DNA of 64,000 bases from Diacronema lutheri (lineage: Eukaryota > Haptophyta > Pavlovophyceae > Pavlovales > Pavlovaceae), in the NCBI GenBank assembly GCA_019448385.1, contig JAGTXO010000001.1, positions 434,001-498,000 on the forward strand. The letters run 5' to 3'. The notes below the pieces were generated by a model. It made no database searches and was not told the DNA's origin. It saw only the letters and a list, made by a program, of their open reading frames with translations. How positions within the stretch are numbered: position 1 is the first letter of the stretch; every line of letters starts with the position of its first letter. The position numbers were made by a program, and so were the translations under genes. This document shows, one piece after another, positions 1 through 64,000 of this stretch.

Positions 1-476
1 CCGCGCTGCTCGCATGTGAGCTGGCGGACGGCAACCGGCGCGCCGCGCGCGCGCACGCAGACGAGCTTGTTCGCAGCGCGCGCATCGCGTTTGGCGCGCG
101 CCCATGCGCGTCGTTCGCCATGCTTCTGCTCACCGCGGCAGAGCTGTGGAGCGCGGACGCGACGGTTGACGTCGACGCGTGCGCGCGTGCGTGCGCGCTC
201 GGCTGTGAGGCGCGCGCGCTCCTTACGCTCACACATGGCGAGTCGCACCCACTCACGCGGCAGGCAGGTCTCAGGTGCGCTGCAAGATTCGACGCCTCGA
301 CGTACTGCAAATAGCCGGGGGTGGTTGAAGCTCAAGGCTTCCCGCCCACCACGCCTGACGCCAGTGCGCCATCGCCACGGGGTCGCCTTCGCCACGGGGT
401 CGCATGCGCTCCCGAGCTGCTTTCCGGCCGCCGCGTGTGCTGACGCGTTCGAAGCGCGCGACAAAGAAGCCACCGC

Positions 477-534
477 CACTGAGTGTCCCGCGAGACCGTG
501 CACCGCACTGAGTGTCCCGCGAGACCGTGCACCA
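477..534. repeat. 29-bp tandem duplication
   Basis: Two head-to-tail copies of a 29-bp unit (477-505 and 506-534) differ only at the last base. They lie in a stretch (1-604) where I see no convincing gene on either strand. A shorter near-duplication (CCACGGGGTCGC, twice) lies at about 375-402. The region looks like non-coding, repeat-prone DNA, or a decayed element together with the zinc-finger remnant to its right. Confidence 0.8.
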
Positions 535-604
535 GGCTCGCGGGCGTCGAGGTGTCGCACGCCGATCGCGCGAAGGCGCTCGTCCAGGAGTGACCTGCCC
601 TTCG

Positions 605-910
605 TCACACAGCGGCCTCCGTGCGATCGGCGCGTGACACGTCTCGTGCACACTCTCGGCGGGGATCGCATATCTTGCACAGGCCCGGAATATGCGCAAG
701 ATATGCGGGGCATATGCGCTCTTCCTTCTTGCGCTGGTTAAAGTTGATCAGTTTTTGCCTGTGCTTCTGCGTGCGCATGTGCTGCGAGATCAGGTGCGCT
801 GCATTGGTGACCTTGCAGCAGCAGGCCACGCAGAACAGCTCGCCCGTCACGGGGTCCGCGCGCAAAGACTGGCCCGGATAGGCCGAGATGCGCAGCCCGT
901 TGAAAATGAG
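605..910 (-). pseudogene. zinc-finger (matrin/U1 or BED-like) ORF remnant
   Basis: The minus-strand frame from just after a stop at 911-913 down to 605 encodes about 100 residues without an ATG near its left end. It contains a CxxC-x13-H-x5-H zinc-finger pattern (CVAC...HMRTQKH) followed by a basic KHRQKL segment. Such fingers are known from U1/matrin-type proteins and from host genes derived from hAT transposons. A second minus frame (847-1233) and a third (1196-1441) carry protein-like stretches such as KLSAKRKSAMIDFF but are offset. So this is either a spliced gene whose exons I cannot join or a broken one. No function is assigned; calling it a remnant is inference. Confidence 0.35.
668..706. 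repeat. 11-bp inverted repeat (potential hairpin)
   Basis: GCATATCTTGC at 668-678 is repeated as its exact reverse complement GCAAGATATGC at 696-706, with a 17-nt spacer. It lies inside the zinc-finger remnant and may be coincidental. It stands out because the surrounding DNA is otherwise GC-rich. Confidence 0.5.
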
Positions 911-1481
911 TCAATTCCGACACCGCCGCTGTAGCCGCCGTCTGCGCCGCTCGCCGCGCACAGCGGGCGAGGAGCGAAAAAATCGATCATCGCGGACTTG
1001 CGCTTGGCGGAAAGTTTCAGGGCGGGTTCGGGAGGGCGAGACGCACGCGAGAGATGACCCCACGTGCGCCAGCGTTCGCCATGTGACGATTTGTCAAAGC
1101 GCACCCTCGTGTGCCCGCCAGGGCCGCGGTAGCTTTCGTCGCTCGAGCAAAGCGACGTGACCAGGCCCGTGCCGAGGACCTCGTCGATCACTTGGTCACC
1201 GACGCAGAATGGGCAGCCGCCAGTCAACCGCAACCAAAGCGCCGGCTAGAACGGCAGGGATGGCCGATGAGTGCGGGTGCGCGCTGTCGCCGGCCAGCGC
1301 CGCGAAGAACTCCGGGTCGATCTCCTCCATCGCGCTTTCACTAGCGGCGATCTCCGCTTCGATTTCCGGAAAAAAAATGTTTTTCGGAGGCGCTAATTTT
1401 AAATTCCTTTCTTGCACTGGCCACCTCAGTGTCTTTGACACGCGCCCACACTGACATTTCCGCGGCGACCCCAGATATGCG

Positions 1482-1595
1482 GACGCATATGCGTCGCATA
1501 CCTCCCCCCCCGATAGCCGAGAATTATACTAACGGCGCTTACGTCAGGACAGCGGGGTCAGCACCAGCTGCGGGGGAATCGAGCCGAGAATTATA
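1482..1595. promoter_or_regulatory. candidate promoter region upstream of the YJU2B-like gene
   Basis: A perfect 14-bp palindrome (GACGCATATGCGTC, 1482-1495) is followed by two direct copies of GCCGAGAATTATA (1516-1528 and 1583-1595) spaced 67 bp apart. These are AT-rich islands in a GC-rich setting, ending about 70 bp before the chosen ATG at 1663. A promoter role is inferred from position and composition only. Confidence 0.3.
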
Positions 1596-1662
1596 TGCGC
1601 TATATCTCAGCTGGGGTAAAGTCGGGCGGCCATGCTGGTGCGAGCCGGAAGACGTACTCAGG

Positions 1663-2574
1663 ATGTCTTCCCTGGCGGCGGCTCGCGCGGACAATTTTTA
1701 CGCCCCGCCCGACTGGGACCCGGGGCGCGAGAGTCGGAACGCCTTCCAGGCGCGCGGGAAGGCCAAATGGCAGGCGCACCCCCTGCGCGAGCGCGCCAAG
1801 AAGCTCGCCACCGAAGGCATCCTCGTCACGCGCTTTGAGATGCCGTTTGACGTCTGGTGCGGCGGCTGCGCCAACCATGTCGCAAAGGGCGTGCGGTTCA
1901 ACGCGGACAAGAAGCGGGCGGGCAACTACTTGTCGACGACAATCTGGTCGTTCCGCATGAAGTGCCACCTGTGCCCGTGCGTCATCGAGCTGCGCACCAA
2001 CCCGCAGGCGGGCGACTACGACGTCGTCGAAGGCGCGCGCCGCAAGGAGGAGCGCTACACGGAGGCGGACGCGGAGGTGGAGCGACTCGACGCGCCAGAG
2101 GAGCGCGCGCGCCGGGCTGCCGACCCGTTCCGCGCGCTCGAGCACCGGACGACCACGCAGCAGCGCGCGCAGGCCGCGGCCCACTGGATGACGAGTCTAC
2201 AGAGCAACCGCGACGAGCGCTGGGGCTCGGGCCGCGACTACGAGCTCTCGTCCGCGCTGCGCAAGCGGATGCGCGAAGACAAGCGCGATGCTCGCGACGC
2301 GCAGCTCGAGCTGCGCGCGCGCGGCATCGGTATCGTCGACAGCCTGCCCGCGCTCTCCGCCGAGGACGAGCGGCTCGCCCGCAGCGCGCGGCGCGCGGGC
2401 GGAGAGCGCAAGCGCAAGGCCGAGGCCGATCGCCTCATGCCCGAGGCGCGCCTGCGCGTGGGCGGGATCTTTGATGGCGCGCCCGGCCACGGCACGCGCC
2501 AGGCGGACACCGAACGGCGGCTCCAGCTCTTGCATAGGCGCAAGCAGCTCGGGATGAAGATCCGCACGCGCTGA
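1663..2574 (+). CDS. CCDC130/YJU2B (CWC16-family) splicing factor
   Basis: A 303-residue intron-free ORF. The N-terminal half matches the CWC16 family closely: a NFYAPPDWDP opening, HPLRERAKKLATEGILVTRFEMPF, then the zinc-binding pair CGGC...CHLC, followed by DYDVVEGARRKEER. Yeast Cwc16/Yju2 and human CCDC130/CCDC94 act in the spliceosome around the catalytic steps, so a nuclear splicing role is expected. The C-terminal half is charged, helical and Arg/Glu-rich, as in the family. The reading frame stays open upstream to about 1429, but the ATG at 1663 gives the family-typical N-terminus and is preferred. The gene stands alone on the plus strand, convergent with the next gene. Confidence 0.9.
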   Translation: MSSLAAARADNFYAPPDWDPGRESRNAFQARGKAKWQAHPLRERAKKLATEGILVTRFEMPFDVWCGGCANHVAKGVRFNADKKRAGNYLSTTIWSFRMKCHLCPCVIELRTNPQAGDYDVVEGARRKEERYTEADAEVERLDAPEERARRAADPFRALEHRTTTQQRAQAAAHWMTSLQSNRDERWGSGRDYELSSALRKRMREDKRDARDAQLELRARGIGIVDSLPALSAEDERLARSARRAGGERKRKAEADRLMPEARLRVGGIFDGAPGHGTRQADTERRLQLLHRRKQLGMKIRTR

Positions 2575-2635
2575 GCTCACACCCACAGCCCACACAGACA
2601 CTGCACGTTGTGCCTGCGTGCCGCAGCGACCCGCC

Positions 2636-3304
2636 TTACGAGCCCTGCACAGCGCGCCGGCCAGCGAAGAGGCGGCGCCGAGCATCAGGATCAGGCGTCG
2701 GCTCGTCAGGCGGTGGGGGGCTTGGTGGCGGCGGACTCGGCGGCGGCGGGCTCGGCGGCGGAGGATTCGGCGGCGGCGGGTTTGGTGGCGGCGGGCTTGG
2801 CGGCGGTGGGCTAGGTGGCGCGCCTGAAGAAGCGGGTGTCAGCTCGCATGGACTCGTCACCTGAACGAGGCCGAAGAATTCGGTGTGACCCGCCTTTGCC
2901 GAGATGACACCGCCGTCCATCGGAGCGGCCACCTCGACGACCTCTGACGTGCCGCGTGTACCGCCGCAGACCGCGTCGCTGCTCGTGATCGTGGCGCCGC
3001 CAGACACCTCGTACGCGCGCAGGCCGTCGACACCGAGAGAGAGCGAGAGGGTCTCGCCCGGCGTGTACGTGCCGCCGCATGGCAGGTCGTTGCCGGCCGC
3101 GTCCGTCCACTGCGTGACCGCCTCGCTCGCCACGGCGGGGCCGGCCATGATGGGTTCGCCCACCTGGAGCGGGCGCGCGCAGCCGCACGGGCGTCCCTCA
3201 AAGCAGACAGTGAAGCCCTCGCCCATGTTGGTGGGCACGGCGAGCGTGAAGAGCGTGAGGTGGAGCATATCGGACGTGAGAATCGAGACGCTTTTGGCGC
3301 GCAT
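2636..3304 (-). CDS. secreted/surface protein with Ser-Pro-rich tail, family not recognised
   Basis: A 222-residue ORF starting with ATG at 3302-3304; a second ATG at 3268 would give a cleaner hydrophobic N-terminus (MLHLTLFTLAV), possibly a signal peptide. The middle (residues about 30-160) holds spaced cysteines (PCGC, LPCGG, AVCGG, SPCEL) and reads as a beta-rich extracellular domain that I do not recognise. It is followed by repeats of SPPPP and NPPPP (about residues 163-198), the hydroxyproline-rich wall-protein spacer known from algal pherophorins. The tail (RRRLFAGRR) is basic. It is head-to-head with the dehydrogenase gene. A wall or surface role is inferred from the spacer. Confidence 0.55.
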   Translation of the reverse strand: MRAKSVSILTSDMLHLTLFTLAVPTNMGEGFTVCFEGRPCGCARPLQVGEPIMAGPAVASEAVTQWTDAAGNDLPCGGTYTPGETLSLSLGVDGLRAYEVSGGATITSSDAVCGGTRGTSEVVEVAAPMDGGVISAKAGHTEFFGLVQVTSPCELTPASSGAPPSPPPPSPPPPNPPPPNPPPPSPPPPSPPPPSPPPPDEPTPDPDARRRLFAGRRAVQGS

Positions 3305-3427
3305 TTGCTAGCCCTCGCGAAGTTGTTGATGACTGTGATGAGCGATTATTAATATCATCTGTGAGCGTCGTTGGTATTATTAATATCCCCATATATTGAC
3401 TCTGGAGGAGAGGGGCCGATCGCCGGG
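3305..3427. promoter_or_regulatory. AT-rich bidirectional intergenic region
   Basis: The 123 bp between two divergent start codons is strikingly AT-rich. It contains the 12-mer ATTATTAATATC twice, at 3345-3356 and 3376-3387. Neighbouring genes are GC-rich, so this island is the likely shared promoter. The sequence around 3366-3387 (CGTCGTTGGTATTATTAAT) resembles the AT-rich right ends of the dispersed repeat at 37.3 and 58.2 kb. Confidence 0.45.
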
Positions 3428-4330
3428 ATGCGGGTCGGCTGGATCGGCGTCGGCGTGATGGGCCGCCACATGTGCGCGCACCTGATCGACAGGGGCCATA
3501 CCGCCACCGTCTTCAGCCGCACCGCCGCGAAGTGCGCGCCACTGCTCGACAAGGGCGCGATGCTCGCCACCTCGCCGCGCGAGGTCGCGCGCGCGTCCGA
3601 CGTGGTCTTCACGGTCGTGTCGACTCCGGACGACGTGCGCAGGGTGGTGCTCGATCCTGCGGATGGCGTCTTTGCGGGGCTGCGCGAGGGCGGTGTGCTT
3701 GTCGACATGACGACGTCAACGCCGACCCTCGCCGTCGAGCTTGGTGCCGAGGCCGTCCGACGCGGCTTTGGCGTGTTGGATGCGCCCGTGAGCGGCGGCG
3801 ACGTCGGCGCGAAGGCGGGCACGCTGTCGATCATGTGCGGGGGCGAGCTGACGACATTTGAGACGGTGCTACCGCTGCTTGAATGCATGGGCAGGAACGT
3901 GCGGTTGATGGGCGGCGCGGGCAGCGGCCAGCACACAAAGATGTGCAATCAGATCCTCGCCGCGAGCAACATGGTCGGCGTGTGCGAGTCGCTTTTGTAC
4001 GCGCACAGGGCGGGGCTCGACGTTGAGGCGGTCATCAAAGCGGTCGGCGCGGGTGCGGCCGGTTCGTGGGCGATGAACAACCTCGGCGTAAAGGTGGCAT
4101 CGCGCGACCTCGCGCCGGGCTTCATGATCGAGCACATGGTCAAGGACTTGCGGATCGCGCTGCGCGAGGCGGACGCAATGGGCCTGCAGCTGCGTGGCCT
4201 CGCGTTCGCCAAGCGCATGTACGAGGAGCTGCAGGCGTGCGGGCATGGCCGCGACGGAACGCAGGCGCTCATTCTCGCGCTGGAGAAGCTCGCGGCCGAT
4301 GAGCCAACGGGGCGGGCGAAAGAATCATGA
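3428..4330 (+). CDS. 3-hydroxyisobutyrate dehydrogenase-like oxidoreductase
   Basis: A 300-residue intron-free protein. The N-terminus carries a Rossmann NAD(P)-binding fingerprint (VGWIGVGVMGRHMCAHL). The family signature DAPVSGGDVGAKAGTLSIM lies at about residue 119-137. The active-site lysine lies in the segment GQHTKMCNQ, followed by the all-helical C-terminal domain. The family oxidises beta-hydroxyacids (3-hydroxyisobutyrate in valine catabolism, tartronate semialdehyde or glyoxylate-type substrates in others); the substrate cannot be told from sequence alone. The ATG at 3428 gives a start exactly at the Rossmann strand with no obvious targeting peptide. The stop codon (4328-4330) directly abuts that of the convergent neighbour. 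Confidence 0.9.
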   Translation: MRVGWIGVGVMGRHMCAHLIDRGHTATVFSRTAAKCAPLLDKGAMLATSPREVARASDVVFTVVSTPDDVRRVVLDPADGVFAGLREGGVLVDMTTSTPTLAVELGAEAVRRGFGVLDAPVSGGDVGAKAGTLSIMCGGELTTFETVLPLLECMGRNVRLMGGAGSGQHTKMCNQILAASNMVGVCESLLYAHRAGLDVEAVIKAVGAGAAGSWAMNNLGVKVASRDLAPGFMIEHMVKDLRIALREADAMGLQLRGLAFAKRMYEELQACGHGRDGTQALILALEKLAADEPTGRAKES

Positions 4331-5252
4331 CTAGGGCTCCGAGGCTGCAGGCGGGTGGATGCCTCCCACCCCCGACGTGCATTCGCTCAGTGAGGGCGAG
4401 TCCTCGTCCTCGCTGCCAGCCGGAGAGCCGGTCAGGCTCGCGTTCAGCACCTTCGCAACGAAGCTCTGTGTCTCCGTGCGCTCCTTTTCGGCCTGCGCAG
4501 CGGCGGCGCGCGGCCCAGACGACGCGCGGGAGGTGGTGCGGGACGGCGCGCGGGCGCGTTGGTGCGGCGACGCGCGTGGCGCGACCAAACGCGCGCGCCG
4601 GAGGGCGGCACGGCGCGAGCGGGCCGTGGCGCGGCGCGAGTGGGCCGTGGCGCACGCGCACCAGCTGGGCAAACTGCTTGCGGTGCGTTTCCTCCTCGTC
4701 GTCTGCGCTCGCCAGTGCGCCCGCCTCGTCCCAGCCGCTCCTGCCGTCGCGCGCGTCGTGTGAGCGCGAGCGCTTCCAGTTTGACGGCGATGCGCCCGCG
4801 CTGCCTGTGGACGGCTCGAGGTCGGCCCAGCGCACGGCGCGCTTCTGGTTGCGCGCGCGCTCTTTCCGACGCGCGCGCGCGAAACTCCGCCCGTCGCGCG
4901 AGTAGCCCACGCTCGTCGCCTCGAGCGACTGTGTGATACCGACCGTCGCCGCGCACAGCGCCTCAAAGTCCGCGGGCGCGGATGCCGGCGGCGTGCCCGT
5001 CGGCGAATCCGCAAGTCGCCGAGCATCCGACGCCGCCGCCGCGCTGCACGCCTCATCGCTCGCGCGCCCGTTCCTGCTGCGCGCAAGCGACGCCTTGCTC
5101 TCGAGCAGGATGCCCGCGCGCGCGCCACCGTTAGCCGCACGGTCACTGGCGGCGATAAAGGGCGGCGCGACGGCGGCAGCGGGCACGGCGGCAGCGGGCG
5201 CTCTCTCCAGCACGATCGCTGACGTTGGCGGGCCGCTCGCCAGAGAGATCAT
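4331..5252 (-). CDS. possible protein phosphatase 1-binding regulator (two exons)
   Basis: Exon 1 runs 5252-4662, the intron 4661-4493 (GTGCGC...GCGCAG, phase 0) and exon 2 4492-4331; the product is about 250 residues. The sequence is mostly disordered. A RAGILLESK segment resembles the KGILK motif of inhibitor-2, and KRAVRWADLEP is a good RVxF-type PP1-docking motif (V-x-W). An acidic-then-basic stretch, DEEETHRKQFAQL, also resembles inhibitor-2 C-termini. The overall match is weak, so PP1 binding is an inference and the family unproven. It is divergent from the MFSD12-like gene, 133 bp between starts. An alternative upstream ATG lies at 5327. Confidence 0.4.
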
Positions 5253-5385
5253 CGCGCGCGCGTGCGTTGCCGCCAACCCACCCCAGGGCGGGGCGGCCCT
5301 TGGCCTGACTTTAAAATGTGCGCACATCAAGCGGCGCGCGCGCCACGGAGTCGTCGCTGGAGTCCGTCCGCTGCAAGGCGACCAG

Positions 5386-7230
5386 ATGACGCGGCTCACG
5401 AGGCTCCATTACCTCGCGTACAGCCTCGGGCACGTGCTTAACGACGCCGCCGCCGTCATGTGGTTCAGCTACGGCCTTTTCTTCCTGCACGAGCTCTGCA
5501 ACGTGCCCGCGGCGACGAGCGGCCTCATCCTCTTCGCGGGCCAGGTTGCCGACGCGGTCGCGACGCCGCTCGTCGGCATCCTCTCCGGTGCGCGTCCGAC
5601 GGGCCGCGTACGCACGCTGCGAGCGCGCGTTGGCGCGCGCCCGCTCAACGCGAGCGCGTCGGCGCCGCGCGCCCGCGCGCGGCCGGGCAGATGCGACGCC
5701 GTTGTGGCTGCCTGGCGGCCGTCGGCTCGTGTGGATCGCGCTCGGCTGCGCGTGCGTCGTGATCACGTTCCCTACCTTCTTCTCACCCGCCGTCGCGGCC
5801 ACGCCCGTGCGCAGCGCTGTCGTCGCGTCGGTGTTCAACGTGGGCTGGGCGATGACGCAGGTCGCGCACCTTTCCCTCGCACCCGACATGGGCGGTGGCG
5901 AGCGCGCGCAGCTGCTGCTCTCAGCCGTACGGCAGGTCGCAACGGTCGTTGCGTCGACGTGCGCATTCGTGCTAGTGCGCGTGGCGCTCGCGCTCCTCCC
6001 GTCGCCGCCCAGCGCCGCCGCGTCGGCCGCGGCTTTCCACGGCTGTGCTCGCCTTGTCGTCGGCGCGGGCGCGGCGACGACGGCCTGCTGCGTTGGCCTG
6101 GTCGCGCTCACGCAACGCCGGCAGCGCGCGGCGGAGCGCAAAACAGCCGCCGACGCAACGTCGAGCGTGGCGCACCGCGCTTCACGCGCGTCGCGCGAGC
6201 GCGCGCGCCTCTCGGCCGCGCCGACGGAGAGCGTGACGGAGAGCGTGCGGCTCGGCGAGTGGTTGCAGCAGCCGCTCTTCTGGGCGATTGGGCTGCAGTA
6301 CACGTGCGCGCGCTTGTCGATCAACCTGACCGCCACCTGTGCGCGCGCATCGCCCGCTCGGCCACGCGCGCGCGCACGCACGCCTCTTGCGCGGCCGGCG
6401 GCTGCGCCGGCGCCGAGCAGGCGGCCTCCGCTTGACGCCGCGCGCGGCCTCCGCGCGCCGCGCGTGCACGCAGACGTGCCGCTGCTGCTGCTTGAGGTGT
6501 GCGGTCGCACCGTCGACGAGGTCGCGTCCGTGCCGATCCTCATGTACGTGGGCCAGGTGCGCGTCTCGGGCGCTCCGCCGGCCATCCCGTCGGCGGAGCA
6601 CCTGCGCGCGATGCGCGCCGCGCTGAGCGCAGATCGCCGCGCGCGCGCGCGCGCGCGCAGATCGCGGGCGCGGTCTGCGCTGAGCGGCTGTGCATGCACG
6701 TGGGCAAGCCGCGCGCGCTCCTGCTCAGCGCGCTGCTCTCGGCCGGCGCAAGCCTCGCGCTCCGGTTGCTCCTGTCCAACGCTTTGCCGGCGGTCGTCGG
6801 CGCCGTGTGCGTGCAGGCGCTCGCCTCGTCCACCGTCCTCGTCGTCGTCGTCGCGATGCAGGCGGACGCGGCGCGAGCCTTCCCGTGGCACGGGCACGGC
6901 TTTCTGTACGGGACGCACTCGATGCTCGACAAGCTCAGCTCGGGGCTCGCCATCGTGCTGCTCCAGCGGCTTGCGCAGCGCTCGGCGCGGGGGGGTAGCG
7001 CGGCCAATGGGATGGCGCTGCCCGCGGGTGGCGCGGCGCGCAGCGCCTTTGTGCTCGGAGCGTGCGTCGTGCCCTGCGCCGCCGCAACGCTCAGCGCGGT
7101 GCTGTGCGCGCGCGCGGCACTCGCGCCGCCCACCGCCGCCGAGGGCGAGCGGAGCGAGGCGCGTGCCGCGCGCGCGCACCAGATCGACACCGACGTGCTC
7201 GCGCGCCCTCTCCTTCCCGCGCACCCTTGA
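5386..7230 (+). CDS. MFSD12-like major facilitator transporter
   Basis: Four exons: 5386-5587, 5691-6338, 6474-6556 and 6661-7230, encoding about 500 residues. All three introns begin GTGCGC and end CAG, and each junction restores a family motif. Exon 1 has LAYSLGHVLNDAAAVMWFSY, then AGQVADAVATPLVGILSD across the first junction. Next come NVGWAMTQVAHLSL, NLTATYVPLLLLEV across the second junction, and HGFLYGTHSMLDKLSSGLA in the last exon. These are hallmarks of MFSD12, a 12-helix lysosomal/melanosomal membrane protein linked to cysteine import in animals. A vacuolar role here is inferred. The C-terminus ends with an acidic/basic tail and a possible dileucine (RPLLP). Confidence 0.88.
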
Positions 7231-7284
7231 GCTACGCCGGTGCCGCGCGCGTCGGCGTCCGTATCTGAGAACAGGGCGAGCCAG

Positions 7285-8133
7285 TCAGTCAGTCAGGCCC
7301 ACACGTGCTGCCGAATCCACATCTCGAATGCCCGTGTCGACGAGCATATCGTTGACGAACGCGGCAAAGTGCTCGTCGAGCAGCGCGCGGTCGAGCTCAC
7401 GCTCAGGGTCAGGCGCCGTGTCGATGCGTGCGAGCGTCTGCCGCAAGCTCTCGCTGCGCAGCGCGCCGCACACGGCGCGCGACGCCCACAGCCGCTCTAC
7501 ATGCTCTGAAGTGAGCCTCGGCTGCTCCTCCTCCTCGTCGCCGCCGCCGCCGTCCGCACGCGCGCCGCGCGCCGTGCGCGCACATCCTGCGCCGCGCCGG
7601 CCGCCGCCGGCCTGGCCGCTCACAAACGCGAGAAGGCTTACATCGTGGGCGGGCGCGGCCTCGGCGAGCGCACGCAGCGCCTCGGCGAGCGGCCGCGCGC
7701 CGCCGCGCGCGCCCGGCACCATCGTGAGCGTGAGTTGGCTCTTCTCGTTTGCGGTGCCGCAAAACGACGAGAGCGACGTGTCGTCACGCGGCAGCTCGCG
7801 CTTCGCGAAAAGCAGCGCGGCGCAGACATCGGCAGCTGGCGGCGCGGGTGGAGGCACACTACCCTGCGCGGCGACTTCCGTCGCGAGCCGGTCCGCCAAC
7901 TGCGCGAGCGCATCGAGCGCGACGAGCTGCTTTGCGCGCACGGCCGCGTCAGAGAGCACATGCGCCACGTCGGCGGGCGGCGCGCGGTGCAGCGCGAGCA
8001 GCTCGCGCAGCTGGAGACGAAGTGCATACGCTTCCGAAACGCGCTCCACGACGCCGCGTGTCGCATCGGTGCATCGCCCCTCCACGAGGAAGCGCTCCTC
8101 CGACCCGTCAACGCGCACATGCAGGATCACCAT
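7285..8133 (-). CDS. CFAP298-like protein with ZNHIT3-type C-terminal domain
   Basis: A 282-residue single-exon ORF starting at MVILHVRVDGSEERFLVEG. This N-terminus and the later LSSFCGTANEKSQLTLTM...GARGGA segment match the two conserved ends of CFAP298 (C21orf59/FBB18), a cytoplasmic factor needed for axonemal dynein assembly; the middle is shorter than in that family. After an acidic linker (DEEEEQ) comes LRSESLRQTLARIDTAPD...FAAFVNDML, which reads like the C-terminal helical domain of ZNHIT3. No HIT zinc finger precedes it. I see no intron that would separate the parts. Cilium or co-chaperone function is inferred; the fusion itself is the oddity. It diverges from the homeobox gene 209 bp away. 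Confidence 0.55.
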   Translation of the reverse strand: MVILHVRVDGSEERFLVEGRCTDATRGVVERVSEAYALRLQLRELLALHRAPPADVAHVLSDAAVRAKQLVALDALAQLADRLATEVAAQGSVPPPAPPAADVCAALLFAKRELPRDDTSLSSFCGTANEKSQLTLTMVPGARGGARPLAEALRALAEAAPAHDVSLLAFVSGQAGGGRRGAGCARTARGARADGGGGDEEEEQPRLTSEHVERLWASRAVCGALRSESLRQTLARIDTAPDPERELDRALLDEHFAAFVNDMLVDTGIRDVDSAARVGLTD

Positions 8134-8342
8134 CGTGCCCAGTACTTCCGGATGAGGAGCGCCCGGACTTTCCGCGCGAGGCACGGCGCATTAGTCCTAA
8201 AACTTGGCGGATAGTTCGAAGTTTTCGAGTAGGTAGTAGCCGCTGGTCTAACGATGTCACCGAGTAAATACAACGAAGACCAGCCGCTACGAAGTTAAAA
8301 CCTTCCCCGGTCTCGGGCTGTTCTAGGCGTTCAACACACTAC

Positions 8343-9641
8343 ATGGCCACCGAGGAGGCAGAGGCGCTCCTCGCGGCGCGCGCGCTCTCCGAACTTTGCA
8401 ACGGGCCGACGTTCGCCGTCGCTACCAGCCCCGGCTCGCCCCTCCGCCGGCGCGTCCAGTTGCTTGCGCCGCCGGGCCGCGCATCGGCGGCGCCGGCCCG
8501 TCTGCCTCCGCCGCAGTACGAGCGCGCCGCCACGCCGCCGTCGGCGGCGGCCGCACCAGCGCATGCCAAGTTCGACGAGTGCCGCCCGCCCGCGACGCCG
8601 CCGCTTCAGCTCGCGCGCCCGAGCGAGCCGGCGCGCGCACCCGCGTACATGTACACGCAACCGCAATACGTCGCATGCGCGCAGCAGCCGATGGCGCCGG
8701 CGCCGCCGGTGACCGCGGCGTGGCCGCACTACGCGCCGATGCGGCCGGCCGCGCAGGCGTACGGGTACCATCCGTACGCATACGCGTGCGCGCCGGTCGC
8801 GCAGCCGCACGCGCCGTTCGCGCTCGCCCGTGCGCAGGTGTGCCCGCCGATGATGCGGCCGCCACACCCGCACCCGTGGCTCATCCCCCAGCCGCCAACT
8901 GCGTCTTCCAGCTCGTACACGACGCATCCGTCGGCGTACTTGGCGCAGCCGCCGCCGCGCGCACTGCCCGCACCGCTGCCGCCGCCCGCGCAGCAGCTCC
9001 GGATGCCGCTGCCTCCGACCGGCCTGGGCAAACGCAAGGAGCGGCCGACCGGCGCGAGTGCGCCGCCAGGCGCCTTCACCTCGCCGCCACGCGCACCGTC
9101 GCCGCCGATGCCGACGGGCGCGCCGGGGCGGATGCTCACACGCGAGCAGCAGCTCCTTCTCGCCATGGCCTTTTCGCGCGACCCCTACCCGCCGCAGAGC
9201 GAGCTCGACGAGCTCGTGCGTGGGACGGGCATGACGCTCGATGACGTCCGCCACTGGCTCGCGTCGCGCCGCATGCTCAAGTCCAAGCTGCAGCTCAAGA
9301 TCGACGAGCAGAAGCAGGGCAAGGCGCATTTTGGCCACGCGGACGGCGCGTGGCCCAATCTGCCCGGCGAGATGCCCGCCACCGACGCGCACGCCAACGA
9401 GGCCGGCGCGCCACCCAAGGACCAGCTGCCGCGTGGAAGCATGCTGCCGGCGCAGCGCGCGCCGCACGCGCAGGTTGATACACCGCCCGAGAGCCCGCTG
9501 CACCACATGCCTTTCAGCGCGTCGCCGCCCTGGGCCACGGCCGCGCCGCCGAGCGCGTGGCCCCAGCACGCGCTGCCGCCGCAGCCGCGTGGCTACGGGC
9601 CGCCCTTGCTGTGCGCGAGCGGCGGCCAGCGGCCCGCATGA
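8343..9641 (+). CDS. homeodomain-like protein
   Basis: A 432-residue intron-free protein. Residues about 260-320 form a homeobox-type helix-turn-helix: LTREQQLLLAMAFSRDPYPP, then VRHWLASRRMLKSK, where W-x-x-x-R-R corresponds to the recognition helix (W-F-x-N-R-R in classical members). The Phe and Asn of the WFxNR core are replaced by Leu and Ser, so the domain is divergent. The rest is low-complexity, rich in Pro, Ala, Tyr and His, typical of activation regions. GKRKERP upstream could be a nuclear localisation signal. A nuclear DNA-binding role is expected; targets are unknown. Confidence 0.7.
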   Translation: MATEEAEALLAARALSELCNGPTFAVATSPGSPLRRRVQLLAPPGRASAAPARLPPPQYERAATPPSAAAAPAHAKFDECRPPATPPLQLARPSEPARAPAYMYTQPQYVACAQQPMAPAPPVTAAWPHYAPMRPAAQAYGYHPYAYACAPVAQPHAPFALARAQVCPPMMRPPHPHPWLIPQPPTASSSSYTTHPSAYLAQPPPRALPAPLPPPAQQLRMPLPPTGLGKRKERPTGASAPPGAFTSPPRAPSPPMPTGAPGRMLTREQQLLLAMAFSRDPYPPQSELDELVRGTGMTLDDVRHWLASRRMLKSKLQLKIDEQKQGKAHFGHADGAWPNLPGEMPATDAHANEAGAPPKDQLPRGSMLPAQRAPHAQVDTPPESPLHHMPFSASPPWATAAPPSAWPQHALPPQPRGYGPPLLCASGGQRPA

Positions 9642-9800
9642 GCGGTTGCGTACGCGAGCGGCCCGATGCACGAGTGTACGTGGCCCGGGCGTCCCCCCTC
9701 GCCATTCGTCGCGCGGCAGAAGGCCGCCGTCTTCCTGCCGGGCACTGTCTGACGCTCACACGAGGCTGACGCTCACGGCCGGCAGACTCCCCCTTCGCCA

Positions 9801-10574
9801 TCAGTACGTGTCCGCCAGAGCAGAGTCGAGCGGCTGCTTGCTCGTGACGCCGCGCACGCTGTAGCCCGAGTGCCGGCGGAAGATGAACTCGTGCGCCTCG
9901 GCGAGTGTACGCATGCGCATGAGCGGGCCGGCCTCCAGCTTGTGCAGGCTGTCCGCCTCCTTGGCACGCCGCAGCGCGAGCACGTGCGGGTCGAGGCAGT
10001 CGTCGCGCACCGACTCGAAGCGCAGCCGGTACGGGCGCGCGGCCGGGCGCGGCTCGAGCGAAAAAATCCACGTGTAGATGGCCTGCGTGCGCGCCATCTG
10101 GAACTGCGAGGTGATGACGAGCAGGTCGCGCCACTCGGGGCGCAGGTCTGTGTGCATCACGCGCGCGAAAAAGGCGTTGCCGATGGTGTCGTCGGAGAAG
10201 CTCTCCGGGTAGAGAAGCTCGTGACGAAGCCCGCCCTCGCGCTCGAGCTGCACGGCCATAAGCGCAGCCTCAGGGATGGAGAAGCCGTTGCGGTCGACGT
10301 ATCGCGGCTTCCACGTCGTCCCGCCGCCATTGAGCACCACCGGGCAGCCGCCAAGCGCCTTGCTCGCGTTGGCCGCCGCGCGCAGGCGCTCGGCGACCGT
10401 GCAATGCGTCGCGCCGCGCCGGTCCACGCCGCCGGCGAGCACGAGGACAACGTCCGGCCGGTCAAACGCACGCGCAAAGCCGCGCGACATGCCGCCACCA
10501 AGCGTCAGGACTGTTGCGACTAGCGCGAGCGTGACCACCACCTGCTTCATCACGCGGCTGGGTGGCTGCCTCAT
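9801..10574 (-). CDS. DUF218 (SanA/YdcF-like) membrane-anchored protein
   Basis: A 257-residue ORF with ATG at 10574. The N-terminus (residues about 9-32, VVVTLALVATVLTLGGGM) is a signal anchor. The body has the DUF218 pattern: DVVLVLAGGVDRRG, VVLNGGGTTW, LYPESFSDDTIGNAFF and LLVITSQFQMARTQAI. DUF218 proteins occur widely in bacteria (envelope-associated) and algae; their biochemical activity is still unclear. The domain should face the secretory lumen or cell exterior, by inference from the anchor. It shares no promoter with another gene; PPP1R11 lies upstream on the same strand. Confidence 0.8.
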   Translation of the reverse strand: MRQPPSRVMKQVVVTLALVATVLTLGGGMSRGFARAFDRPDVVLVLAGGVDRRGATHCTVAERLRAAANASKALGGCPVVLNGGGTTWKPRYVDRNGFSIPEAALMAVQLEREGGLRHELLYPESFSDDTIGNAFFARVMHTDLRPEWRDLLVITSQFQMARTQAIYTWIFSLEPRPAARPYRLRFESVRDDCLDPHVLALRRAKEADSLHKLEAGPLMRMRTLAEAHEFIFRRHSGYSVRGVTSKQPLDSALADTY

Positions 10575-10801
10575 GAGCTCATAGCACGGCCGCCGCCATC
10601 GACCCCGCGCTCCACGACCAGTGGAGTTGATAGGGTGCCCGTCGCTCGCCCAAGTGTTGGAGGCTACGCCGCTGGCCGGCGTGGCTATGGTGTCGGCCTC
10701 AACGCTGGCGGCGAGACGCGCATCGTGCGACCGCGCCGCCCACAGACGCGCGCGCTGCGCTAGCGCAGCCAAATGGCCAGGCCCGCCACACGGTCAGCGA
10801 T

Positions 10802-11095
10802 TCATCGGCGGCGCGCTGCTTGTGCAGGCGCGTCGGCTTCCGGTGCGCACTCGCCACACGCGTCGCCACACTCGTCACCGCTCTCGTCAGAGCTCTCGTC
10901 AAAGGCGCGCCTCCGGTGGTAGACGCAGCACGACTTGGACTTTTTGCGCCCGAGGTGCTCATTGTCGACGGCCGTCTCGTCGAAGCGCACGCGGTGCGGC
11001 GCGCGCAGGCGCAGGGTGATAGCCCGTGCCGGCACCACCGTCGTCGTTGTCGCTGGACGCGCGCCCGCGCCGGCGGCGTCCGCGTTGACGCTCAT
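10802..11095 (-). CDS. PPP1R11: protein phosphatase 1 inhibitor-3 (PPP1R11/Ypi1 family)
   Basis: A 97-residue ORF, close to the usual length for the family. Conserved elements are [20 protein letters not shown] (PP1-docking RVRF at residues 35-38) and [19 protein letters not shown] (cysteine pair at 56-57), followed by an acidic serine run and a second Cys cluster ([11 protein letters not shown]). Members bind and inhibit PP1 in the nucleus; human PPP1R11 is also reported as a RING-like ubiquitin ligase through its cysteines. The start at 11095 is only 44 bp from the divergent coiled-coil gene, so they must share a promoter. Confidence 0.92.
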
Positions 11096-11139
11096 AGCGC
11101 CGCCCGTTGAGGCGCGCCTCCTCCGGCAGAGCGGCAAAA

Positions 11140-14100
11140 ATGGCGCTCGAGGAGATTCGAACAGCGAGGCCGCTGGCGCTCAAACCGAGCGCGCTGGTGG
11201 ACGACCTGGTCGCGGATGAGGAGTCGCTGGAGCTGTTGCGCAAGCAGCTCGCACAGGTGCACGGCCTGCGCGCCGAGCTCGAGCGGCGCGACGGCACGAT
11301 CGCCGAGCTGCGCGAGCAGGTCGCCGAGCTTGCGCCGTGGAAGGCGCACTGCGCGATGCTCCGGCGGCAGATCTCGGGGCTGGACGAGCGCGTGCAGGCG
11401 GCGGAGGCGAGCGGCGCGCAGGCGCACGCGCATCTCTCCCAGCGCCTTCGCCTCGCCGAGGCCGCCGCCAAGGACGCGGGCGCGCACGCGGCGCGCGCCG
11501 AGCGCGAGAAGCTCGACTCGCAACGCTCGGCGGACGCGCGGATGGCGGCGCTCGAGAAGGAGCTCGTGGGCTGCGTAAAGGAACGGCAGGAGCAGGCGCG
11601 TGAGATCAGGCGGCTGCACGCCGAGACCGGCTCGCTCCGCGAGGCCGCCGCCGCGCGCGCCGAGCGCGACAAGGAGGGCCGGGCAGACGCGGACGGCGCG
11701 AAGGAGCAAATCGCTCGGCTGCGGCGCGACAAGGCGAGCGCGGACGAGCGCGCGGCCAAGCTGCAGCAGCGGCTCACAGACGTGAGCGCGCGGCTTGAGG
11801 GGGTCACCGCCGCCGCCGCCAAGGCCGCCGCCGCGCACGATGTCGCCGCTGCCGACCTCGGCAGGCAGCTCGGTAGCGCGAAGGAGCGTGCGGCAGCGGC
11901 CGTGCGGCGCGCAAAGGCGGCCGACGAGGCGGCCGCCGCCGCGGCGGCGGGCGCGGAGGAGCGCGAGGCAAAGTTGCAAGCGGCGCTCGAAGGGGCGAAG
12001 CGCGCGCTGCACGCCAAGGCGCTCGCGCTGGCCGCCGAGGCCGCCGCCGCCGCCGACGCGCGCGCGGCCGCCGAATCAGCGTGCGCTCGGCTCGCCGATG
12101 CGGACACGCGGCGCGCGCACGCGGCCGAGCGCGCCGACGCGCTCGCCGCGGAGCTGCGCGCCGAGGCGGCAGCGCGCGGCGCGGAGCGAAGCAGCTCGGC
12201 ACGCGCCGCCGCCGTCGCTGCCGCCGCCGTTAGCGCTGCCATCGCGAGCGGGAGCGACATGTTACTTCGATCGCTCGACGAGTGCGTTACGCCGCTCGAC
12301 GCGGCCCTCGCGCTACACGCCGCCGCGACCGACGACGACGGCGCGCGCGACGACGACGAGGTGGTGGCGGCGACGGGCAGTACCGCGCTTGCGGACGAGC
12401 GCGCGCGCGACACGCACGCGGTCGCGCCGGCGGAACGCGAGGGCACGGCAGCGCGCGCGAGCGCGCTCGCCGCATTGCGCGCAGCGGCCGGCGCTGCCGC
12501 CGTCGATGGCGCGCGCAGCGACGAGCCCGCGCCGACGCACGAGCGCGCGCATTCGCACGTCGAGCGCGCGCTGCTGCACGTGCTTGTGCAGCACGAGCGG
12601 CTGCGCGCGCGCGTGCGCGACGCGGCGGCCGCGCTCGCGCGCGGCGCGGCGGACGCGCGCCGCGCGCGGCGCGCGTTGCGCACGGCGAGCGCGGCGGCTG
12701 GTAGCGCGGCGGCGGCCGCGACGGCAGCCAAGCAGGCGGCGGCGGCGGAGGCAGCTCGACGCGTGGACGCGGAGGAGCGCTGCGCGCGCCTTGCCACCGA
12801 CGCCGCCGCCGCCACGCAGCGCGCCCATGCCACCGACGCGGACGCGCAGGAAGCGCGCGCGGCGCTCGTCCGCCTGCGGCTGGCGCTCGTCGACGCCGAC
12901 GGTGGGCGCGACGCGCAGACGCGCGCGGCGGTGGTGGAGGCGGAGGCGGAGGCGGAGGAGGCGGGCCGATCGGACATGCGCGCGCTCTGCCGCCTTGTCG
13001 AGGCGGCGGGCGCGCGCACCGCGCGCGCGCTCGCCGACGCGCGCGCACGCGGCGCGCGCGCCGAGCGCGCGCTCGACGAGCGCACGGATCGTCTCGAGGC
13101 CGCGCTCGCGGCGGGCGCGCGTGCTGACAAGGAGGCGGAACGTGCGGCGGCGTACGAGGCGCGCGCGCGCGAGGGCGCGCTGCTCGCGCGCTCCGCGCGC
13201 GCCGAGGCCGAGGCAGCCGCACTCGGCGGCGCGCTTGCCGACGCGGACCGCGCGTTTGGCGTCCGCACGGCCGGCGCGGACGGCGTGGCGGCGGACGCGC
13301 GCGTGCTCGCGCGCGCGCTGCTGCGCGCGCAGCACGGCGAGCGCGCGGCGACGGGCGCGGCGACGGAGGCGCTCGAGCGCCTCGCCGCCTTCGAGCGCGC
13401 CGCGTGCGAGCTCGGCGCGCTCGCGCGCACGCTCGCGCCAGCCGACGCGGCGGCGCTGCCCGCGCCGCCGCGCGTCGCGGCGGCGCCGCTGGCGCGGCGC
13501 GCGCACGCGCGCGCCGCTGTGCGCGCGGCGACGCTCGCCGTCACGGCGGCGCTGCGGATCAGGCGCGTCGCGCTCGCCGCGCAGCGCGCGGCTGGCGTGC
13601 CGACGGCCGCGCAGGTTCGTGCCGCGCTCGAGCGGCATGGCGCGGCCGGCGTGGCCGGCGCGGCCGGCGAGGCCGGCGCGGCCGGCGCGGGCGGTGGCGT
13701 GGGCGCGCGCGGCGGCGCGCGCGCGCCATCGGGCGAGGTCGCATCGGTGTGTGTCGCGCTCGTGCGCAGGAGCGCGCTCCAGCTCGCGACGGCGCTGCGC
13801 AGCGCCGAGGCCGAGCGCGCCGCGGCGGTTGGGGCCAATGACGCGGCGGCGGCCGCCGAGCGCGCCGCCGCCGAGCGCGCCGCGGCGCTCGAGGCGGCGC
13901 TCGCGCACGCGGACGCGATGGCGTCGGCGCTCGACGGCCGCGTGCGCGAGCTGCAGTCGCGCGACGCGCGCGGCATCCCCGCCGAGCGCTTCTCCGCCGC
14001 CCTCGCCGACCTGCAGCGCGCGGCGGCGGAGGGCGCGCGGCTCGCGGCCGCGCTTGACGCGGCGCGCGCCGAGCTCGCGGACGCGCGCCGCGCGGACGCG

Positions 14101-15240
14101 CGCTCTGCGGCGGAGGTCACGTGCTGCAGGCTCGAGGTGGGCCTGCTCGACAGCGTGGCCTCCGCCGCCGCCGCCGCCGTCGACCACGCCGCCGCCGAGA
14201 CGCGGCGCGCGCACGCGGCGGCGACGGCGGCGCACGCGCGCGCGGCCGAGGCGAACCGTGCGGTCGACGAGCAGCGGCGCGCGGCCGACGCGTCCCGCGC
14301 ACAGGCGGCGGGCGCTCAGGCCGAGCTTGCGGCCGCACGCGCCGAGGCCGCCGCCTCGACCGAGCGCGAGCGGCGGGTGAGAGCGCGCGCGCCCGCCTCC
14401 ACGCGCACCGCGTGGCCTGAGCGCGTGCAGCGTGCGAGTGCTCACCGCGCCGCCGCGGCCGTGCGCGCCCCGTCATGCAGGCACTCGTGCGCTGCGGCAA
14501 GCTCGAGGCCGCGAGCGACGAGGCGGATGCGCTGCGCGCGCAGGCCGAGGCCAAGGCAGCGTCCATCGAGGTGCGCAACGCCGCCCGCGCGGCCGTGCCG
14601 AGGCGTTGTGCTCGAGCCACCGGCGCGGCGCGCGCGCGCGCGCGCGCGCGTTCTCGTCGACGCGCACGCCGTGTCGCGCGTCGACATCGCGCGCCGCTCG
14701 CAGGTCGCGCTCGACGTGCGCACACACCAACTCGGCGCGTCGCAACGCATGGTCCAACGGTTGCACGCCGCGCACGCCGCGCTCGGCATGCGCGCCGAGG
14801 AGCTCGACGCGCGTGCCGAGCGGTCTACGGCTGAGGCGGAGGAGCTGAGGGTACGCGCTGCCGGCGCGGCGCGCGAGGGCGCGGGCGCGCAGCAGCCGCC
14901 CGCCGAGGACGGCGCGGACGGGCGCGCGCAGCTCGAGCTTGCGAGGCGCGCGCTGATTGGCCGCACCCGCGAGCCCGCGCGCGCGAGTGGGAGCGTGCAT
15001 GCCGAGCGGCTGGCGCCGATGCGCCCGGCCGGCACCGAGCGCAGCACGTGCGTGCGCTCCTACGTGCGCTCGCTCGACGAGGCCATCGCCGTGCGCGCCG
15101 GCGGCCCGGCCGCGCGCGCCGAATGGCCTTCCGCGCCCGTTGGCGAGCACGACTGGGACGATGGTGAGCTGCGGCTGCACGATGAGGGCGAAGACGAGGA
15201 TGGTGGCGCTGACGCGGCGATGCCGATGCCGTCCTTCTGA
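11140..15240 (+). CDS. Ala-rich giant coiled-coil protein
   Basis: Three exons: 11140-14376, 14481-14570 and 14704-15240, all phase 0, encoding about 1287 residues. Donors are GTGAGA and GTGCGC, acceptors CAG. The protein is almost entirely heptad-like, dominated by Ala, Glu, Arg and Leu (for example [19 protein letters not shown]). It ends with an acidic tail containing [19 protein letters not shown]. No catalytic domain is visible. Its composition recalls centrosome, basal-body or golgin-type scaffolds, but that is inference. The extreme GC codon bias inflates Ala and Arg, so heptads should be tested. The last codons sit in a 30-bp triplication. A further small intron near 14850-14960 cannot be excluded. 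Confidence 0.7.
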
Positions 15241-15310
15241 CATCCCAGTTTGCCGATGCCGTCCTTCTGACATCCCAGTTTGCCGATGCCGTCCTTCTGA
15301 CATCACAATT
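15221..15310. repeat. 30-bp tandem triplication spanning a stop codon
   Basis: Three copies of a 30-bp unit (15221-15250, 15251-15280, 15281-15310; the third diverges in its last bases) start inside the final codons of the coiled-coil gene. Each copy carries the same PMPSF-stop end, in the same frame because 30 is a multiple of three. The array reaches within 25 bp of the convergent methyltransferase stop. Confidence 0.95.
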
Positions 15311-15334
15311 TGAAGCCCACTACTTGACTTTTCC

Positions 15335-16547
15335 CTATCTGTGCTGGACGCCCGCCTTGCGGCAGACGGTGTGCACGCACTCGTACTCCATCTTGAGCAT
15401 CGAGCGCGCGTTGGCCGCGTACGTCATCGGCGGCAGCCACTCCTCGAGCTCGATCGCAAAGCCGTGCGCGACGATGAGCGCGCGCAGCTCCTCCCACGAG
15501 AGCTCGATCGAGAACTCGGCCGGGCCCATCTCCGCCCAGTGGTAGAGCAACGGGCCTGCGGGGGAGGGGTAGGGGGCGGCCCCGCACAGCGTCAGCCGGC
15601 GGGCGTCCACGCGCGCGTGGGACGCGCGCGCGCGCACCGACGTTGCACCAGACGCCGCCCGGCCTGAGCGCCGCGTGGATGGTGCGCACGTACTGCGAGA
15701 CGTCACGCGCCGTATCGATGAAGAAGCACGTGAGGATGCAGTCCCATTCGCCCGGCTGGTTGGCGTAGATTGCGAGAAAGTCTCCCGCACACATTGAGAA
15801 GGGCGTGTGCGCGGGCAGCCGCGATGGGTCCGTGTCGGGCAGCGGCACGGGCCGCAGCTGGTCGGCGGGCGCGCGCACGTTGATGGATTGGTGCACGTAC
15901 GGGTAGATCTCCAGCTGGCCCAGATCGGCCGCGTGGTTGAGCACAAAGTTGGAGGCGAGCAGCATGAAGTACGAGACCTCGTTGCCCTGGCACGCAAATC
16001 CGCGCGCGGCGCACTCCCACGCGAGCCGGCCGAGGCCAGCACCGGGCACGAGCACCTTGGCGTTCGGGCGCGCGGCGGACTCGGACGGGAGGAGGCGCTC
16101 GATGTCGGCGAGGAGCGGGCCGTAACACGCCGCGCGCTCCGCCGCGCCCTCCTCCGCCCAGTCACGCGCGAGCTGCTTGAGCGTCGACTTCACCTTCTCC
16201 ATGTCGGCGTCGGACGGCGTCGCGCCGCGGCCCGCCGCCGGCCGCTCGAGCAGCGCGCGTGCGTGCATCGAGCGTCCCGCCTGCTCGTCATCTTCAAACA
16301 TGGCGTGCGGCTCGACGATCGCATCGAGCACGCGCCCGTTGCACTCGACCGCGCGGCGCAGCGCGGCAAACTTGTCCTCGAGGCGCAGCAGCTCGCGGCT
16401 GGCGCGGTCGAGGCGCGCGGCGTGGCACTCCATCTCGGAGATGCGCGCGTGCGCGTGCTCGCGGTAATGTTCGTACGCGCGCAGCACCTGCTTGAAGTGC
16501 ACGTGCTCCTCGTCCTCGTCTCCGCCATCCATCTCGGTCGCCGCCAT
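15335..16547 (-). CDS. CARNMT1: carnosine N-methyltransferase-like (N2227 family)
   Basis: Two exons: 16547-15638 and 15555-15335, intron 15637-15556 (GTGCGC...CCGCAG, 82 bp), encoding 376 residues. The joint restores GGVWCNVGPLLYHWAEM. The family core is clear: an N-terminal helical region (HFKQVLRAYEHYREHAHARI), the SAM-binding VLVPGAGLGRLAWE at about residue 176, QGNEVSYFMLLASNFVLN, and the acidic-substrate region CAGDFLAIYANQPGEWDCILTCFFID. The animal enzyme makes anserine from carnosine using SAM; the substrate in this organism is unknown. The start lies 15 bp from the divergent peptidase gene, the tightest pair in the window. Confidence 0.9.
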
Positions 16548-16562
16548 CGTGCAAAAAGCTGG

Positions 16563-18923
16563 ATGCGCGTGTGCCTCGCACTCGCGCTCGCGGCCGCCTC
16601 CGCGCTGAGCAAGCCGTCGCACCTCGGGCGCGCGCGCGTGCACATGGCCTCCACGGCCCCGTACGGAAGCTGGGCGTCGCCCATCACCGCGTCGTTCATC
16701 ACCGAGGCGGGCGTCGGCCTCGGCGGGCTGTGCGTCGGGCCGGTCTCTGGCGACCTCTTCTGGGTCGAGCGGCGCCCGAAGGAGGGCGGCCGCTCGGTGG
16801 TGTGCAGACGCGCGCCGAACGACCCGGCGGCGTCGGAGCGCGGTGGCGTCGACGTGACTCCAGCCGGCTCGAACGTGCGCACCCGCGTGCACGAGTACGG
16901 CGGCCTCGCGCACGTGATCGGTGGCGCGTCGGCGTCGGCCGAGTTCATCGTCTACGCCAACTTTGCTGACCAGCGGCTCTACCGGCTCGACGTGCCGGCG
17001 AGCGGTGGGGGCGACGCGCGCCCGCCGCTTGAGCTCACGCCCGAGTCGGCGTACGCCGAGGACGCGCGCTACCGCTTCGCCGACCTCTGCCTGGACGAGC
17101 CGCGCAACCGCGTGCTGTGCGTGCGCGAAGACCACACCGACCCGCGGCCGGCACATGTCGTCAACGAGGTGGTTGCGGTCGCACTCGACGGCTCGGGCGC
17201 GATGGAGGTGCTCGCGTCGGGCGCCGACTTTTACGCCGCGCCACGCCTCAGCCCAGACGGCACCAAGCTCGCGTACGTCTCGTGGCAACATCCGAGCATG
17301 CCGTGGGATGCGACTGCGCTGAGTGTTGTGCAGCTCGACGCGGCCGGCAGGCCCGAGCAGGGGCGTGCGCCGACCGTCGTGGCGGGCGCGAGCGGCAAGG
17401 CGTCGGTGCTGCAGCCTGCGTGGTCCCCGCGTACCGGCGAGCTCTTCTTCGTCTCCGACGAGCAGAACGGCTTCTGGAATCTCTTCTGCGTTCGGAACGC
17501 GCGCTCGACGCCGCTTGGCCCGCAGTGGGCGGCGCAGGCGGAGAACGTGCTGCCGATGGAGCTCGACTTCTCGGGTCCGGCGCCGGGCTGGGCGCTCGGC
17601 CAGCAAGGCTACGCGTTCGCGCGCGGCACCGGCGACGTGCTTGCCGCCGTCCGCCTGCCCGGCGAGGCGACGTCGACGCTGCTCGTGCTCGACGGCGGCG
17701 AGGGACACGCGCGCAGCTCGATGCATTCGATGGCGGAGGGCGGGCTGCCGTTTGGGTTTGGCGGGCTCGCGTCGCGCGACGACGGCACGCTCTTCATGCT
17801 TGGCACCAGCCCCGAGCTGCCCGGCGGCATCTTCGAGTGGGCCGGCCTCGCGCGCACTGGCGCGCGTGAGGCCGGCGCGGTGTTGCTCGCGTCGTCGATG
17901 CTGCCCTCCCTCTCGGTTGATGCGCGCTACGTCTCGACGCCACGGCTGCTCAACTTCCCGACGACGGACGAGGCGGGCACGGGCGTGCGCACCGCGTACG
18001 GCTTCTTTTACGCGCCGACCAACGGCGACTTCGCGGCCCCGCCCGGCGAGCTGCCTCCATTGCTCGTCAAGGCGCATGGCGGTCCGACCGCGTGCACCGG
18101 CTCGTCGTTCAACCCGGCGATCCAGTTTTGGACGTCGCGCGGCTTTGCGGTCATGGACGTGGACTACCGCGGCTCGACGGGCTACGGGCGCGCGTACCGG
18201 AGCGCGCTCGCGGGCAACTGGGGCATCGTCGACGTGGAGGACGTGTGTGCCGCCGCGACCTACCTCGCAGAGCAGGGTCTCGCGGACGCGCGCCGGTTGT
18301 GCATCGACGGTGGCTCGGCCGGCGGCTTCACGACGCTCGGTGCGCTCGCCTTTAAAAACGTGTTTGCCGCGGGCTGCTCGCTCTACGGCGTCGCGGACTG
18401 CTCAGCGCTCGCGGCGGACACGCACAAATTTGAAAGCCGCTACCTTGACGGGCTCATCGGAAAGTACCCGGAGGACAAGGAGAAATACGACGCGCGCTCG
18501 GCGCTCTTCTCGACGAGCACGCTCTCGTGCCCCGTGCTGCTGCTGCAGGGCGACGAGGACAAGATTGTCCCGCCCAACCAGGCTGAGACGATGCACAAAT
18601 CGCTCATCGACAAGCGCATCCCGACCGCGCTCAAGGCGCGCGCGCACGAGTCGCGGCGCCGCTGTGCACGCGCCCATTTCGCCCGACTGCCCCCCCCCCC
18701 CCCACGTCCCCGCGCGCCGTCGCGCGTCCTCACGCGCTCGTGCGCGCGCGCGCATCGCACCTCGCAGCTGTACAAGGGCGAGCAGCATGGCTTCCGCAAG
18801 GCGGAGAATATCCAGGATGCGCTCAACTCGGAGCTCTTCTTCTTCTCGCAGGTGCTCCGCCCGAGCTTTGAGCCGCCGGGCGTGCCCGCCTTCCCGATCG
18901 ACAACCTTGCGACGAGCAGCTGA
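16563..18923 (+). CDS. S9 prolyl-oligopeptidase-family serine peptidase
   Basis: Two exons: 16563-18635 and 18768-18923, about 742 residues. The N-terminus (MRVCLALALAAASALS) looks like a signal or transit peptide; the conserved part starts at PYGSWASPITASFITEAGVG. A beta-propeller (WSPRTGELFFVSDEQNGFWN) precedes the alpha/beta-hydrolase domain. The catalytic Ser is in DGGSAGGFTTLG, Asp in LLQGDEDKIVPP and His in YKGEQHGFRKAEN. It resembles plant and bacterial dipeptidyl-peptidase/acylaminoacyl-peptidase-like members. The intron has a GC donor (AAG|GCGCGC) and CAG acceptor; removal gives PTALKLYKGEQHGF, which fits the family without gaps. The intron is 132 bp and open in frame, so retention would add 44 residues between catalytic Asp and His. 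Confidence 0.9.
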   Translation: MRVCLALALAAASALSKPSHLGRARVHMASTAPYGSWASPITASFITEAGVGLGGLCVGPVSGDLFWVERRPKEGGRSVVCRRAPNDPAASERGGVDVTPAGSNVRTRVHEYGGLAHVIGGASASAEFIVYANFADQRLYRLDVPASGGGDARPPLELTPESAYAEDARYRFADLCLDEPRNRVLCVREDHTDPRPAHVVNEVVAVALDGSGAMEVLASGADFYAAPRLSPDGTKLAYVSWQHPSMPWDATALSVVQLDAAGRPEQGRAPTVVAGASGKASVLQPAWSPRTGELFFVSDEQNGFWNLFCVRNARSTPLGPQWAAQAENVLPMELDFSGPAPGWALGQQGYAFARGTGDVLAAVRLPGEATSTLLVLDGGEGHARSSMHSMAEGGLPFGFGGLASRDDGTLFMLGTSPELPGGIFEWAGLARTGAREAGAVLLASSMLPSLSVDARYVSTPRLLNFPTTDEAGTGVRTAYGFFYAPTNGDFAAPPGELPPLLVKAHGGPTACTGSSFNPAIQFWTSRGFAVMDVDYRGSTGYGRAYRSALAGNWGIVDVEDVCAAATYLAEQGLADARRLCIDGGSAGGFTTLGALAFKNVFAAGCSLYGVADCSALAADTHKFESRYLDGLIGKYPEDKEKYDARSALFSTSTLSCPVLLLQGDEDKIVPPNQAETMHKSLIDKRIPTALKARAHESRRRCARAHFARLPPPPPRPRAPSRVLTRSCARAHRTSQLYKGEQHGFRKAENIQDALNSELFFFSQVLRPSFEPPGVPAFPIDNLATSS

Positions 18924-18984
18924 GGCCATACCCCGTGGCTTCCATCAGCGCGGCGGCGCGCGCTCGTCCCTCTGGCGAGGCCCA

Positions 18985-19037
18985 TGGCGGCCCTGGCGGC
19001 CCTGGCGGCCCTGGCGGCCCTGGCGGCCCTGGCGGCC
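18985..19037. repeat. 9-bp GC-rich tandem repeat
   Basis: About six copies of TGGCGGCCC occupy the 3' intergenic space between the peptidase and synaptotagmin genes (18924-19176). No coding role is evident; both genes end toward this spacer. Confidence 0.9.
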
Positions 19038-19176
19038 ATTTTGTGGCGGGCGGTGGCCACCGCTCGCGCTCGCACGCGAGGCGGTGCACCGTTGAGACCG
19101 ACGGCCGGTCGAGAGCGGGCAGTACAGCGTGCACTGGTTGCGTGTGTGCAGTCCCACTCTGGTGAAGAGATCAGCG

Positions 19177-21436
19177 TCAGCGTGGCTCCGACTGTGCTGA
19201 GCCCCGCTTGCCGCAGCTGCTCGGCGTCGTCGTCGACAATTGGCCGCCGCTCGCGCCGCCACCTGCGCCACCGCCGTCGGCGTCACCGCCACCGTCGCGC
19301 TCATGCTCGCGCTCGAGCTCCCGGTGCACGCCGCGGGCCGCGCTCGCCGCGTGTTCCGGTGCCGGATCGTTTGGCGTGATGAGTTCGGACACATGTACGA
19401 GTTCGCGCCAAAACGTGGTGAGCGTCAAATGGCCATAATGGGCGTGGCGCTGTGCCTTGTGCCGCGCCTTCTCGGGTGGAGCAACTGCGTACGTGCCGTG
19501 CGTGCGCGTCTGCTGCGCAAGGTCGCTCAGCTTGAGCCTGACCTCGCCGAGCGCGTCGTGGCGCGTGAGCTGGTCGTGGTCCCAGAGCGAGATGAACAAG
19601 CTGTCGACCTCCAGGTCTCGAACGACGAAGCGGAAGCGCTCGTCCCACCGCGGCGAGGTCGTCTTGCGCACCACCTTGGAGCGCACGGGCGCGCAGTCGC
19701 CGACGCTCAACTCGGCGTACGGGTCGGACGTGCCGCCAAAATCGTCGGCGACCAGCTCGCTAGCCCCGCGCAGCCGGACGGTGAGGACGCCGATCGCCGG
19801 ACTGGGCGTGCGGCCGGCGCGCAGCGAGCGGCGGGACACGCGGTAGTCGGGCGCCTCATCGTTCGACGCGTCTGCCGCGCCCTCGCCCGACGAGCGCCGC
19901 TCGAGCTTGGGCGGCGGCTCCTGCGAACCCCGCGCGCCTGCCGGCGGCGGGAAGGGCCGCCATTGTGCGCGCAGCTGCAGCCGCATGCCCGGAGCACCGC
20001 CGACCAGCGGGAGCGATTTGTCGAGCGAGGCGTTTGGTGCGGACGCCACTTGCGCGAGGTCGAGCACGCAGCTCCCTGATGGCGCGCGCGCGCGCGCGCG
20101 CGTGCGCAGACGGGCGCGGTCGGCGCGCGCCCGTGCGCGCGCGGGCGCGCGGAGCGCGGCGGTCGGCGCGCACCAAGGAGGAGATCCGAAAGCTGGTCGT
20201 CGAAGATGCGAACGTTGAGCTGCTCGCCCTCCTGCGGCGCGTGGTCGACGATCAGCTCGGTGAGCACGTCGAGCTCGCCGCACTTGCGCCGCATGACGGT
20301 AGGGTAACGAATTGGCTCGGTGGAAGAGAGCGAGGTTGTGGCGTAGGGCCAGATGGGCATAACGCACGCGAGGAGCCGCATCGCGAAGCGGCCGGGGTGC
20401 GAGACGACGGCAGCGGCGGGCGTGTCCGCGGGCGGCCGCTTCAGCCCGCTCACGCGCTGCAGCTCCACCTCCAGAACGCCGGCCATCGCCATCACGACGG
20501 GCAGGTCGGGATCTGTGCCGTAGTCGCCGTCAAGGATGCGCATTTGCTGGAAGTTGGGCCAGGTGAAATGCGACGCGAGCGTCTGCGAGATGAGCGTGAG
20601 GAGCGCGTCGGATACGCCCGGCATCGCCATCACGTCGAAGGCGCTCGCGACGACCGTGAGGCGGCAGTCGACGCGCGGCTTGCGCACGAACCCAACCGAC
20701 AGCCCGGCAAAGCATGGCCAGACCGTGCAGAGCGGAGTGAAGATGACGCGAAGCGTGCCGACCACCTGCAGCTCGGCGAGTGCGACGGGCACGCACGCGA
20801 ACGAAGCGGCGCCCACCTCGAGCTGCACGTCCGGCTGCCCGGCCATTCGCACGTCGAAGTCGAGCACAATCTCCGAGCCGGCGCCGCGCGTGTGGCACCG
20901 CACGCCGCTCACGTTGAGCGGCGTCGAGCCGAGCGAGAAGCGGGTGAAGCGCGCCCAGCGGATGGGCGTACCGTGCGTGTGCGAGGCGAGGATTGGGTTG
21001 AGCAGCTTCTTCATCGTATCTTCCGTCGCGACGAGCAAGAACGGCCAGTACTTGACGATGAACGCGTTCATCCAGTCGGCGCGCTGTGCGTGCGGCCGGC
21101 GCGCGGCCCGGCGCGCGGTCGGCGCGCGGCCGGGCGCGTGGCCGGGCGCGTGGCTGGGCGCGCGGTCTACGCGCGCAAAACGCTGGGCGCGCGCACCTCC
21201 GTGTCCGGGAACGTCACCCACTCGGGCAGCATATCGAGGAGCTCCTTTCTCATCGTGCGCCCGGTGCGTGTGCGCTCGATCAGGAGGGCGTTGGACGAGC
21301 GCTCGAGCACCCGCCGCGCGATGCCGGTGACCAGCCACACGAGACCAGCGAGAAGCAGCATCGTGAGGCCCGGCTCTGGCTTGGCGACGCCGATCGCATA
21401 CGCCGCCGCCACCGTCGCGCACACACTCACGAGCAT
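19177..21436 (-). CDS. extended synaptotagmin-like SMP/C2 lipid-transfer protein
   Basis: Three exons: 21436-21197, 21083-20174 and 20075-19177, 682 residues. Donors are GTGCGC, acceptors CAG. Residues 1-43 are a hydrophobic hairpin (AAAYAIGVAKPEPGLTMLLL). The SMP domain begins near residue 80 (DWMNAFIVKYWPFLL) and contains FTRFSLGSTPLNVSGVRCH, as in E-Syts and plant SYT1. A degenerate first C2 spans the second junction (RIFDDQLSDLLLGSCVLDL). A typical second C2 follows: VRLRGASELVADDFGGTSDP, SPRWDERFRF and SLWDHDQLTRHDALGE, with most Ca2+-binding aspartates present. Such proteins tether ER to plasma membrane and move lipids. The C-terminus is Gly/Glu-rich. Starts with the mosaic protein gene are 73 bp apart. 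Confidence 0.9.
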
Positions 21437-21509
21437 TTCCCACACTGCTCCGTCCGCCCGCCTTTTGAAAAGAGGCGTTCGCGCGCCGCGATTTGCAAAC
21501 GACGGGCGA

Positions 21510-22729
21510 ATGGTGAGGCTCACGGTGTGTGCGGTGCTGCTGGCGTGGAGAGCAGCCCTCACGCTCGGCTTTGGCAACGTGGGCGACGTGGCGGACTGCG
21601 GGTGTCCGATCCACGAGCCAGCCGCGCACGTCGTTGACCCGGGCTGGGGCACGCACGCGTGCGCGCGCTCGCACCGGTGGATGACGGCGGTATGCGCGCC
21701 CACGCCCGCCGCCGGCGAAAGGCTCGTGGGCGCGCGGCAGCGCGCGGCGCTGCTCGCGGCGGGCGCCGACGCGGCGGTGCACCCGTCGGCCCTTGGCGCG
21801 CGCATGCGCCCGCGTTACGAGCTGCAGCCCCTCCGCCGGCTGCTGCTGCTCGCCGACGACGCGCGCGCGTCGCGCCGGCTACAGGCGCGCACAGACGAGC
21901 CCGCCGTCGTCGCGCTGCACGAGTTCACGCCGAGCGGCGGGCTGGACGGGTGGGTGGTGAGAACGGGACGCGGCCTCCACGCATGGGAGCACTCGTCCGA
22001 GCCCGGCGCCGACGGCCGTCCGGGTGTCATCCGCTTTGCGTGCTCAGAGGCTGGCGCCCAAGCGATCGTCACGTCGCCCGCCGTGCGCGCCGGCCGCGTG
22101 CTTTTCGCGCTGCGCGAGCTGCCCGCGCCGGGGCAGCCTACGCCGGGGACGGTCATGTTCACGGCTCACGTCGACGGCGTCGCGCGCTTCAGGAGCCTCT
22201 GGGAGCGAACAGGCCGCGTGCCGGGCAGCTGGGAGGAGGAGGCGCTCGAGCTGCAGCCAGCGCAGGACTGCGCGAGCCCCAAGGCGGCGCAGCTGCGCGT
22301 CAGCGTCACGTGCGCGGGCGCGGGCGGCGAGGTGGCCCTTGACCGCGTCGAGTTTGTGCGCGAGTGTGGGCCGCTCGTGCCGCGCACGCCGCCCGCCAGG
22401 GACGCCGCGCGCGCCGCCTCGCCTAGCCCGCCGCCGAGCCCGCCGCCGCCATCGCCTAGCCCGCCGCCGAGCCCGCCGCCGCCGTCGCCTAGCCCGCCGC
22501 CGAGCCCGTCGCCGCGCGTGGCCGCCGTGGCGGCCGGGCCGTCGTGCCGCGGGCTGTGCGAGCAGAACACGCAGTTGCTCGGCTGCTTTTGCGACAGGAC
22601 GTGCGTGCACTCGCACGACTGCTGCGGTGACTATCTTGACGAATGCGCTCCGGGTGCGCGCCGTCCCCCCGAGGGCGCTGCACCTGCCGCCGTCGCGGCT
22701 GTCGCGTCGCCGTCGGCCTCGCCGTCGGC

Positions 22730-22766
<37 letters not shown>

Positions 22767-25740
22767 CGTCCGCCGCCGAGTCCGCCGCCGCCGCCGTCGC
22801 CCAGCCCACCGCCGAGCCCGCCGCCGCCGCCGTCGCCCAGCCCGCCGCCGAGCCCACCGCCGCCGCGCGGCCACCTCGCGCACGCGCGGCGCGGCTTTGC
22901 GCCGCTTTCGCCACTCCCCCCGCCGCCCAGCCCGTCGCCGCCGCCGCAGCCGGCAACGCCGCCGCCGCCGCTGCCGCCGTCGTCGCCGCCGCCGAGCCCG
23001 TGGCCCTCCTTGCCGCCGCCACCGCGCCCGCCGCCGCCGCCGCGCCCGCCGCCGCCACCACCGCCCGACCCGTCGCTGCCGCCGCGCGCGCCGCCACCTG
23101 CGCGCCCGCCGCGCCCACCGCCGCCGAGCCCGCCGCCGAGCCCGCCGCCGCCGTCGCCGAGCCCGCCGCCGCCGTCGCCCAGCCCGCCGCCAAGCCCGCC
23201 GCCGCCCGCGAGCCCGCCGCAGCCGCCATCGCCGCCGCCGTCCGCCACGTATCTCGAGGGCTGGGATCCGGCGCGCCCGCGCGCTTTCGAGGCACTCGCC
23301 GTCGCAGTCGGCTTTAACTTCACGTGCGCGCTTGACGGTTACGGGCGAGTGCGTTGCTTTGGCGACCAGCGGCGCGGCCAGACGGGCGCTGGCGAGGCCG
23401 TCGACTTTGCGCCGCTCGACGAGCGGCCGCTGCGGCTGGGCACGGTGCGTGTCGGCGGCGGCGGCGGCGGAGGCGGCGGCGGCGGCGGCGTGCGCAACGG
23501 CGCGGCGGCGGCGCTGGGGTTGCTGCGCGTGCCGCTTCGCGTGCGTGCCATTTCGGCAGGCCACTCGCACGCATGCGCCATCAGTTGCGACGGGCAGCTC
23601 AAATGCTGGGGCGCCAACGCGCGCGGCGAGCTCGGGCAAGGCGACGTGCTCTCGCGAGGCCGCGATCCGGCCGAGATGGGTGACGCTTTGCCTGCGGTGC
23701 AGCTCGGCGTCGCGGCGGCACCGTACAACTTTTGGGCGCGACCGCAGGCGCTGCTTGTCTCCGCAGGCGGCGGCGCCTGCTCGCCGCTTGGCCGCGCTCC
23801 TGTCCCACTTGGCAGGACGTGCGCGGTTGATTCGAACAGCTTGCTCTACTGCTGGGGTGACAACTCGTGCAACGCGCTGCCAAACGCGCCCGCCGCGCCG
23901 GCGTGCGCGGCGTGGGAGGCCGGGCGCGCCGAGCGCCGGCGCGGCGCCTCCGTCGAGAAGGCGGCGATTGGCGGCGGCGCGCGCACGCCCGCGCCGGCGC
24001 CGGCGAGCACGCCCAACGCGGACGGCGCGCTGTTCGCTCCCGCCGAGGCGCACGTGGCGCAGACGGCGCGGATGAACGCGGCGGGCGTGAGCGCGCGCGA
24101 CGGCGCGCAGGGCCCGACCTTCGTCTACGCCAATCCGGGCCGCCAGCCTTTCCCCGTCGCGCAGGCCTTCATGCAGCGCCACGCGGTCCGGCTGCACAAC
24201 CGGCGGCAGTGCGACGCGCAGACCCTCGAGGCGTTGCAGGCCGCGCTCCAAGTGTTGCTGCCGCTGCTCACGCTTGCGCCGATGCGCGAGGCGGGTGGGA
24301 CGGGCGCGCAGGGCGCGAGCGCGGCGAACCCATGCGGCTGGGAGCTGCGCAGCGACCTCGCCCCCGGCTGGCGTGAGGAGTTCCGCGACGGCGTCGAGCT
24401 CGGCATGACGGTCGTGGGCGCGTCGCCCATCCGCTTCTCGCCGCCGCCGCCGCCGCCGCTCTCGCCGCCGCCGCCGCCGCCCGCCTTCTACGCGTCGCCG
24501 CCGCCGCGCCCGCCGCCGCGCTCGCGCCAGGCCGCCGCGCCACCCGCCGCCGCGCCGCGCCGCGCGCCCGCCGCCGCCGCGCCGCCGCGCGCCGCGCCGC
24601 GCGCGCCGCTCGGCGCGCGCGAGGCGCTGACCGCGGGTCTTTCGCGCGAGTCGTGCGCGGCGCTGGGTGACGAGGCGGGGGAGATGGGCGAGGCGTTGCC
24701 GCACGTGCAGCTCGACGCGGCGAGCCCGCTCGTGTACGCCGTGTCGCTCGGCCTCACGTTTGGCTGCGCGCTCTCCGCCGCGATGCCGTCCGGCCGGCCG
24801 GCGCCGTCAGAACACTGGTCGGCCGAGGAGAACGTGGCCTTTGGCGGCGGGCGCGTCAAGTGCTGGGGCGACAACTCGCACGGGCAACTCGGGCAGGGGA
24901 GCCACGCGCCGCTTCGCGCATCGCTCGCAGCGACGCCGTGGATCGCGCTGCCCGGCCGCGGCGCCGTGCAGGTGTCGGCGGGCGGCTCGCACGCGTGCGC
25001 GGCCGTCCTCGCGTCCGACCTGCCGCTCGCGCAGGCGCCGCCGCAGATCGTCTGCTGGGGGTCGAACGGCGGCGGCGAGCTGTTGCGCGACCAGACGGGC
25101 GACGACCGGCGGTATATTGGCGACGACGCCGGCGAGATGCCCGCCGCGCTCGTGCCCGCGCCCGTGCGCGCGCGCCCCCTCCGCTCGAGGTTTGCGTGGG
25201 CTGCCGCGTCAGGGTCGTCGCTCGACGAGGGGCTCTCCGCGCCCTACGTGATCGCGGGCAGCGCGGTGCGCCAGCCGGGCACGGAGGTGGCCGGCCGCAC
25301 GTGCGCGATGACCGACGTCGCCGACGCCGGCGCCGAGGGCGCGCTGTGCGCCGGCGTCGACGCGTCCGTCCTCCGTGGCGCGCGTGTGTGGGCGTACGGG
25401 GTCAATGTGCGAAACGTGAGCGCTGAAGGTGGCGAGCACCGCTGCCTCGCCGCCGCGGCGCGCAGCGCGGCGGGCGAGCCGCCGCGCCTCGCGCTTCTCC
25501 CGTGCTCCGCGCGCGACGCCTCGCAACTCTTCGCCTACGACTGGCGCGCGCGCACATACGTGTGGGCGGCTGACCCCGCGTGGTGCCTTGGCCTCGGTGA
25601 TGGCGGCACAGATGCGCGCGCGGGCGCAGCGGCGGACGCGGCGCGCGGCGCGCTCGTGTTCGAGCGGTGCGAGACGGCGGACGCGCTCGACGGCCGCGCG
25701 GGCGAGACGGCGCCGTTCTGCGCGCTGCGCGCGGGCGGCA

Positions 25741-25782
<42 letters not shown>

Positions 25783-28482
25783 GGAACGTGGTCGGATGCG
25801 TCGAGGCGCTCGAGGGCGAGTACGAGTGCGAGGAGGTCGCGTGCTTGTGGCCCTACGCCGGCTGCTACGCGCGGCCCAACCCGCCCGCGCCGTCCGCGCC
25901 GCCGCAGCCGCCCGCGGCGCCTCCGGCTTCCGCTGCCGCCGTCGCGCCGCGTGCCGGGGCGCAGCCTGCCGTGCGCGCGCGCGCGAGCGCCGGCGGTGGC
26001 ACGGACGGCGCGGTGGCTGACGGCAGCGCGCGCGCACCGCAGCGGGCGCTGCCGCGGCCGCCACCGCCGCCGGCGCCGTCGGCGCCGCCGCCGGCGCGTG
26101 CGATGCGGGCCGGCGGCGCCGACGGCAGCGGCGGCAGCGGCGGCAGCGGCGGCGGCGGCGGCAGCGGCGGCAGCGGCGGCAGCGGCGGCGGCGGCAGCTT
26201 TTCTGCAGGCGCGGGCGCCGCCGCGCCGGCCGAGCCGTGCGTTGGGCTCGCGGCGGCGCCGCACTGCAATTTGCGCCAGTTCCGCGCGGCGCTGCGCACG
26301 CGACTGGGCACGCACCTGCCGCGTGAGTGCAACTGCGGCGGCGCGCTCGACGAGTGCCGCGGCGCGCAGCTCGACGCGCGCTACCGCTCGGCCGCGTGCG
26401 CCGCGCGGCTGCGCGCGCACCCTCTGCTCAGGTGGGAGTGCACGGCGCACGCGCTTATGCCGGTGCTGCGGTATACACCGGGCGAATGCCTCGCGCAGTG
26501 GCACCCCTTCGGCGAGCTCGACAGCATCGACGCCGAGGCCATTTGCGCGTCGCAGGGGTACGGCGCGCCGCTGCTCGCGCCGCAGCCGTGCTCGGAGGAC
26601 GGGCGCGACTGCTGCGTCGAGTTTGTCGAGTGCTCGGTCGGGCCGTCCTTCTTTGGCGGCAACCACCCGGTGAAGACGAGCCGGTGCGACCCTCGGGAGG
26701 AGCGGCAATGCTGGTATCGCAATTCGCTGCAGCAACAGGGCGCGTTCGGCAATGGTGGATATCACGATGGCGGGCAGCACTACTCGGCTTTCTATGAGGC
26801 GCACAAGAAGGCGCGCGGCTGGGCGCCCGGAGGGCAGTGCCTCTCCACGCCCGAGGGCCTCCGCTCGGACGGGCCAGCCGGCGCGCGCGCGCGCGCCTCG
26901 TGGGGCGCGGAGAAGGCCGCGCTCAACAACGCGGCGGCGGGCGCGGGCGCGGGCGGCGCGGCGTTTGGCGGTGCGCCCGTGCTGCGCGGCGCCGTCTCCT
27001 TCCGCGGCGCGCAGCTCGGCACGACGATCAACGGCGCGCGCGTCGGCTCGTTCGGCGACCTCGTCATCGCGAATCTGCCCGCGCGCGCGGGCGGCGGGCG
27101 AGAGCTCATGGCTTCGAGTCCGGATGCGCTCCTGTGGTACATGGACGTGGGCAGCGTGGCGTGCGCGGCTCGCGCCGACGGCTCGATGCGGCTCTCGCTG
27201 AGCGTGGCGTGGGAGTCGAGCTTCGCGTCCGCCGAGTTGTCGATTGGCGTTGCTGACGGCACGCAGCTGATTGGCGTGTTGCACGGTGCAGGCAGCAAGG
27301 CGCAGCTGTACGAGGGCGGCTGGCGCACGGCGCAGTTCTCGCGCGTGGGCATCTGCTGCGCAAAGGAGATTGGCGCGCAGCTGCCCGCGCGCAGCTTGAC
27401 CGTGACCTTCGAGTGGCCAAGTACAGGCGCGCAGGGCGAGGCGAGCGTAACAAACAACTATGGCGGCAGTGCGCAGATGTTTCGTCACCTCCCTGCCCTC
27501 AACCCGGCCGCGCCGCTCACGGTGTGGATCGCGGGCGCGGCCGCCAACGAGCTGGTCACGGTGAACGCCGTTACGCTCTCGGGCGATTGCACGGACCTCG
27601 CCAGCCTCGCCGTCGCACCTGACCCGCCGCGCGCGCCGCCCGCCGCGCCACCGTCGCGCGAGCCGCCGCGCGAGCCGCCGTCGCGTGCACCGCCGTTGCC
27701 ACCGCCGCCGCCGCGCCCACCCGCCGCGCCGCGCGCGCCACCGCGCCCGCCGCCGGCGCCGCCTCCGCCGCCGCCGCTCTCGCCGCCGCCGCCGCCGCCG
27801 CCCCTCGCGCCGCCGCTGCCGCCGCCGCTGCCGCTCGCGCCGCTCTCGCCGCCACCCGGCGCGCTGGGCACGTGGCGAGGCGACGACGGCCTTCTGCCGA
27901 TGGCGCGCTACTCGACGTGGGAGTGCAACGGCAAGCGCACGCAGCAGTGGGGCCAGGAGGCGTTCCTGCCGCCCTCCATAAGCTTCTGGAAGGCACGCGC
28001 CCATTTTCAATCGCCGCGCGCGCGCGTCCTCGTGCGCGCCCTCGCCGCCGTCCGCCTCTCGCGCGCCGCCGCCCCGCCCGGCTCATCAGCGCACGGCCGC
28101 CGCCGCCGCCGCCGCCGCCGCGGCGCCGCGCCACGCCGCCCGCCCGCCCGCGCCTCCCCAAAATGTGTCCTCCGCGCAGTCGCTGGCGGAGTCGTGCGAT
28201 GCGCCCGACGGCCTCTGCCGCATGCTGCTGCCCTTGGCCAAGGATCCGCTGCTCGAGGTCGGCCGCTCGTACTGCGCGCGCCTCACCGCCTTCATCGACG
28301 GCTGGGAGCTCGAGAGCGGCAGGCGCACCGACCGCTGCCCCGCCGGGCTGAGGTCGTGCGCGGGGCGGCGCGCGCAGCCGACGCTCGCCGCGCGGTACGT
28401 GGACGCGTGTGGCGACTCTGATGACTTCAACCGCTCCGCAATGCCCGGTGCGCGCGCGCGTACCGCCGCGGCGCGACCGCCG

Positions 28483-28513
<31 letters not shown>

Positions 28514-29891
28514 GGCCACGCTGCGCGTCGCGTTCGATGCCTCCGCCCCCCCCCCCCCCCCCCTCCCACCTGCGCGCGCAGAGCCGAGGCGCGTGTTCGG
28601 CCATGGGTGCCGCGACGTGCCGCGCAATTGGGTGGCGCTCCTTGACGGGCAATACGAGTGGAAGATGCGCTGCTCGCACTATTCGTCGCAGGTGCGCCCG
28701 CGCCGTAGAGCGCGGCAGGGAAGGGGTGTCCGGAGCGATGTCCGGAGCGGTGTCCGGGTGGCGGGAAGGCGCTGCGCCATTTCTCACCCCACGTGCCGCG
28801 GGCGCGACCGCGCGTGTTGTGCGCAGGTGTGCATCCTGCCGCACCGCACGGTCTACCCGCCGCCTCCGCGGTCCGTGCCGCCGCCGCCTCCGCCGTCGCC
28901 GACGCCCCACTCGCCGCCGGCCTACCCGCCGCCTTCGATGCCGCCGCCGCCGCCGCCGCCGTCCCTGCCCGTGCCTGCCGGCCTGCCGCTCGCGCCGCCG
29001 CTCGCGCCGCCCTCGCCGTTGCCGCCCGACGCGCGCATGCCCTACTTCAAGCGCCTCTGCCGGCCGGGTGCGCCGCGCAGCTCGTGCGCTCGTCCCGAAT
29101 GTTCCGTTACGCTGCCCTGCCGCCTTCGATACACCGACCCAGCCGCGCAGCCGACGGGCGCGCGCGCGCCGGCCGGCCTGGGCTGCGTCGTGTACGCGCG
29201 CGACGGCGAGGGCGCCGCCGCGACGCACGCGCTGATCGCGCAGCCGTGCGACCAAGTGGGCGCGGACGAATTTGCAAACCGCGGGCAGGAGGCGTCCGCC
29301 CAATGGGGCGCGTGGGCGCTTGACGCAGGCCGCTTCAGGCCAGTCGACCCGGCGACGGGCGCGTTCGTGCCCGGCACGCTGTGCCTCGACGCGCCCGCGC
29401 CGTTCGCGCTCGCGCCATGCGGATCCGCGCCCGCTTTTCAAAGCGTCGCGCCTTATTCTGCCGCGCGGCGTGTACGCTGCTTTGCGACGGGCGGCGGCCT
29501 GGACGTTGCACACCACGGCGTGTGCATCGCGCAGGCGGACGAGAGGCAGGCGGCCAAGCTCGTGCCGCTCAGCGTGCACGCGCAGCACTGGCGCGTGTCC
29601 TCCGCACCCGCCCGCGCCGCGCAGTCCCGCGCCGAGCAGCGCGCCGAGGCCCGTCGCGCGCCAGCCGTCGAGCGCGCGCGCGCGCTCGACGGCGCGGCGC
29701 GACTCGTCGCGCTCGCGGCCGTGGTTGCCGTGGGCGGCGCTGTCGCACTCGCCGCGCGCGTGGCCGCGCGGAGACACGCACAGCCGCTATACGTGCAGCC
29801 CATGGTTGCCCGCCGCGGCAGTGCGCCCACCGCTGCGGACGACCGGCCGCAGCAGAGCGCGCGCGCGCGGAAGGCACAGCGCCTCTTGTGA
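21510..29891 (+). CDS. giant mosaic surface protein: SMB, RCC1-like repeats, ricin-B-like, Pro-rich spacers
   Basis: Four exons: 21510-27992, 28180-28447, 28582-28691 and 28827-29891, about 2641 residues. It has a signal peptide (residues 1-20). A somatomedin-B-like Cys knot (CRGLCEQN...CFCDRTCVHSHDCCGDY) lies at about 346-377 and a PPPSP spacer at about 380-580. RCC1/BLIP-II-like blades follow (HACAISCDGQLKCWGANARG; VKCWGDNSHGQLGQG) to about 1224. A ricin-B-like segment (residues about 1293-1400), an acidic DGDDGDD run, two Cys-rich modules, a beta-rich module and more Pro spacers come next. A near-C-terminal transmembrane helix (LVALAAVVAVGGAVALAARVA, about 2579-2600) precedes a basic tail. 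The architecture implies a type I extracellular matrix or recognition protein. Intron 1 has a GC donor (AAG|GCACGC); intron 3 is 135 bp and open in frame. Confidence 0.75.
22420..23250 (+). repeat. proline-codon low-complexity tracts
   Basis: CCGCCG(AG/TC)CC repeats encode SPPPSPPPPSP-type spacers around the SMB-like domain of the mosaic protein. Similar tracts recur at about 24440-24510, 27610-27860 and 28855-29030. They are coding, but slippage-prone and hard to assemble. Confidence 0.9.
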
Positions 29892-29934
29892 CGCGTCGCC
29901 GGCCATTTGTGTGAGCTACGCCGCACTAGACATC

Positions 29935-30631
29935 TTAGCCAGGCCCCGCCGCCATGCCTGCCGCCTCCGCGGGCACGATGAGGCTCGGCGTGCCGGCGGG
30001 CGGTGGCGGGTCAGACGATGCCCCGTTGCCGCCATGGCTGCGCGCAGCGCTCGGAGGCTGGGCACGCCAGCCCGCCGAGCCGATCATGTGCTCCCGTTGA
30101 GCCGCGCGCGCGCGCTCCGCCGCCCCGTCGGGCGTGAGGCGCACGACCGCGTTGGCCGAGGCGCGCGCGCCGGTGGCACCATGGGCGCCATGGTCGCCCG
30201 GCGGCGGCGTCGGGCAACGCGGGTGAAGGGCAAGCTTCCACACCAAAGAGTAGCGCGCGCGCTCGGCACCGGCGGCAGCATGCGGCGCCGTCACCGCGTG
30301 CGTCACATCCTGGTCGAGCAGGACCAGCCGGCCCGGACTCGGCTGCACCCACGCCTCGGCGCCCGTTGGCGGGTCGACAAAGCGCGTCGGTGCGCCCCAT
30401 GTGCCCTCCCACACGGAGTTGATATAGACAAGCGCAGAGACGAGGCGCGGCTTGGCGGGCGAGCGGTTGGGGTACATGCCGTGCAGGTCCGTCCACGGCG
30501 ACGGCTCAGCCGCGTTCGGGTCCGCATCGCAGTGCCACTGGAAGACCTCGCCTGCCTGCGGAGCGTTCGCAACGATCGGCGTCGAGCCGCGCGTCGAGCC
30601 GTCGAGCTCGACACAGCCATCATCATCATCA

Positions 30632-30665
<34 letters not shown>

Positions 30666-31686
30666 CGTCGTCGTCATCGGCCAATTCGTCGTCAGCGGGC
30701 GAGGCGACGGGCAGCGCGGCAAAGGGCGGCGGCGCAAAGCACACCTCGCAATCCGGCAGCAGCGCGCGCAACCGCCCTTCAAACTCGACGACCGCGGCCG
30801 GCCGATTGTGCGAGGTGGGCTCGGCGGTGCGCGAGCGCGCGCGCTGCGCCTCGGCGAGCGGATCGATGGCGGGCGGACAGAGCGCGCGCACCACCTCGGG
30901 ACGCAGCGTCCAGCTCGGCCGCAGGCTGTCCGGATCGTCGTTCCGGTCGACGAGTTGTCGCGTCCAGAGCGCGGGGTCGGGGCCCTCGTCCTCGCCGCGC
31001 CCAGCTTGCTCCGGCCGGACGAGTGCGAGGAGCGCCGCGCGCAGCGGTTCGTCGACGACGTGATCCCACACGGCGACTTCGGACACGTCCCACGCGGGGT
31101 CTGCGGCGGGGTCGGAAGGCGCATTGGACGGCGCGCGCGCCGTACCCACGTCGGTCGCGCCGCGCGGCGCGCAATCCAGAAGCACGCGCGCAGCAAGCAC
31201 GGCGCGCTCAGGCGTCCAGCCGCCGGCGTGCGCGCCGCCGGCTGGCGCCTCCAGCGTGCGGCGTAGGCCCCACGTCCGCTCATGCGTTGCGATCAGCGCC
31301 TCGACGTGCGCGCAGCTCATGCCGCGCTCGCGCCCGGCGTTGCGCGCGCCGGCGTCCGCGTCCGCGGGCTGCTCGCCAGGCGCTGCGACCAGCAGCAGCG
31401 GCTCGCCGCGCAGCTCGTCAAGCAGCTCCGCCGTGCACTGCGCGTCGATCGGGCTGCAGCCGCACAGCTCGGCGAGGCGCACGCCCTCATACTCGCGCGG
31501 CGCTCGCAGCGGCTGAACGAGCCACGGCTCGCCCGTCACCTCCTCCAGCGCCTCGGACAGCGCGCCGCGTTCGGCGGGCGAGACATTGAGCGTGCGCGCG
31601 ACCCGCGCGTGCGACAGCTGCCCGAGCGCCAAGCTGGCGGGCGCGCGCAGAGCGAGGAGCACGAGCAGCGGGGCTCGCTTCCGCAT
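29935..31686 (-). CDS. 2-oxoglutarate-Fe(II) oxygenase (prolyl-4-hydroxylase-like), secretory
   Basis: A 583-residue ORF; ATG at 31686 starts a signal peptide (MRKRAPLLVLLALRAPASLALG). The C-terminal double-stranded beta-helix shows the Fe ligands: HxD in QWHCDAD (His about 385), the distal His in DQDVTHAVTAP (about 462), and the 2OG-binding Arg in RYSLVWKL. The region between (LVSALVYINSVWEGTWGAPT) is the usual core strand pair. These enzymes hydroxylate proline or other residues. Next to hydroxyproline-type surface proteins, a wall-protein substrate is attractive but inferred. A run of about 16 Asp encoded by a GTC/ATC triplet repeat (30618-30676 on the plus strand) interrupts the domain upstream of HxD. 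Confidence 0.82.
30618..30676. repeat. trinucleotide repeat encoding poly-Asp
   Basis: ATC/GTC triplets repeat about 19 times and translate on the minus strand as an almost pure Asp run in the oxygenase. The length is likely to vary between strains. Confidence 0.9.
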
Positions 31687-31797
31687 GCCGACGCGCCCGC
31701 CGCTGCACGACACCGTGACCTCGACCGTCCTTGACCGTGACTGCGTCGCTGGACTGGCTGTCTGAGCCCGCGGGCCACGGTCAGAATTCACAGTCAG

Positions 31798-34700
31798 CTA
31801 ATCGGCCGCTCCCGTCAACGGATCGCCATCGGTGAGCTCGGCCGCTGGCGCCGACGCGACTGTGCTACCCACTTCGAGCGGTTCGAGCGGTTCAAGCCGC
31901 TCGAGCGGCTCGAGCGGCTCGAGCGGCGGCGGCGGCGGCGGCGGTGGCGGCGCGAGCGGTTGGTCGGCCAGCTCGGCATCCGCGGCGACGGGCACCGCCT
32001 CAAAAGCCGAGTCGTGTGCCGGCAGCGGCGGCGGGTGAAACGGCGTGCGCTCCGTGGGCGCGGGCTCGGCTCTCAGCGCCTTGCCAATGAGCTTGCGCTT
32101 GAGCACCGCCACGTTTGTGGCCGACGCCAGCTCGTGCGCCTTCTCTTTGGGCTCGACGACGGGCAGGTCGAGGCCGGCGATCGCGCCCTGCACGAGCGCC
32201 ATCAGCTCGTCGAGCGACGCGCTCTGTCCCGACGGCAGCACGAGCTGCGTTTGTCGGGCCGTGCTCATCTGCCGCCACCGATCGAGTGCGCTGCACACCT
32301 GCTCCGTGCTGATGCCCGCAAGGCTGCCCACGTGGTCCTCGCCGCGATAGAGGCTGATCAGCCGCCCGAGGAACGCCTGCGCGCGGGATGCGCGCGCGCG
32401 CGCACGCGCAGCGTCGGCGGCGCGGCGGCGCGGCGGCGCGGCGGCGCGGCGGCGCGGCGGCGCGGCGGCACTGCGCTGGCGCAGCGCGCGCGCGGACCTG
32501 GCTGACGGGCCGCGCCTCGAGGTCGAGCGCGGCGCGCAGCCGAGCGTGCGAGAGGAGGAGCATGCAGAACGAGAGCCCCGCACCGAGCGCGGAGAAGGTG
32601 CACACCCACGCGATCCGCTTGTCCGCCTGCCATCCCAAGGACAGGCCAGCAATGCACAGCGTGATGCCGGTGACGAGGCCCAGGAAGGCCCGCTGGCGCA
32701 ACCGGCGCATCCGGCGGACGAGGGGCAGCGGCCCGCGCATGTAGAGCTGCTCGAGCTGCTTGAGGAAGAAGTGGTCGAGCCGCCATTGCTCCACCTGCTC
32801 GTCGGGGAGCAAATCGATGGGCTCGATGACGCGGTTCGAGATCGGGTCGACAGCGGGCAGGCCGCTCATGTGCAGCGCGCAACCCTCGCGAATCTGCCTG
32901 CGGATCTCGTCGGAGCGCAGCGGGAAGCGCAGCTTGAGCACGCTCGAGAGCACCGAGCACGCGAACGGCAGGCCGAAGAAGACGATCCGGATAAAGGTCG
33001 TCACGATCGGCGCCTGCGGCTGCGGTACGCCATGCTTGTCCGGCGGCACGAAGCCGAGCACGACGAGCAGCGTGAGGGGGACGGTCGCGGCGGGCACGCT
33101 GACGAGCTTGGGCAGCAGGCTCTGCCCGATCGTGAACCGCCCCTCCGAGCGCACGCCCGTGAGGAACTCATCGTAGTCAATCACGTCGGCGACGATCGAG
33201 TCGGTCAAAAACTGCGCGCCGAGGGGCAGGCCGTTGATGAAGACGCAGAAGACACACAGCACCGGGTCGCCCTCGTCGACGGCGACGAACATGATCGACG
33301 TGACGGCGTTGACCACGTTGAAGAGCAGCCACACACTCCGCTTCTCCATCCGGCGCGTCAGGTAGAGCCAAAAGGGCTGCGAGAGCATGGCGCCGCAGAT
33401 GAGCACCACGATGGACAGGCCGATCCACCCGGACGTGCCGCACCAAAAGTCCGTGCGGCAGCCGGGCAGCAGCGTCGACTTGGTCGACCGACCACGCTCG
33501 TCCTTGTCCGGCTGCGCCGCGTACCACGCGGCGCCCGCCTCGTCGAGCGTGCACTCCGCAGCGCACTCAGTCGTCATGTGCGGCATCACCACGTACCTGT
33601 CACGCGCAGCGCGGCGCAGCGCCGGTCAACACGCGCGCGGCGCGATCGCGCGCGGCGCGCGCGCGCTCGGCGCGCGCGTGGCGGCCGGTGTCGCGCGCGC
33701 GGCGCACGTGTAGAAGAAGGTGATCATCGTCGTGACGAGCGTGATTGCGAGCTGGTCGAGGACCCACGTCGGCAGCAGCGTCATGAAGGGCGAATTGCGG
33801 CGCGTCGCCATGAGGGACGGCACGAGCGGCGGCGTGAGCGTCGAGACGGACGCGGGCCGCTCCTTGAGCATCCGGCACGCAAAGAGGATCGCCAGCACGT
33901 ACCACAGCCCGAGGAAGACGGCCGTGTACTGCAAGCCGAGACCCTGCGCGACGAGCTCGCACGGCGGCCAGCTGAGCGACGCCAGCTGCGCGGGCGTGTG
34001 GCAGCCGCGCTCGGCGCTCAGCTTGTACTCGATGGCGACAGGCATCATCGCGGCGATCAGGATGCCAAACATCTTGAACAGCCCGGCGAGGAAGAAGAGC
34101 GAGTTGCGCGCGCCCTGCTCGTCCGTCAACTCGGGGCCGAGCGCCGAGTGCGGCACGTTCGAGCCCGTGTCGGTCAGGTAGAAGAGCGTGTAGAAGACGC
34201 CAAACCAGCTCACCAGCCCGCCGGCGCGCGCAGCCTCGTCCGACACACTGGCGAACACCTGCGAGCCCGACATGAGCGCGATCAGGCAGAGCGCGTAGAG
34301 GGGCGAGAACATGAGCATGTACAGGCGCCGCCGTCCATAGCGCGAGCGCGTCGAGTCGCTCAGCCAGCCCATCAGCGGATCTGTCAGCACGTCGAGCGAT
34401 CGGGCGAGGGCGATCAAGAACGAGAGCGTCGAGATGTCCGCGCCGAACGCGTTGAAGAAGGCGATCGCGTGCACGTTGAGCAGCATCGTGACGGACAGCT
34501 TGGACATTTCGGGCATCGCGTACGCGAGCTTCGTGTACCAGCGCAGCTTGACGGGTTGCAGAGCCGACGGGTCCATGCGCGTGGCAGAGCTCCTCGACGT
34601 AGGCACCTCGACCGGCTTCGCCTTCTCGAGGTTGGGGTAGGTCTCGTCGCGCGCTTGCACCGCCTGGTAGACAGCAAGCGTGCTCGTCACCTGCTCCGTC

Positions 34701-34852
34701 GGCCCGAAACCGCCCTCGGCGTGCTGCTCGTGCGCGCTCAGCCAGGCGGGCGGCGCCCGCTCGTCTGGCGCGAGCCTCTGGCGCGGGCTTCCCTCCAGCC
34801 CCGCGCTCGAGAACTGCTGTTCGACGAGCGCCGTGCGCGACGACTCGCGCAT
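31798..34852 (-). CDS. GPH/MFSD2-like sodium-sugar-type symporter with long C-terminal tail
   Basis: Three exons: 34852-33708, 33596-32498 and 32376-31798, about 940 residues. Introns start GTGCGC and GTCCGC and end CAG; the first junction gives TFFYTYVVMPHMTTE. The transporter core has KLAYAMPEMSKLSVTMLL, the loop RSLDVLTDPLMGWLSDSTRSRYGRRR, and DSIVADVIDYDEFLTGVRSEG, all hallmarks of the GPH cation symporter superfamily. The extra C-terminal 250 residues have a helical region and a Pro/Leu/Glu repeat (LEPLEPLERLEPLE). Substrate unknown. The start is uncertain; ATG at 34909 would add 19 residues. Intron 2 holds a GCGGCG-rich direct repeat (32409-32466). Confidence 0.85.
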
Positions 34853-35218
34853 CCTCACCAGCCCGTCTCCCCCCTTCCCCCTTTGGAAGGAAGGACTATG
34901 AAAGGGCATTCTGATGACGCCCATGCCGGCGCGGCGGCGCGGCGGCCGATGATGGCGGCGACGAGCGCGGGGCGCGAGGCGCCGGCGGGATGGCTGACGC
35001 AGCCGAGCGGCGCGACGGCGACGCCACACGCCCCTCTACAACCTCTGCGAACCGCGCGCATGCGACCCTGCGCGCCAGGGGGCGCCGTGCCGGCAGGGCC
35101 GCGCCACAACCGCGTCGATCTCGTTGCGCCTTCGACCCTGCTTGCGGTGGACGCTGGGCCGCATGCGCCGCGCGCGCTACGTCGCGCACCGGTGACGGCC
35201 CTTGGCTCCCCGCGGGCG
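34853..35218. other. intergenic region, no gene seen
   Basis: 366 bp between the transporter start and the 3' end of the HAD gene, both on the minus strand. It has a pyrimidine-rich patch (34864-34890 on the plus strand) just upstream of the transporter ATG, and alternative starts at 34909. The open frames present have no recognisable protein features. It presumably holds the transporter promoter and 5' UTR. Confidence 0.5.
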
Positions 35219-36328
35219 TCACCGAGTCGCGGCTACGGTCGCCGCCTCCCGCGCCTTCTCGGCTGCGCCACCAGACGCGGCCGGCAGCGCGGCGAGGAGC
35301 GCCTCAAGGAGCTCCTCGACGGCGAACACGCCCTGCCCGCAGCGCGCGGCCACTCGCCATTGCGGGTGCGCGCGCACGGCCGCAACGATTGAATCGCTCG
35401 TGAGCGCGGGCAGGAATTGCTGGTCGCACTCTTCCGCCATCGGCAGGTCGTTGTCGTCGTCGAAGAGCGCGGCGCTGTCCGCCTTTGGCAGGCCGAGCTT
35501 GGCCTGCAAGTACCGTACGGCATTGCCCTTGCCACAGCTCGCCGGGTAGAAGTCGAATTTGCCCAGATTGATCGAGCAGCCGATCACGCCGTGCGCGTCG
35601 AGCTCGGCTCGGAGCGCCTCGACGAGCGCGACGTCCTCAGCGCACGTGGCGCTGACGCGGAAGCAGCCGTAATACGAGCGCGTGTCGACCGCGAGCCCCG
35701 CCTCGCGCATCCGCCGGCACAACTGCCACAGCGGCTGCGGCCGCTCGTCCGCCGGCACGTCCGTCTCGAGCGGCCCCGAGATGTGCTCAAAGCGCGCGGC
35801 CCAGTCGCGGTCGAGCTCGAGGTCGTCGCCGTAGAGGATGCGCGTCCCGCACTCGCACACGTAGACATCGGCGCGCGGGAGGTGGGGCAGCCGTTCGAGG
35901 AGCGTCGACTTGCGCGCCGCGGTGATGACAACAAACGTGACGCCGCGCCAGCGCAGCGCGTCGACCAGGCGCACGGTCTCGTCCGAGACGTAGCCCGGTC
36001 CCATCGTCGACGGTGGAAGTACGCGGCATGCGCGGCGCTCGCCGGCGCCGCTCTCCACGACCGCGCGGAACCCGTCGCGCGCGCTCTCGCCGTCGGCCGC
36101 GCTCTCGCGGTCGACCACGCGCACGCCGTGCTTTGCAAACCACGGCTCAAAGTGGACGAGCGTGCCGTCGAGGTCGGAGAAGACGACGCGCACTGGCCTC
36201 ACGGCGGTGCCCATGGCGGCCGCGTCTGACGCGGCGTCGCGCACCGAGTGCGCGCACGTCCCTGACGGGAGGACCAGCGCGAGCCCGATCCCAGCCAAAC
36301 ACGCCCCTGTCCCCCTCTTGCCTCGCAT
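35219..36328 (-). CDS. HAD-superfamily phosphatase, Cof/IIB type (sucrose- or mannosylglycerate-phosphatase-like)
   Basis: A 369-residue ORF; an N-terminal hydrophobic stretch (ACLAGIGLALVLPSGTCA) suggests a signal peptide, followed by a linker. HAD motif I is FSDLDGTLVHF (Asp at 52 and 54), motif II lies in FVVITAARKSTLLERLPHL, and motif IV is ALFDDDNDLPMAEECD; the Lys of motif III is in GKGNAVRYL. The C2-type cap sits between motifs II and III, as in sucrose-6-phosphate and mannosyl-3-phosphoglycerate phosphatases. Substrate is probably a phosphorylated sugar; which one cannot be decided. A segment after motif I (STMGPGYVSDETVRLVDAL) is longer than usual. It diverges from the TPR gene with 64 bp between starts. 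Confidence 0.8.
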   Translation of the reverse strand: MRGKRGTGACLAGIGLALVLPSGTCAHSVRDAASDAAAMGTAVRPVRVVFSDLDGTLVHFEPWFAKHGVRVVDRESAADGESARDGFRAVVESGAGERRACRVLPPSTMGPGYVSDETVRLVDALRWRGVTFVVITAARKSTLLERLPHLPRADVYVCECGTRILYGDDLELDRDWAARFEHISGPLETDVPADERPQPLWQLCRRMREAGLAVDTRSYYGCFRVSATCAEDVALVEALRAELDAHGVIGCSINLGKFDFYPASCGKGNAVRYLQAKLGLPKADSAALFDDDNDLPMAEECDQQFLPALTSDSIVAAVRAHPQWRVAARCGQGVFAVEELLEALLAALPAASGGAAEKAREAATVAATR

Positions 36329-36392
36329 TTTCACCTTTCCGCCCGCCCTACGGACGTGCACGGCAAGGCGACGCGACGACCGCTGACGCGCG

Positions 36393-37193
36393 ATGAGCGA
36401 GAGGGCGGAAGAGGCCAAGCAAGCTGGCAACGGGCACCTCGCCGCGGGGGAGTTTGTGCGCGCGCTGCGCAGCTACACCGAGGCGATCGAGCTGTGCCAA
36501 AGCCGCGACCACACGCTCTTCTCGAACCGGGCGTTTGCATTCACCAAGCTCGGCCAGTACGCGCGCGCGATCGTCGACGCGGACGCGGCCATCCAGCTCG
36601 CGCCCACGTGGTCGAAAGGCTATTTCCGCCGCGCGGAGGCCTTTCGGCTGAGCGGCATGCCCGCGCAGGCGTTGCAGGCCTACTGCGTCGCGAGCCGAAT
36701 CGACCCGTCGGACGAGCACCTGCGCGCGTGCTGCATAAACGGTGCCACCGAGGTGCGCCGCGCCGCGCGCCGCGGTTACGCGTTCGTCGGCGTCGGGCTG
36801 GCGATCGGGTTGTCGGTCGCCCTCGCGCTCTTCCTCTCCGAATCGTACGCGAAGGGCGAGCTCAGCTCGAGCGCTTCGCTCGTGCTCGTCGCGCTCTCGC
36901 TTTGCACGCTCGGCGCGCTCGGTGGCGCGGGCGCGCGCGAGCTGTACCGACATCAGCTCGCCTCACGCGCGGCCGCGCCGCTGACGTCCAACGATGCCTT
37001 CGTTCGGCTGCAGTTCCCCGACATGCGCGTGCCCAAGTCGGCTCGGACGGCGGCCGCCGGCCCCGAGCACGCGGCCGAGCCCGGCGACGACGGAGCGGGT
37101 GCCCGCCACCGCCGGACGGCCCGGCCGACCAACAAATATAAGGCGTTCCGCGACCGCGCGCACCCGACATCGCGGCCGCCGCCGCTCGGTTAG
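36393..37193 (+). CDS. TPR protein with two transmembrane helices
   Basis: A 266-residue intron-free ORF. Residues 1-105 hold three tetratricopeptide repeats (AKQAGNGHLAAGEFVRALRSYTEAIEL; HTLFSNRAFAFTKLGQ; YFRRAEAFRLSGMPAQALQ) of the STI1/TOM70 type. Two hydrophobic segments follow (FVGVGLAIGLSVALALFL at about 131-150; LVLVALSLCTLGALGG at about 165-180). The C-terminal tail is basic and disordered. The layout suggests a co-chaperone docking protein on an organelle membrane; the membrane is unknown. Confidence 0.75.
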   Translation: MSERAEEAKQAGNGHLAAGEFVRALRSYTEAIELCQSRDHTLFSNRAFAFTKLGQYARAIVDADAAIQLAPTWSKGYFRRAEAFRLSGMPAQALQAYCVASRIDPSDEHLRACCINGATEVRRAARRGYAFVGVGLAIGLSVALALFLSESYAKGELSSSASLVLVALSLCTLGALGGAGARELYRHQLASRAAAPLTSNDAFVRLQFPDMRVPKSARTAAAGPEHAAEPGDDGAGARHRRTARPTNKYKAFRDRAHPTSRPPPLG

Positions 37194-37257
37194 AGGCGCC
37201 CGAGATCGCGGCCGCCTCTGCAGGCCGCCGCCTGCAGTGCCGGGTGCAGTGTTCATG

Positions 37258-37400
37258 CGTGCACAGGGTCGACGCCCTGACATCGGCTTGACGTTGTGTG
37301 CCCTTTCGCTCGCTCCGTTCGTCACGCCTCGGCCCCGTGCACGCGGCACGCCCCTCCTGTGACCCGCCTGTGCTTCGTTAGTATTAATCAGTATCATTAT
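37258..37400. repeat. dispersed repeat, copy A
   Basis: This intergenic stretch is collinear with 58169-58320. They share a 23-bp identity starting CGTGCACAGGGTCGACGCC, then CCTTTCGCTCGCTCCGTT, GCCTCGGCCCCGTGC, CGCCCCTCCTG, GACCCGCCTGT and CGTTAGTA, in the same order and orientation, interrupted by small gaps. The GC-rich body ends in an AT-rich tail. I see no ORF, no terminal inverted repeats and no tRNA-like boxes. It lies 77 bp upstream of the carrier-like gene. Confidence 0.88.
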
Positions 37401-37477
37401 TTTGTCGCCGCAATCGGAAGAGAAACTGCGGCCGCTCGGATTCACGAACCGTCTTCCAACTCCTCTTCCCCGTCGGG

Positions 37478-38398
37478 ATGGGCGGCGGCGTCTCCGACGA
37501 TTCTGTCAAGGTGTGCGGCGGGGTGGCGGCGGGCGTCGGGGCGAACGCGGTCGGGATTCCCCTCGACCGCTTCCGCATTATGGTCGCGCAGGACTCGTCC
37601 TTCTCGCGCTCGCTGCTCGGGCACTGGCGCGAGACGGTGCGCTCGCTCGGCGCCGCGTACACGGGCGGCATTGCGCGCGTGGCGATGAAGGGCACCGCAT
37701 CGACGCTCAATTTGCTAATTCCGCACGAGCTCCGGCAGCAGAGCCCGTTCACCGCCTCCTTTTTCACCGGTCTGTTCGCCTCGCCGGTGTTCAATGTGCC
37801 GCGGATGCTGCAGATGGCCAAGATCAACGGCGAGCGGTACCCGGCCGCGGCGCACCGACTGTTCACGACGGCACAGGGGCTGCGGACGTACGCGCACAAC
37901 ACCGCGCTCTTTGCGCCGGGGGAGGGTCTGCGCATGATGCTCTGCTTTGGCAGCAAGGACTTCCTCGTGCCCTTCATGAAGCCGCACGGGCAGCCGTGCT
38001 CCGAGGCGCAAGTCGCGGCGCGCGCGGCCACGCTCGCCATGCTGATCGGGCCCACCGTGGCAATGGTTGAGTCGACCGCGTCACTCGCGACCGAGACGGC
38101 GTCCACTGTGCACGCCAAGCTTGGTACGATCAAACAAGCCGCCGGCATTGATCAGGCCGGCGCGGCGGCCCTCCGCGCCGAGGCGCTGAGCGCGACCGTG
38201 AACCCGCGCTACATCGCGCGCTGCTTTGTGTCGCTCACGTCCAAGAACATTGTGTGCAACACGGCCACGTTCTTCTTCATGTTCCTCGCGGACGAGTATA
38301 TTGCCCTGCTGCGCGCCAAGGAGGGCCGCCTGCGCAGGCGAAGCACGTTTGACGAGCTCAGCACGCGGTTGCAATTCCGACTGACTGGCAGCTCTTGA
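37478..38398 (+). CDS. divergent mitochondrial-carrier-like protein
   Basis: A 306-residue intron-free ORF of carrier-family length. The first repeat starts VKVCGGVAAGVGANAVGIPLDRFRIMVAQ and so carries a P-x-D-x-x-R-x-x-x-Q signature. A second repeat is recognisable only loosely (FTGLFASPVFNVPRMLQMAK), and the third (residues about 240-275, IARCFVSLTSKNIVCNTATFFFMF) lacks the Px[DE]xx[KR] motif. Divergent carriers with one surviving signature are known in protists. Substrate and organelle are unknown; assignment rests mainly on repeat 1 and length. Confidence 0.5.
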   Translation: MGGGVSDDSVKVCGGVAAGVGANAVGIPLDRFRIMVAQDSSFSRSLLGHWRETVRSLGAAYTGGIARVAMKGTASTLNLLIPHELRQQSPFTASFFTGLFASPVFNVPRMLQMAKINGERYPAAAHRLFTTAQGLRTYAHNTALFAPGEGLRMMLCFGSKDFLVPFMKPHGQPCSEAQVAARAATLAMLIGPTVAMVESTASLATETASTVHAKLGTIKQAAGIDQAGAAALRAEALSATVNPRYIARCFVSLTSKNIVCNTATFFFMFLADEYIALLRAKEGRLRRRSTFDELSTRLQFRLTGSS

Positions 38399-38460
38399 GC
38401 AGAGCCCAGGCGCGCACTGTCAGCGCCGACGCGAGCGCGCTCGTCACGCGCACTAGGAAT

Positions 38461-38462
<2 letters not shown>

Positions 38463-38492
<30 letters not shown>

Positions 38493-38521
38493 GGGGGGGG
38501 GCGGGGGGTAGGGGGGGGGGG
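38463..38521. repeat. poly-G tract
   Basis: An uninterrupted run of 29 G (38463-38491) followed by further G runs broken by C, C and TA. It lies between the 3' ends of two convergent genes. It could form G-quadruplex DNA, or be inflated by assembly or sequencing error. Confidence 0.95.
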
Positions 38522-38541
38522 ATGGAGAGGAAGAGAAGGCG

Positions 38542-39678
38542 TCAGCGGAGTGTTCCCGCGGTCAGGCACCCCGAGTCGAGCAGCGCTGTCGCTGTGACTG
38601 CCGTGTGCGCGCCATCATCGCCGTCGGCGGCGGGCACGACCCCCGCGGCGAGAGCACGGCCGAAGGCTGCGACGGCCACGCATGCGCTCGCGTGCACGGC
38701 AGGGTCGGCCGCATGCACGCGCGTTGCCGCCGCGAGCATGTGCGCCACCCGCGCGGCGTGCGGCCCTAGCGCCGGCTCCGCGGCGGCGCCGAGCAGCGCG
38801 CTCACGAGAGAGCACGCGGCCAAGATGATGCCACGCCGGGTCGCAAACGCGCCGGCCGCGCGCAGCGCCGCCTCGAGTGCGCCCGCGCGCAGCGCCGCCT
38901 GCGCGCGCTCAGCCGCGGCGTCGCCACCGGCGACCATCTGCCTGAGCGCGTGCAATCCAAATTTGTGCAGCCCCGCGTGCGTCGGGTGCAGGCGCATCGC
39001 GTGGACGACGCGCGCGGGGCCGCCCGCGCGCACGGCCGCGCCCGCGTTCGCTTTTGCGGCCACGTAGAGCCACGTGCACCCCAAGGTCTGCAGGCTGCTC
39101 CACGCGCCCGTCGCTCCGAGAAATGCGCACGCGGTCGTTGGGTACGCGAGCGTCGCCATCGCGCCCACAAACACGGCGATGACGAGCAGGTCGGCGGCGC
39201 GCCGGCGGGCCCAGCGTGGCACGCGGCGCCGCCGCCTCGCCAGCGCGACCTTGGCGCGCTCGCTCGCGAGCGTGACGCGCTGAGACCGCGCCCAATCTGC
39301 GCCCACGTCGAGCGCATCAACGGGCGCGACGCCCGGTGGGCGCAGCGCACACTCTGCCGCGTGCGTGTGGTAGTGCGCGAGCGGCACAAGCACGGCGCAG
39401 CCTCGCTCGCCGTGGTACGCGCATCGGACGCGCACCTCGCCCAGCCGCTCCCGAAAGAAGCGACTAGGGCGTCGCAGGCCGCGAGGCTGCAGCGGCGCGC
39501 GGCATGTCGCACACGTCGGGCTCACCTCGAGCCAGGCGAGAATGCACTCGGAGCAAAAAGTGTGCTTGCACGCCGCGTGCTCGAGCGGACGGTCCACAAC
39601 GCCGAGGCAGATCGGGCACAGGAACGTGGCCTCGACATGGGCGTCCTCGTCCGCGCCCTCGAGGCGTGAGGAGGGCAT
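38542..39678 (-). CDS. RING-finger E3 ligase-like protein
   Basis: A 378-residue ORF. Residues about 20-60 form a C3HC4 RING (CPICLGVVDRPLEHAACKHTF, CSECILAWLEVSPTCATCRAP). A second zinc module follows (VRCAYHGERGCAVLVPLAHYHTHAAEC), the RING plus TRAF/SIAH-like pairing seen in NRDP1-type ligases. The middle has one hydrophobic stretch (LLVIAVFVGAMATLAYP) that may be a membrane segment. The C-terminal 180 residues are an Ala/Leu-rich helical repeat region. It likely transfers ubiquitin; substrates are unknown. The start is 54 bp from the divergent DUF819 gene. Confidence 0.85.
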   Translation of the reverse strand: MPSSRLEGADEDAHVEATFLCPICLGVVDRPLEHAACKHTFCSECILAWLEVSPTCATCRAPLQPRGLRRPSRFFRERLGEVRVRCAYHGERGCAVLVPLAHYHTHAAECALRPPGVAPVDALDVGADWARSQRVTLASERAKVALARRRRRVPRWARRRAADLLVIAVFVGAMATLAYPTTACAFLGATGAWSSLQTLGCTWLYVAAKANAGAAVRAGGPARVVHAMRLHPTHAGLHKFGLHALRQMVAGGDAAAERAQAALRAGALEAALRAAGAFATRRGIILAACSLVSALLGAAAEPALGPHAARVAHMLAAATRVHAADPAVHASACVAVAAFGRALAAGVVPAADGDDGAHTAVTATALLDSGCLTAGTLR

Positions 39679-39732
39679 CGCCGTCGGAAAGATCTTGGGT
39701 TGGGGCCGCTTGCCGCCTTCGCACACGGCGGC

Positions 39733-41361
39733 ATGACGGTGCACTTCGCACGAGCCGGCCGCCCCCTGCTCGTCCCGCTGGGGGGTCCGAGGGCGCGCCC
39801 TGCGGCACCGCGCGCTGCCGTCGCGCTCATCACGCCGCTCTTGCAGATCTCGCCCGCCGACCACTGGGCCGTGTGGGCGGTCATCGCGGCATGCGCCGCT
39901 GCCGGGCAGCAGCTGGAGGGCACGCGCGTCGGCCGCGCGCTCTCCGGGCCGGTGTGCGCGATGGCGCTCGCGGCGGCGCTGACGAACTTGCGCGTGCTGC
40001 CCGAGCCGACTGCCGAGTTCCGCTTGGGCCAGGCGGCGATCGTGCGGCTGTGCACGCCGCTGCTGCTCCTCTCCGCCGACCTGCGCGTCATCCTCGGCTC
40101 GACGGGCAGGCTGCTCCCGCCGTTCCTTGTCGGCACGGCCGGGACGGTGCTCGGCGCGCTCGTCGGCGTCGCGCTTCTCGCGCCGCAGCTCGGCGCGGTG
40201 CCCGGTGGCCTCACGTGCGCGGCCGCGCTCGCCGCGAAGAACATTGGCAGCGGCCTGAACTTTCTCGCGGTCGCGTCCGCGCTCGACGTGCCGCCGCCGA
40301 CGGTCGCGGCCGCGCTGACCATCGACAACGTTGGCGCGCTGTGCTACTTCCCGCTCGTCTCGCTCCTCGGCGCGCGCGTGCCCGCCCAACTCGCCCGTGC
40401 CGACGGGCCGCTCACACCGCCCGCGCCATCGGGTGGTGCGCCCTCGGTGGTACCGGGCGTGCAGCCCTCTGGCACGGCGGGGCCGCTCACACCGCCCGCG
40501 CCATCGGGTGGTGCGCCCTTGGTGGTACCGGGCGTGCGGCCCTCTGGCACGGCGGCGCCGCCCACACCGCCCGCGCCATCGGGTGGTGCGCCCTTGGTGG
40601 TACCGGGCGTGCAGCCCTCTGGCACGGCGGGGCCGCCCACACCGCCCGCGCCATCGGGTGGTGCGCCCTCGGTGGTACCGGGCGTGCAGCCCTCTGGCAC
40701 GGCGCCGCCCACACCGCCCGCGCCATCGGGTGGTGCGCCCTTGGTGGTACCGGGCGTGCAGCCCTCTGGCACGGCGGCGCCGCCCACACCGCCCGCGCCA
40801 TCGGGTGGTGCGCCCTTGGTGGTACCGGGCGTGCAGCCCTCTGGCACGGCGCTCGCGCTCGCGCTCGCGCTCGCGCTCTGCTCGGCCGCCGATCGGGCCG
40901 GGCCGCCCGCGGCCGTGCTGCCAACCGTCACCGCGCTCACCGTCGCGCTTGCGACGCTCTGCGCGCAGCCGCTCGCGCCGCTGCTGCCGTCCGCGCGCGC
41001 GTTTGGCGGACTTCTTCTTTACCTCTTCTTCGCGACGGCGGGCGCGTCCGGAGGCGTTGCGCCTGCCCTTTGCGCGCCGCTCGCGTGGTTCACGCTCATT
41101 ATTTACGTCGTGCACGTCGCCGTGGTGCTCGCGGTCGGACGCGTGGCCGGCTGGCCGCTGCAGGACTCGCTCGTCACGTCGAGCGCGAACATCGGCGGGC
41201 CCGCGACGGCATCGAGCCTCGCCGAGTCGCGCGGCTGGGCGTCGCTCGTCTCGCCAGCGATCTTGGTGGGCACGCTCGGCAACTGCATCGCCACATTCAT
41301 CGGCATTGGCCTCCACTCCGTCATGCTTTCGATCGCGCGCGCCGTGGGCGTCGCCCCATGA
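39733..41361 (+). CDS. DUF819 (YjcL-like) multi-pass membrane protein with repeat insertion
   Basis: A 542-residue ORF. The membrane body matches DUF819: LLQISPADHWAVWAVIAACA, AALAAKNIGSGLNFLAVASAL, TIDNVGALCYFPLVSLL, and near the end SSANIGGPATASSLAESRGW and PAILVGTLGNCIATFIGIGL. About ten hydrophobic helices are visible. Related bacterial and algal proteins are putative transporters without settled substrates. Between the two halves sits a 149-residue Pro/Gly/Val-rich array (six repeats) and an ALALALAL stretch, presumably a loop. The possible N-terminal plastid or signal peptide is unclear. It is head-to-head with the RING gene. Confidence 0.82.
   Translation: MTVHFARAGRPLLVPLGGPRARPAAPRAAVALITPLLQISPADHWAVWAVIAACAAAGQQLEGTRVGRALSGPVCAMALAAALTNLRVLPEPTAEFRLGQAAIVRLCTPLLLLSADLRVILGSTGRLLPPFLVGTAGTVLGALVGVALLAPQLGAVPGGLTCAAALAAKNIGSGLNFLAVASALDVPPPTVAAALTIDNVGALCYFPLVSLLGARVPAQLARADGPLTPPAPSGGAPSVVPGVQPSGTAGPLTPPAPSGGAPLVVPGVRPSGTAAPPTPPAPSGGAPLVVPGVQPSGTAGPPTPPAPSGGAPSVVPGVQPSGTAPPTPPAPSGGAPLVVPGVQPSGTAAPPTPPAPSGGAPLVVPGVQPSGTALALALALALCSAADRAGPPAAVLPTVTALTVALATLCAQPLAPLLPSARAFGGLLLYLFFATAGASGGVAPALCAPLAWFTLIIYVVHVAVVLAVGRVAGWPLQDSLVTSSANIGGPATASSLAESRGWASLVSPAILVGTLGNCIATFIGIGLHSVMLSIARAVGVAP
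40405..40851 (+). repeat. six-copy 75-bp coding minisatellite
   Basis: Five 75-bp units and one 72-bp unit encode PLTPPAPSGGAPSVVPGVQP-SGTA variants in the central loop of the DUF819 protein. Units are almost identical in DNA, indicating recent expansion or gene conversion. A hexamer repeat GCTCGC follows (40851-40878). Confidence 0.97.
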
Positions 41362-41415
41362 ACGCGCCGCGAGCCCGCGCGCGACCCATGACTGAGCAAG
41401 TGGGCGCCTGGAACG

Positions 41416-42390
41416 ATGGCGCCGGGGTCCGAGTCGCCGAAAGAGTCAACGGAGTCCGAGCTGGACGAGGTGGCCGAGGCGATGGGCGCCTTCAAGCTGT
41501 ACGACGCTGACGGCGATTCGCACCTGAGCTTCCGCGAGTTCGCCGCGTTTGTCAAGGCGGCCAACGAGGAGGTGGGCTACCTGGACGCCAACAGCATGCC
41601 CGTCTACATCAAGCAGGAGCACCGAAAGGCGGACAAGGACGGCGACGGACTGCTTTCGGCGCATGAGTTTAGCGAGTGGCACCGCGAGCGGCACACGCGG
41701 ACGGTCGCCGCGTTCATCGCCGCGCAGGCCGAGCGAGCGGCCGCGAAGCGAGCGGCCGAGGCGGCGCGCGCCGACGCGAGCGGCGCCGCGGGCGCGTCCG
41801 CGCCGACCTCCGCCTTCTCGGGCGACGGGCTGTGGGAGTGCAAGCTGAGCGCGTTGCAAACGGCCATCGACAGCGCGTACGCGCTACAGCGCACGCCGCT
41901 CGTGCTCGACGCGACCGGCAACGGCGCGGGCATCACGCCGCTCGAGACCTTTTACTCGTACTCAGGCCACCAGCTGCTCGAGCTCAAAAAGATGGTGGTC
42001 GAGGTGAACATGAAGAAGAGCGTGCGTCTCGACGATGCGCTCGAGGCCGCGCGCGCCAAGCTCGTCCTCGCGCTCCGGCGCGGCTACTCGCTCGTGATGC
42101 TCATGTCCAACTCGGCGCCGCCGCTCCGCTCGCAGTTCTGCACGCCCGGCAAGCTGCCTTTCGCGTTGCTCGACCAGCGCGCGGTGCAGGCGATGCGCGG
42201 GCTCGACGGTGATTTGCGCGGCTCGTTCGTCGCGCCGCTGCTGCGCACGGAGGAGAGCGACCTGCTTTTTGCGCACAAGGACTTCAACGTCGTCCTCGTC
42301 TCCGCGTTCGCGCGCGACGAGTACGAGGAGTTCTTGCGCGACGAGCTGCCGCTCGCGCAGATGCAGCCCATCCACGTAACTATCGACTAG
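41416..42390 (+). CDS. EF-hand protein with unassigned C-terminal domain
   Basis: A 324-residue intron-free ORF. Two canonical EF-hand loops are present: DADGDSHLSFREF (about residues 31-43) and DKDGDGLLSAHEF (about 74-86), so Ca2+ binding is expected. A charged helix follows (AAFIAAQAERAAAKRAAEAA). The C-terminal 190 residues (LVLDATGNGAGITPLETFYS, KLVLALRRGYSLVMLMSNSAPP, FNVVLVSAFAR) resemble a degenerate P-loop or Rossmann fold, such as occurs in dynein-related and other protist proteins, but no Walker GK[ST] is present. Function is unassigned. Confidence 0.7.
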   Translation: MAPGSESPKESTESELDEVAEAMGAFKLYDADGDSHLSFREFAAFVKAANEEVGYLDANSMPVYIKQEHRKADKDGDGLLSAHEFSEWHRERHTRTVAAFIAAQAERAAAKRAAEAARADASGAAGASAPTSAFSGDGLWECKLSALQTAIDSAYALQRTPLVLDATGNGAGITPLETFYSYSGHQLLELKKMVVEVNMKKSVRLDDALEAARAKLVLALRRGYSLVMLMSNSAPPLRSQFCTPGKLPFALLDQRAVQAMRGLDGDLRGSFVAPLLRTEESDLLFAHKDFNVVLVSAFARDEYEEFLRDELPLAQMQPIHVTID

Positions 42391-42517
42391 GGAGGGGCGG
42401 GATGCGGGGACGCGCGAGCCGCGAGTGGCCCGCGGGCCGCGGTCGACAACGCCGGCGGAAAAAAGAAGAAAGAGGGCTCATAGAGGACGGAAAATTCCGC
42501 AAACTTTCAGTACTCAT

Positions 42518-43921
42518 ATGGGGGTAGTTGGCATGCAGGAGACCGCGTCCGACGCGGCGGACGCGCGCTTCGACGGTGCGGGTGCAGTGCCGACCGAGCA
42601 TCGCGAGGACAGCTCGAGCGCGCGCCATGACGATGCCGCCGCGCGGCGGTCGCACGCGCTCAAGGCGGTGCGCTGGTGGTGCGTGCATGGCGACGGGTCG
42701 CGCGAGACGATCACCGACAGGGAGTCGATGCGGAGCCTGACCGGCGTGCCATTGCGTGACCTGCGCGGCCTCGAGCCTGCCTTCCACTTCCCCGCATCCA
42801 TTATGGTCCGCGAGCACGCGCTCGTGCTCAACCTCGAGCACGTCAAGGCGATCGTGACCGCTGACGTGGTCCTTGTGCAGCAGGTCGACGACCCGGCGGT
42901 GCTCCCCTTCGTCGCGCACCTCTCCGCGCAGCTCTTCGCAATGACGCGCGTCGACCCCGCGGCCGCGGCCGACGACGGCGCGCTCGTCGTGGCGTCGCTC
43001 GCGGCAGGCGAGAAGCGCCCGGCCGCGGCGGCTGACGGCCGAGGGCAGAATGCGTGCGCCAAGCGCACCGTCGCGGCGGGCGGGATGAAGCTCCGCTCCG
43101 CCTACCGCCACGCCCCGTTGGCCCGACCGGTCGCGCCCGCGGGCCTCGGCGCGCTGCGCGCGCCGCTGCCGCATTTCAAGAGCGACACGCTGCCGTTCGA
43201 GCTGCGCGCGCTCGAGCTCTGCCTCGCGGAGGTGGTGGACATGCTATGCGGCAGGGTGGACCTGCTGGTCGATGCGGTCGTGCCCGTCTTCGACCAACTC
43301 GCCTCGGGCGTGACCAAGGCATTGCTCGAGGCCGCGCGGCAGCAGAAGACGGCGGTCGTGCGGTTGTTAGCGACCGTCTCGGCTGTGCGGGGCGCAATCG
43401 AGGCTCTCTTCAACGGCGCGGAGCTCCTCAGCCTCTGCCTCACGCTCAAGCGCTCGGCCAACACGACCGGCCGGCACGTGTCCGCTGCTGGGCTGAAGTT
43501 GTCGCTGGACGCTTTGGACGAGCGCGAGGCGGTCGCGCACGCCGAGAACCTTCTCGAGGCTTACTTTGAGCGGATGGACGGCGCAAAGCTCAAGCTCGAC
43601 GAGCTGCGCGAGTACGTGGAGAACACCGAGTCGTACGTCACCATCGACCTCGACTCGCATCGCAACCAGCTCATGCAGCTCGAGCTGCTGCTGAGCATCG
43701 GCACGCTCTGCCTGACCGCGTACGGCGTGATCGGCTCCATCTTCGGGATGAACATTCAGTTTTGGCGCGACGACTACGCCGACTTGAGCGAGTCTGGCTT
43801 GCCAGGGCCGGAGACGTTCCGGCGCATTGTCGCCTGGGCGAGCGCAGGCTGCTCGGCCGCCTTCCTGCTGATGATTGCCTACTGCCGCTGGCACCGCTTG
43901 CTGGGCGCGAGCATGGTCTGA
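42518..43921 (+). CDS. CorA/MRS2-type magnesium transporter
   Basis: A 467-residue ORF with ATG at 42518. The Mg2+-selectivity motif GMN occurs in TAYGVIGSIFGMNIQFW (residues 410-412), flanked by two C-terminal helices, with a long helical cytoplasmic or matrix domain before it (LKLDELREYVENTESYVTID; SHRNQLMQLELLLSIGTL). The N-terminal motif ILVREHALVLNLEHVKAIVT-like (here SIMVREHALVLNLEHVKAIV) is typical of the eukaryotic MRS2/MGT clade. It forms a pentameric Mg2+ channel in mitochondria, plastid or plasma membrane; no clear transit peptide is visible, so location is open. A 100-residue disordered insertion separates the domains. Confidence 0.92.
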   Translation: MGVVGMQETASDAADARFDGAGAVPTEHREDSSSARHDDAAARRSHALKAVRWWCVHGDGSRETITDRESMRSLTGVPLRDLRGLEPAFHFPASIMVREHALVLNLEHVKAIVTADVVLVQQVDDPAVLPFVAHLSAQLFAMTRVDPAAAADDGALVVASLAAGEKRPAAAADGRGQNACAKRTVAAGGMKLRSAYRHAPLARPVAPAGLGALRAPLPHFKSDTLPFELRALELCLAEVVDMLCGRVDLLVDAVVPVFDQLASGVTKALLEAARQQKTAVVRLLATVSAVRGAIEALFNGAELLSLCLTLKRSANTTGRHVSAAGLKLSLDALDEREAVAHAENLLEAYFERMDGAKLKLDELREYVENTESYVTIDLDSHRNQLMQLELLLSIGTLCLTAYGVIGSIFGMNIQFWRDDYADLSESGLPGPETFRRIVAWASAGCSAAFLLMIAYCRWHRLLGASMV

Positions 43922-43984
43922 GTGAACCCGCCACACGCGGCTGGACGTGAACGCGACTGGTGCGTGTCAGACAGTCAGTTGACA

Positions 43985-45601
43985 TCACAACTCGCCAGCG
44001 CCCTCGTTCGGCGGCGGCGGGGCACGCGGCTGGGCGTGCGCGCGCCACGCGACGCGCTCCGCCCACGCGTGATTGAGGCGCTGCGCCGGCGCGCGCGCTC
44101 CGGCTGCGGTCGCACCGCGCGCGCCCGAGCCACGCGCGCCACCGCCGAGCAGTGCGCGCGCGGTCGCGCTGCCACGCGCGCCGACCGCTGCCTCGGCGCG
44201 CAGCTCGCGCGCGGGCAGGCGGGCGGTCGCGCTGCCATTCCGCACCGGCAGCCCGCCGGGCGCGCGCGCCGCGCCACGCGCCGCGACGGCGGCGGCGGCG
44301 ACGTGGAGCGGGACGGGCGGCCGCTCGTTCTGCTCGGCGAGCGTCGGTGGCGCGCGACGCGCGGGCGGCGGCGGCGGCAGCTCCTCGGTGGCCATCCAGC
44401 CCGCGCCGCGCGCCTCGCCGCTCGCCGCGCCCGCGCCGCCGCGTGCTCGCGCCGCGCGCGTCTGCGAGAGGAGCGCATGCACGGCCTGGTGCTCGAGCAG
44501 AGCATCAACGAGCTCCTTGCGCCGTGCACGTGCCGACGGACGTGGCTGAGGCGCGGCGTCGGCGGGCGGTGGCGGCGGCGGCGAGGCGTGCGCGTCCCGC
44601 GGACTGCGCAGCGTGCGCGCGGGCCCTGCCGACGAGAACGGCTGGGCGCGCGGCGACGCGCTCGCGGCCGCGGCCGCGCGGAGGCCAAGATCTATACGCA
44701 CGTCCAGCTCATCGAGCGCCTCGAGGAGGAGCTGGTCGAGGCGCGGGCGGGCGGCGCAGAGCGGGCACCCGCCAGCCGCCTCGTTGAGCATCCGGTGCAG
44801 CGCGCCCACCTGCGACTCGAGGTCGCGCGCGCGCGCGAGCAGCGCCAGCTCGCGCCGGTGTGCGGCGACGAGCGCGCCGTCCGCGTCCGAGGCCGCCGCG
44901 GCCGCGACGGGCTCGTGCAGGAGCGTGGTGAAGCCGGCGGCGGCGTGCGTGAGCTCGCTCATCGCCGTGACAAAGCACGAATTGGGGTCGCCCGTGCCGA
45001 GCGCGCCGCGCGTCAGCGGCTGCCCGGGCGCGTCCGCCGGCTCGGCCGCCTGCGGGACGGCGGTGCCGCCGTCGACGAGCGCCTGCAGCTGCGCGCGCTT
45101 GCGCTGCACCTCGAGCGCGACGAGGCGTGAGCGCATCGCGTCCAGCTCGAGCTCAAGCTCCGCCTTGTCGCGCATCGCGACGCGCAGCTCGCGCGCGAGC
45201 TCGGCGTTCGCCGACCTGCGCTCCGCAATCTCGCCCTCCGCGCCCGCGAGCGCGAGCTGCTCACGCTCGAGCTCGACGGCCGTGCGCCTGCCAACCTCGA
45301 CCTCGCGCCGAAGCTGCGCTTGAACTGCCGCCCCTTCCTCCAGGCTGCGCGTCAGCTCCGCCACCCGTTCCTCCGCCGCCTGCCGGCGCGCCGTCTCGTG
45401 CCCCAATCGGCCGAGCTGCGCTGCCTGCGCCGCGAGCGTCGTCGCGCTCTCGTTGACGGCACGGTGGAGCTCGGTCACGCGCGTGTGCGTGCTCATCCCG
45501 CCCTCCGATCGCTCGCCGTCCGCGCGCGACTCGGCGCGCCGCGAGTGCAAGCGCGGCGGCATCGGCGAGAGGCCCTGCGCCAGTCTCGCGCCGCTGGCCA
45601 T
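43985..45601 (-). CDS. coiled-coil protein with basic/Pro-rich tail
   Basis: A 538-residue ORF. Residues about 30-190 are continuous coiled coil (for example ELHRAVNESATTLAAQAAQL and KAELELELDAMRSRLVALEV). A shorter coil follows (ALVAAHRRELALLARARDLE), ending in CPLCAARPRLDQLLLEAL, which has a CxxC pair. The C-terminal 200 residues are Ala, Arg and Pro-rich and disordered. No enzyme domain is recognised. A cytoskeletal or basal-body scaffold is a guess from architecture. The ATG at 45601 is used; the frame remains open to 45631. Confidence 0.6.
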   Translation of the reverse strand: MASGARLAQGLSPMPPRLHSRRAESRADGERSEGGMSTHTRVTELHRAVNESATTLAAQAAQLGRLGHETARRQAAEERVAELTRSLEEGAAVQAQLRREVEVGRRTAVELEREQLALAGAEGEIAERRSANAELARELRVAMRDKAELELELDAMRSRLVALEVQRKRAQLQALVDGGTAVPQAAEPADAPGQPLTRGALGTGDPNSCFVTAMSELTHAAAGFTTLLHEPVAAAAASDADGALVAAHRRELALLARARDLESQVGALHRMLNEAAGGCPLCAARPRLDQLLLEALDELDVRIDLGLRAAAAASASPRAQPFSSAGPARTLRSPRDAHASPPPPPPADAAPQPRPSARARRKELVDALLEHQAVHALLSQTRAARARGGAGAASGEARGAGWMATEELPPPPPARRAPPTLAEQNERPPVPLHVAAAAVAARGAARAPGGLPVRNGSATARLPARELRAEAAVGARGSATARALLGGGARGSGARGATAAGARAPAQRLNHAWAERVAWRAHAQPRAPPPPNEGAGEL

Positions 45602-45712
45602 CTTCAAGCGTGTCGCAACGGCATCGTTCACGGCGGTTCAGCGATCAAGACGTGAGTGGCTTGGTGCGCGGTGCGCCTGCTGACGCCGACCTTCAATGAC
45701 ACTTCTTCACAA

Positions 45713-46660
45713 TCAGCACACCTCCAGCTCGCGGTCGGCATAGCCAAAGCGCGCCTTGTTCTCGTCAAAGAGCGCGCGCAGCGCGGCGATGTACTGGTCG
45801 AGCGCGCGCGCGACGTCCTCATCGGTCGGCTCAGGGTTGCGCGGCAGCTTGATCGGCCGGCCGATCACGACGTTGAGCGGCACAGCAAGCGGCGCCATGG
45901 GCACGCCCCACGCTCCGAAGCACACGGGCACGCACACGCCGAGAGAGCGCACGAGCCACTCGCGCGCCGAGAAGAGCAGGGATGAAGTGTGGTACAGGTC
46001 GACGCACCCGAACACGTACCCAGGCACGAGCGGCACGCCGAAGCGGAGCGCAAGCTTGACGAAGCCAAAGCGCTTGCGCAAATATACCGACTCGCGCCCG
46101 TAGCGCGTGCGCAGCTGCTCCTGCTCGCCGCCGGGCAGTACGCCGACTGAGTAGCCGCCACGCAGCGCACTCTCGGCAACCGAGCGGCGCGCGTCGATGC
46201 AGCCGGTCCAAAGGGTGAGCTCGCGCACGATGGGAAGCCGAAAGAGCACGCTCGCCGCGAGCCAGCGCATCTTGCCGCGCAGCGCGGGCAGTAGGTCGAG
46301 CAGCTGGCCGTCGAGGATCGCGCGGTAGTCCGCCATCGAGCCGTGCGGATGCAGCGCTAGGATGATCTGCTCCTCGGCCTCGAGGCCAGCTGGCACGTGA
46401 ACGCGCTGCCGGTAGACCCTGCGCATGAACGTGAACAGCCAAAAATGCCGGGAGAACGCCGGCCACGCGCGCACGCGCTTGACGCGCACCTCGGCGCCGT
46501 CGAGGTACGACGCGAGATAAAGGGCGAGCAGCGGCAGCGTCACCTTCCAGTGGAACGCGAGGGCCCACGCAATGCCCACGGGCGTGAGCGCCCACACGCC
46601 GATCTGCACGAACGCCGTGAACGCGCTCACGACGAGCGCGTCAACCGCGCGAGCCGCCAT
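45713..46660 (-). CDS. diacylglycerol O-acyltransferase type 2 (DGAT2 family)
   Basis: A 315-residue ORF, usual size for the family. An N-terminal hydrophobic hairpin (residues about 10-52) inserts in the ER membrane. The catalytic motif HPHG is at 104-107 in ILALHPHGSMADYRAI. Other family blocks are VLPGGEQEQL, YLRKRFGFVKLALRFGVPLVPGYVFG and VVIGRPIKLP. The enzyme transfers acyl-CoA to diacylglycerol (or to related acceptors such as monoacylglycerol or wax alcohols) to form storage lipid. The PGG-E-E block carries Gln (GGEQEQ) as in several algal members. Divergent from the KEN-box gene, 93 bp between starts. Confidence 0.92.
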   Translation of the reverse strand: MAARAVDALVVSAFTAFVQIGVWALTPVGIAWALAFHWKVTLPLLALYLASYLDGAEVRVKRVRAWPAFSRHFWLFTFMRRVYRQRVHVPAGLEAEEQIILALHPHGSMADYRAILDGQLLDLLPALRGKMRWLAASVLFRLPIVRELTLWTGCIDARRSVAESALRGGYSVGVLPGGEQEQLRTRYGRESVYLRKRFGFVKLALRFGVPLVPGYVFGCVDLYHTSSLLFSAREWLVRSLGVCVPVCFGAWGVPMAPLAVPLNVVIGRPIKLPRNPEPTDEDVARALDQYIAALRALFDENKARFGYADRELEVC

Positions 46661-46753
46661 GCTGTGTACACGCAGTCACAACTCGAACCGCGAGTCCTCC
46701 CCTCTCCGTCCACAAAGGCGGCGCCGCCGACGTGGATACCTTCGCGCTCGCAC

Positions 46754-47434
46754 ATGCCGCGCGCAGAAGAGCAGCCGCTGCCGCGTATGGGCGGGGGCGT
46801 CGTCGTCGTGCCCCCGGGCGAGGTGCAGCGCGTGGCGTCGCGCGTGCCGACGGGCGGCGCGCAATTTTGGAGCGTGCTCACGGGCGCGCCGGCGAGCGGC
46901 GCCGGCGCGCCCGCAGCCGGCAGCGGCGCCGGCGCGCCCGCCGCCGGCGCGCCGGCGGAGCTGGACGCCGGCGCCGAGCCGGTCGCCTCACCGGCGCTGG
47001 AGCCAACACCAGCATTCGTGCGCTCGCAGACGCTCAACATCATTTTGCCCCGCGCCGATTCTGCCATCGCCATGGAGCCGCTCCCGATGATGCGCGCTCG
47101 CCCGCTCTCCGAGGGCGACGGGCCGTACGTCGAGACGCCTCACGAGGTGCGGCTCACATTCGAACGGATGGCACTTGAGCTGCCGGCTCTGCGCGTGCCG
47201 CAGCAGCCCTCGCGCATGCTGACGCTCGACGAGTCCGAAAAAGAGAATCACGAGAAGGAGAATCACGACGCGCGCAGGCAGCGGCGCACCGCGCTCGCGA
47301 ACCGGATCGGGAAGCTCTTTGCAATCGTGTGCGCGCTCGCGGCCCTCATCGGCGGTATCGCGTACTTCGTGCGCGACTCTGACCGCTCGCGCGAAGGCTC
47401 GCGACTCAACTTTGCCTACGCGCCGGACCGGTGA
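46754..47434 (+). CDS. single-pass membrane protein with duplicated KEN box
   Basis: A 226-residue intron-free ORF, not matched to a known family. The N-terminal half is low complexity, with GAPAAGSGAGAPAAGAP-type repeats. The middle (LNIILPRADSAIAMEPLPMM; VRLTFERMALELPALRVP) may be folded or a short linear-motif region. SEKENHEKENHDARRQRR follows and contains two KEN sequences five residues apart, the degron recognised by the anaphase-promoting complex co-activator CDH1. A transmembrane helix (LFAIVCALAALIGGIAYFV) lies close to the C-terminus, giving a likely tail-anchored topology with the KEN boxes cytosolic. Cell-cycle control is inferred from the motif alone. Confidence 0.55.
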   Translation: MPRAEEQPLPRMGGGVVVVPPGEVQRVASRVPTGGAQFWSVLTGAPASGAGAPAAGSGAGAPAAGAPAELDAGAEPVASPALEPTPAFVRSQTLNIILPRADSAIAMEPLPMMRARPLSEGDGPYVETPHEVRLTFERMALELPALRVPQQPSRMLTLDESEKENHEKENHDARRQRRTALANRIGKLFAIVCALAALIGGIAYFVRDSDRSREGSRLNFAYAPDR

Positions 47435-47486
47435 AACCCCTGGCGATCCATTGCCATTGAGCTGATCAGCGTCTGACAGTCCCGTG

Positions 47487-48510
47487 TCAGCCGCGCTCCC
47501 ACACGGCTTGCGCCGCGCGGAACACGATCGCATGCCTGCTCGCGAGCTCGTCGAGATCCGTGCAGTACCCGCCGCCGATGACGGTGGCGACAGGCAGGCC
47601 CGCTGCCCTGCACGTCCGCAGAACGTACTCGTCGCGCTGGTAGATGCCGTCGTCGCTCAGGTCGAGATAGCCGAGCGTGTCGACCGCGGCCACGTCCACG
47701 CCCGCGTCATAGAGCACCAAGTCTGGCTCCGCCACCTGCAGCACGCGCGGGAGCACGTCCGCGAGCCGCGCGAGGTACGCGTCGTCCGATGTGCCCGGTG
47801 GCAAGTCGATGTCGAGATCCGAGCGGCTCTTGCGGAAGGGGAAGTTTTTGCCGCAGTGGAAGGACAGCGTATACACGGTCGGGTCGGACGCGAAGATGGA
47901 GGCGGTGCCGTCGCCCTGGTGCTGCAAGCGGCGAGCCCAAGGCGCGCAGCCGCCGAGTTGGGTGGGTGAGAGCGGTGGCACGTGCGCACACCAAGCGGCG
48001 CGCTGCGCGCACCACGTCTAAATCGACGATCAGCACACGCGCGGCGAGGCCGGTGTTCTGCACGTAACGCGCGCTGACGGCCAAGTCGTTGAGGATCGTG
48101 AAACCCGAGCCAAAATCGCGGTGCGCGTGGTGCGTGCCGCCGCCCAGATTGCACGCAAGCCCGTGCTCAAGCGCAAGCCGCGCGGCCAGCACCGTGCCCG
48201 CGCACTCGAGCCTGGTTCGCTCGACGAGCTGCGCACTCCACTCGAAACCGATCCGACGCATGGCGGGCGCGGGCAGCGTCCCGTCCGTGAAGCCAAAGTA
48301 GTAGTCCGCGTCATGAACCGCCGTGAACCACTCGTCTGGTGGGTCGTCGATCGGCGCGTGCAGCTGCTCCTTGGTCGCGATGCCACGCCCGAGCAGGTGA
48401 TCGTGCAGGTCGACAAACTTGCTCATGCGAAAACGGTGCGCCGCTGGCCACGGTTCGAACGAGTACTTTGCGTGGTAGACGAGCGGCAGCCTGCTGCAGA
48501 GCGCCCTCAT
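47487..48510 (-). CDS. class IV-like histone deacetylase (HDAC11/AcuC type)
   Basis: Two exons: 48510-48013 and 47921-47487, intron 48012-47922 (GTGCGC...TTGCAG, 91 bp); 310 residues. The junction rebuilds LIVDLDVHQGDGTASIF, the zinc-binding loop of the arginase/deacetylase fold. Other landmarks: LVYHAKYSFEPWPAAHRF at the start, the His pair in GGGTHHAHRDFGSGF, VLYDAGVDVAAVDTLG with the second zinc Asp, and VIGGGYCTD. Length and sequence fit the small HDAC11/bacterial deacetylase branch, some of which remove long fatty acyl groups rather than acetyl. Zinc ligands are intact, so it is probably active. Starts with nephrocystin-4 are 82 bp apart. Confidence 0.9.
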
Positions 48511-48592
48511 GATGAATCCTTTTGCGGGTTCTTGACCGCCATCGTTTTCGCGCCGCTGCCGTTTGTACGCGAGTTCAAATGGCAGCCTGAAG

Positions 48593-51500
48593 ATGAAGGG
48601 ACAGCCGTCGGACCGCCTGCTTGCGGACCGGTGGTTCCACCTGTCCCATGCCCACCGCACGCTCCCGGTTCCACCCGGCGTGATCCAAAGCCGGCCCGCC
48701 GCCTTCTGCCTCCAGCTCCTCGACCTGCATGGCCTGCCCATCCCCGCCACGCTCGTGCGCGCCGTGCCGCGCGCGAGCGCGCCTGCACGCCAGCCCGGCG
48801 CCTCGCGCCTTGCTCAGCGGTCGCGCGGCTCATGCGCTTCCTACACCGCCGCGTGCGTTGGTGCGCTCGCGCGCACGCAGCGCGATGCGGCGCTCTCGTC
48901 CGTCTCGATCGAGCTCAAGCTCGTGCTCTCGCTGTACGACTCGCGCACAAAGGCCTTCTTCGGCCGGCAGACGACGCTCGTCACCGCGGCGGTGCGCAGC
49001 CGCCGCGCGGTCCCGTGCTGCAGGTCCGCTAGGCGCGCGCGTCATGCGCTCGCGCGCTCACCCGCCAGCGCGTACGCTGCGTCATATCGCGCGCGCCCGC
49101 ATGCGCGCGCAGCTGGAGAAGCGGCAGTTATCGGGCGAGAGCGTCCGCGAGCTCAAGCTGCGCGAGCGGCTCTTCTTCCACACGCCCGTTGACGACGCGC
49201 GCTGCGTGCTCGTCGTGCAGGCGGTGATACAGACCGTGCGACCCGGCCTCGAGGTCGACGAGCACGCGTTGGGCTGGGCGATCGTCCCCGCCTTTGGCCC
49301 GGAGGCCAAGGCAGCTGCGGCTGCACCCGACGCGAGAGAAACGTTCTTCGAGCGCTCGCTCTACGCGGGCAGCGCGGCGGCGCTGCTCCTCCTCGACGGC
49401 GTGCACCCGTACCCTGAGACGAGCACGCGCGCGCTCAGCCGCCTCGGCGGCAGCACGCTCGCGTACGCCATGCACTCGCACATGCCTCTGCTCGCGCATG
49501 GCGGGTGTGCCCACCTGATGGCGGCAAACGCGCTGCACACGCCCGCGCTGCCGCTACCCGGCCTGCTCGCGCCGACGCGGCCGAGCACGCCCGCAACGGT
49601 CGCGTCATACGACGCGCCGCGGCTCGCATCGACCTTTGCGCTTGCCGCGCGCGTGCAGCACGTCGCGCTGCCCGCGGGCGCCGTCGAGGCGGCGGTTGCG
49701 ACGGCGGCGGCGGGCGGCGCACGCGCGAGCGTGTCCAGCCTCGTGCTCGTCGCGCGGCTGCACAACGCGCACGTGCCGATCGGCGAGCGCGAGCTCGTCT
49801 CGCTCGTCGAGCAGCCCGACGGCGCCGGGCTGTCCCGCCTCGTGCCGCAGGACGGGCGCGGCGCCGTAACGCTTAATGGTGCCTTCCTGTCGCCACGCCT
49901 CGCCGTCGCCTTCGAGCTGCTCGTCAACGCGCGCGTCGGCGAGGCGGTGGTGACGCTCGCGATCGCCGACGCGGTGCTCATCCCTTTCACCGGCCGCGCG
50001 CTGCTCTGCGACGGCGACCTGCTCGTGCCGCTCCGCTCGGGGCCCGCCGCGTCGGCAGAGAGCGGCAGGCTCCTTGCCGAGCCGCCCGACGGCCAGGCTC
50101 GCGCGGCCGGCGGCGCGCGCGCGCGCGGCGCGGCGGGCAAGGTGGGCGCGGTCTTCGAGCTGGCGTGCGCGCTCTCACCAACGGATCCAACCGAGCTCGC
50201 CACTCGGCTTCCATCAATCCTCGCGGCAGAATCGCAGGCCGAGCCGGCGATCGCCCGCGCCGCGGCCGAGCGGCTGCGCGCAGATGCTGCGCTCCTCGCG
50301 CGCGCGGGCGGCGCGGGCGACGGCGGCGCGCTGGCGGGCGGCGAGCGGCCGGCGGACGCGGAGCGCGAGCGCGCCGTCGCCGTGTTGCAGCGCGCCTACC
50401 GCCGGAAGTATGGTGGCGGGGGCGACGGTGGCTACGGACGCGCTCGCGCCCGTGCGAGCGGCGTGCTTCGAAGCCTGACGGGCCAGCACGGCCGAGTCGC
50501 GTTCACGGCGTGGAAGGACCTGACGCGTGTGCTACGCAACCAGCGCCTGCAGCACTCCATCGTGCTGCGCGTCCACGAGCTCTCTCTCGCCGACCACCTG
50601 CTCGCCGCGTCGGGCAGCGCATTCGCGACGGTGGAGGTTGAACTGCCGTCCGTACGCCGGCCCGTTCGCTCGACGGCCGTCAAGGCGCGCGAGGGCTGGC
50701 TGCACGTCGGGCTGCGCGAGGAGCTCGAGCTCGTGCCGGGCGCGCACACGATGAACTACATTGTCAGCGCGCTCGGCGGCGGTGACCCGACCGCGCTCGA
50801 CGTCGTCGTCCGGTTGTGCACGGCACAAAGCGCGCGCGGCTCGCCGGTGCCACGCGGCGAGGCGGCCGTTTCGCTCTGGGCGGTGCTGCGCGCGAGGGAA
50901 GACGTGAGCGGCCGGCTGCTGCAACTGACCGACGGCAACGGGCACGAAATGGGCGCCGTGCGCGTCAGCATCGAGGCCAAGGGCGCGCTGCTGCGCGCGG
51001 CGGAGGCGGCGGCTGCGGCGGTCCAGCCCGGCTTTGCTGGCGCGCTGCCCGCGAATCTCGACGGCATGCGCGGCGCGGCAGGCGCGGGCGACGCGCTCGT
51101 GCCGCGCGGCTTCGGGCCGTACGGCTTTCCCGAGGACGGCGCGTCGTACAGCCTCGCCGCGCCCGTCTCCGCGCGCTTTGCCGGCCTCGACGGTCGCGCG
51201 CCCCTCGCGCGCTCGGAGCGCGCGCTCATCTGGCAGCTGCTGCACGAGGATGGGCGGCCGCGCACAGACCCGCGCGCGGTCCGTCTGCCGCCGGGCGTGG
51301 AGGTCTTTGGCGCGAATGTGCAGCACGAGGTGCTTTTGCACTTCACCGCCTTTGTCCAAGCCGGCGACGACGAGCCTGCCGCCGGATCGCCGACTGACCT
51401 CAGTGCGGACGCGCACACGGCCGACGGCCGGCGCCTGCGGCGCGTGCGATCCGTATACGCGACGCTGCATTTTTACGATCACGAGCCGCTCACCACGCCG

Positions 51501-54500
51501 CGCGCGCTTGTTGCTGGGCCCGACGGCGCCGTCAGCCGCTCGGCCACCGACGCGGCCGAGCGCGGCGCCGTAGGCCTCGTGCCGCCCAGCTATGACGGCG
51601 CTGGCCGCGGCGCGGCGAGCCCGGCCGCAGTGCACGGCGGCGTGGGGTACGCCGACGCGGCGATGGCGCGCACGGCAGGGCAGACGGTGCACGCCGACCC
51701 GCTGCGTGCGCTCGCGGCGGGCGAAGGCGGGGCAGGAGGGGAACGCGCTGCTGGCGCTGCGCTCGATCCGCTCCTCGCCGCGGCGGTGAGAGGAGAGGGC
51801 GCGGGCGGCGCCGACCCGCTGCGTGCGCTCGCGGCGGGCGGAGGCGGGGCAGGAGGGGAACGCGCTGCTGGCGCTGCGCTCGATCCGCTCCTCGCCGCGG
51901 CGGTGGGAGGAGAGGGCGCGGGCGGCGCCGACCCGCTGCGTGCGCTCGCGGCGGGCGGAGGCACGGGCCGTCCCGCGCCTGCCGCGTCGTCGGATGCCGC
52001 TCGCCGCGAGCGCTCGGAGCGGCTGCGCGCGGGCGGACCAGGCGGGCCGCCCCCACCGTCCGCCAAGCCGCCATCTGCAGCGGCGAACTCCCTTCTTGGG
52101 GAGCACGCAGGCATGCGCGCGCCACGCGGCGAGCGCGCCGCGGGCCTGTTGTGGGCTTTCGACCCGATCCGTCGGCAAGAGGGCGTTGGACTGATGGTGC
52201 GTTTCGTTGTCGAGCCGCCCGGTCTCGACACGTTCGCCTCTGCGGGTGAGCAGGGCTCGATCGAGTGGCGAGCTCGCGCGGCCGAGCGGTTCGCAACCTT
52301 CCTCGCGACGCGCGAGCTCTACGTCGACGTGTGGGACGGCGACTCGCTGCTGCTGCTCGGCACGGCCAAGGTGCCGCTCGCGCCGCTCCTCGCGCCCGGC
52401 GCGTCCGAGCACGCCGGCTCGGCCGTCACGAAGGAGTACCTCTCTGCGGACGTCGTCTCGCCCAGCGCGGCGGTCATGCCGCGCGCGCTGCCCGCCGCCT
52501 CGCGCGCGCGCGCGCGCCCACCTGGCGTCGTGGGCAGTCTGCAGCTCATGGCCGCGCGCGTGGCGACGCGCCTCGAGCTGCCCGCCGAGCCGACAGACGC
52601 CGGCGCACGTGCGGGCAAGGACGACGCGGCCATCGTGCGGCTCGGCGCGCGCGCCGAGCGCACCGCGTCGGGCGCGGCGCGCGCGGCCGCGCGAGGAAAC
52701 GACGCGCCATTGCGCAAGGTGCGCGTACGCGCGCTCGGCGAGGCGAGCGGCGAGGCGGGCCACGCTGTGCGCGACGCGCTGCGCGCAAGCGGCGTTGGCG
52801 ATCCGGACGCGGCTGCGCGCCGCGCGATTGTCCGGCAGCACCGCCACCAGAGGCTCGGCCTCACGGCCGGCAGCATGGCTGGCGGCATGGCTGGCGGCAT
52901 GGCTGGCGGCGCGCGCGCGATCGTGCGATCGCCGGCGCCGCCCACCGACCCGCTCCTCGCGCTTGCGGGCGGAGGCGAAGGCGCGCGCCAGGCTGCGCCC
53001 GCCGACCCGCTGCTCGAGCTCATGGGCAAAGGCAAAGGCGAAGGCGCGCGCCAGGCTGCGCCCGCCGACCCGCTGCTCGAGCTCATGGGCAAAGGCGAAG
53101 GCGCGCGCCAGGCTGCGCCCGCCGACCCGCTGCTCGAGCTCATGGGCAAAGGCAAAGGCGAAGGCGCGCGCCAGGCTGCGCCCGCCGACCCGCTGCTCGA
53201 GCTCATGGGCAAAGGCAAAGGCGAAGGCGCGCGCCAGGCTGCGCCCGCCGACCCGCTGCTCGAGCTCATGGGCAAAGGCGAAGGCGCGCGCCAGCCTGCG
53301 CCCGCCGACCCGCTGCTCGCCGAAGCGATGGGCGGAGGCGGGGCGACCGGAGGCGCCAACCCGTCCGATCCATTGCTCGCGTCGATCACCGCCGGACGCC
53401 CGAGCGCGCCTTCCGCTCCGAGTGCGGACCCGCTGCATGCGCTCGTGACCGGCGGCCAGCCGGCAGGCGCGCAGCCCGCCGGCCGCGCCGACCCGCTGCG
53501 CGCACTCGCAACCGGCCGCGTCGGGAGCGGCGGACCGATCTCCTCTGACCCGATCGCCGCCGCCGCGCTGCGCGAGCAGCAGCGCGAGCGGCAGCCGCGA
53601 GCGGCCGGCATGCCGCCAGACGTTGCAATGGACGCGGCGCGCGCGGCCGCGCACGCGCGCGTGCAGCAGAACGAGCAGGCGCTCGCCGCGCTCTCTCTCG
53701 CGCGCAACGAGGCCAAGGCCGAGCGCATCGCTCGCATGCTGCGCGCGGCGTCGAGCGCGCGCCGCGTTGTCTACCCGTCGTACGGCTCAGCGGAGGTCTT
53801 CGAGCTGCCGTTCCGCAACCCGTACGCCGTCGAGCATTGCTTCTCGCTCTCGATCCGCGACGAGGCGCTCGCCGCCGAGTCGGCGGGCAGCCACGCGGGC
53901 GCGAGCGGCGCGAGCCCGTCCGCGCGCGAGCTGCGCGTCGTAACGGACGGCGACGAGCTGCGCGCGCACTTCGCGGCCGGCAGGCTCGCCCTTCCCGCCG
54001 AAGAGCAGCTCCTCCTCTCAGCAGAGCAACTCCTCCTCATGCCCGCTGAGCTCGTCTCGCTCCCGTTCAAATTTCAAAGCTGGCGCGCAGGACGGGCGGG
54101 TGGCGCGCGCGCGGACGGCGCCGATGCGGGCGCGCACGCGCTGCGCGCGCCGCCGTCCGCCGACGAGCGCTCGCCGATTGCCGCGCGCGACATCGTCGTG
54201 CGTATCGCCAATGCGGCGGGCGAGACGGTCTTCGAGCTGACCGTCGCGGTGCGGCCGCAGCCCCTCGTGATCTCGCAGACGATCCGCTTCCACACGCCCG
54301 AGGGCGAGCTGCTCAAGGCCAAGGTGCGGCTGCAGCCGGCGGGCGGCGGCGTGCCGCTCGGCGCGCAGGGCCCGCTCGACGCGCACGCGCACGCGTCCAC
54401 CTTCTGGGCGGCGGAGGCGCACCGCGCGGGCGCGCGCGGCGAGATCACGGCCAAATGGGTGCGCTGCTCCGATCCAGACGTCGTCGCCGGCTGCGACGAG

Positions 54501-55726
54501 CGCGCCGACGCCTCGGAGCCGGCCACGGTCTTCATCAAGTACAGGCCGGCGCGCGCGCCCGCGCTCCGGCGCTTCCTGCTCGCGCTCTACGACGACCGCC
54601 ACCTGACCGTCCTCACCGAGGTGTGGGAGGTGCTTGTGCACTCGGCCGTGCGCGTTGACGTGCACGCTGTCCTTGGCGAGCGCACGGACGGCAGGCTTGT
54701 CGTGCGCGCGCCCGACCACGTCGGCGCCGCAACGTGCGCGCGCCGCGCCGCACAGCGCCGCACAGCGCCGCACAGCGCCGCACAGCGCAGCGCCTGTGCG
54801 CTCGGCCGCGCGTCGCGTGCGCGCGTGCGGCCGGGTCGCGACTCATGCGCGAGCGCGCGCGCGCACGGCCCGCCATCTGTCTTCACCGCGCGTGCGTGCC
54901 TCCCTGAGCAGCGTCGAGGTGTTCTCCTCGGACGAGCGCACGCTCGCCATCAGCAGCGCAGCGCCCTTTGACGTGCTGCCGGGCAACCCGCGCGAGCTCC
55001 CGTTCGTCGTCCGACCGCCCCTCTCCACCTCGAGCGCGCGGCGCGACATTGTGGTGCACGCCGTCGACGTGCATCGTCGCTCGCTCGTCGGTGCGCGCGC
55101 CGCGCGGCGTCACGTGCTCATCTGCGCGCACGCGCGCTCAATCGCTGACGCTCGCGCGTTGCGACCGTGCGCGCTTCACGCCTTTGTGCGCGCCTCCGTG
55201 CACAGCCACATGGCTGGTGTGCGTGCGGTGCGTCGTCCCAGCCGTGAGCAAGACGTACGACGTGACTGTGCAGATCGGCAGGCCGACCTCAAAGGCACGC
55301 CGCGCAGCGCAGAGGCGCAGGCGGCGCGCGGCTGCCCTGCCGCCACCGAGCGCGGCGCGCTCACGCACGCGCTCGCCCCCGCGCTGCGCGCCACGCGCGC
55401 AGAAGATCGCACTGAGCAACCCGTACGGCACAGAGCGGCTCTTTCGGCTGCACACCTCTCGGCCCGACCTCATCTCGTTCAAGGAGAAGGAGCTCTCTGT
55501 GCCCGTCGGCGAGTTCAGATACATGGGCCTCCGCTTCTCCGCCGACCCGACGCTCACGCCGGGTGTCGCCGACGTGCTCGTGCTCATCAACAACAAGGAC
55601 GACAAGAACGAGGAATGCATGCTCGTCAGGGTCGCGTTTGCGCCGGACGAGCAGGGCGGCGCGCTGCGCCAACCCGTCTCGACAATGCCGCCCGAGCGGC
55701 TCGACGGCCAGATGCTGGACAGCTAG
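48593..55726 (+). CDS. NPHP4: nephrocystin-4 (NPHP4), ciliary transition-zone protein
   Basis: Six exons: 48593-48754, 48881-48991, 49113-54733, 54912-55090, 55206-55294 and 55403-55726; about 2161 residues against roughly 1400 in animals. Family landmarks: SLYDSRTKAFFGRQ near the N-terminus, RLFFHTPVDDARCVLVVQAV, the C2-like ELYVDVWDGDSLLLLGTAKV (about residue 1160), PFRNPYAVEHCFSL, VPFKFQSWRAG-like LVSLPFKFQSW, SLVATWLVCVRCVVPAVSK across junction 4, and SNPYGTERLFRLH in the last exon. NPHP4 works with NPHP1 and NPHP8 at the transition zone, so the organism is ciliated. The extra length comes from two minisatellites in exon 3. Intron 5 uses a GC donor (AAG|GCACGC); its removal aligns with the family without gaps. 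The donor of intron 2 is less certain. Confidence 0.9.
51696..51965 (+). repeat. 117-bp coding minisatellite in NPHP4
   Basis: Units begin at 51696, 51813 and 51930, exactly 117 bp apart (39 codons); the third is partial. Each encodes DPLRALAAG followed by a Gly/Glu linker and LDPLLAAAV. The copies are nearly identical, so the expansion is recent. Confidence 0.95.
52975..53330 (+). repeat. 57/63-bp coding minisatellite in NPHP4
   Basis: Six units encode GARQAAPADPLLELM followed by GKGE or GKGKGE; unit length alternates between 57 and 63 bp by one Gly-Lys pair. The last unit ends ADPLLAEAM. A short TGGCGGCATGGC triplet repeat encoding MAGGMAGG precedes it (52876-52910). Confidence 0.95.
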
Positions 55727-55891
55727 AGCCCAGAGATGCAGCGAGTCCGCCTTGCGCGTGGAAGCGCGCGCGCCAATGCGCGCGGCGCCAGCGCGACGTT
55801 CACCGCGGCGAGCGGCGCATGCTGCAGCTCGCCCCTTTTCAAAAAAGAGAGAAGCATCCACTTTTCGCGCCCGAGGCAGAGTCGGGAGTGT

Positions 55892-57644
55892 ATGCGCGCA
55901 TATTGCCCGGCCGTGTTGGCAGCCTTGGCCATCAGCGGCGGCAGCTGCGCGGTCGGGCGCGGCGCGGCCGTTGGCGGTGCGAGCGCGCGCGTGCGCGCGC
56001 CGCTGCTCGCGCCACGGCCGCTCACAATGCTTGGTGAGCCCGAGCCCAAGCCCGGCGCGGGTGGCGGCGCACGGCGCGCGCAGGGTGCGCGCACGAGCTC
56101 CGCGGACGAGTACGCGGGATCGAACTCCGACTCGGAGGGCGATCGGCGCGCGCTACTCGCGGCCGACGATCCCTCCGCGTGCCCGCGCTCCTGGCGCGAC
56201 GCCGCGCTGCTCCCCGCGCTGCTGGGCGTGTATGTGCACAACCAATGGAGCCGCTCCCTTCTCTTCTACCTCGTCGACTTTGGCGCGCGCGAGTCGGGCG
56301 GATCGGGCGCGCGCGCGACGCGCGAGCTGATGAACGTGGAGCTTGGCTTTGGCCCCGAGACGTACGGCGTCCTCGCCTCCCTTCCCTTCACCCTCGTCTT
56401 CGCGCCCGCATCTCTGCTCGCGGGCACCGCAGCCGATCGGCTTGACCGCGCGCGCCTCACGTGGGTGTCGCTGCTGTGCTGGTCGGCGGCGACGCTGTGG
56501 CAGGGAGCGGCGCAGTCGGTGGGCGAGGTGGCAGCAAGTCGCGCGCTGCAAGGCCTCGCGCAGGCCGTCACGACGCCTGCCGCGTTCACGCTGATCGCTG
56601 ACGTGACGCCGGCCGCACGCCGTGGCACCGCCAATTCAATCTTCGCCTCCGGCGTCTACGTGGGTGGCGGGCTGGCAGCGCTGTCGATTTTGCTGGACGA
56701 GGCGCTCGGTTGGAGGGGCACGTTGTACGCCGCGGCCGCGCTCGGCGCGCTGCTTGCCGCCGGCGCCGCACTCACGCTCGACGACCCGCGCGAGCGTGAG
56801 CCGCAGGGCTCGGCCGCGCGCACCGAAGCGCCCGCGGACGCGGCATCCGCGTCGGTGGAAGGTGACGCGTTCAGAGGAGCACGCACCCTTATGGCCGAGC
56901 AGATCGCTTCGCTCGGCCGCACGGCGGCCGCGGTCTCGCAGCGGCCGGCGGTACAGCTCCTTCTCTTCTCGTGCGCGTTACGCTTTTGCGCCGGCTTCTC
57001 GATTGCGGTGTGGGTCGGTCCGTGGGGGCGGGGTGCGTTTCCCGAGCACGAGGCCGATTTCGCCCTTGCAAAGGCTTCCATCTCCGCCTTCGGCGGCGGA
57101 TTCTCGGTGCGCGCGCGCCGAGCGGATCTGCGCTGCGCTCCGCTCCGCACGGCGCCAGCGTGCGGCGCGGCGCGGCCCGCGTGCGCTCAGCCCGCCTTGC
57201 TTCCGCCGCTTGCAGGCGATCGCCGGTGGCGCGCTTTCCGACAAGCTTGGCGAGCGCGACGCGGCCCGCAGGCTGTGGCTGCCGATCGCTGGCTCGGTGG
57301 GCGCAGCCGTGTGCTGGTCGGCCATGCTCGACGCGCAAAGTTTCGATGTGGCGATGCGCTGGCTGCTGCTGCAGTACCTGTGCGCTGAGTGCTGGTTCGG
57401 CGCGGCCGTCGCCACGTTGCAGGCGCAGCTGCCCAAGGAGGTGCAGGGCGGCGCGCAGGGCGCCTTCTCAACGTTGACCGTCGTGGGCAACGTCGCGCCG
57501 TTACTCATCGGCCAGGCGAGCCGCTCGGCGCCGCTCGCGGACGTGCTGCACCAGGCCGTGCCTGCAATGTACGTGGGCAGCGCCATCGCCTTTGCGCTCA
57601 CCTGCCGCCAGCTCGGGCGACCACCAAGGCCGGAGGCTGAGTGA
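55892..57644 (+). CDS. spinster-like major facilitator transporter
   Basis: Two exons: 55892-57106 and 57216-57644, 547 residues; intron 57107-57215 has GTGCGC and TGCAG ends, phase 0, joining ISAFGGGFS to AIAGGALSDKLGERD. The N-terminus resembles a signal peptide (MRAYCPAVLAALAISGG) followed by a 100-residue Arg/Ala/Ser-rich region, a possible bipartite plastid leader. The core has FGPETYGVLASLPFTLVFAP, SLLAGTAADRLDRARLTWVS and FTLIADVTPAARRGTANSIF, typical of SPNS/spinster-type and hexuronate-like MFS proteins. Substrate unknown; lysosomal spinsters export lysolipids or sphingosine-1-phosphate. Confidence 0.8.
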
Positions 57645-58388
57645 CGTCAAAGTCAAGACGTCTCACGTGACGCTGGCCCGGCTGGGAAGGGCGAAACGGG
57701 GCGAAGCGCCAGTCCAAGGGCCCTGCGCGGCGGGCGCTTGGTTGGGCGTCTTTGCGTGATGGCCCCACACCGGGTTGCCAATTTGCCCACGGCCCTGTGT
57801 GCTGTGGACCCCTGCTGAGTGCTGACTGCCAGAAGGCGCGCATGGGCGCGCCCTCGCGCGACGTCGCCCGCGCGGCCCTCGAGCGCCACATGCGCCTCCA
57901 GCTCGCCGCGTGCGTCGTGCGTGGGCACGCGCAGCTCCTGCTCGCGCGCGCGCAGATGGCGCGCGGACAGGCGCCGCCGCACCGCCACGCGGCTCACGGC
58001 GTCCAGGCGGATGTGGACGCCTGCGGCGGTGTGGACGGCCTCTGCTTCCGGCGCGGCGACGGCGGCGGCGGCCGGCGGGGGCCGGCGAGGGGTGGCTAGG
58101 CGTGTGTGGGTGTCCGCCCATGACGCGTCCTGCCACGTCCTTGCCGTCCCGGCCGTTCCCGCTGCCGGCGTGCACAGGGTCGACGCCCTGATTTCGGCCT
58201 GATGTTGCGTGCGCCCTTTCGCTCGCTCCGTTTGTCCAGCCTCGGCCCCGTGCGCGCCCCTCCTGCTGACCCGCCTGTAAGCGTCGTTAGTAGTAGAATT
58301 ACTGTCAAATTATTATTGACTGACGCTTGCACTTCTCTCCGGACAGAGAAAAGTCCGGACGACAGTCGCGTGGCCGCGTGCTTGTGCG
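57645..58388. other. gene-poor interval with a doubtful small ORF
   Basis: 743 bp between the spinster-like gene and RPL23. A plus-strand ORF with ATG at 57842 (to 58099, 85 residues, starting MGAPSRDVARAALERHMRL) is Ala/Arg/His-rich with no recognisable domain; I would not annotate it as a gene without transcripts. The right part is dispersed repeat copy B, and the AT-rich stretch before the RPL23 ATG (about 58290-58325) is a probable promoter. Confidence 0.5.
58169..58320. repeat. dispersed repeat, copy B
   Basis: Collinear with 37258-37400 in the same orientation: shared blocks include a 23-bp identity at its left end, CCTTTCGCTCGCTCCGTT and GCCTCGGCCCCGTGC, ending in an AT-rich tail. It sits 68 bp upstream of the RPL23 start codon, as copy A sits 77 bp upstream of the carrier-like gene. 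Confidence 0.88.
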
Positions 58389-59158
58389 ATGGCATCCAAG
58401 GGTGGGGCGCACGTGTGGGCCGCGGAGGAGAGCAGCGCTCGAATGCGCGTTGTGGTGCAGGCTAGCTCACCGTGCGCGTCGCTCGCGTCGCGATTCTGAC
58501 GCGCGCGCGCAGGGCGCTCGGCGTCGGTTCCGACCAAGTTTCGCACCACGCTCGGTCTGAACGTCGCGGCGGTCATGAACTGCGCGGACAACACGGGCGC
58601 GAAGAACTTGTACGTCATCTCCGTCAAGGGCTTCGGCTCGCGCCTCAACCGTCTGCCGAAGGCGACGATCGGCGACATGGTCATGGCTACCGTGAAGAAG
58701 GGCAAGCCCGAGCTCCGGAAAAAGGGTGCGGCGCGCGCGTGCGCCGGCCGGCCGCCAACAGTGCCGGCGCCCGTTGCTGGGCCGGTGCTGACGCGAGACG
58801 AACACACTCGCTCGCTCTCCTCGTCCCCTCGCGAGCGTAGTGATGCCGGCGATTGTCATCCGCCAGCGCAAGACGTGGCGGCGGCCGGACGGCACCTTCA
58901 TCTACTTCGAGGGTGAGCGCGCTGCTCGGCGCGCCTCGGCCATGCGCCTCGGCTGCTTGGGTCGCTTCTCGCGCGGCGCGGCAGGGTGCTCACGCTCGCG
59001 CGTCCTCACGCGCCCGTTCTTTGGCACGCGCAGACAACGCGGGTGTTATTGTGAACGTGAAGGGCGACATGAAGGGCTCGGCGATCACTGGGCCGGTCGC
59101 CAAGGAGTGCGCGGACGTGTGGCCGCGTATCGCCAGTGCTGCGGGCACCGTCGTCTGA
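58389..59158 (+). CDS. RPL23: 60S ribosomal protein L23 (uL14)
   Basis: Four exons: 58389-58401, 58513-58725, 58841-58912 and 59034-59158, giving exactly 140 residues, the eukaryotic length. Exon 1 is only 13 bp (MASKG). Conserved blocks: [59 protein letters not shown] across junction 2, [12 protein letters not shown] across junction 3, and [20 protein letters not shown]. The protein lies at the subunit interface of the cytosolic ribosome. Donors are GTGGGG, GTGCGG and GTGAGC, unlike the GTGCGC seen in most genes here; the second acceptor is TAG. Being highly expressed, it calibrates splice signals in this genome. Confidence 0.95.
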
Positions 59159-59353
59159 GACGGCAAGCGTGCGGTGCACGCTGAACCGGCAGGGCCAGGG
59201 TTGCAATCGGGAGTGCGCAGGCACGCTCGCCCCGCCCCGAGCGCTGAATCGTGAAGGGTGCAACCGTGCAGGTCGGAAACATGGACGTGCTGCACTCGGA
59301 AAAACCGAAAAAGCCAGCCGCTCAGAGTCAAGAAAAGGGCAGCGCGTGGCCCC

Positions 59354-59953
59354 ATGGCGCCCGTTCGAGCGGCGGCTCCGGAGACACCCGCACCGTCCGC
59401 GCTCGGGGCGGTCAAGTCCTTCCTGCCAATGATGTGCCTCTACGCGCTCAGGGGTGTCGACTTCACGACGAACGCCAACGCCCTTTTCTGGTTGCGCGTC
59501 TTCTTTGGGGCTGTGCACGCGGGCGCAATGCTGATCAACCTGCTGCTGTATACGCGCATCACGCGCGAGCGCGACATGACGGAGCTCAATGTCGAGTTCG
59601 ACGGGAAGAAGGAGAAAGTTCACGAGCACGATTGTCGGCAGTTGCTTTCCGGCGTCAAAGTGACGGCCATCTCGTGCGCCGCTGTGCTCGCGATGCACCT
59701 CAAGTTCGGCTACGCGAACCCGCTCATTCTTACCGCCTGCCAGGGGATCACGATGTTCGTCGACGGTCCGTCGAACAAGCTGCTCCTCGCGTACGTGTTC
59801 GGACGGAAAGTGGAGCGTCCGTTTGGCGCCGCGCAGGGCGGGCTGCCCGGATGGCTCGAGCAGAAGAAGGAGGCGCTCGAGCAAAAGAAATCGGAGAAGG
59901 TGGCCAAGAGCCCAGGCAACCACAAGAGGGACAAGTCGAAGAAGGCCGAGTGA
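59354..59953 (+). CDS. PHO88/SND3-like ER membrane protein
   Basis: A 199-residue ORF with ATG at 59354. It has two hydrophobic helices (FWLRVFFGAVHAGAMLINLLLY, about residues 48-69; VKVTAISCAAVLAMHLKF) and the family order TRERDMTELNV ... HDCRQLLSGVKVTA ... YANPLILTACQGITMFVD ... NKLLLAYVFGRKVERPFG. In yeast, Pho88/Snd3 serves the SRP-independent (SND) targeting route into the ER and affects phosphate transport. The C-terminus is a lysine-rich coiled tail (EQKKEALEQKKSEKVAK). It lies downstream of RPL23 on the same strand. Confidence 0.85.
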   Translation: MAPVRAAAPETPAPSALGAVKSFLPMMCLYALRGVDFTTNANALFWLRVFFGAVHAGAMLINLLLYTRITRERDMTELNVEFDGKKEKVHEHDCRQLLSGVKVTAISCAAVLAMHLKFGYANPLILTACQGITMFVDGPSNKLLLAYVFGRKVERPFGAAQGGLPGWLEQKKEALEQKKSEKVAKSPGNHKRDKSKKAE

Positions 59954-60016
59954 GAGAGCGCGCGCACGCGCGCCGGCAGGCGCGTGCGCGCGCGCCGGGG
60001 GGCTAAAAGTTCGCCG

Positions 60017-61498
60017 TCATTCCGCCTTGGACGACGGCGCGCCTGGCCGCGCCGACTCGAGCACGCCGGGCGACAGGCATGGGCTCCCATGCGCGCCGCC
60101 GTTCGCATGCACCGGCCCATCGGCGGCGGCGGCGCCAAACGGCGCGCTGCCGCGCGTGTGCCGCGCATGCGCCGACGTTCCCGCTGGTCGGAAGTCAGTC
60201 GCGCTCATGTGCTGGCGGATGGCGAGCGCCTTGTAGTCGGCGAGTGTCGCGTCCGTCATCGGCACGTGCAGGTGGCGAGCCATCAGCGCCTGCATGTTGG
60301 CTGCGTACAGAAGCGGGTCGGCGCGCTCGGCCTCGCACGGCGCATGCACAGGAAGGAAGAGCATCTCCATCCTGTTGACGAGCTGGCACGCGGTCCGCCA
60401 CATGAGGCCGGGCAGCTCGTGGCCGCCGGTCGCCTCGCCGGTCAGGCACGGGTTGAAGTGCGTGTACGGGAAATGGAAGAGGACGGGCTGCACGGGCAGG
60501 CCGGGCTGGAAGGCGCCTCGGTTGAACCGGAAGAGCGAGTGTTGGTTGTTGCACGTGCCCTCGGGGAAGACCATGAGCTGTCGGCCGCACGGCTCGCGCG
60601 CGCGCTCGTCAATCTCGCGCAGCGTGCGCTCGCGGCTCGCACGCAGCTCGCGGTCGACAACGATCGCGCGCGAGACATGCGCGACGCCCGCGAAGAGCGG
60701 CAGCGAGATGTTCTCGACGCGCGTGACAAACGACGGGCAGCGCGCGGCCGCATAGAGCGCGAGCACCTCAATCAGGCCCACGTGGTTGGCGACGAGGATG
60801 CGCGCCTCGCTGCTGCGCGCGATGCGGCCAGAGGAGAGCACATGAAAGTATCCGATCCACCAGAGCGACAGCCGCGCGCACGCGAGCGCCGCGCTCACGA
60901 GCGGCTCGCGCAGCGCGGGGCCGAGCCGCGCCGAGCGGCCAACGCGCGCGGCGACGTTGAGCGTGAGCGCGCCGAGCGCGAAGCTGGCGAAAGCCATGGC
61001 GAGGCGGAGCGACGCGAGGCCAGACACCGTCATCAGCGCCACCTTGAGCTGCTCATACCGCGAGCGCGAGAGCGGCGTGTCGTAGTGCAGCGCCGTCGCG
61101 GTCGGCGCATGCCGCGCGACGCGCTCGGGCGCGAGCTCGAACGGCCGCCGACCGGGCCTGCCGACGCGGAGCGTGTACACGCGAACACATTCGGCGACCC
61201 ACATGAGCAGGTGCGCCAGCACAAGGAGCGCCACCCAGCAGGCGCACGAGCGTACGAGGGTCACGCCCGCGAGCGCCGCGTGCAGCCGATGCGCGGGGAC
61301 GCTCGCCGCGAGCGCGAGCGAGTGCGCCGCGACGAGGCCGGGTGCCTCGTCGCCCAGCTCGGCCATCGAGACGCAGTTGTCACGGTTGCGGTCGAGGTCG
61401 GCGAACACCGCCGCGAGCTGCGCGTGCTGCCGCCGCTCCGTCAGCGCCGAGAACGCGCGCGCCGACGCCCTGAGCCACGAAATTGGGTCGCCCGTCAT
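60017..61498 (-). CDS. lysophospholipid acyltransferase, LPCAT/LPEAT-like
   Basis: A 493-residue ORF. An N-terminal EF-hand-like loop (DLDRNRDNCVSMAEL, about residues 35-49) precedes hydrophobic helices and the PlsC acyltransferase domain. Block I is NHVGLIE (238-244), so the catalytic H-x4-D appears as H-x4-E; the acceptor-binding block is FPEGTCNN (311-318), as EGTxSN in LPCATs. VNRMEMLFLPVHAP and the downstream PYTHFNPCLT resemble LPCAT1/2 and plant LPEAT. Such enzymes re-acylate lysophosphatidylcholine or -ethanolamine at the ER. Usual LPCATs carry EF-hands C-terminally; here the only candidate is N-terminal. Start codons with the SET gene are 24 bp apart. Confidence 0.82.
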   Translation of the reverse strand: MTGDPISWLRASARAFSALTERRQHAQLAAVFADLDRNRDNCVSMAELGDEAPGLVAAHSLALAASVPAHRLHAALAGVTLVRSCACWVALLVLAHLLMWVAECVRVYTLRVGRPGRRPFELAPERVARHAPTATALHYDTPLSRSRYEQLKVALMTVSGLASLRLAMAFASFALGALTLNVAARVGRSARLGPALREPLVSAALACARLSLWWIGYFHVLSSGRIARSSEARILVANHVGLIEVLALYAAARCPSFVTRVENISLPLFAGVAHVSRAIVVDRELRASRERTLREIDERAREPCGRQLMVFPEGTCNNQHSLFRFNRGAFQPGLPVQPVLFHFPYTHFNPCLTGEATGGHELPGLMWRTACQLVNRMEMLFLPVHAPCEAERADPLLYAANMQALMARHLHVPMTDATLADYKALAIRQHMSATDFRPAGTSAHARHTRGSAPFGAAAADGPVHANGGAHGSPCLSPGVLESARPGAPSSKAE

Positions 61499-61522
61499 CG
61501 CGCGGACGAAACCGTCGCACCG

Positions 61523-62809
61523 ATGGCCCTCGCCGAGTACGGCCACGTGCCGCCGGCCGTGTCGATCGGGCAGTCGCCGGGCAAGGGCCGTGGGCTGTTC
61601 GCGGGGCGCGACCTGCGCGCGGGGGAAGTGATCTTTACCGAGCTTCCACTCGTCGGCATGCAGCACCTCGGCAACGCCGAGCGCGTCGAGGCGTGCGCGA
61701 TGTGCATGCGGCACGTGGGCGAGCTCGAGGCGCAGCTCGCGCGGCTCGTCTTCGATGACGATTCAGCGCGCGCGCTCATCCCGCGCGCGATGCCGCTCCG
61801 CGAGTTGGCCTTTCGCGCGTGCCCGCCGCCGTACCGCTGCCGTGGTGGCTGCGGCCTCGCCTTCTGCGGCGCGGCGTGCGAGGCGCGCGCGTGGGGCGAG
61901 TGGCACTGCCTCCTGTGCGCGCCGTGCTCGGACGGCGCTGGCGGAGCCATGTCGGACGAGGCGGCGCCCTCGGCCGACCCTGCGCGAGTCGCGCGCCTCG
62001 ACGCCTTCCGCGCGCACGCGCTCGAGACCAACGAGATCTTCCTCCTCGCGGCGCGCGTGTGCGCGACGGCGTTGCTGTCGACCGGCCGCCTCGGCTCGTG
62101 GGACGCGGCGTGGGCGCCGTTCGCCGCGTTCACGCAGCCGCCATGGTGGGAGGCGGTGGCCTTCTCGGCAGAGGACTGCGCAGCGGGCGGCGAGCACGCC
62201 GCGCGCGAGCAGATGCGCGAGGTGCTCGCCGAGTCGTGGGCGCTGCTCCGCGCGGCGCTGTGCGATGGGCACGACGCGGCCGCCTCGGTCGCGCTGCCCG
62301 TCTTCGCCGACCCGCAGCTGTACGCGCAGATCGTCGGGATGTTTGAGCGCAACAACTGCTCGATGCTCGTCGCCTCGCCCGTTGAGGATTATTTCTTGCA
62401 CATTGACGCCATGCCCGACGGGCACGCCAAGCGCGCGGCCGAGGCTGTGAGCGGCCCGGTGCTCGACGCGCTGGGCGAGGACTACGCGCTGCCGGCGGAG
62501 GGCGCGGGCATCTTTTGGCTGCAGGCCGTTCTAAACCATGCGTGCGTGCCCAACGTCAGCTTCGTCAAGCGCGATGAGGACGTCGACGGGCGCGTCGTGC
62601 TCACCGCCGCGCGCGACATCCGCGCGGGCGAGGAGCTCGTGCACTCGTACATCGATGAGGGCAAGCCGCTCGAAGAGCGCGCGCGAGAGCTGCGCAACTA
62701 CGGCTTCGAGTGCACCTGCCAGCTCTGCACGGCCGAGCGTGGGGCGGCGGCTGGCGGGTCGGTCGGCGTCGGCACTGGGGAGAGGCGAGGCGGCCGCAAG
62801 CTCAAATGA
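61523..62809 (+). CDS. SMYD-type SET-domain protein with MYND-like finger
   Basis: A 428-residue intron-free ORF. The split SET domain starts VSIGQSPGKGRGLFAGRDLR. A zinc module follows (CAMCMRHVGEL, then YRCRGGCGLAFCGAACEARAWGEWHCLLC), in the place of the MYND insertion. The catalytic half has IFWLQAVLNHACVPNVSF (the NH-x-C-x-PN motif), ARDIRAGEELVHSYID and the post-SET CTCQLC cysteines. These are all features of active lysine methyltransferases using SAM. Closest in layout are SMYD5 and plant ASHR2-like proteins. Histone or ribosomal-protein targets are possible; not inferable from sequence. Confidence 0.88.
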   Translation: MALAEYGHVPPAVSIGQSPGKGRGLFAGRDLRAGEVIFTELPLVGMQHLGNAERVEACAMCMRHVGELEAQLARLVFDDDSARALIPRAMPLRELAFRACPPPYRCRGGCGLAFCGAACEARAWGEWHCLLCAPCSDGAGGAMSDEAAPSADPARVARLDAFRAHALETNEIFLLAARVCATALLSTGRLGSWDAAWAPFAAFTQPPWWEAVAFSAEDCAAGGEHAAREQMREVLAESWALLRAALCDGHDAAASVALPVFADPQLYAQIVGMFERNNCSMLVASPVEDYFLHIDAMPDGHAKRAAEAVSGPVLDALGEDYALPAEGAGIFWLQAVLNHACVPNVSFVKRDEDVDGRVVLTAARDIRAGEELVHSYIDEGKPLEERARELRNYGFECTCQLCTAERGAAAGGSVGVGTGERRGGRKLK

Positions 62810-62923
62810 CAAATCTGCTACGCCGATGATGCACGCATGAGCAGGCTTGAGCACAACGGGCGGGGCGAGCACCTCACGATGCTCGCGCAGCTTTTGACAA
62901 GGCACGCGTGCCCACGCGCGCGC

Positions 62924-63845
62924 TCAGGCGCTGCCTGTCAACGAGTTTGTGCGCGTCTCGAACGCGACCGCCGCGCCGGGCGCCGTTCGACGCCGCTCGA
63001 CGAGCGTGCCGATCAGCTTGCCAAGATTCTCGTTGCTCAGCTTGGCGGCGGGGCCGAGCCGGTCGACGAGCGCGCGCTTGATTGGCTTGAGCGTGAGCGC
63101 GGCGAATTCGGCCGAATCCGCCGGCGGCACGAGCGGCGCGAGCGCTGCGAGCAGCTGCTCGTCCGAAGGCGTGCCGGCCGCGACGGCGGCGGCGGCCGCG
63201 GTGTGCGTGGCGTCGACCATCGCCGCGTCCGCCGACGCGGGCACGCCCACGTTCGCGCGGCCGCCGGACGCCTCGGCGAGCACGTGCGGCGGAGGTGGCC
63301 GGCCCGGCGCGTCTACCCCGCCCGCGCGCGCGTCGGCCGCGATCAGCATGGCGGCGCACGCGCTCTGCTCAACGGGCGCGGCGGCGGGCGCGGCGGCGAG
63401 CGGGACGTCCGCCGCGGGCGCAGCGTCTTCGCGCGCGCGCAGCTGCGACTGCCTGGCGAGCCGCTCGTTGAGTAGGTCGTTGAGAATCGCGCCGCAGATG
63501 GACGCCTCTGCGTCCTGCGCGGCGCGCCCGTCGGCAGCGTCGTCGCCCTGCGAAGCGCGGGCGGCGCGGCGCGGGCGGCGTCATCGGCGCGCGGGCGGGT
63601 CCGGCGGGCGCCAGCGCGCGCTCGCCACGCCCAGCGTCGACGCCCGACGTTGCGCGCGCGCGCCCTCCCGCGCGGCTCTCGGCACGGGTCGCGCGGCGCG
63701 GCGCGCGCACGTGAAGGATGCGGTCGTTGATCTCGGCCTTGCGCGACTGGAGCTGCAGGATCTTCTCGTCGACTGTGCCCGCGGTGACGAGCCTGTGGAT
63801 GGTGACAGGCCGCGTCTGCCCAATGCGGTGCACGCGGTCTTGTGC
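62924..63845 (-). CDS. SNF2-family helicase, C-terminal exons only (partial)
   Basis: The last two exons visible: 63845-63711 and 63547-62924, intron 63710-63548 (GTGCGC...TTCGCAG). The first begins [20 protein letters not shown], helicase motif VI of SNF2 ATPases, then [22 protein letters not shown], and joins [20 protein letters not shown]. The remaining tail has a low-complexity Ala region and [31 protein letters not shown]. The spacing after motif VI resembles the Fun30/SMARCAD1 group, but subfamily is uncertain. Bases 63846-64000 look like intron and the ATPase lobes lie beyond the right edge. The gene is convergent with the SET gene. Confidence 0.8.
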
Positions 63846-64000
63846 CTGGCGAGCGGGGCGCGTCGCAGGCGGCGGGGGTGGGCCGAGGCGGGGCGGGGCG
63901 GGGGCCGGAACGGGCCGGGCCGGGGGCGGCTGTGCTCGGCGCGCACCCCGCGCGCGCGCCCTGCCGGCGCTCGCGGCGGGGCGCTTGCGCGGCGCGCGCA

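Follow-up and report, generated by a model that had tools for sequence, protein, structure and literature searches.

A three-gene family of predicted membrane-anchored mosaic proteins with RCC1-type blades in the haptophyte Diacronema lutheri

The window, a 64,000-nucleotide stretch of Diacronema lutheri DNA, contains at 21510-29891 (+ strand) a four-exon gene model for a mosaic protein of 2641 residues, with exact coordinates and length. The gene belongs to a family of three, with two paralogues on contigs C53 and C19 of the same genome; the view that it is a lone mosaic gene can be set aside, since a search of the genome found both. All three share a core made of an N-terminal module, an RCC1 propeller, a ricin-B-like segment, a Cys-rich module and a C-terminal domain with a membrane helix. 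The heads differ: Somatomedin-B (SMB) plus a weak MAM-like segment here, a weak C2-like segment in C53 and a MAM domain in C19. The reading that we favour, with a confidence no better than even, is that these proteins would be type I single-pass membrane glycoproteins of the alga surface, serving as adhesins or tethers between the plasma membrane and a scale or glycan coat. A mosaic chain in the secretory route with a surface or matrix role, as proposed in the first-pass annotation, agrees with the signal peptide, the transmembrane (TM) helix and the modules.

Gene model and layout

The splice set used is 21510-27992, 28180-28447, 28582-28691 and 28827-29891, with GC-AG borders at intron 1 and GT-AG borders at introns 2 and 3. 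Two further open splice sets (2637 and 2641 aa) were found in the narrow ranges scanned; the change is confined to intron 2 and amounts to a few residues. In the protein, the junctions fall at 2161/2162, inside codon 2251 and at 2287/2288, and all three are gap-free in alignments (171 and 217 columns) to two Cys-rich module copies of C53, whose reading frame is open where they align. By homology, C19 carries an intron where intron 3 lies in this gene, and the donor of that C19 intron is GC, as at intron 1 of the present model. The first-pass annotation had proposed one spliced gene of 2641 residues at 21510..29891 and had made it depend on continuity at 27992/28180; both are upheld by the exact coordinates and by the gapless alignment to the open C53 frame.

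Codon usage, trained on C53 and scored in 52 windows of 50 residues, places the coding frame top among the three forward frames in 51 of them, the exception (2551-2600) being the TM region, and top among all six frames in 46; the score of the coding frame is slightly negative in five windows, and the test is modest because introns score up to 0.16 in their best frame. That the model is an artefact, whether by joining distinct genes or by running through GC-rich DNA that does not code, is very improbable: long open frames are common on either strand of this GC-rich genome and another frame outscores the coding frame in 6/52 windows, but C53 and C19 have the same module order, the junctions are gapless, and no stop interrupts the C53 frame across the propeller, the two Cys-rich modules and the first part of the C-terminal domain.

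The features, all on the + strand, are as follows.

21510..21569, +, signal peptide, ~residues 1-20 (hydrophobic N-terminus; comparable leader in both paralogues)
21567..21710, +, N-terminal Cys-containing module, residues 20-67 (own-genome search)
21912..22376, +, weak MAM-like segment, residues 135-289 (Pfam MAM E 0.2, below cut-off)
22404..22532, +, Pro-rich spacer 1, residues 299-341
22542..22649, +, SMB domain, residues 345-380, 8 Cys (PF01033 profile)
22719..23258, +, Pro-rich spacer 2, residues 404-583, 109/180 Pro
23277..23885, +, RCC1 blades 1-3, residues 590-792 (Cys pairs 606/616, 689/699, 771/781)
23907..24629, +, insert in propeller, about 240 residues, Pro-rich stretch 969-1007 (absent from C53 by alignment; codon usage)
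24657..25154, +, RCC1 blades 4-5, residues 1050-1215 (Cys pairs 1086/1118 and 1163/1182)
25377..25865, +, ricin-B-like segment and adjoining Cys residues, residues 1290-1452 (weak profile match)
25866..26237, +, Pro/Gly/Ser-rich linker, residues 1453-1576
26238..26879, +, unnamed Cys-rich module, first half, residues 1577-1790 (44% to C53 copy 2)
26892..27617, +, insert within Cys-rich module, residues 1795-2036 (absent from C53; no Pfam match)
27618..27869, +, Pro-rich spacer, residues 2037-2120
27891..27992, +, Cys-rich module, second half, to the end of exon 1 (C53 alignment)
27993..28179, +, intron 1 (GC-AG; GC donor in same context in C19)
28180..28447, +, exon 2, Cys-rich module (splice set, C53 alignment)
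28448..28581, +, intron 2 (GT-AG; two alternative sites possible)
28582..28691, +, exon 3, Cys-rich module (splice set, C53 alignment)
28692..28826, +, intron 3 (GT-AG; position shared with C19 intron)
28827..29891, +, exon 4: end of Cys-rich module, Pro-rich spacer to ~29027, C-terminal Cys domain, TM, tail
29037..29555, +, C-terminal Cys domain, residues 2358-2530
29706..29762, +, TM helix, residues 2581-2599 (mean hydropathy 2.21)
29763..29888, +, basic cytosolic tail, 42 aa, 9 R/K vs 2 D/E, ending -LL

Modules, relatives and neighbourhood

In outline, the sequence reads as a signal peptide, a lumenal or extracellular part of ~2560 residues, one TM helix and a short basic tail ending Leu-Leu, with N-terminal heads carried on Ser-Pro-Pro-rich stalks and varying while the core is common to the family. 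The N-terminal module has three matches in the genome, namely itself (C9), C19 (72%) and C53 (55%). The MAM (PF00629) profile scores 11.9 bits here against a cut-off of 26.4, and short BLAST matches link the segment to the MAM pieces of C19 (E 0.002 and 0.015, in a database of only five short pieces); in C19 itself, an exon piece reaches 28.7 bits (1.3e-6), and the genome search 25.4 bits. SMB (PF01033) scores 29.9 bits against a cut-off of 23.1, the sole match in the genome, and 22.1, just under, in the exon-1 scan. There are seven Pro-rich stretches with 25 SPP-type repeats in total, that is, SP(n) repeats in a secreted chain of the extensin or agglutinin type. The signal peptide, SMB-like knot and Pro-rich spacers recognized at first pass are all borne out.

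The RCC1 blades noted earlier are likewise real. The profile match (1e-18) extends over four stretches, and the repeats exceed the curated cut-offs for the propeller family (RCC1_2, PF13540, 67 bits vs 22; RCC1, PF00415, 23.9 vs 21.7). Five blades are recognizable, each with a Cys pair and EMGD-type linkers, and a closed propeller usually has seven. For the adjoining ricin-B-like lectin segment, the earlier assignment is weak in this protein and better in its paralogue: PF00652 gives 13.6 bits (E 0.076) for the piece here and 24.2 bits (4.1e-5) in C53, both under the cut-off of 29, and the QxW position reads QLF here vs QLW in C53. Neither a profile above cut-off nor three beta-trefoil repeats with QxW was found; the scan of whole exon 1 gave no ricin-B match at E<=1, and a profile search of the genome gave none either, nor did its control. 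Propeller closure and lectin fold are putative, because both AF2 models are of very low confidence (mean pLDDT 29 for the propeller-lectin region, from a three-row alignment, and 43 for the Cys-rich module, from C53 copy 2 and an eight-row alignment).

The Cys pairing of the blades bears on the earlier remark that RCC1-type propellers are normally intracellular. A protein search with the propeller gave 2492 matches among 7988 scored candidates; in the best 120 of these, 1403 of 1467 blades keep the pair, 55 lack both Cys and 9 have a broken pair, so that the pair is kept or lost as a unit in 1458. Signal-like starts were seen by eye in three of the six homologues read. Among eight other D. lutheri RCC1 loci, the sequence pattern shows paired Cys in the blades of three, and each of these has close by what looks to the eye like a signal-bearing start; loci L001 and L005 show blades without the pair, and both blade types therefore occur in this alga. 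Since Cys-paired blades like these are common among the bacterial and algal matches, an extracellular RCC1 propeller is less odd than first supposed, and the remark does not suit this subclass with its Cys pairs, EMGD linkers and signal-like starts. A large RCC1 gene, C30, was considered as a further family member and rejected, the part read by eye having no head, stalk or Cys-rich module.

The Cys-rich module, which Pfam does not describe, occurs in four copies in three genes of this genome; NCBIfam gave no match for exons 1 and 4. The C-terminal Cys domain matches itself, C19 (32%) and C53 (46% over 39 aa), the C19 match spanning a stop that by homology lies in an intron. The 'C-terminal helix' of the first-pass annotation is present and is more exactly a TM segment (2581-2599) acting as a membrane anchor; the helix is found at the same place in C53, C19 and P0001, a relative from another source. 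A further hydrophobic stretch at 1074 scores 1.77 and lies inside a blade. The tails end in Leu-Leu in four out of four members (this protein, C53, C19 and P0001), are 18-42 residues long and have by eye no obvious similarity beyond -LL and basic residues. With its N-terminal signal, single C-terminal TM segment and basic cytosolic flank, the protein has the predicted features of type I topology, as judged from hydropathy and homology.

P0001 is 90% identical to C53 copy 2, with TM helix and -LL end, and a second relative, P0002, is 67% identical to the C53 propeller-lectin region and carries PF00652 in its annotation. A search with residues 1150-2060 returned no relative among 7978 scored proteins (0.55-1.75 of 2161 aa), a weak negative because its words included low-complexity stretches. 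The Cys-module profile had one match among 4393 candidate proteins of ~209-665 aa, a size range that leaves out any full-length orthologue from another haptophyte; the module had no relative in viral contigs, prokaryote genomes or phages. Among the open-licence papers listed by a literature search, none described the family. In algal literature, many 'RCC1' strings come from strain numbers given by the Roscoff Culture Collection and do not denote the domain.

A 2OG-Fe(II) oxygenase gene adjoins the locus, which fits proline hydroxylation and may be chance. As the mark of a gene cluster it was rejected, with 41 PF13640 matches across the genome; by eye, other RCC1 matches lie near PF13640 at 1.3 kb (C89) and ~10 kb (C34). 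The label 'system component' is without support, no conserved neighbourhood having been shown.

Possible roles at the cell surface

According to our preferred reading, the protein would pass through ER and Golgi, where the stalk prolines would be hydroxylated and glycosylated to form stiff rods. C-terminal hydrophobic residues can serve as ER export signals, and by analogy the terminal Leu-Leu may aid export. The stalks would set the heads (SMB/MAM-like in the present protein, C2-like in C53, MAM in C19) at a distance from the membrane, and there the heads could attach to a protein or glycan that belongs to the organic scale coat or to another cell; propeller and lectin-like segment may provide added binding faces, and the tail would anchor rather than signal. 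More tentatively, and on balance doubtful, the three may form a pavlovophyte-specific surface-recognition family in which a conserved membrane-anchored core carries interchangeable adhesive heads on extensin-type rods, linking the plasma membrane to the organic coat or to partner cells.

It is less probable, if still a serious contender, that the protein is a building block of the scale or flagellar coat, made on a membrane anchor and then used as a structural scaffold in which Pro-rich rods and Cys-rich modules cross-link. Its 85 Cys residues and stalks resembling extensin-type wall proteins would suit such a role. Among coccolith candidates, excerpts of PMC10290126 report a MAM protein (EhG33272.1) and an extensin-like protein with Ser-(Pro)3-4 (EhG42278.1) for which a role in base-plate assembly is proposed; excerpts of PMC11685980 report an extensin-like protein in G. 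oceanica and cite a further candidate, EhG32342.1, which matches the RCC1 domain. The passage that discusses it considers contamination from the cell as well. EhG32342.1 does not appear in the main text of PMC10290126. These haptophyte precedents, the RCC1-domain one included, help tether and scaffold alike. The TM anchor and tail in four out of four members are more apt for a tether, and the search of open-licence literature found no pavlovophyte scale proteome.

Green-algal sexual agglutinins carry a head on a hydroxyproline-rich rod, and a mating or cell-cell agglutinin of comparable plan would account for the head-on-rod layout and for a small family with divergent heads; we know of no described sexual cycle in Diacronema, and hold this to be unlikely. 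A signalling role, as a receptor that senses glycans, bacteria or prey, for which type I topology, propeller and lectin-like parts and the basic tail might speak, is slightly less likely again, as tails of this length are too short for an enzyme domain and share little.

The proteins by which a scaly haptophyte fastens its coat to the cell are, to our knowledge, poorly characterized. In an alga whose genome is compact and contiguous, three related genes with well-marked modules provide concrete targets for tagging and knock-out. The family also weakens the notion that it is odd in itself to find an RCC1 propeller in a secreted chain.

Comparison with known systems

The closest likeness of the blades is to Cys-paired RCC1_2 (PF13540) proteins with EMGD linkers, such as those from Bdellovibrio, Sorangium and the green alga Pseudoscourfieldia, with which they share the motif H-x-C-A-L...V-K-C-W-G and the linker RG(D)..EMGDxLP.V.LG. 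Five of the six read are mainly blade arrays without the plan of head, stalk and Cys-rich module (one, P0092, is named EGF-like), and the sixth, P0002, belongs to the present family. The propellers of UVR8, RCC1 and HERC2, which are cytosolic or nuclear, are distant blade homologues (best PDB match UVR8, 1.2e-9), and the Cys pair is absent from UVR8 in two alignments. Paramecium Nd6p has an intracellular role. A passage of PMC9815656 and the title of a reference in PMC9159632 point to it as a protist protein with RCC1-like domains tied to exocytosis. The SMB domain aligns its eight Cys with those of vitronectin, as one small domain within a very different chain. Finally, MAM, extensin-like and RCC1 parts also occur in haptophyte coccolith material (EhG33272.1, EhG42278.1 and EhG32342.1, likened by description in the excerpts and not by sequence); there they are described as separate proteins, whereas here they are parts of one family.

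Gene model and splice joins

The genome of Diacronema lutheri, a haptophyte of the order Pavlovales, was searched as 43,492,796 bases in 103 contigs; the published assembly of strain NIVA-4/92 is described as having 43,502,671 bases, 103 contigs and 73.25% GC (PMC8379373). GC content in the window ranges from about 65 to 83% (2-kb steps). An open frame alone is little proof of a gene, since long frames arise on both strands of so GC-rich a genome; 44 frames of at least 150 amino acids on the two strands overlap 14 kb of GC-rich DNA. The gene model of 2641 residues has four exons:

21510-27992, + strand, exon 1
28180-28447, + strand, exon 2
28582-28691, + strand, exon 3
28827-29891, + strand, exon 4

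The second half of its Cys-rich module spans all three introns. When spliced, this half aligns with the two module copies of a paralogue on contig C53 (36% identity over 171 and 32% over 217 columns), whose frame is open throughout, and in neither alignment does a gap fall at any of the three joins. In a second paralogue, on contig C19, homology places an intron at the position of intron 3; its donor is of the GC type (AAG/GCACGCG), like that of intron 1. The introns at window position 27993 and after ...CNEFTSK in C19 are both of the GC-AG type with a common donor context, and GC donors may be common in D. lutheri.

Codon usage was trained on the C53 frame and scored in 52 windows of fifty residues. 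Of the forward frames the coding frame comes out best in 51 windows, and of all six in 46; the sole forward miss is the transmembrane window (residues 2551-2600). The coding frame scores slightly below zero in 5 of the 52, and single windows decide little because best-frame scores in the three introns (-0.48 to 0.16) reach up to 0.16. Judged from sequence, through two strong tests (the C53 joins and the C19 intron) and a modest one (codon usage), the 2641-residue gene is real and continuous. The first-pass annotation of one such gene at 21510-29891 is confirmed, and the spliced continuity at 27992/28180 on which it hinged is borne out by homology.

Module order, membrane anchor and paralogues

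From the N- to the C-terminus the protein, as read from its sequence, comprises the following parts:

N-terminal part: signal peptide, short Cys-containing module, weak MAM-like stretch, Pro-rich spacer, somatomedin-B domain (SMB)
then: Pro-rich spacer (180 residues, 109 Pro), three RCC1 blades, insert of about 240 residues, two blades
middle: ricin-B-like segment, Pro/Gly linkers, Cys-rich module
Cys-rich module: interrupted by a segment without family assignment and a Pro-rich stretch
C-terminal part: further Pro-rich spacer, C-terminal Cys domain, one transmembrane helix, basic tail of 42 residues

Seven stretches are Pro-rich at a threshold of 10 Pro in 20 residues. RCC1_2 lies far above its cut-off (67 bits versus 22), while SMB reaches 22.1 bits in the exon-1 scan, just below the cut-off of 23.1, and 29.9 bits, above it, in a genome search in which this gene is the only D. 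lutheri match; its Cys pattern aligns with that of vitronectin (E 0.00052). Ricin-B gave no match at E<=1 in the scan of the whole of exon 1, 13.6 bits (E 0.076) in a piece of the gene and 24.2 bits (E 4.1e-5) in C53, both below the cut-off of 29, and no match in the one C19 piece scanned; PF00652 is annotated on P0002, a related metagenome protein. MAM is insignificant here (11.9 bits, cut-off 26.4), and in C19 it scores 28.7 bits in an exon piece and 25.4 in the genome search. C2 is weak in C53 (15 bits, E 0.029) and was not matched in the N-terminal piece of C19. For the Cys-rich and C-terminal domains nothing in Pfam exceeded its cut-off in the pieces scanned, exons 2 and 3 being covered via their C53 and P0001 equivalents; the closest match, KRTDAP in C53, is at chance level (E 0.087).

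All four members compared (this gene, C53, C19 and the metagenome protein P0001) have a 19-residue stretch close to the C-terminus with a mean hydropathy of 2.21-2.47. The tail after it is 18-42 residues long, contains more R/K than D/E and in every case ends in Leu-Leu. At the 7.7% Leu of this protein, such an ending would occur by chance in about 0.6% of tails, though C53 and P0001 are too closely related to be independent. C-terminal hydrophobic residues can serve as ER-export signals.

Own-genome searches with four separate parts of the gene each recover both C19 and C53, which makes a family of three genes. The N-terminal module matches at 72% (C19) and 55% (C53), the first half of the Cys-rich module twice in C53 (47% and 48%) and in two C19 exons (54% and 45%), and the C-terminal domain at 32% (C19) and 46% over 39 amino acids (C53). 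The propeller and lectin-like part matches C53 at 42% along almost all of the query, and C19 in three separate stretches; the other 14 of 19 matches have much weaker scores (E 2.3e-6 to 0.0086) and cover blades only. In C53 a single frame stays open from the start of the gene across the propeller and the two Cys-rich modules and enters the C-terminal domain, with more exons after it; the C19 coding sequence is split by many introns. P0001 is 90% identical to C53 copy 2 and extends to the C-terminus; P0002 is 67% identical to the C53 propeller-lectin region and extends into the Cys-rich module. The family is real and unusual, consists of large membrane-anchored mosaics and is known so far from the D. 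lutheri genome and two metagenome fragments. That it is pavlovophyte-specific is a hypothesis, because the protein searches outside the genome were length-limited and would miss full-length orthologues.

Cys-paired RCC1 blades

The five recognisable blades carry Cys pairs at residues 606/616, 689/699, 771/781, 1086/1118 and 1163/1182, with EMGD-type linkers near residues 722, 1058 and 1204. A disulphide predicts that the two Cys are lost together, and in 120 homologues among the matches listed, 1403 of 1467 blades have both, 55 have neither, and 5 and 4 have only one. Blades were counted by regular expression (an earlier, cruder pattern with a wrong first-Cys anchor gave 992, 325 with the second Cys only, and 35), and the sample was collected with a Cys-bearing query, which biases the share of pairs upwards, the coupling less so. 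Three of six propeller matches read by eye, all three bacterial, have signal-like N-termini. UVR8 lacks the blade Cys pair in the alignments shown. On these sequence features the RCC1 part is of a secreted type.

D. lutheri has at least 124 RCC1_2 matches. Among eight other RCC1 loci scanned (L001, L002, L005-L008, L029, L030), the pattern detected Cys-paired blades in three (L002, L006, L029) and missed pairs visible by eye in L030; L001 and L005 have blades without the pair, and no blade was found in the frames tried for L007 and L008. L029 (G000:C69:848764-850326) combines a PPPSP-type spacer with Cys-paired blades and is apparently a smaller cousin in plan. Three loci (G000 C75:1017076, C94:56081 and C95:35294) have identical scores over many repeats, which points either to a recent triplication or to duplicate contigs left in the assembly; the C75 copy has a signal-like start, Cys-paired blades and EMGD linkers.

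Neighbouring genes and haptophyte precedents

Three genes lie nearby:

19710-21782, - strand, SMP-domain gene of lipid-transfer type (SMP_LBD, 2.6e-20), upstream and head-to-head
29938-31791, - strand, 2OG-Fe(II) oxygenase (PF13640, 2e-6), downstream and convergent, 43 bases away
32003-33592, - strand, MFS_2 sugar-transporter-like gene (3.7e-23)

A frame overlapping the first (19177-20367, - strand) looks C2-like by eye. By eye the oxygenase shows a signal-like stretch close to its start, and it could hydroxylate prolines. To find such a prolyl-hydroxylase-like enzyme next to a Pro-rich protein is suggestive, yet a lead only, because the genome holds 41 PF13640 matches. A second PF13640 and RCC1_2 pair lies about 1.3 kb apart at G000:C89:514271-514585 (-) and 515889-515981 (+).

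SMB and MAM are folds that bind proteins outside the cell, and pavlovophytes bear organic scales. In secreted algal chains, hydroxylation and glycosylation commonly turn Ser-Pro-Pro stretches into stiff polyproline rods, as is cited for extensins (PMC10290126). The paralogues share the core and the anchor and differ in the head. The anatomy is probably that of a stalked adhesin or tether, with binding partner, location and function inferred. Coccolithophores, also haptophytes, offer precedents: a MAM protein, together with a Ser-(Pro)3-4 protein for which a role in base-plate assembly is proposed (PMC10290126), an extensin-like protein of G. oceanica, and EhG32342.1, a coccolith candidate of an earlier study with an RCC1-domain match (both PMC11685980), a name absent from the main text of PMC10290126. 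Three module kinds of the family are thus each known in haptophyte scale material, where they occur in separate proteins; here they are joined in one family. The first-pass view of a possible surface or scaffold protein, put forward as a candidate component of an undescribed system, is confirmed in part. The family is a further form of the known 'modular surface adhesion protein' and no new category.
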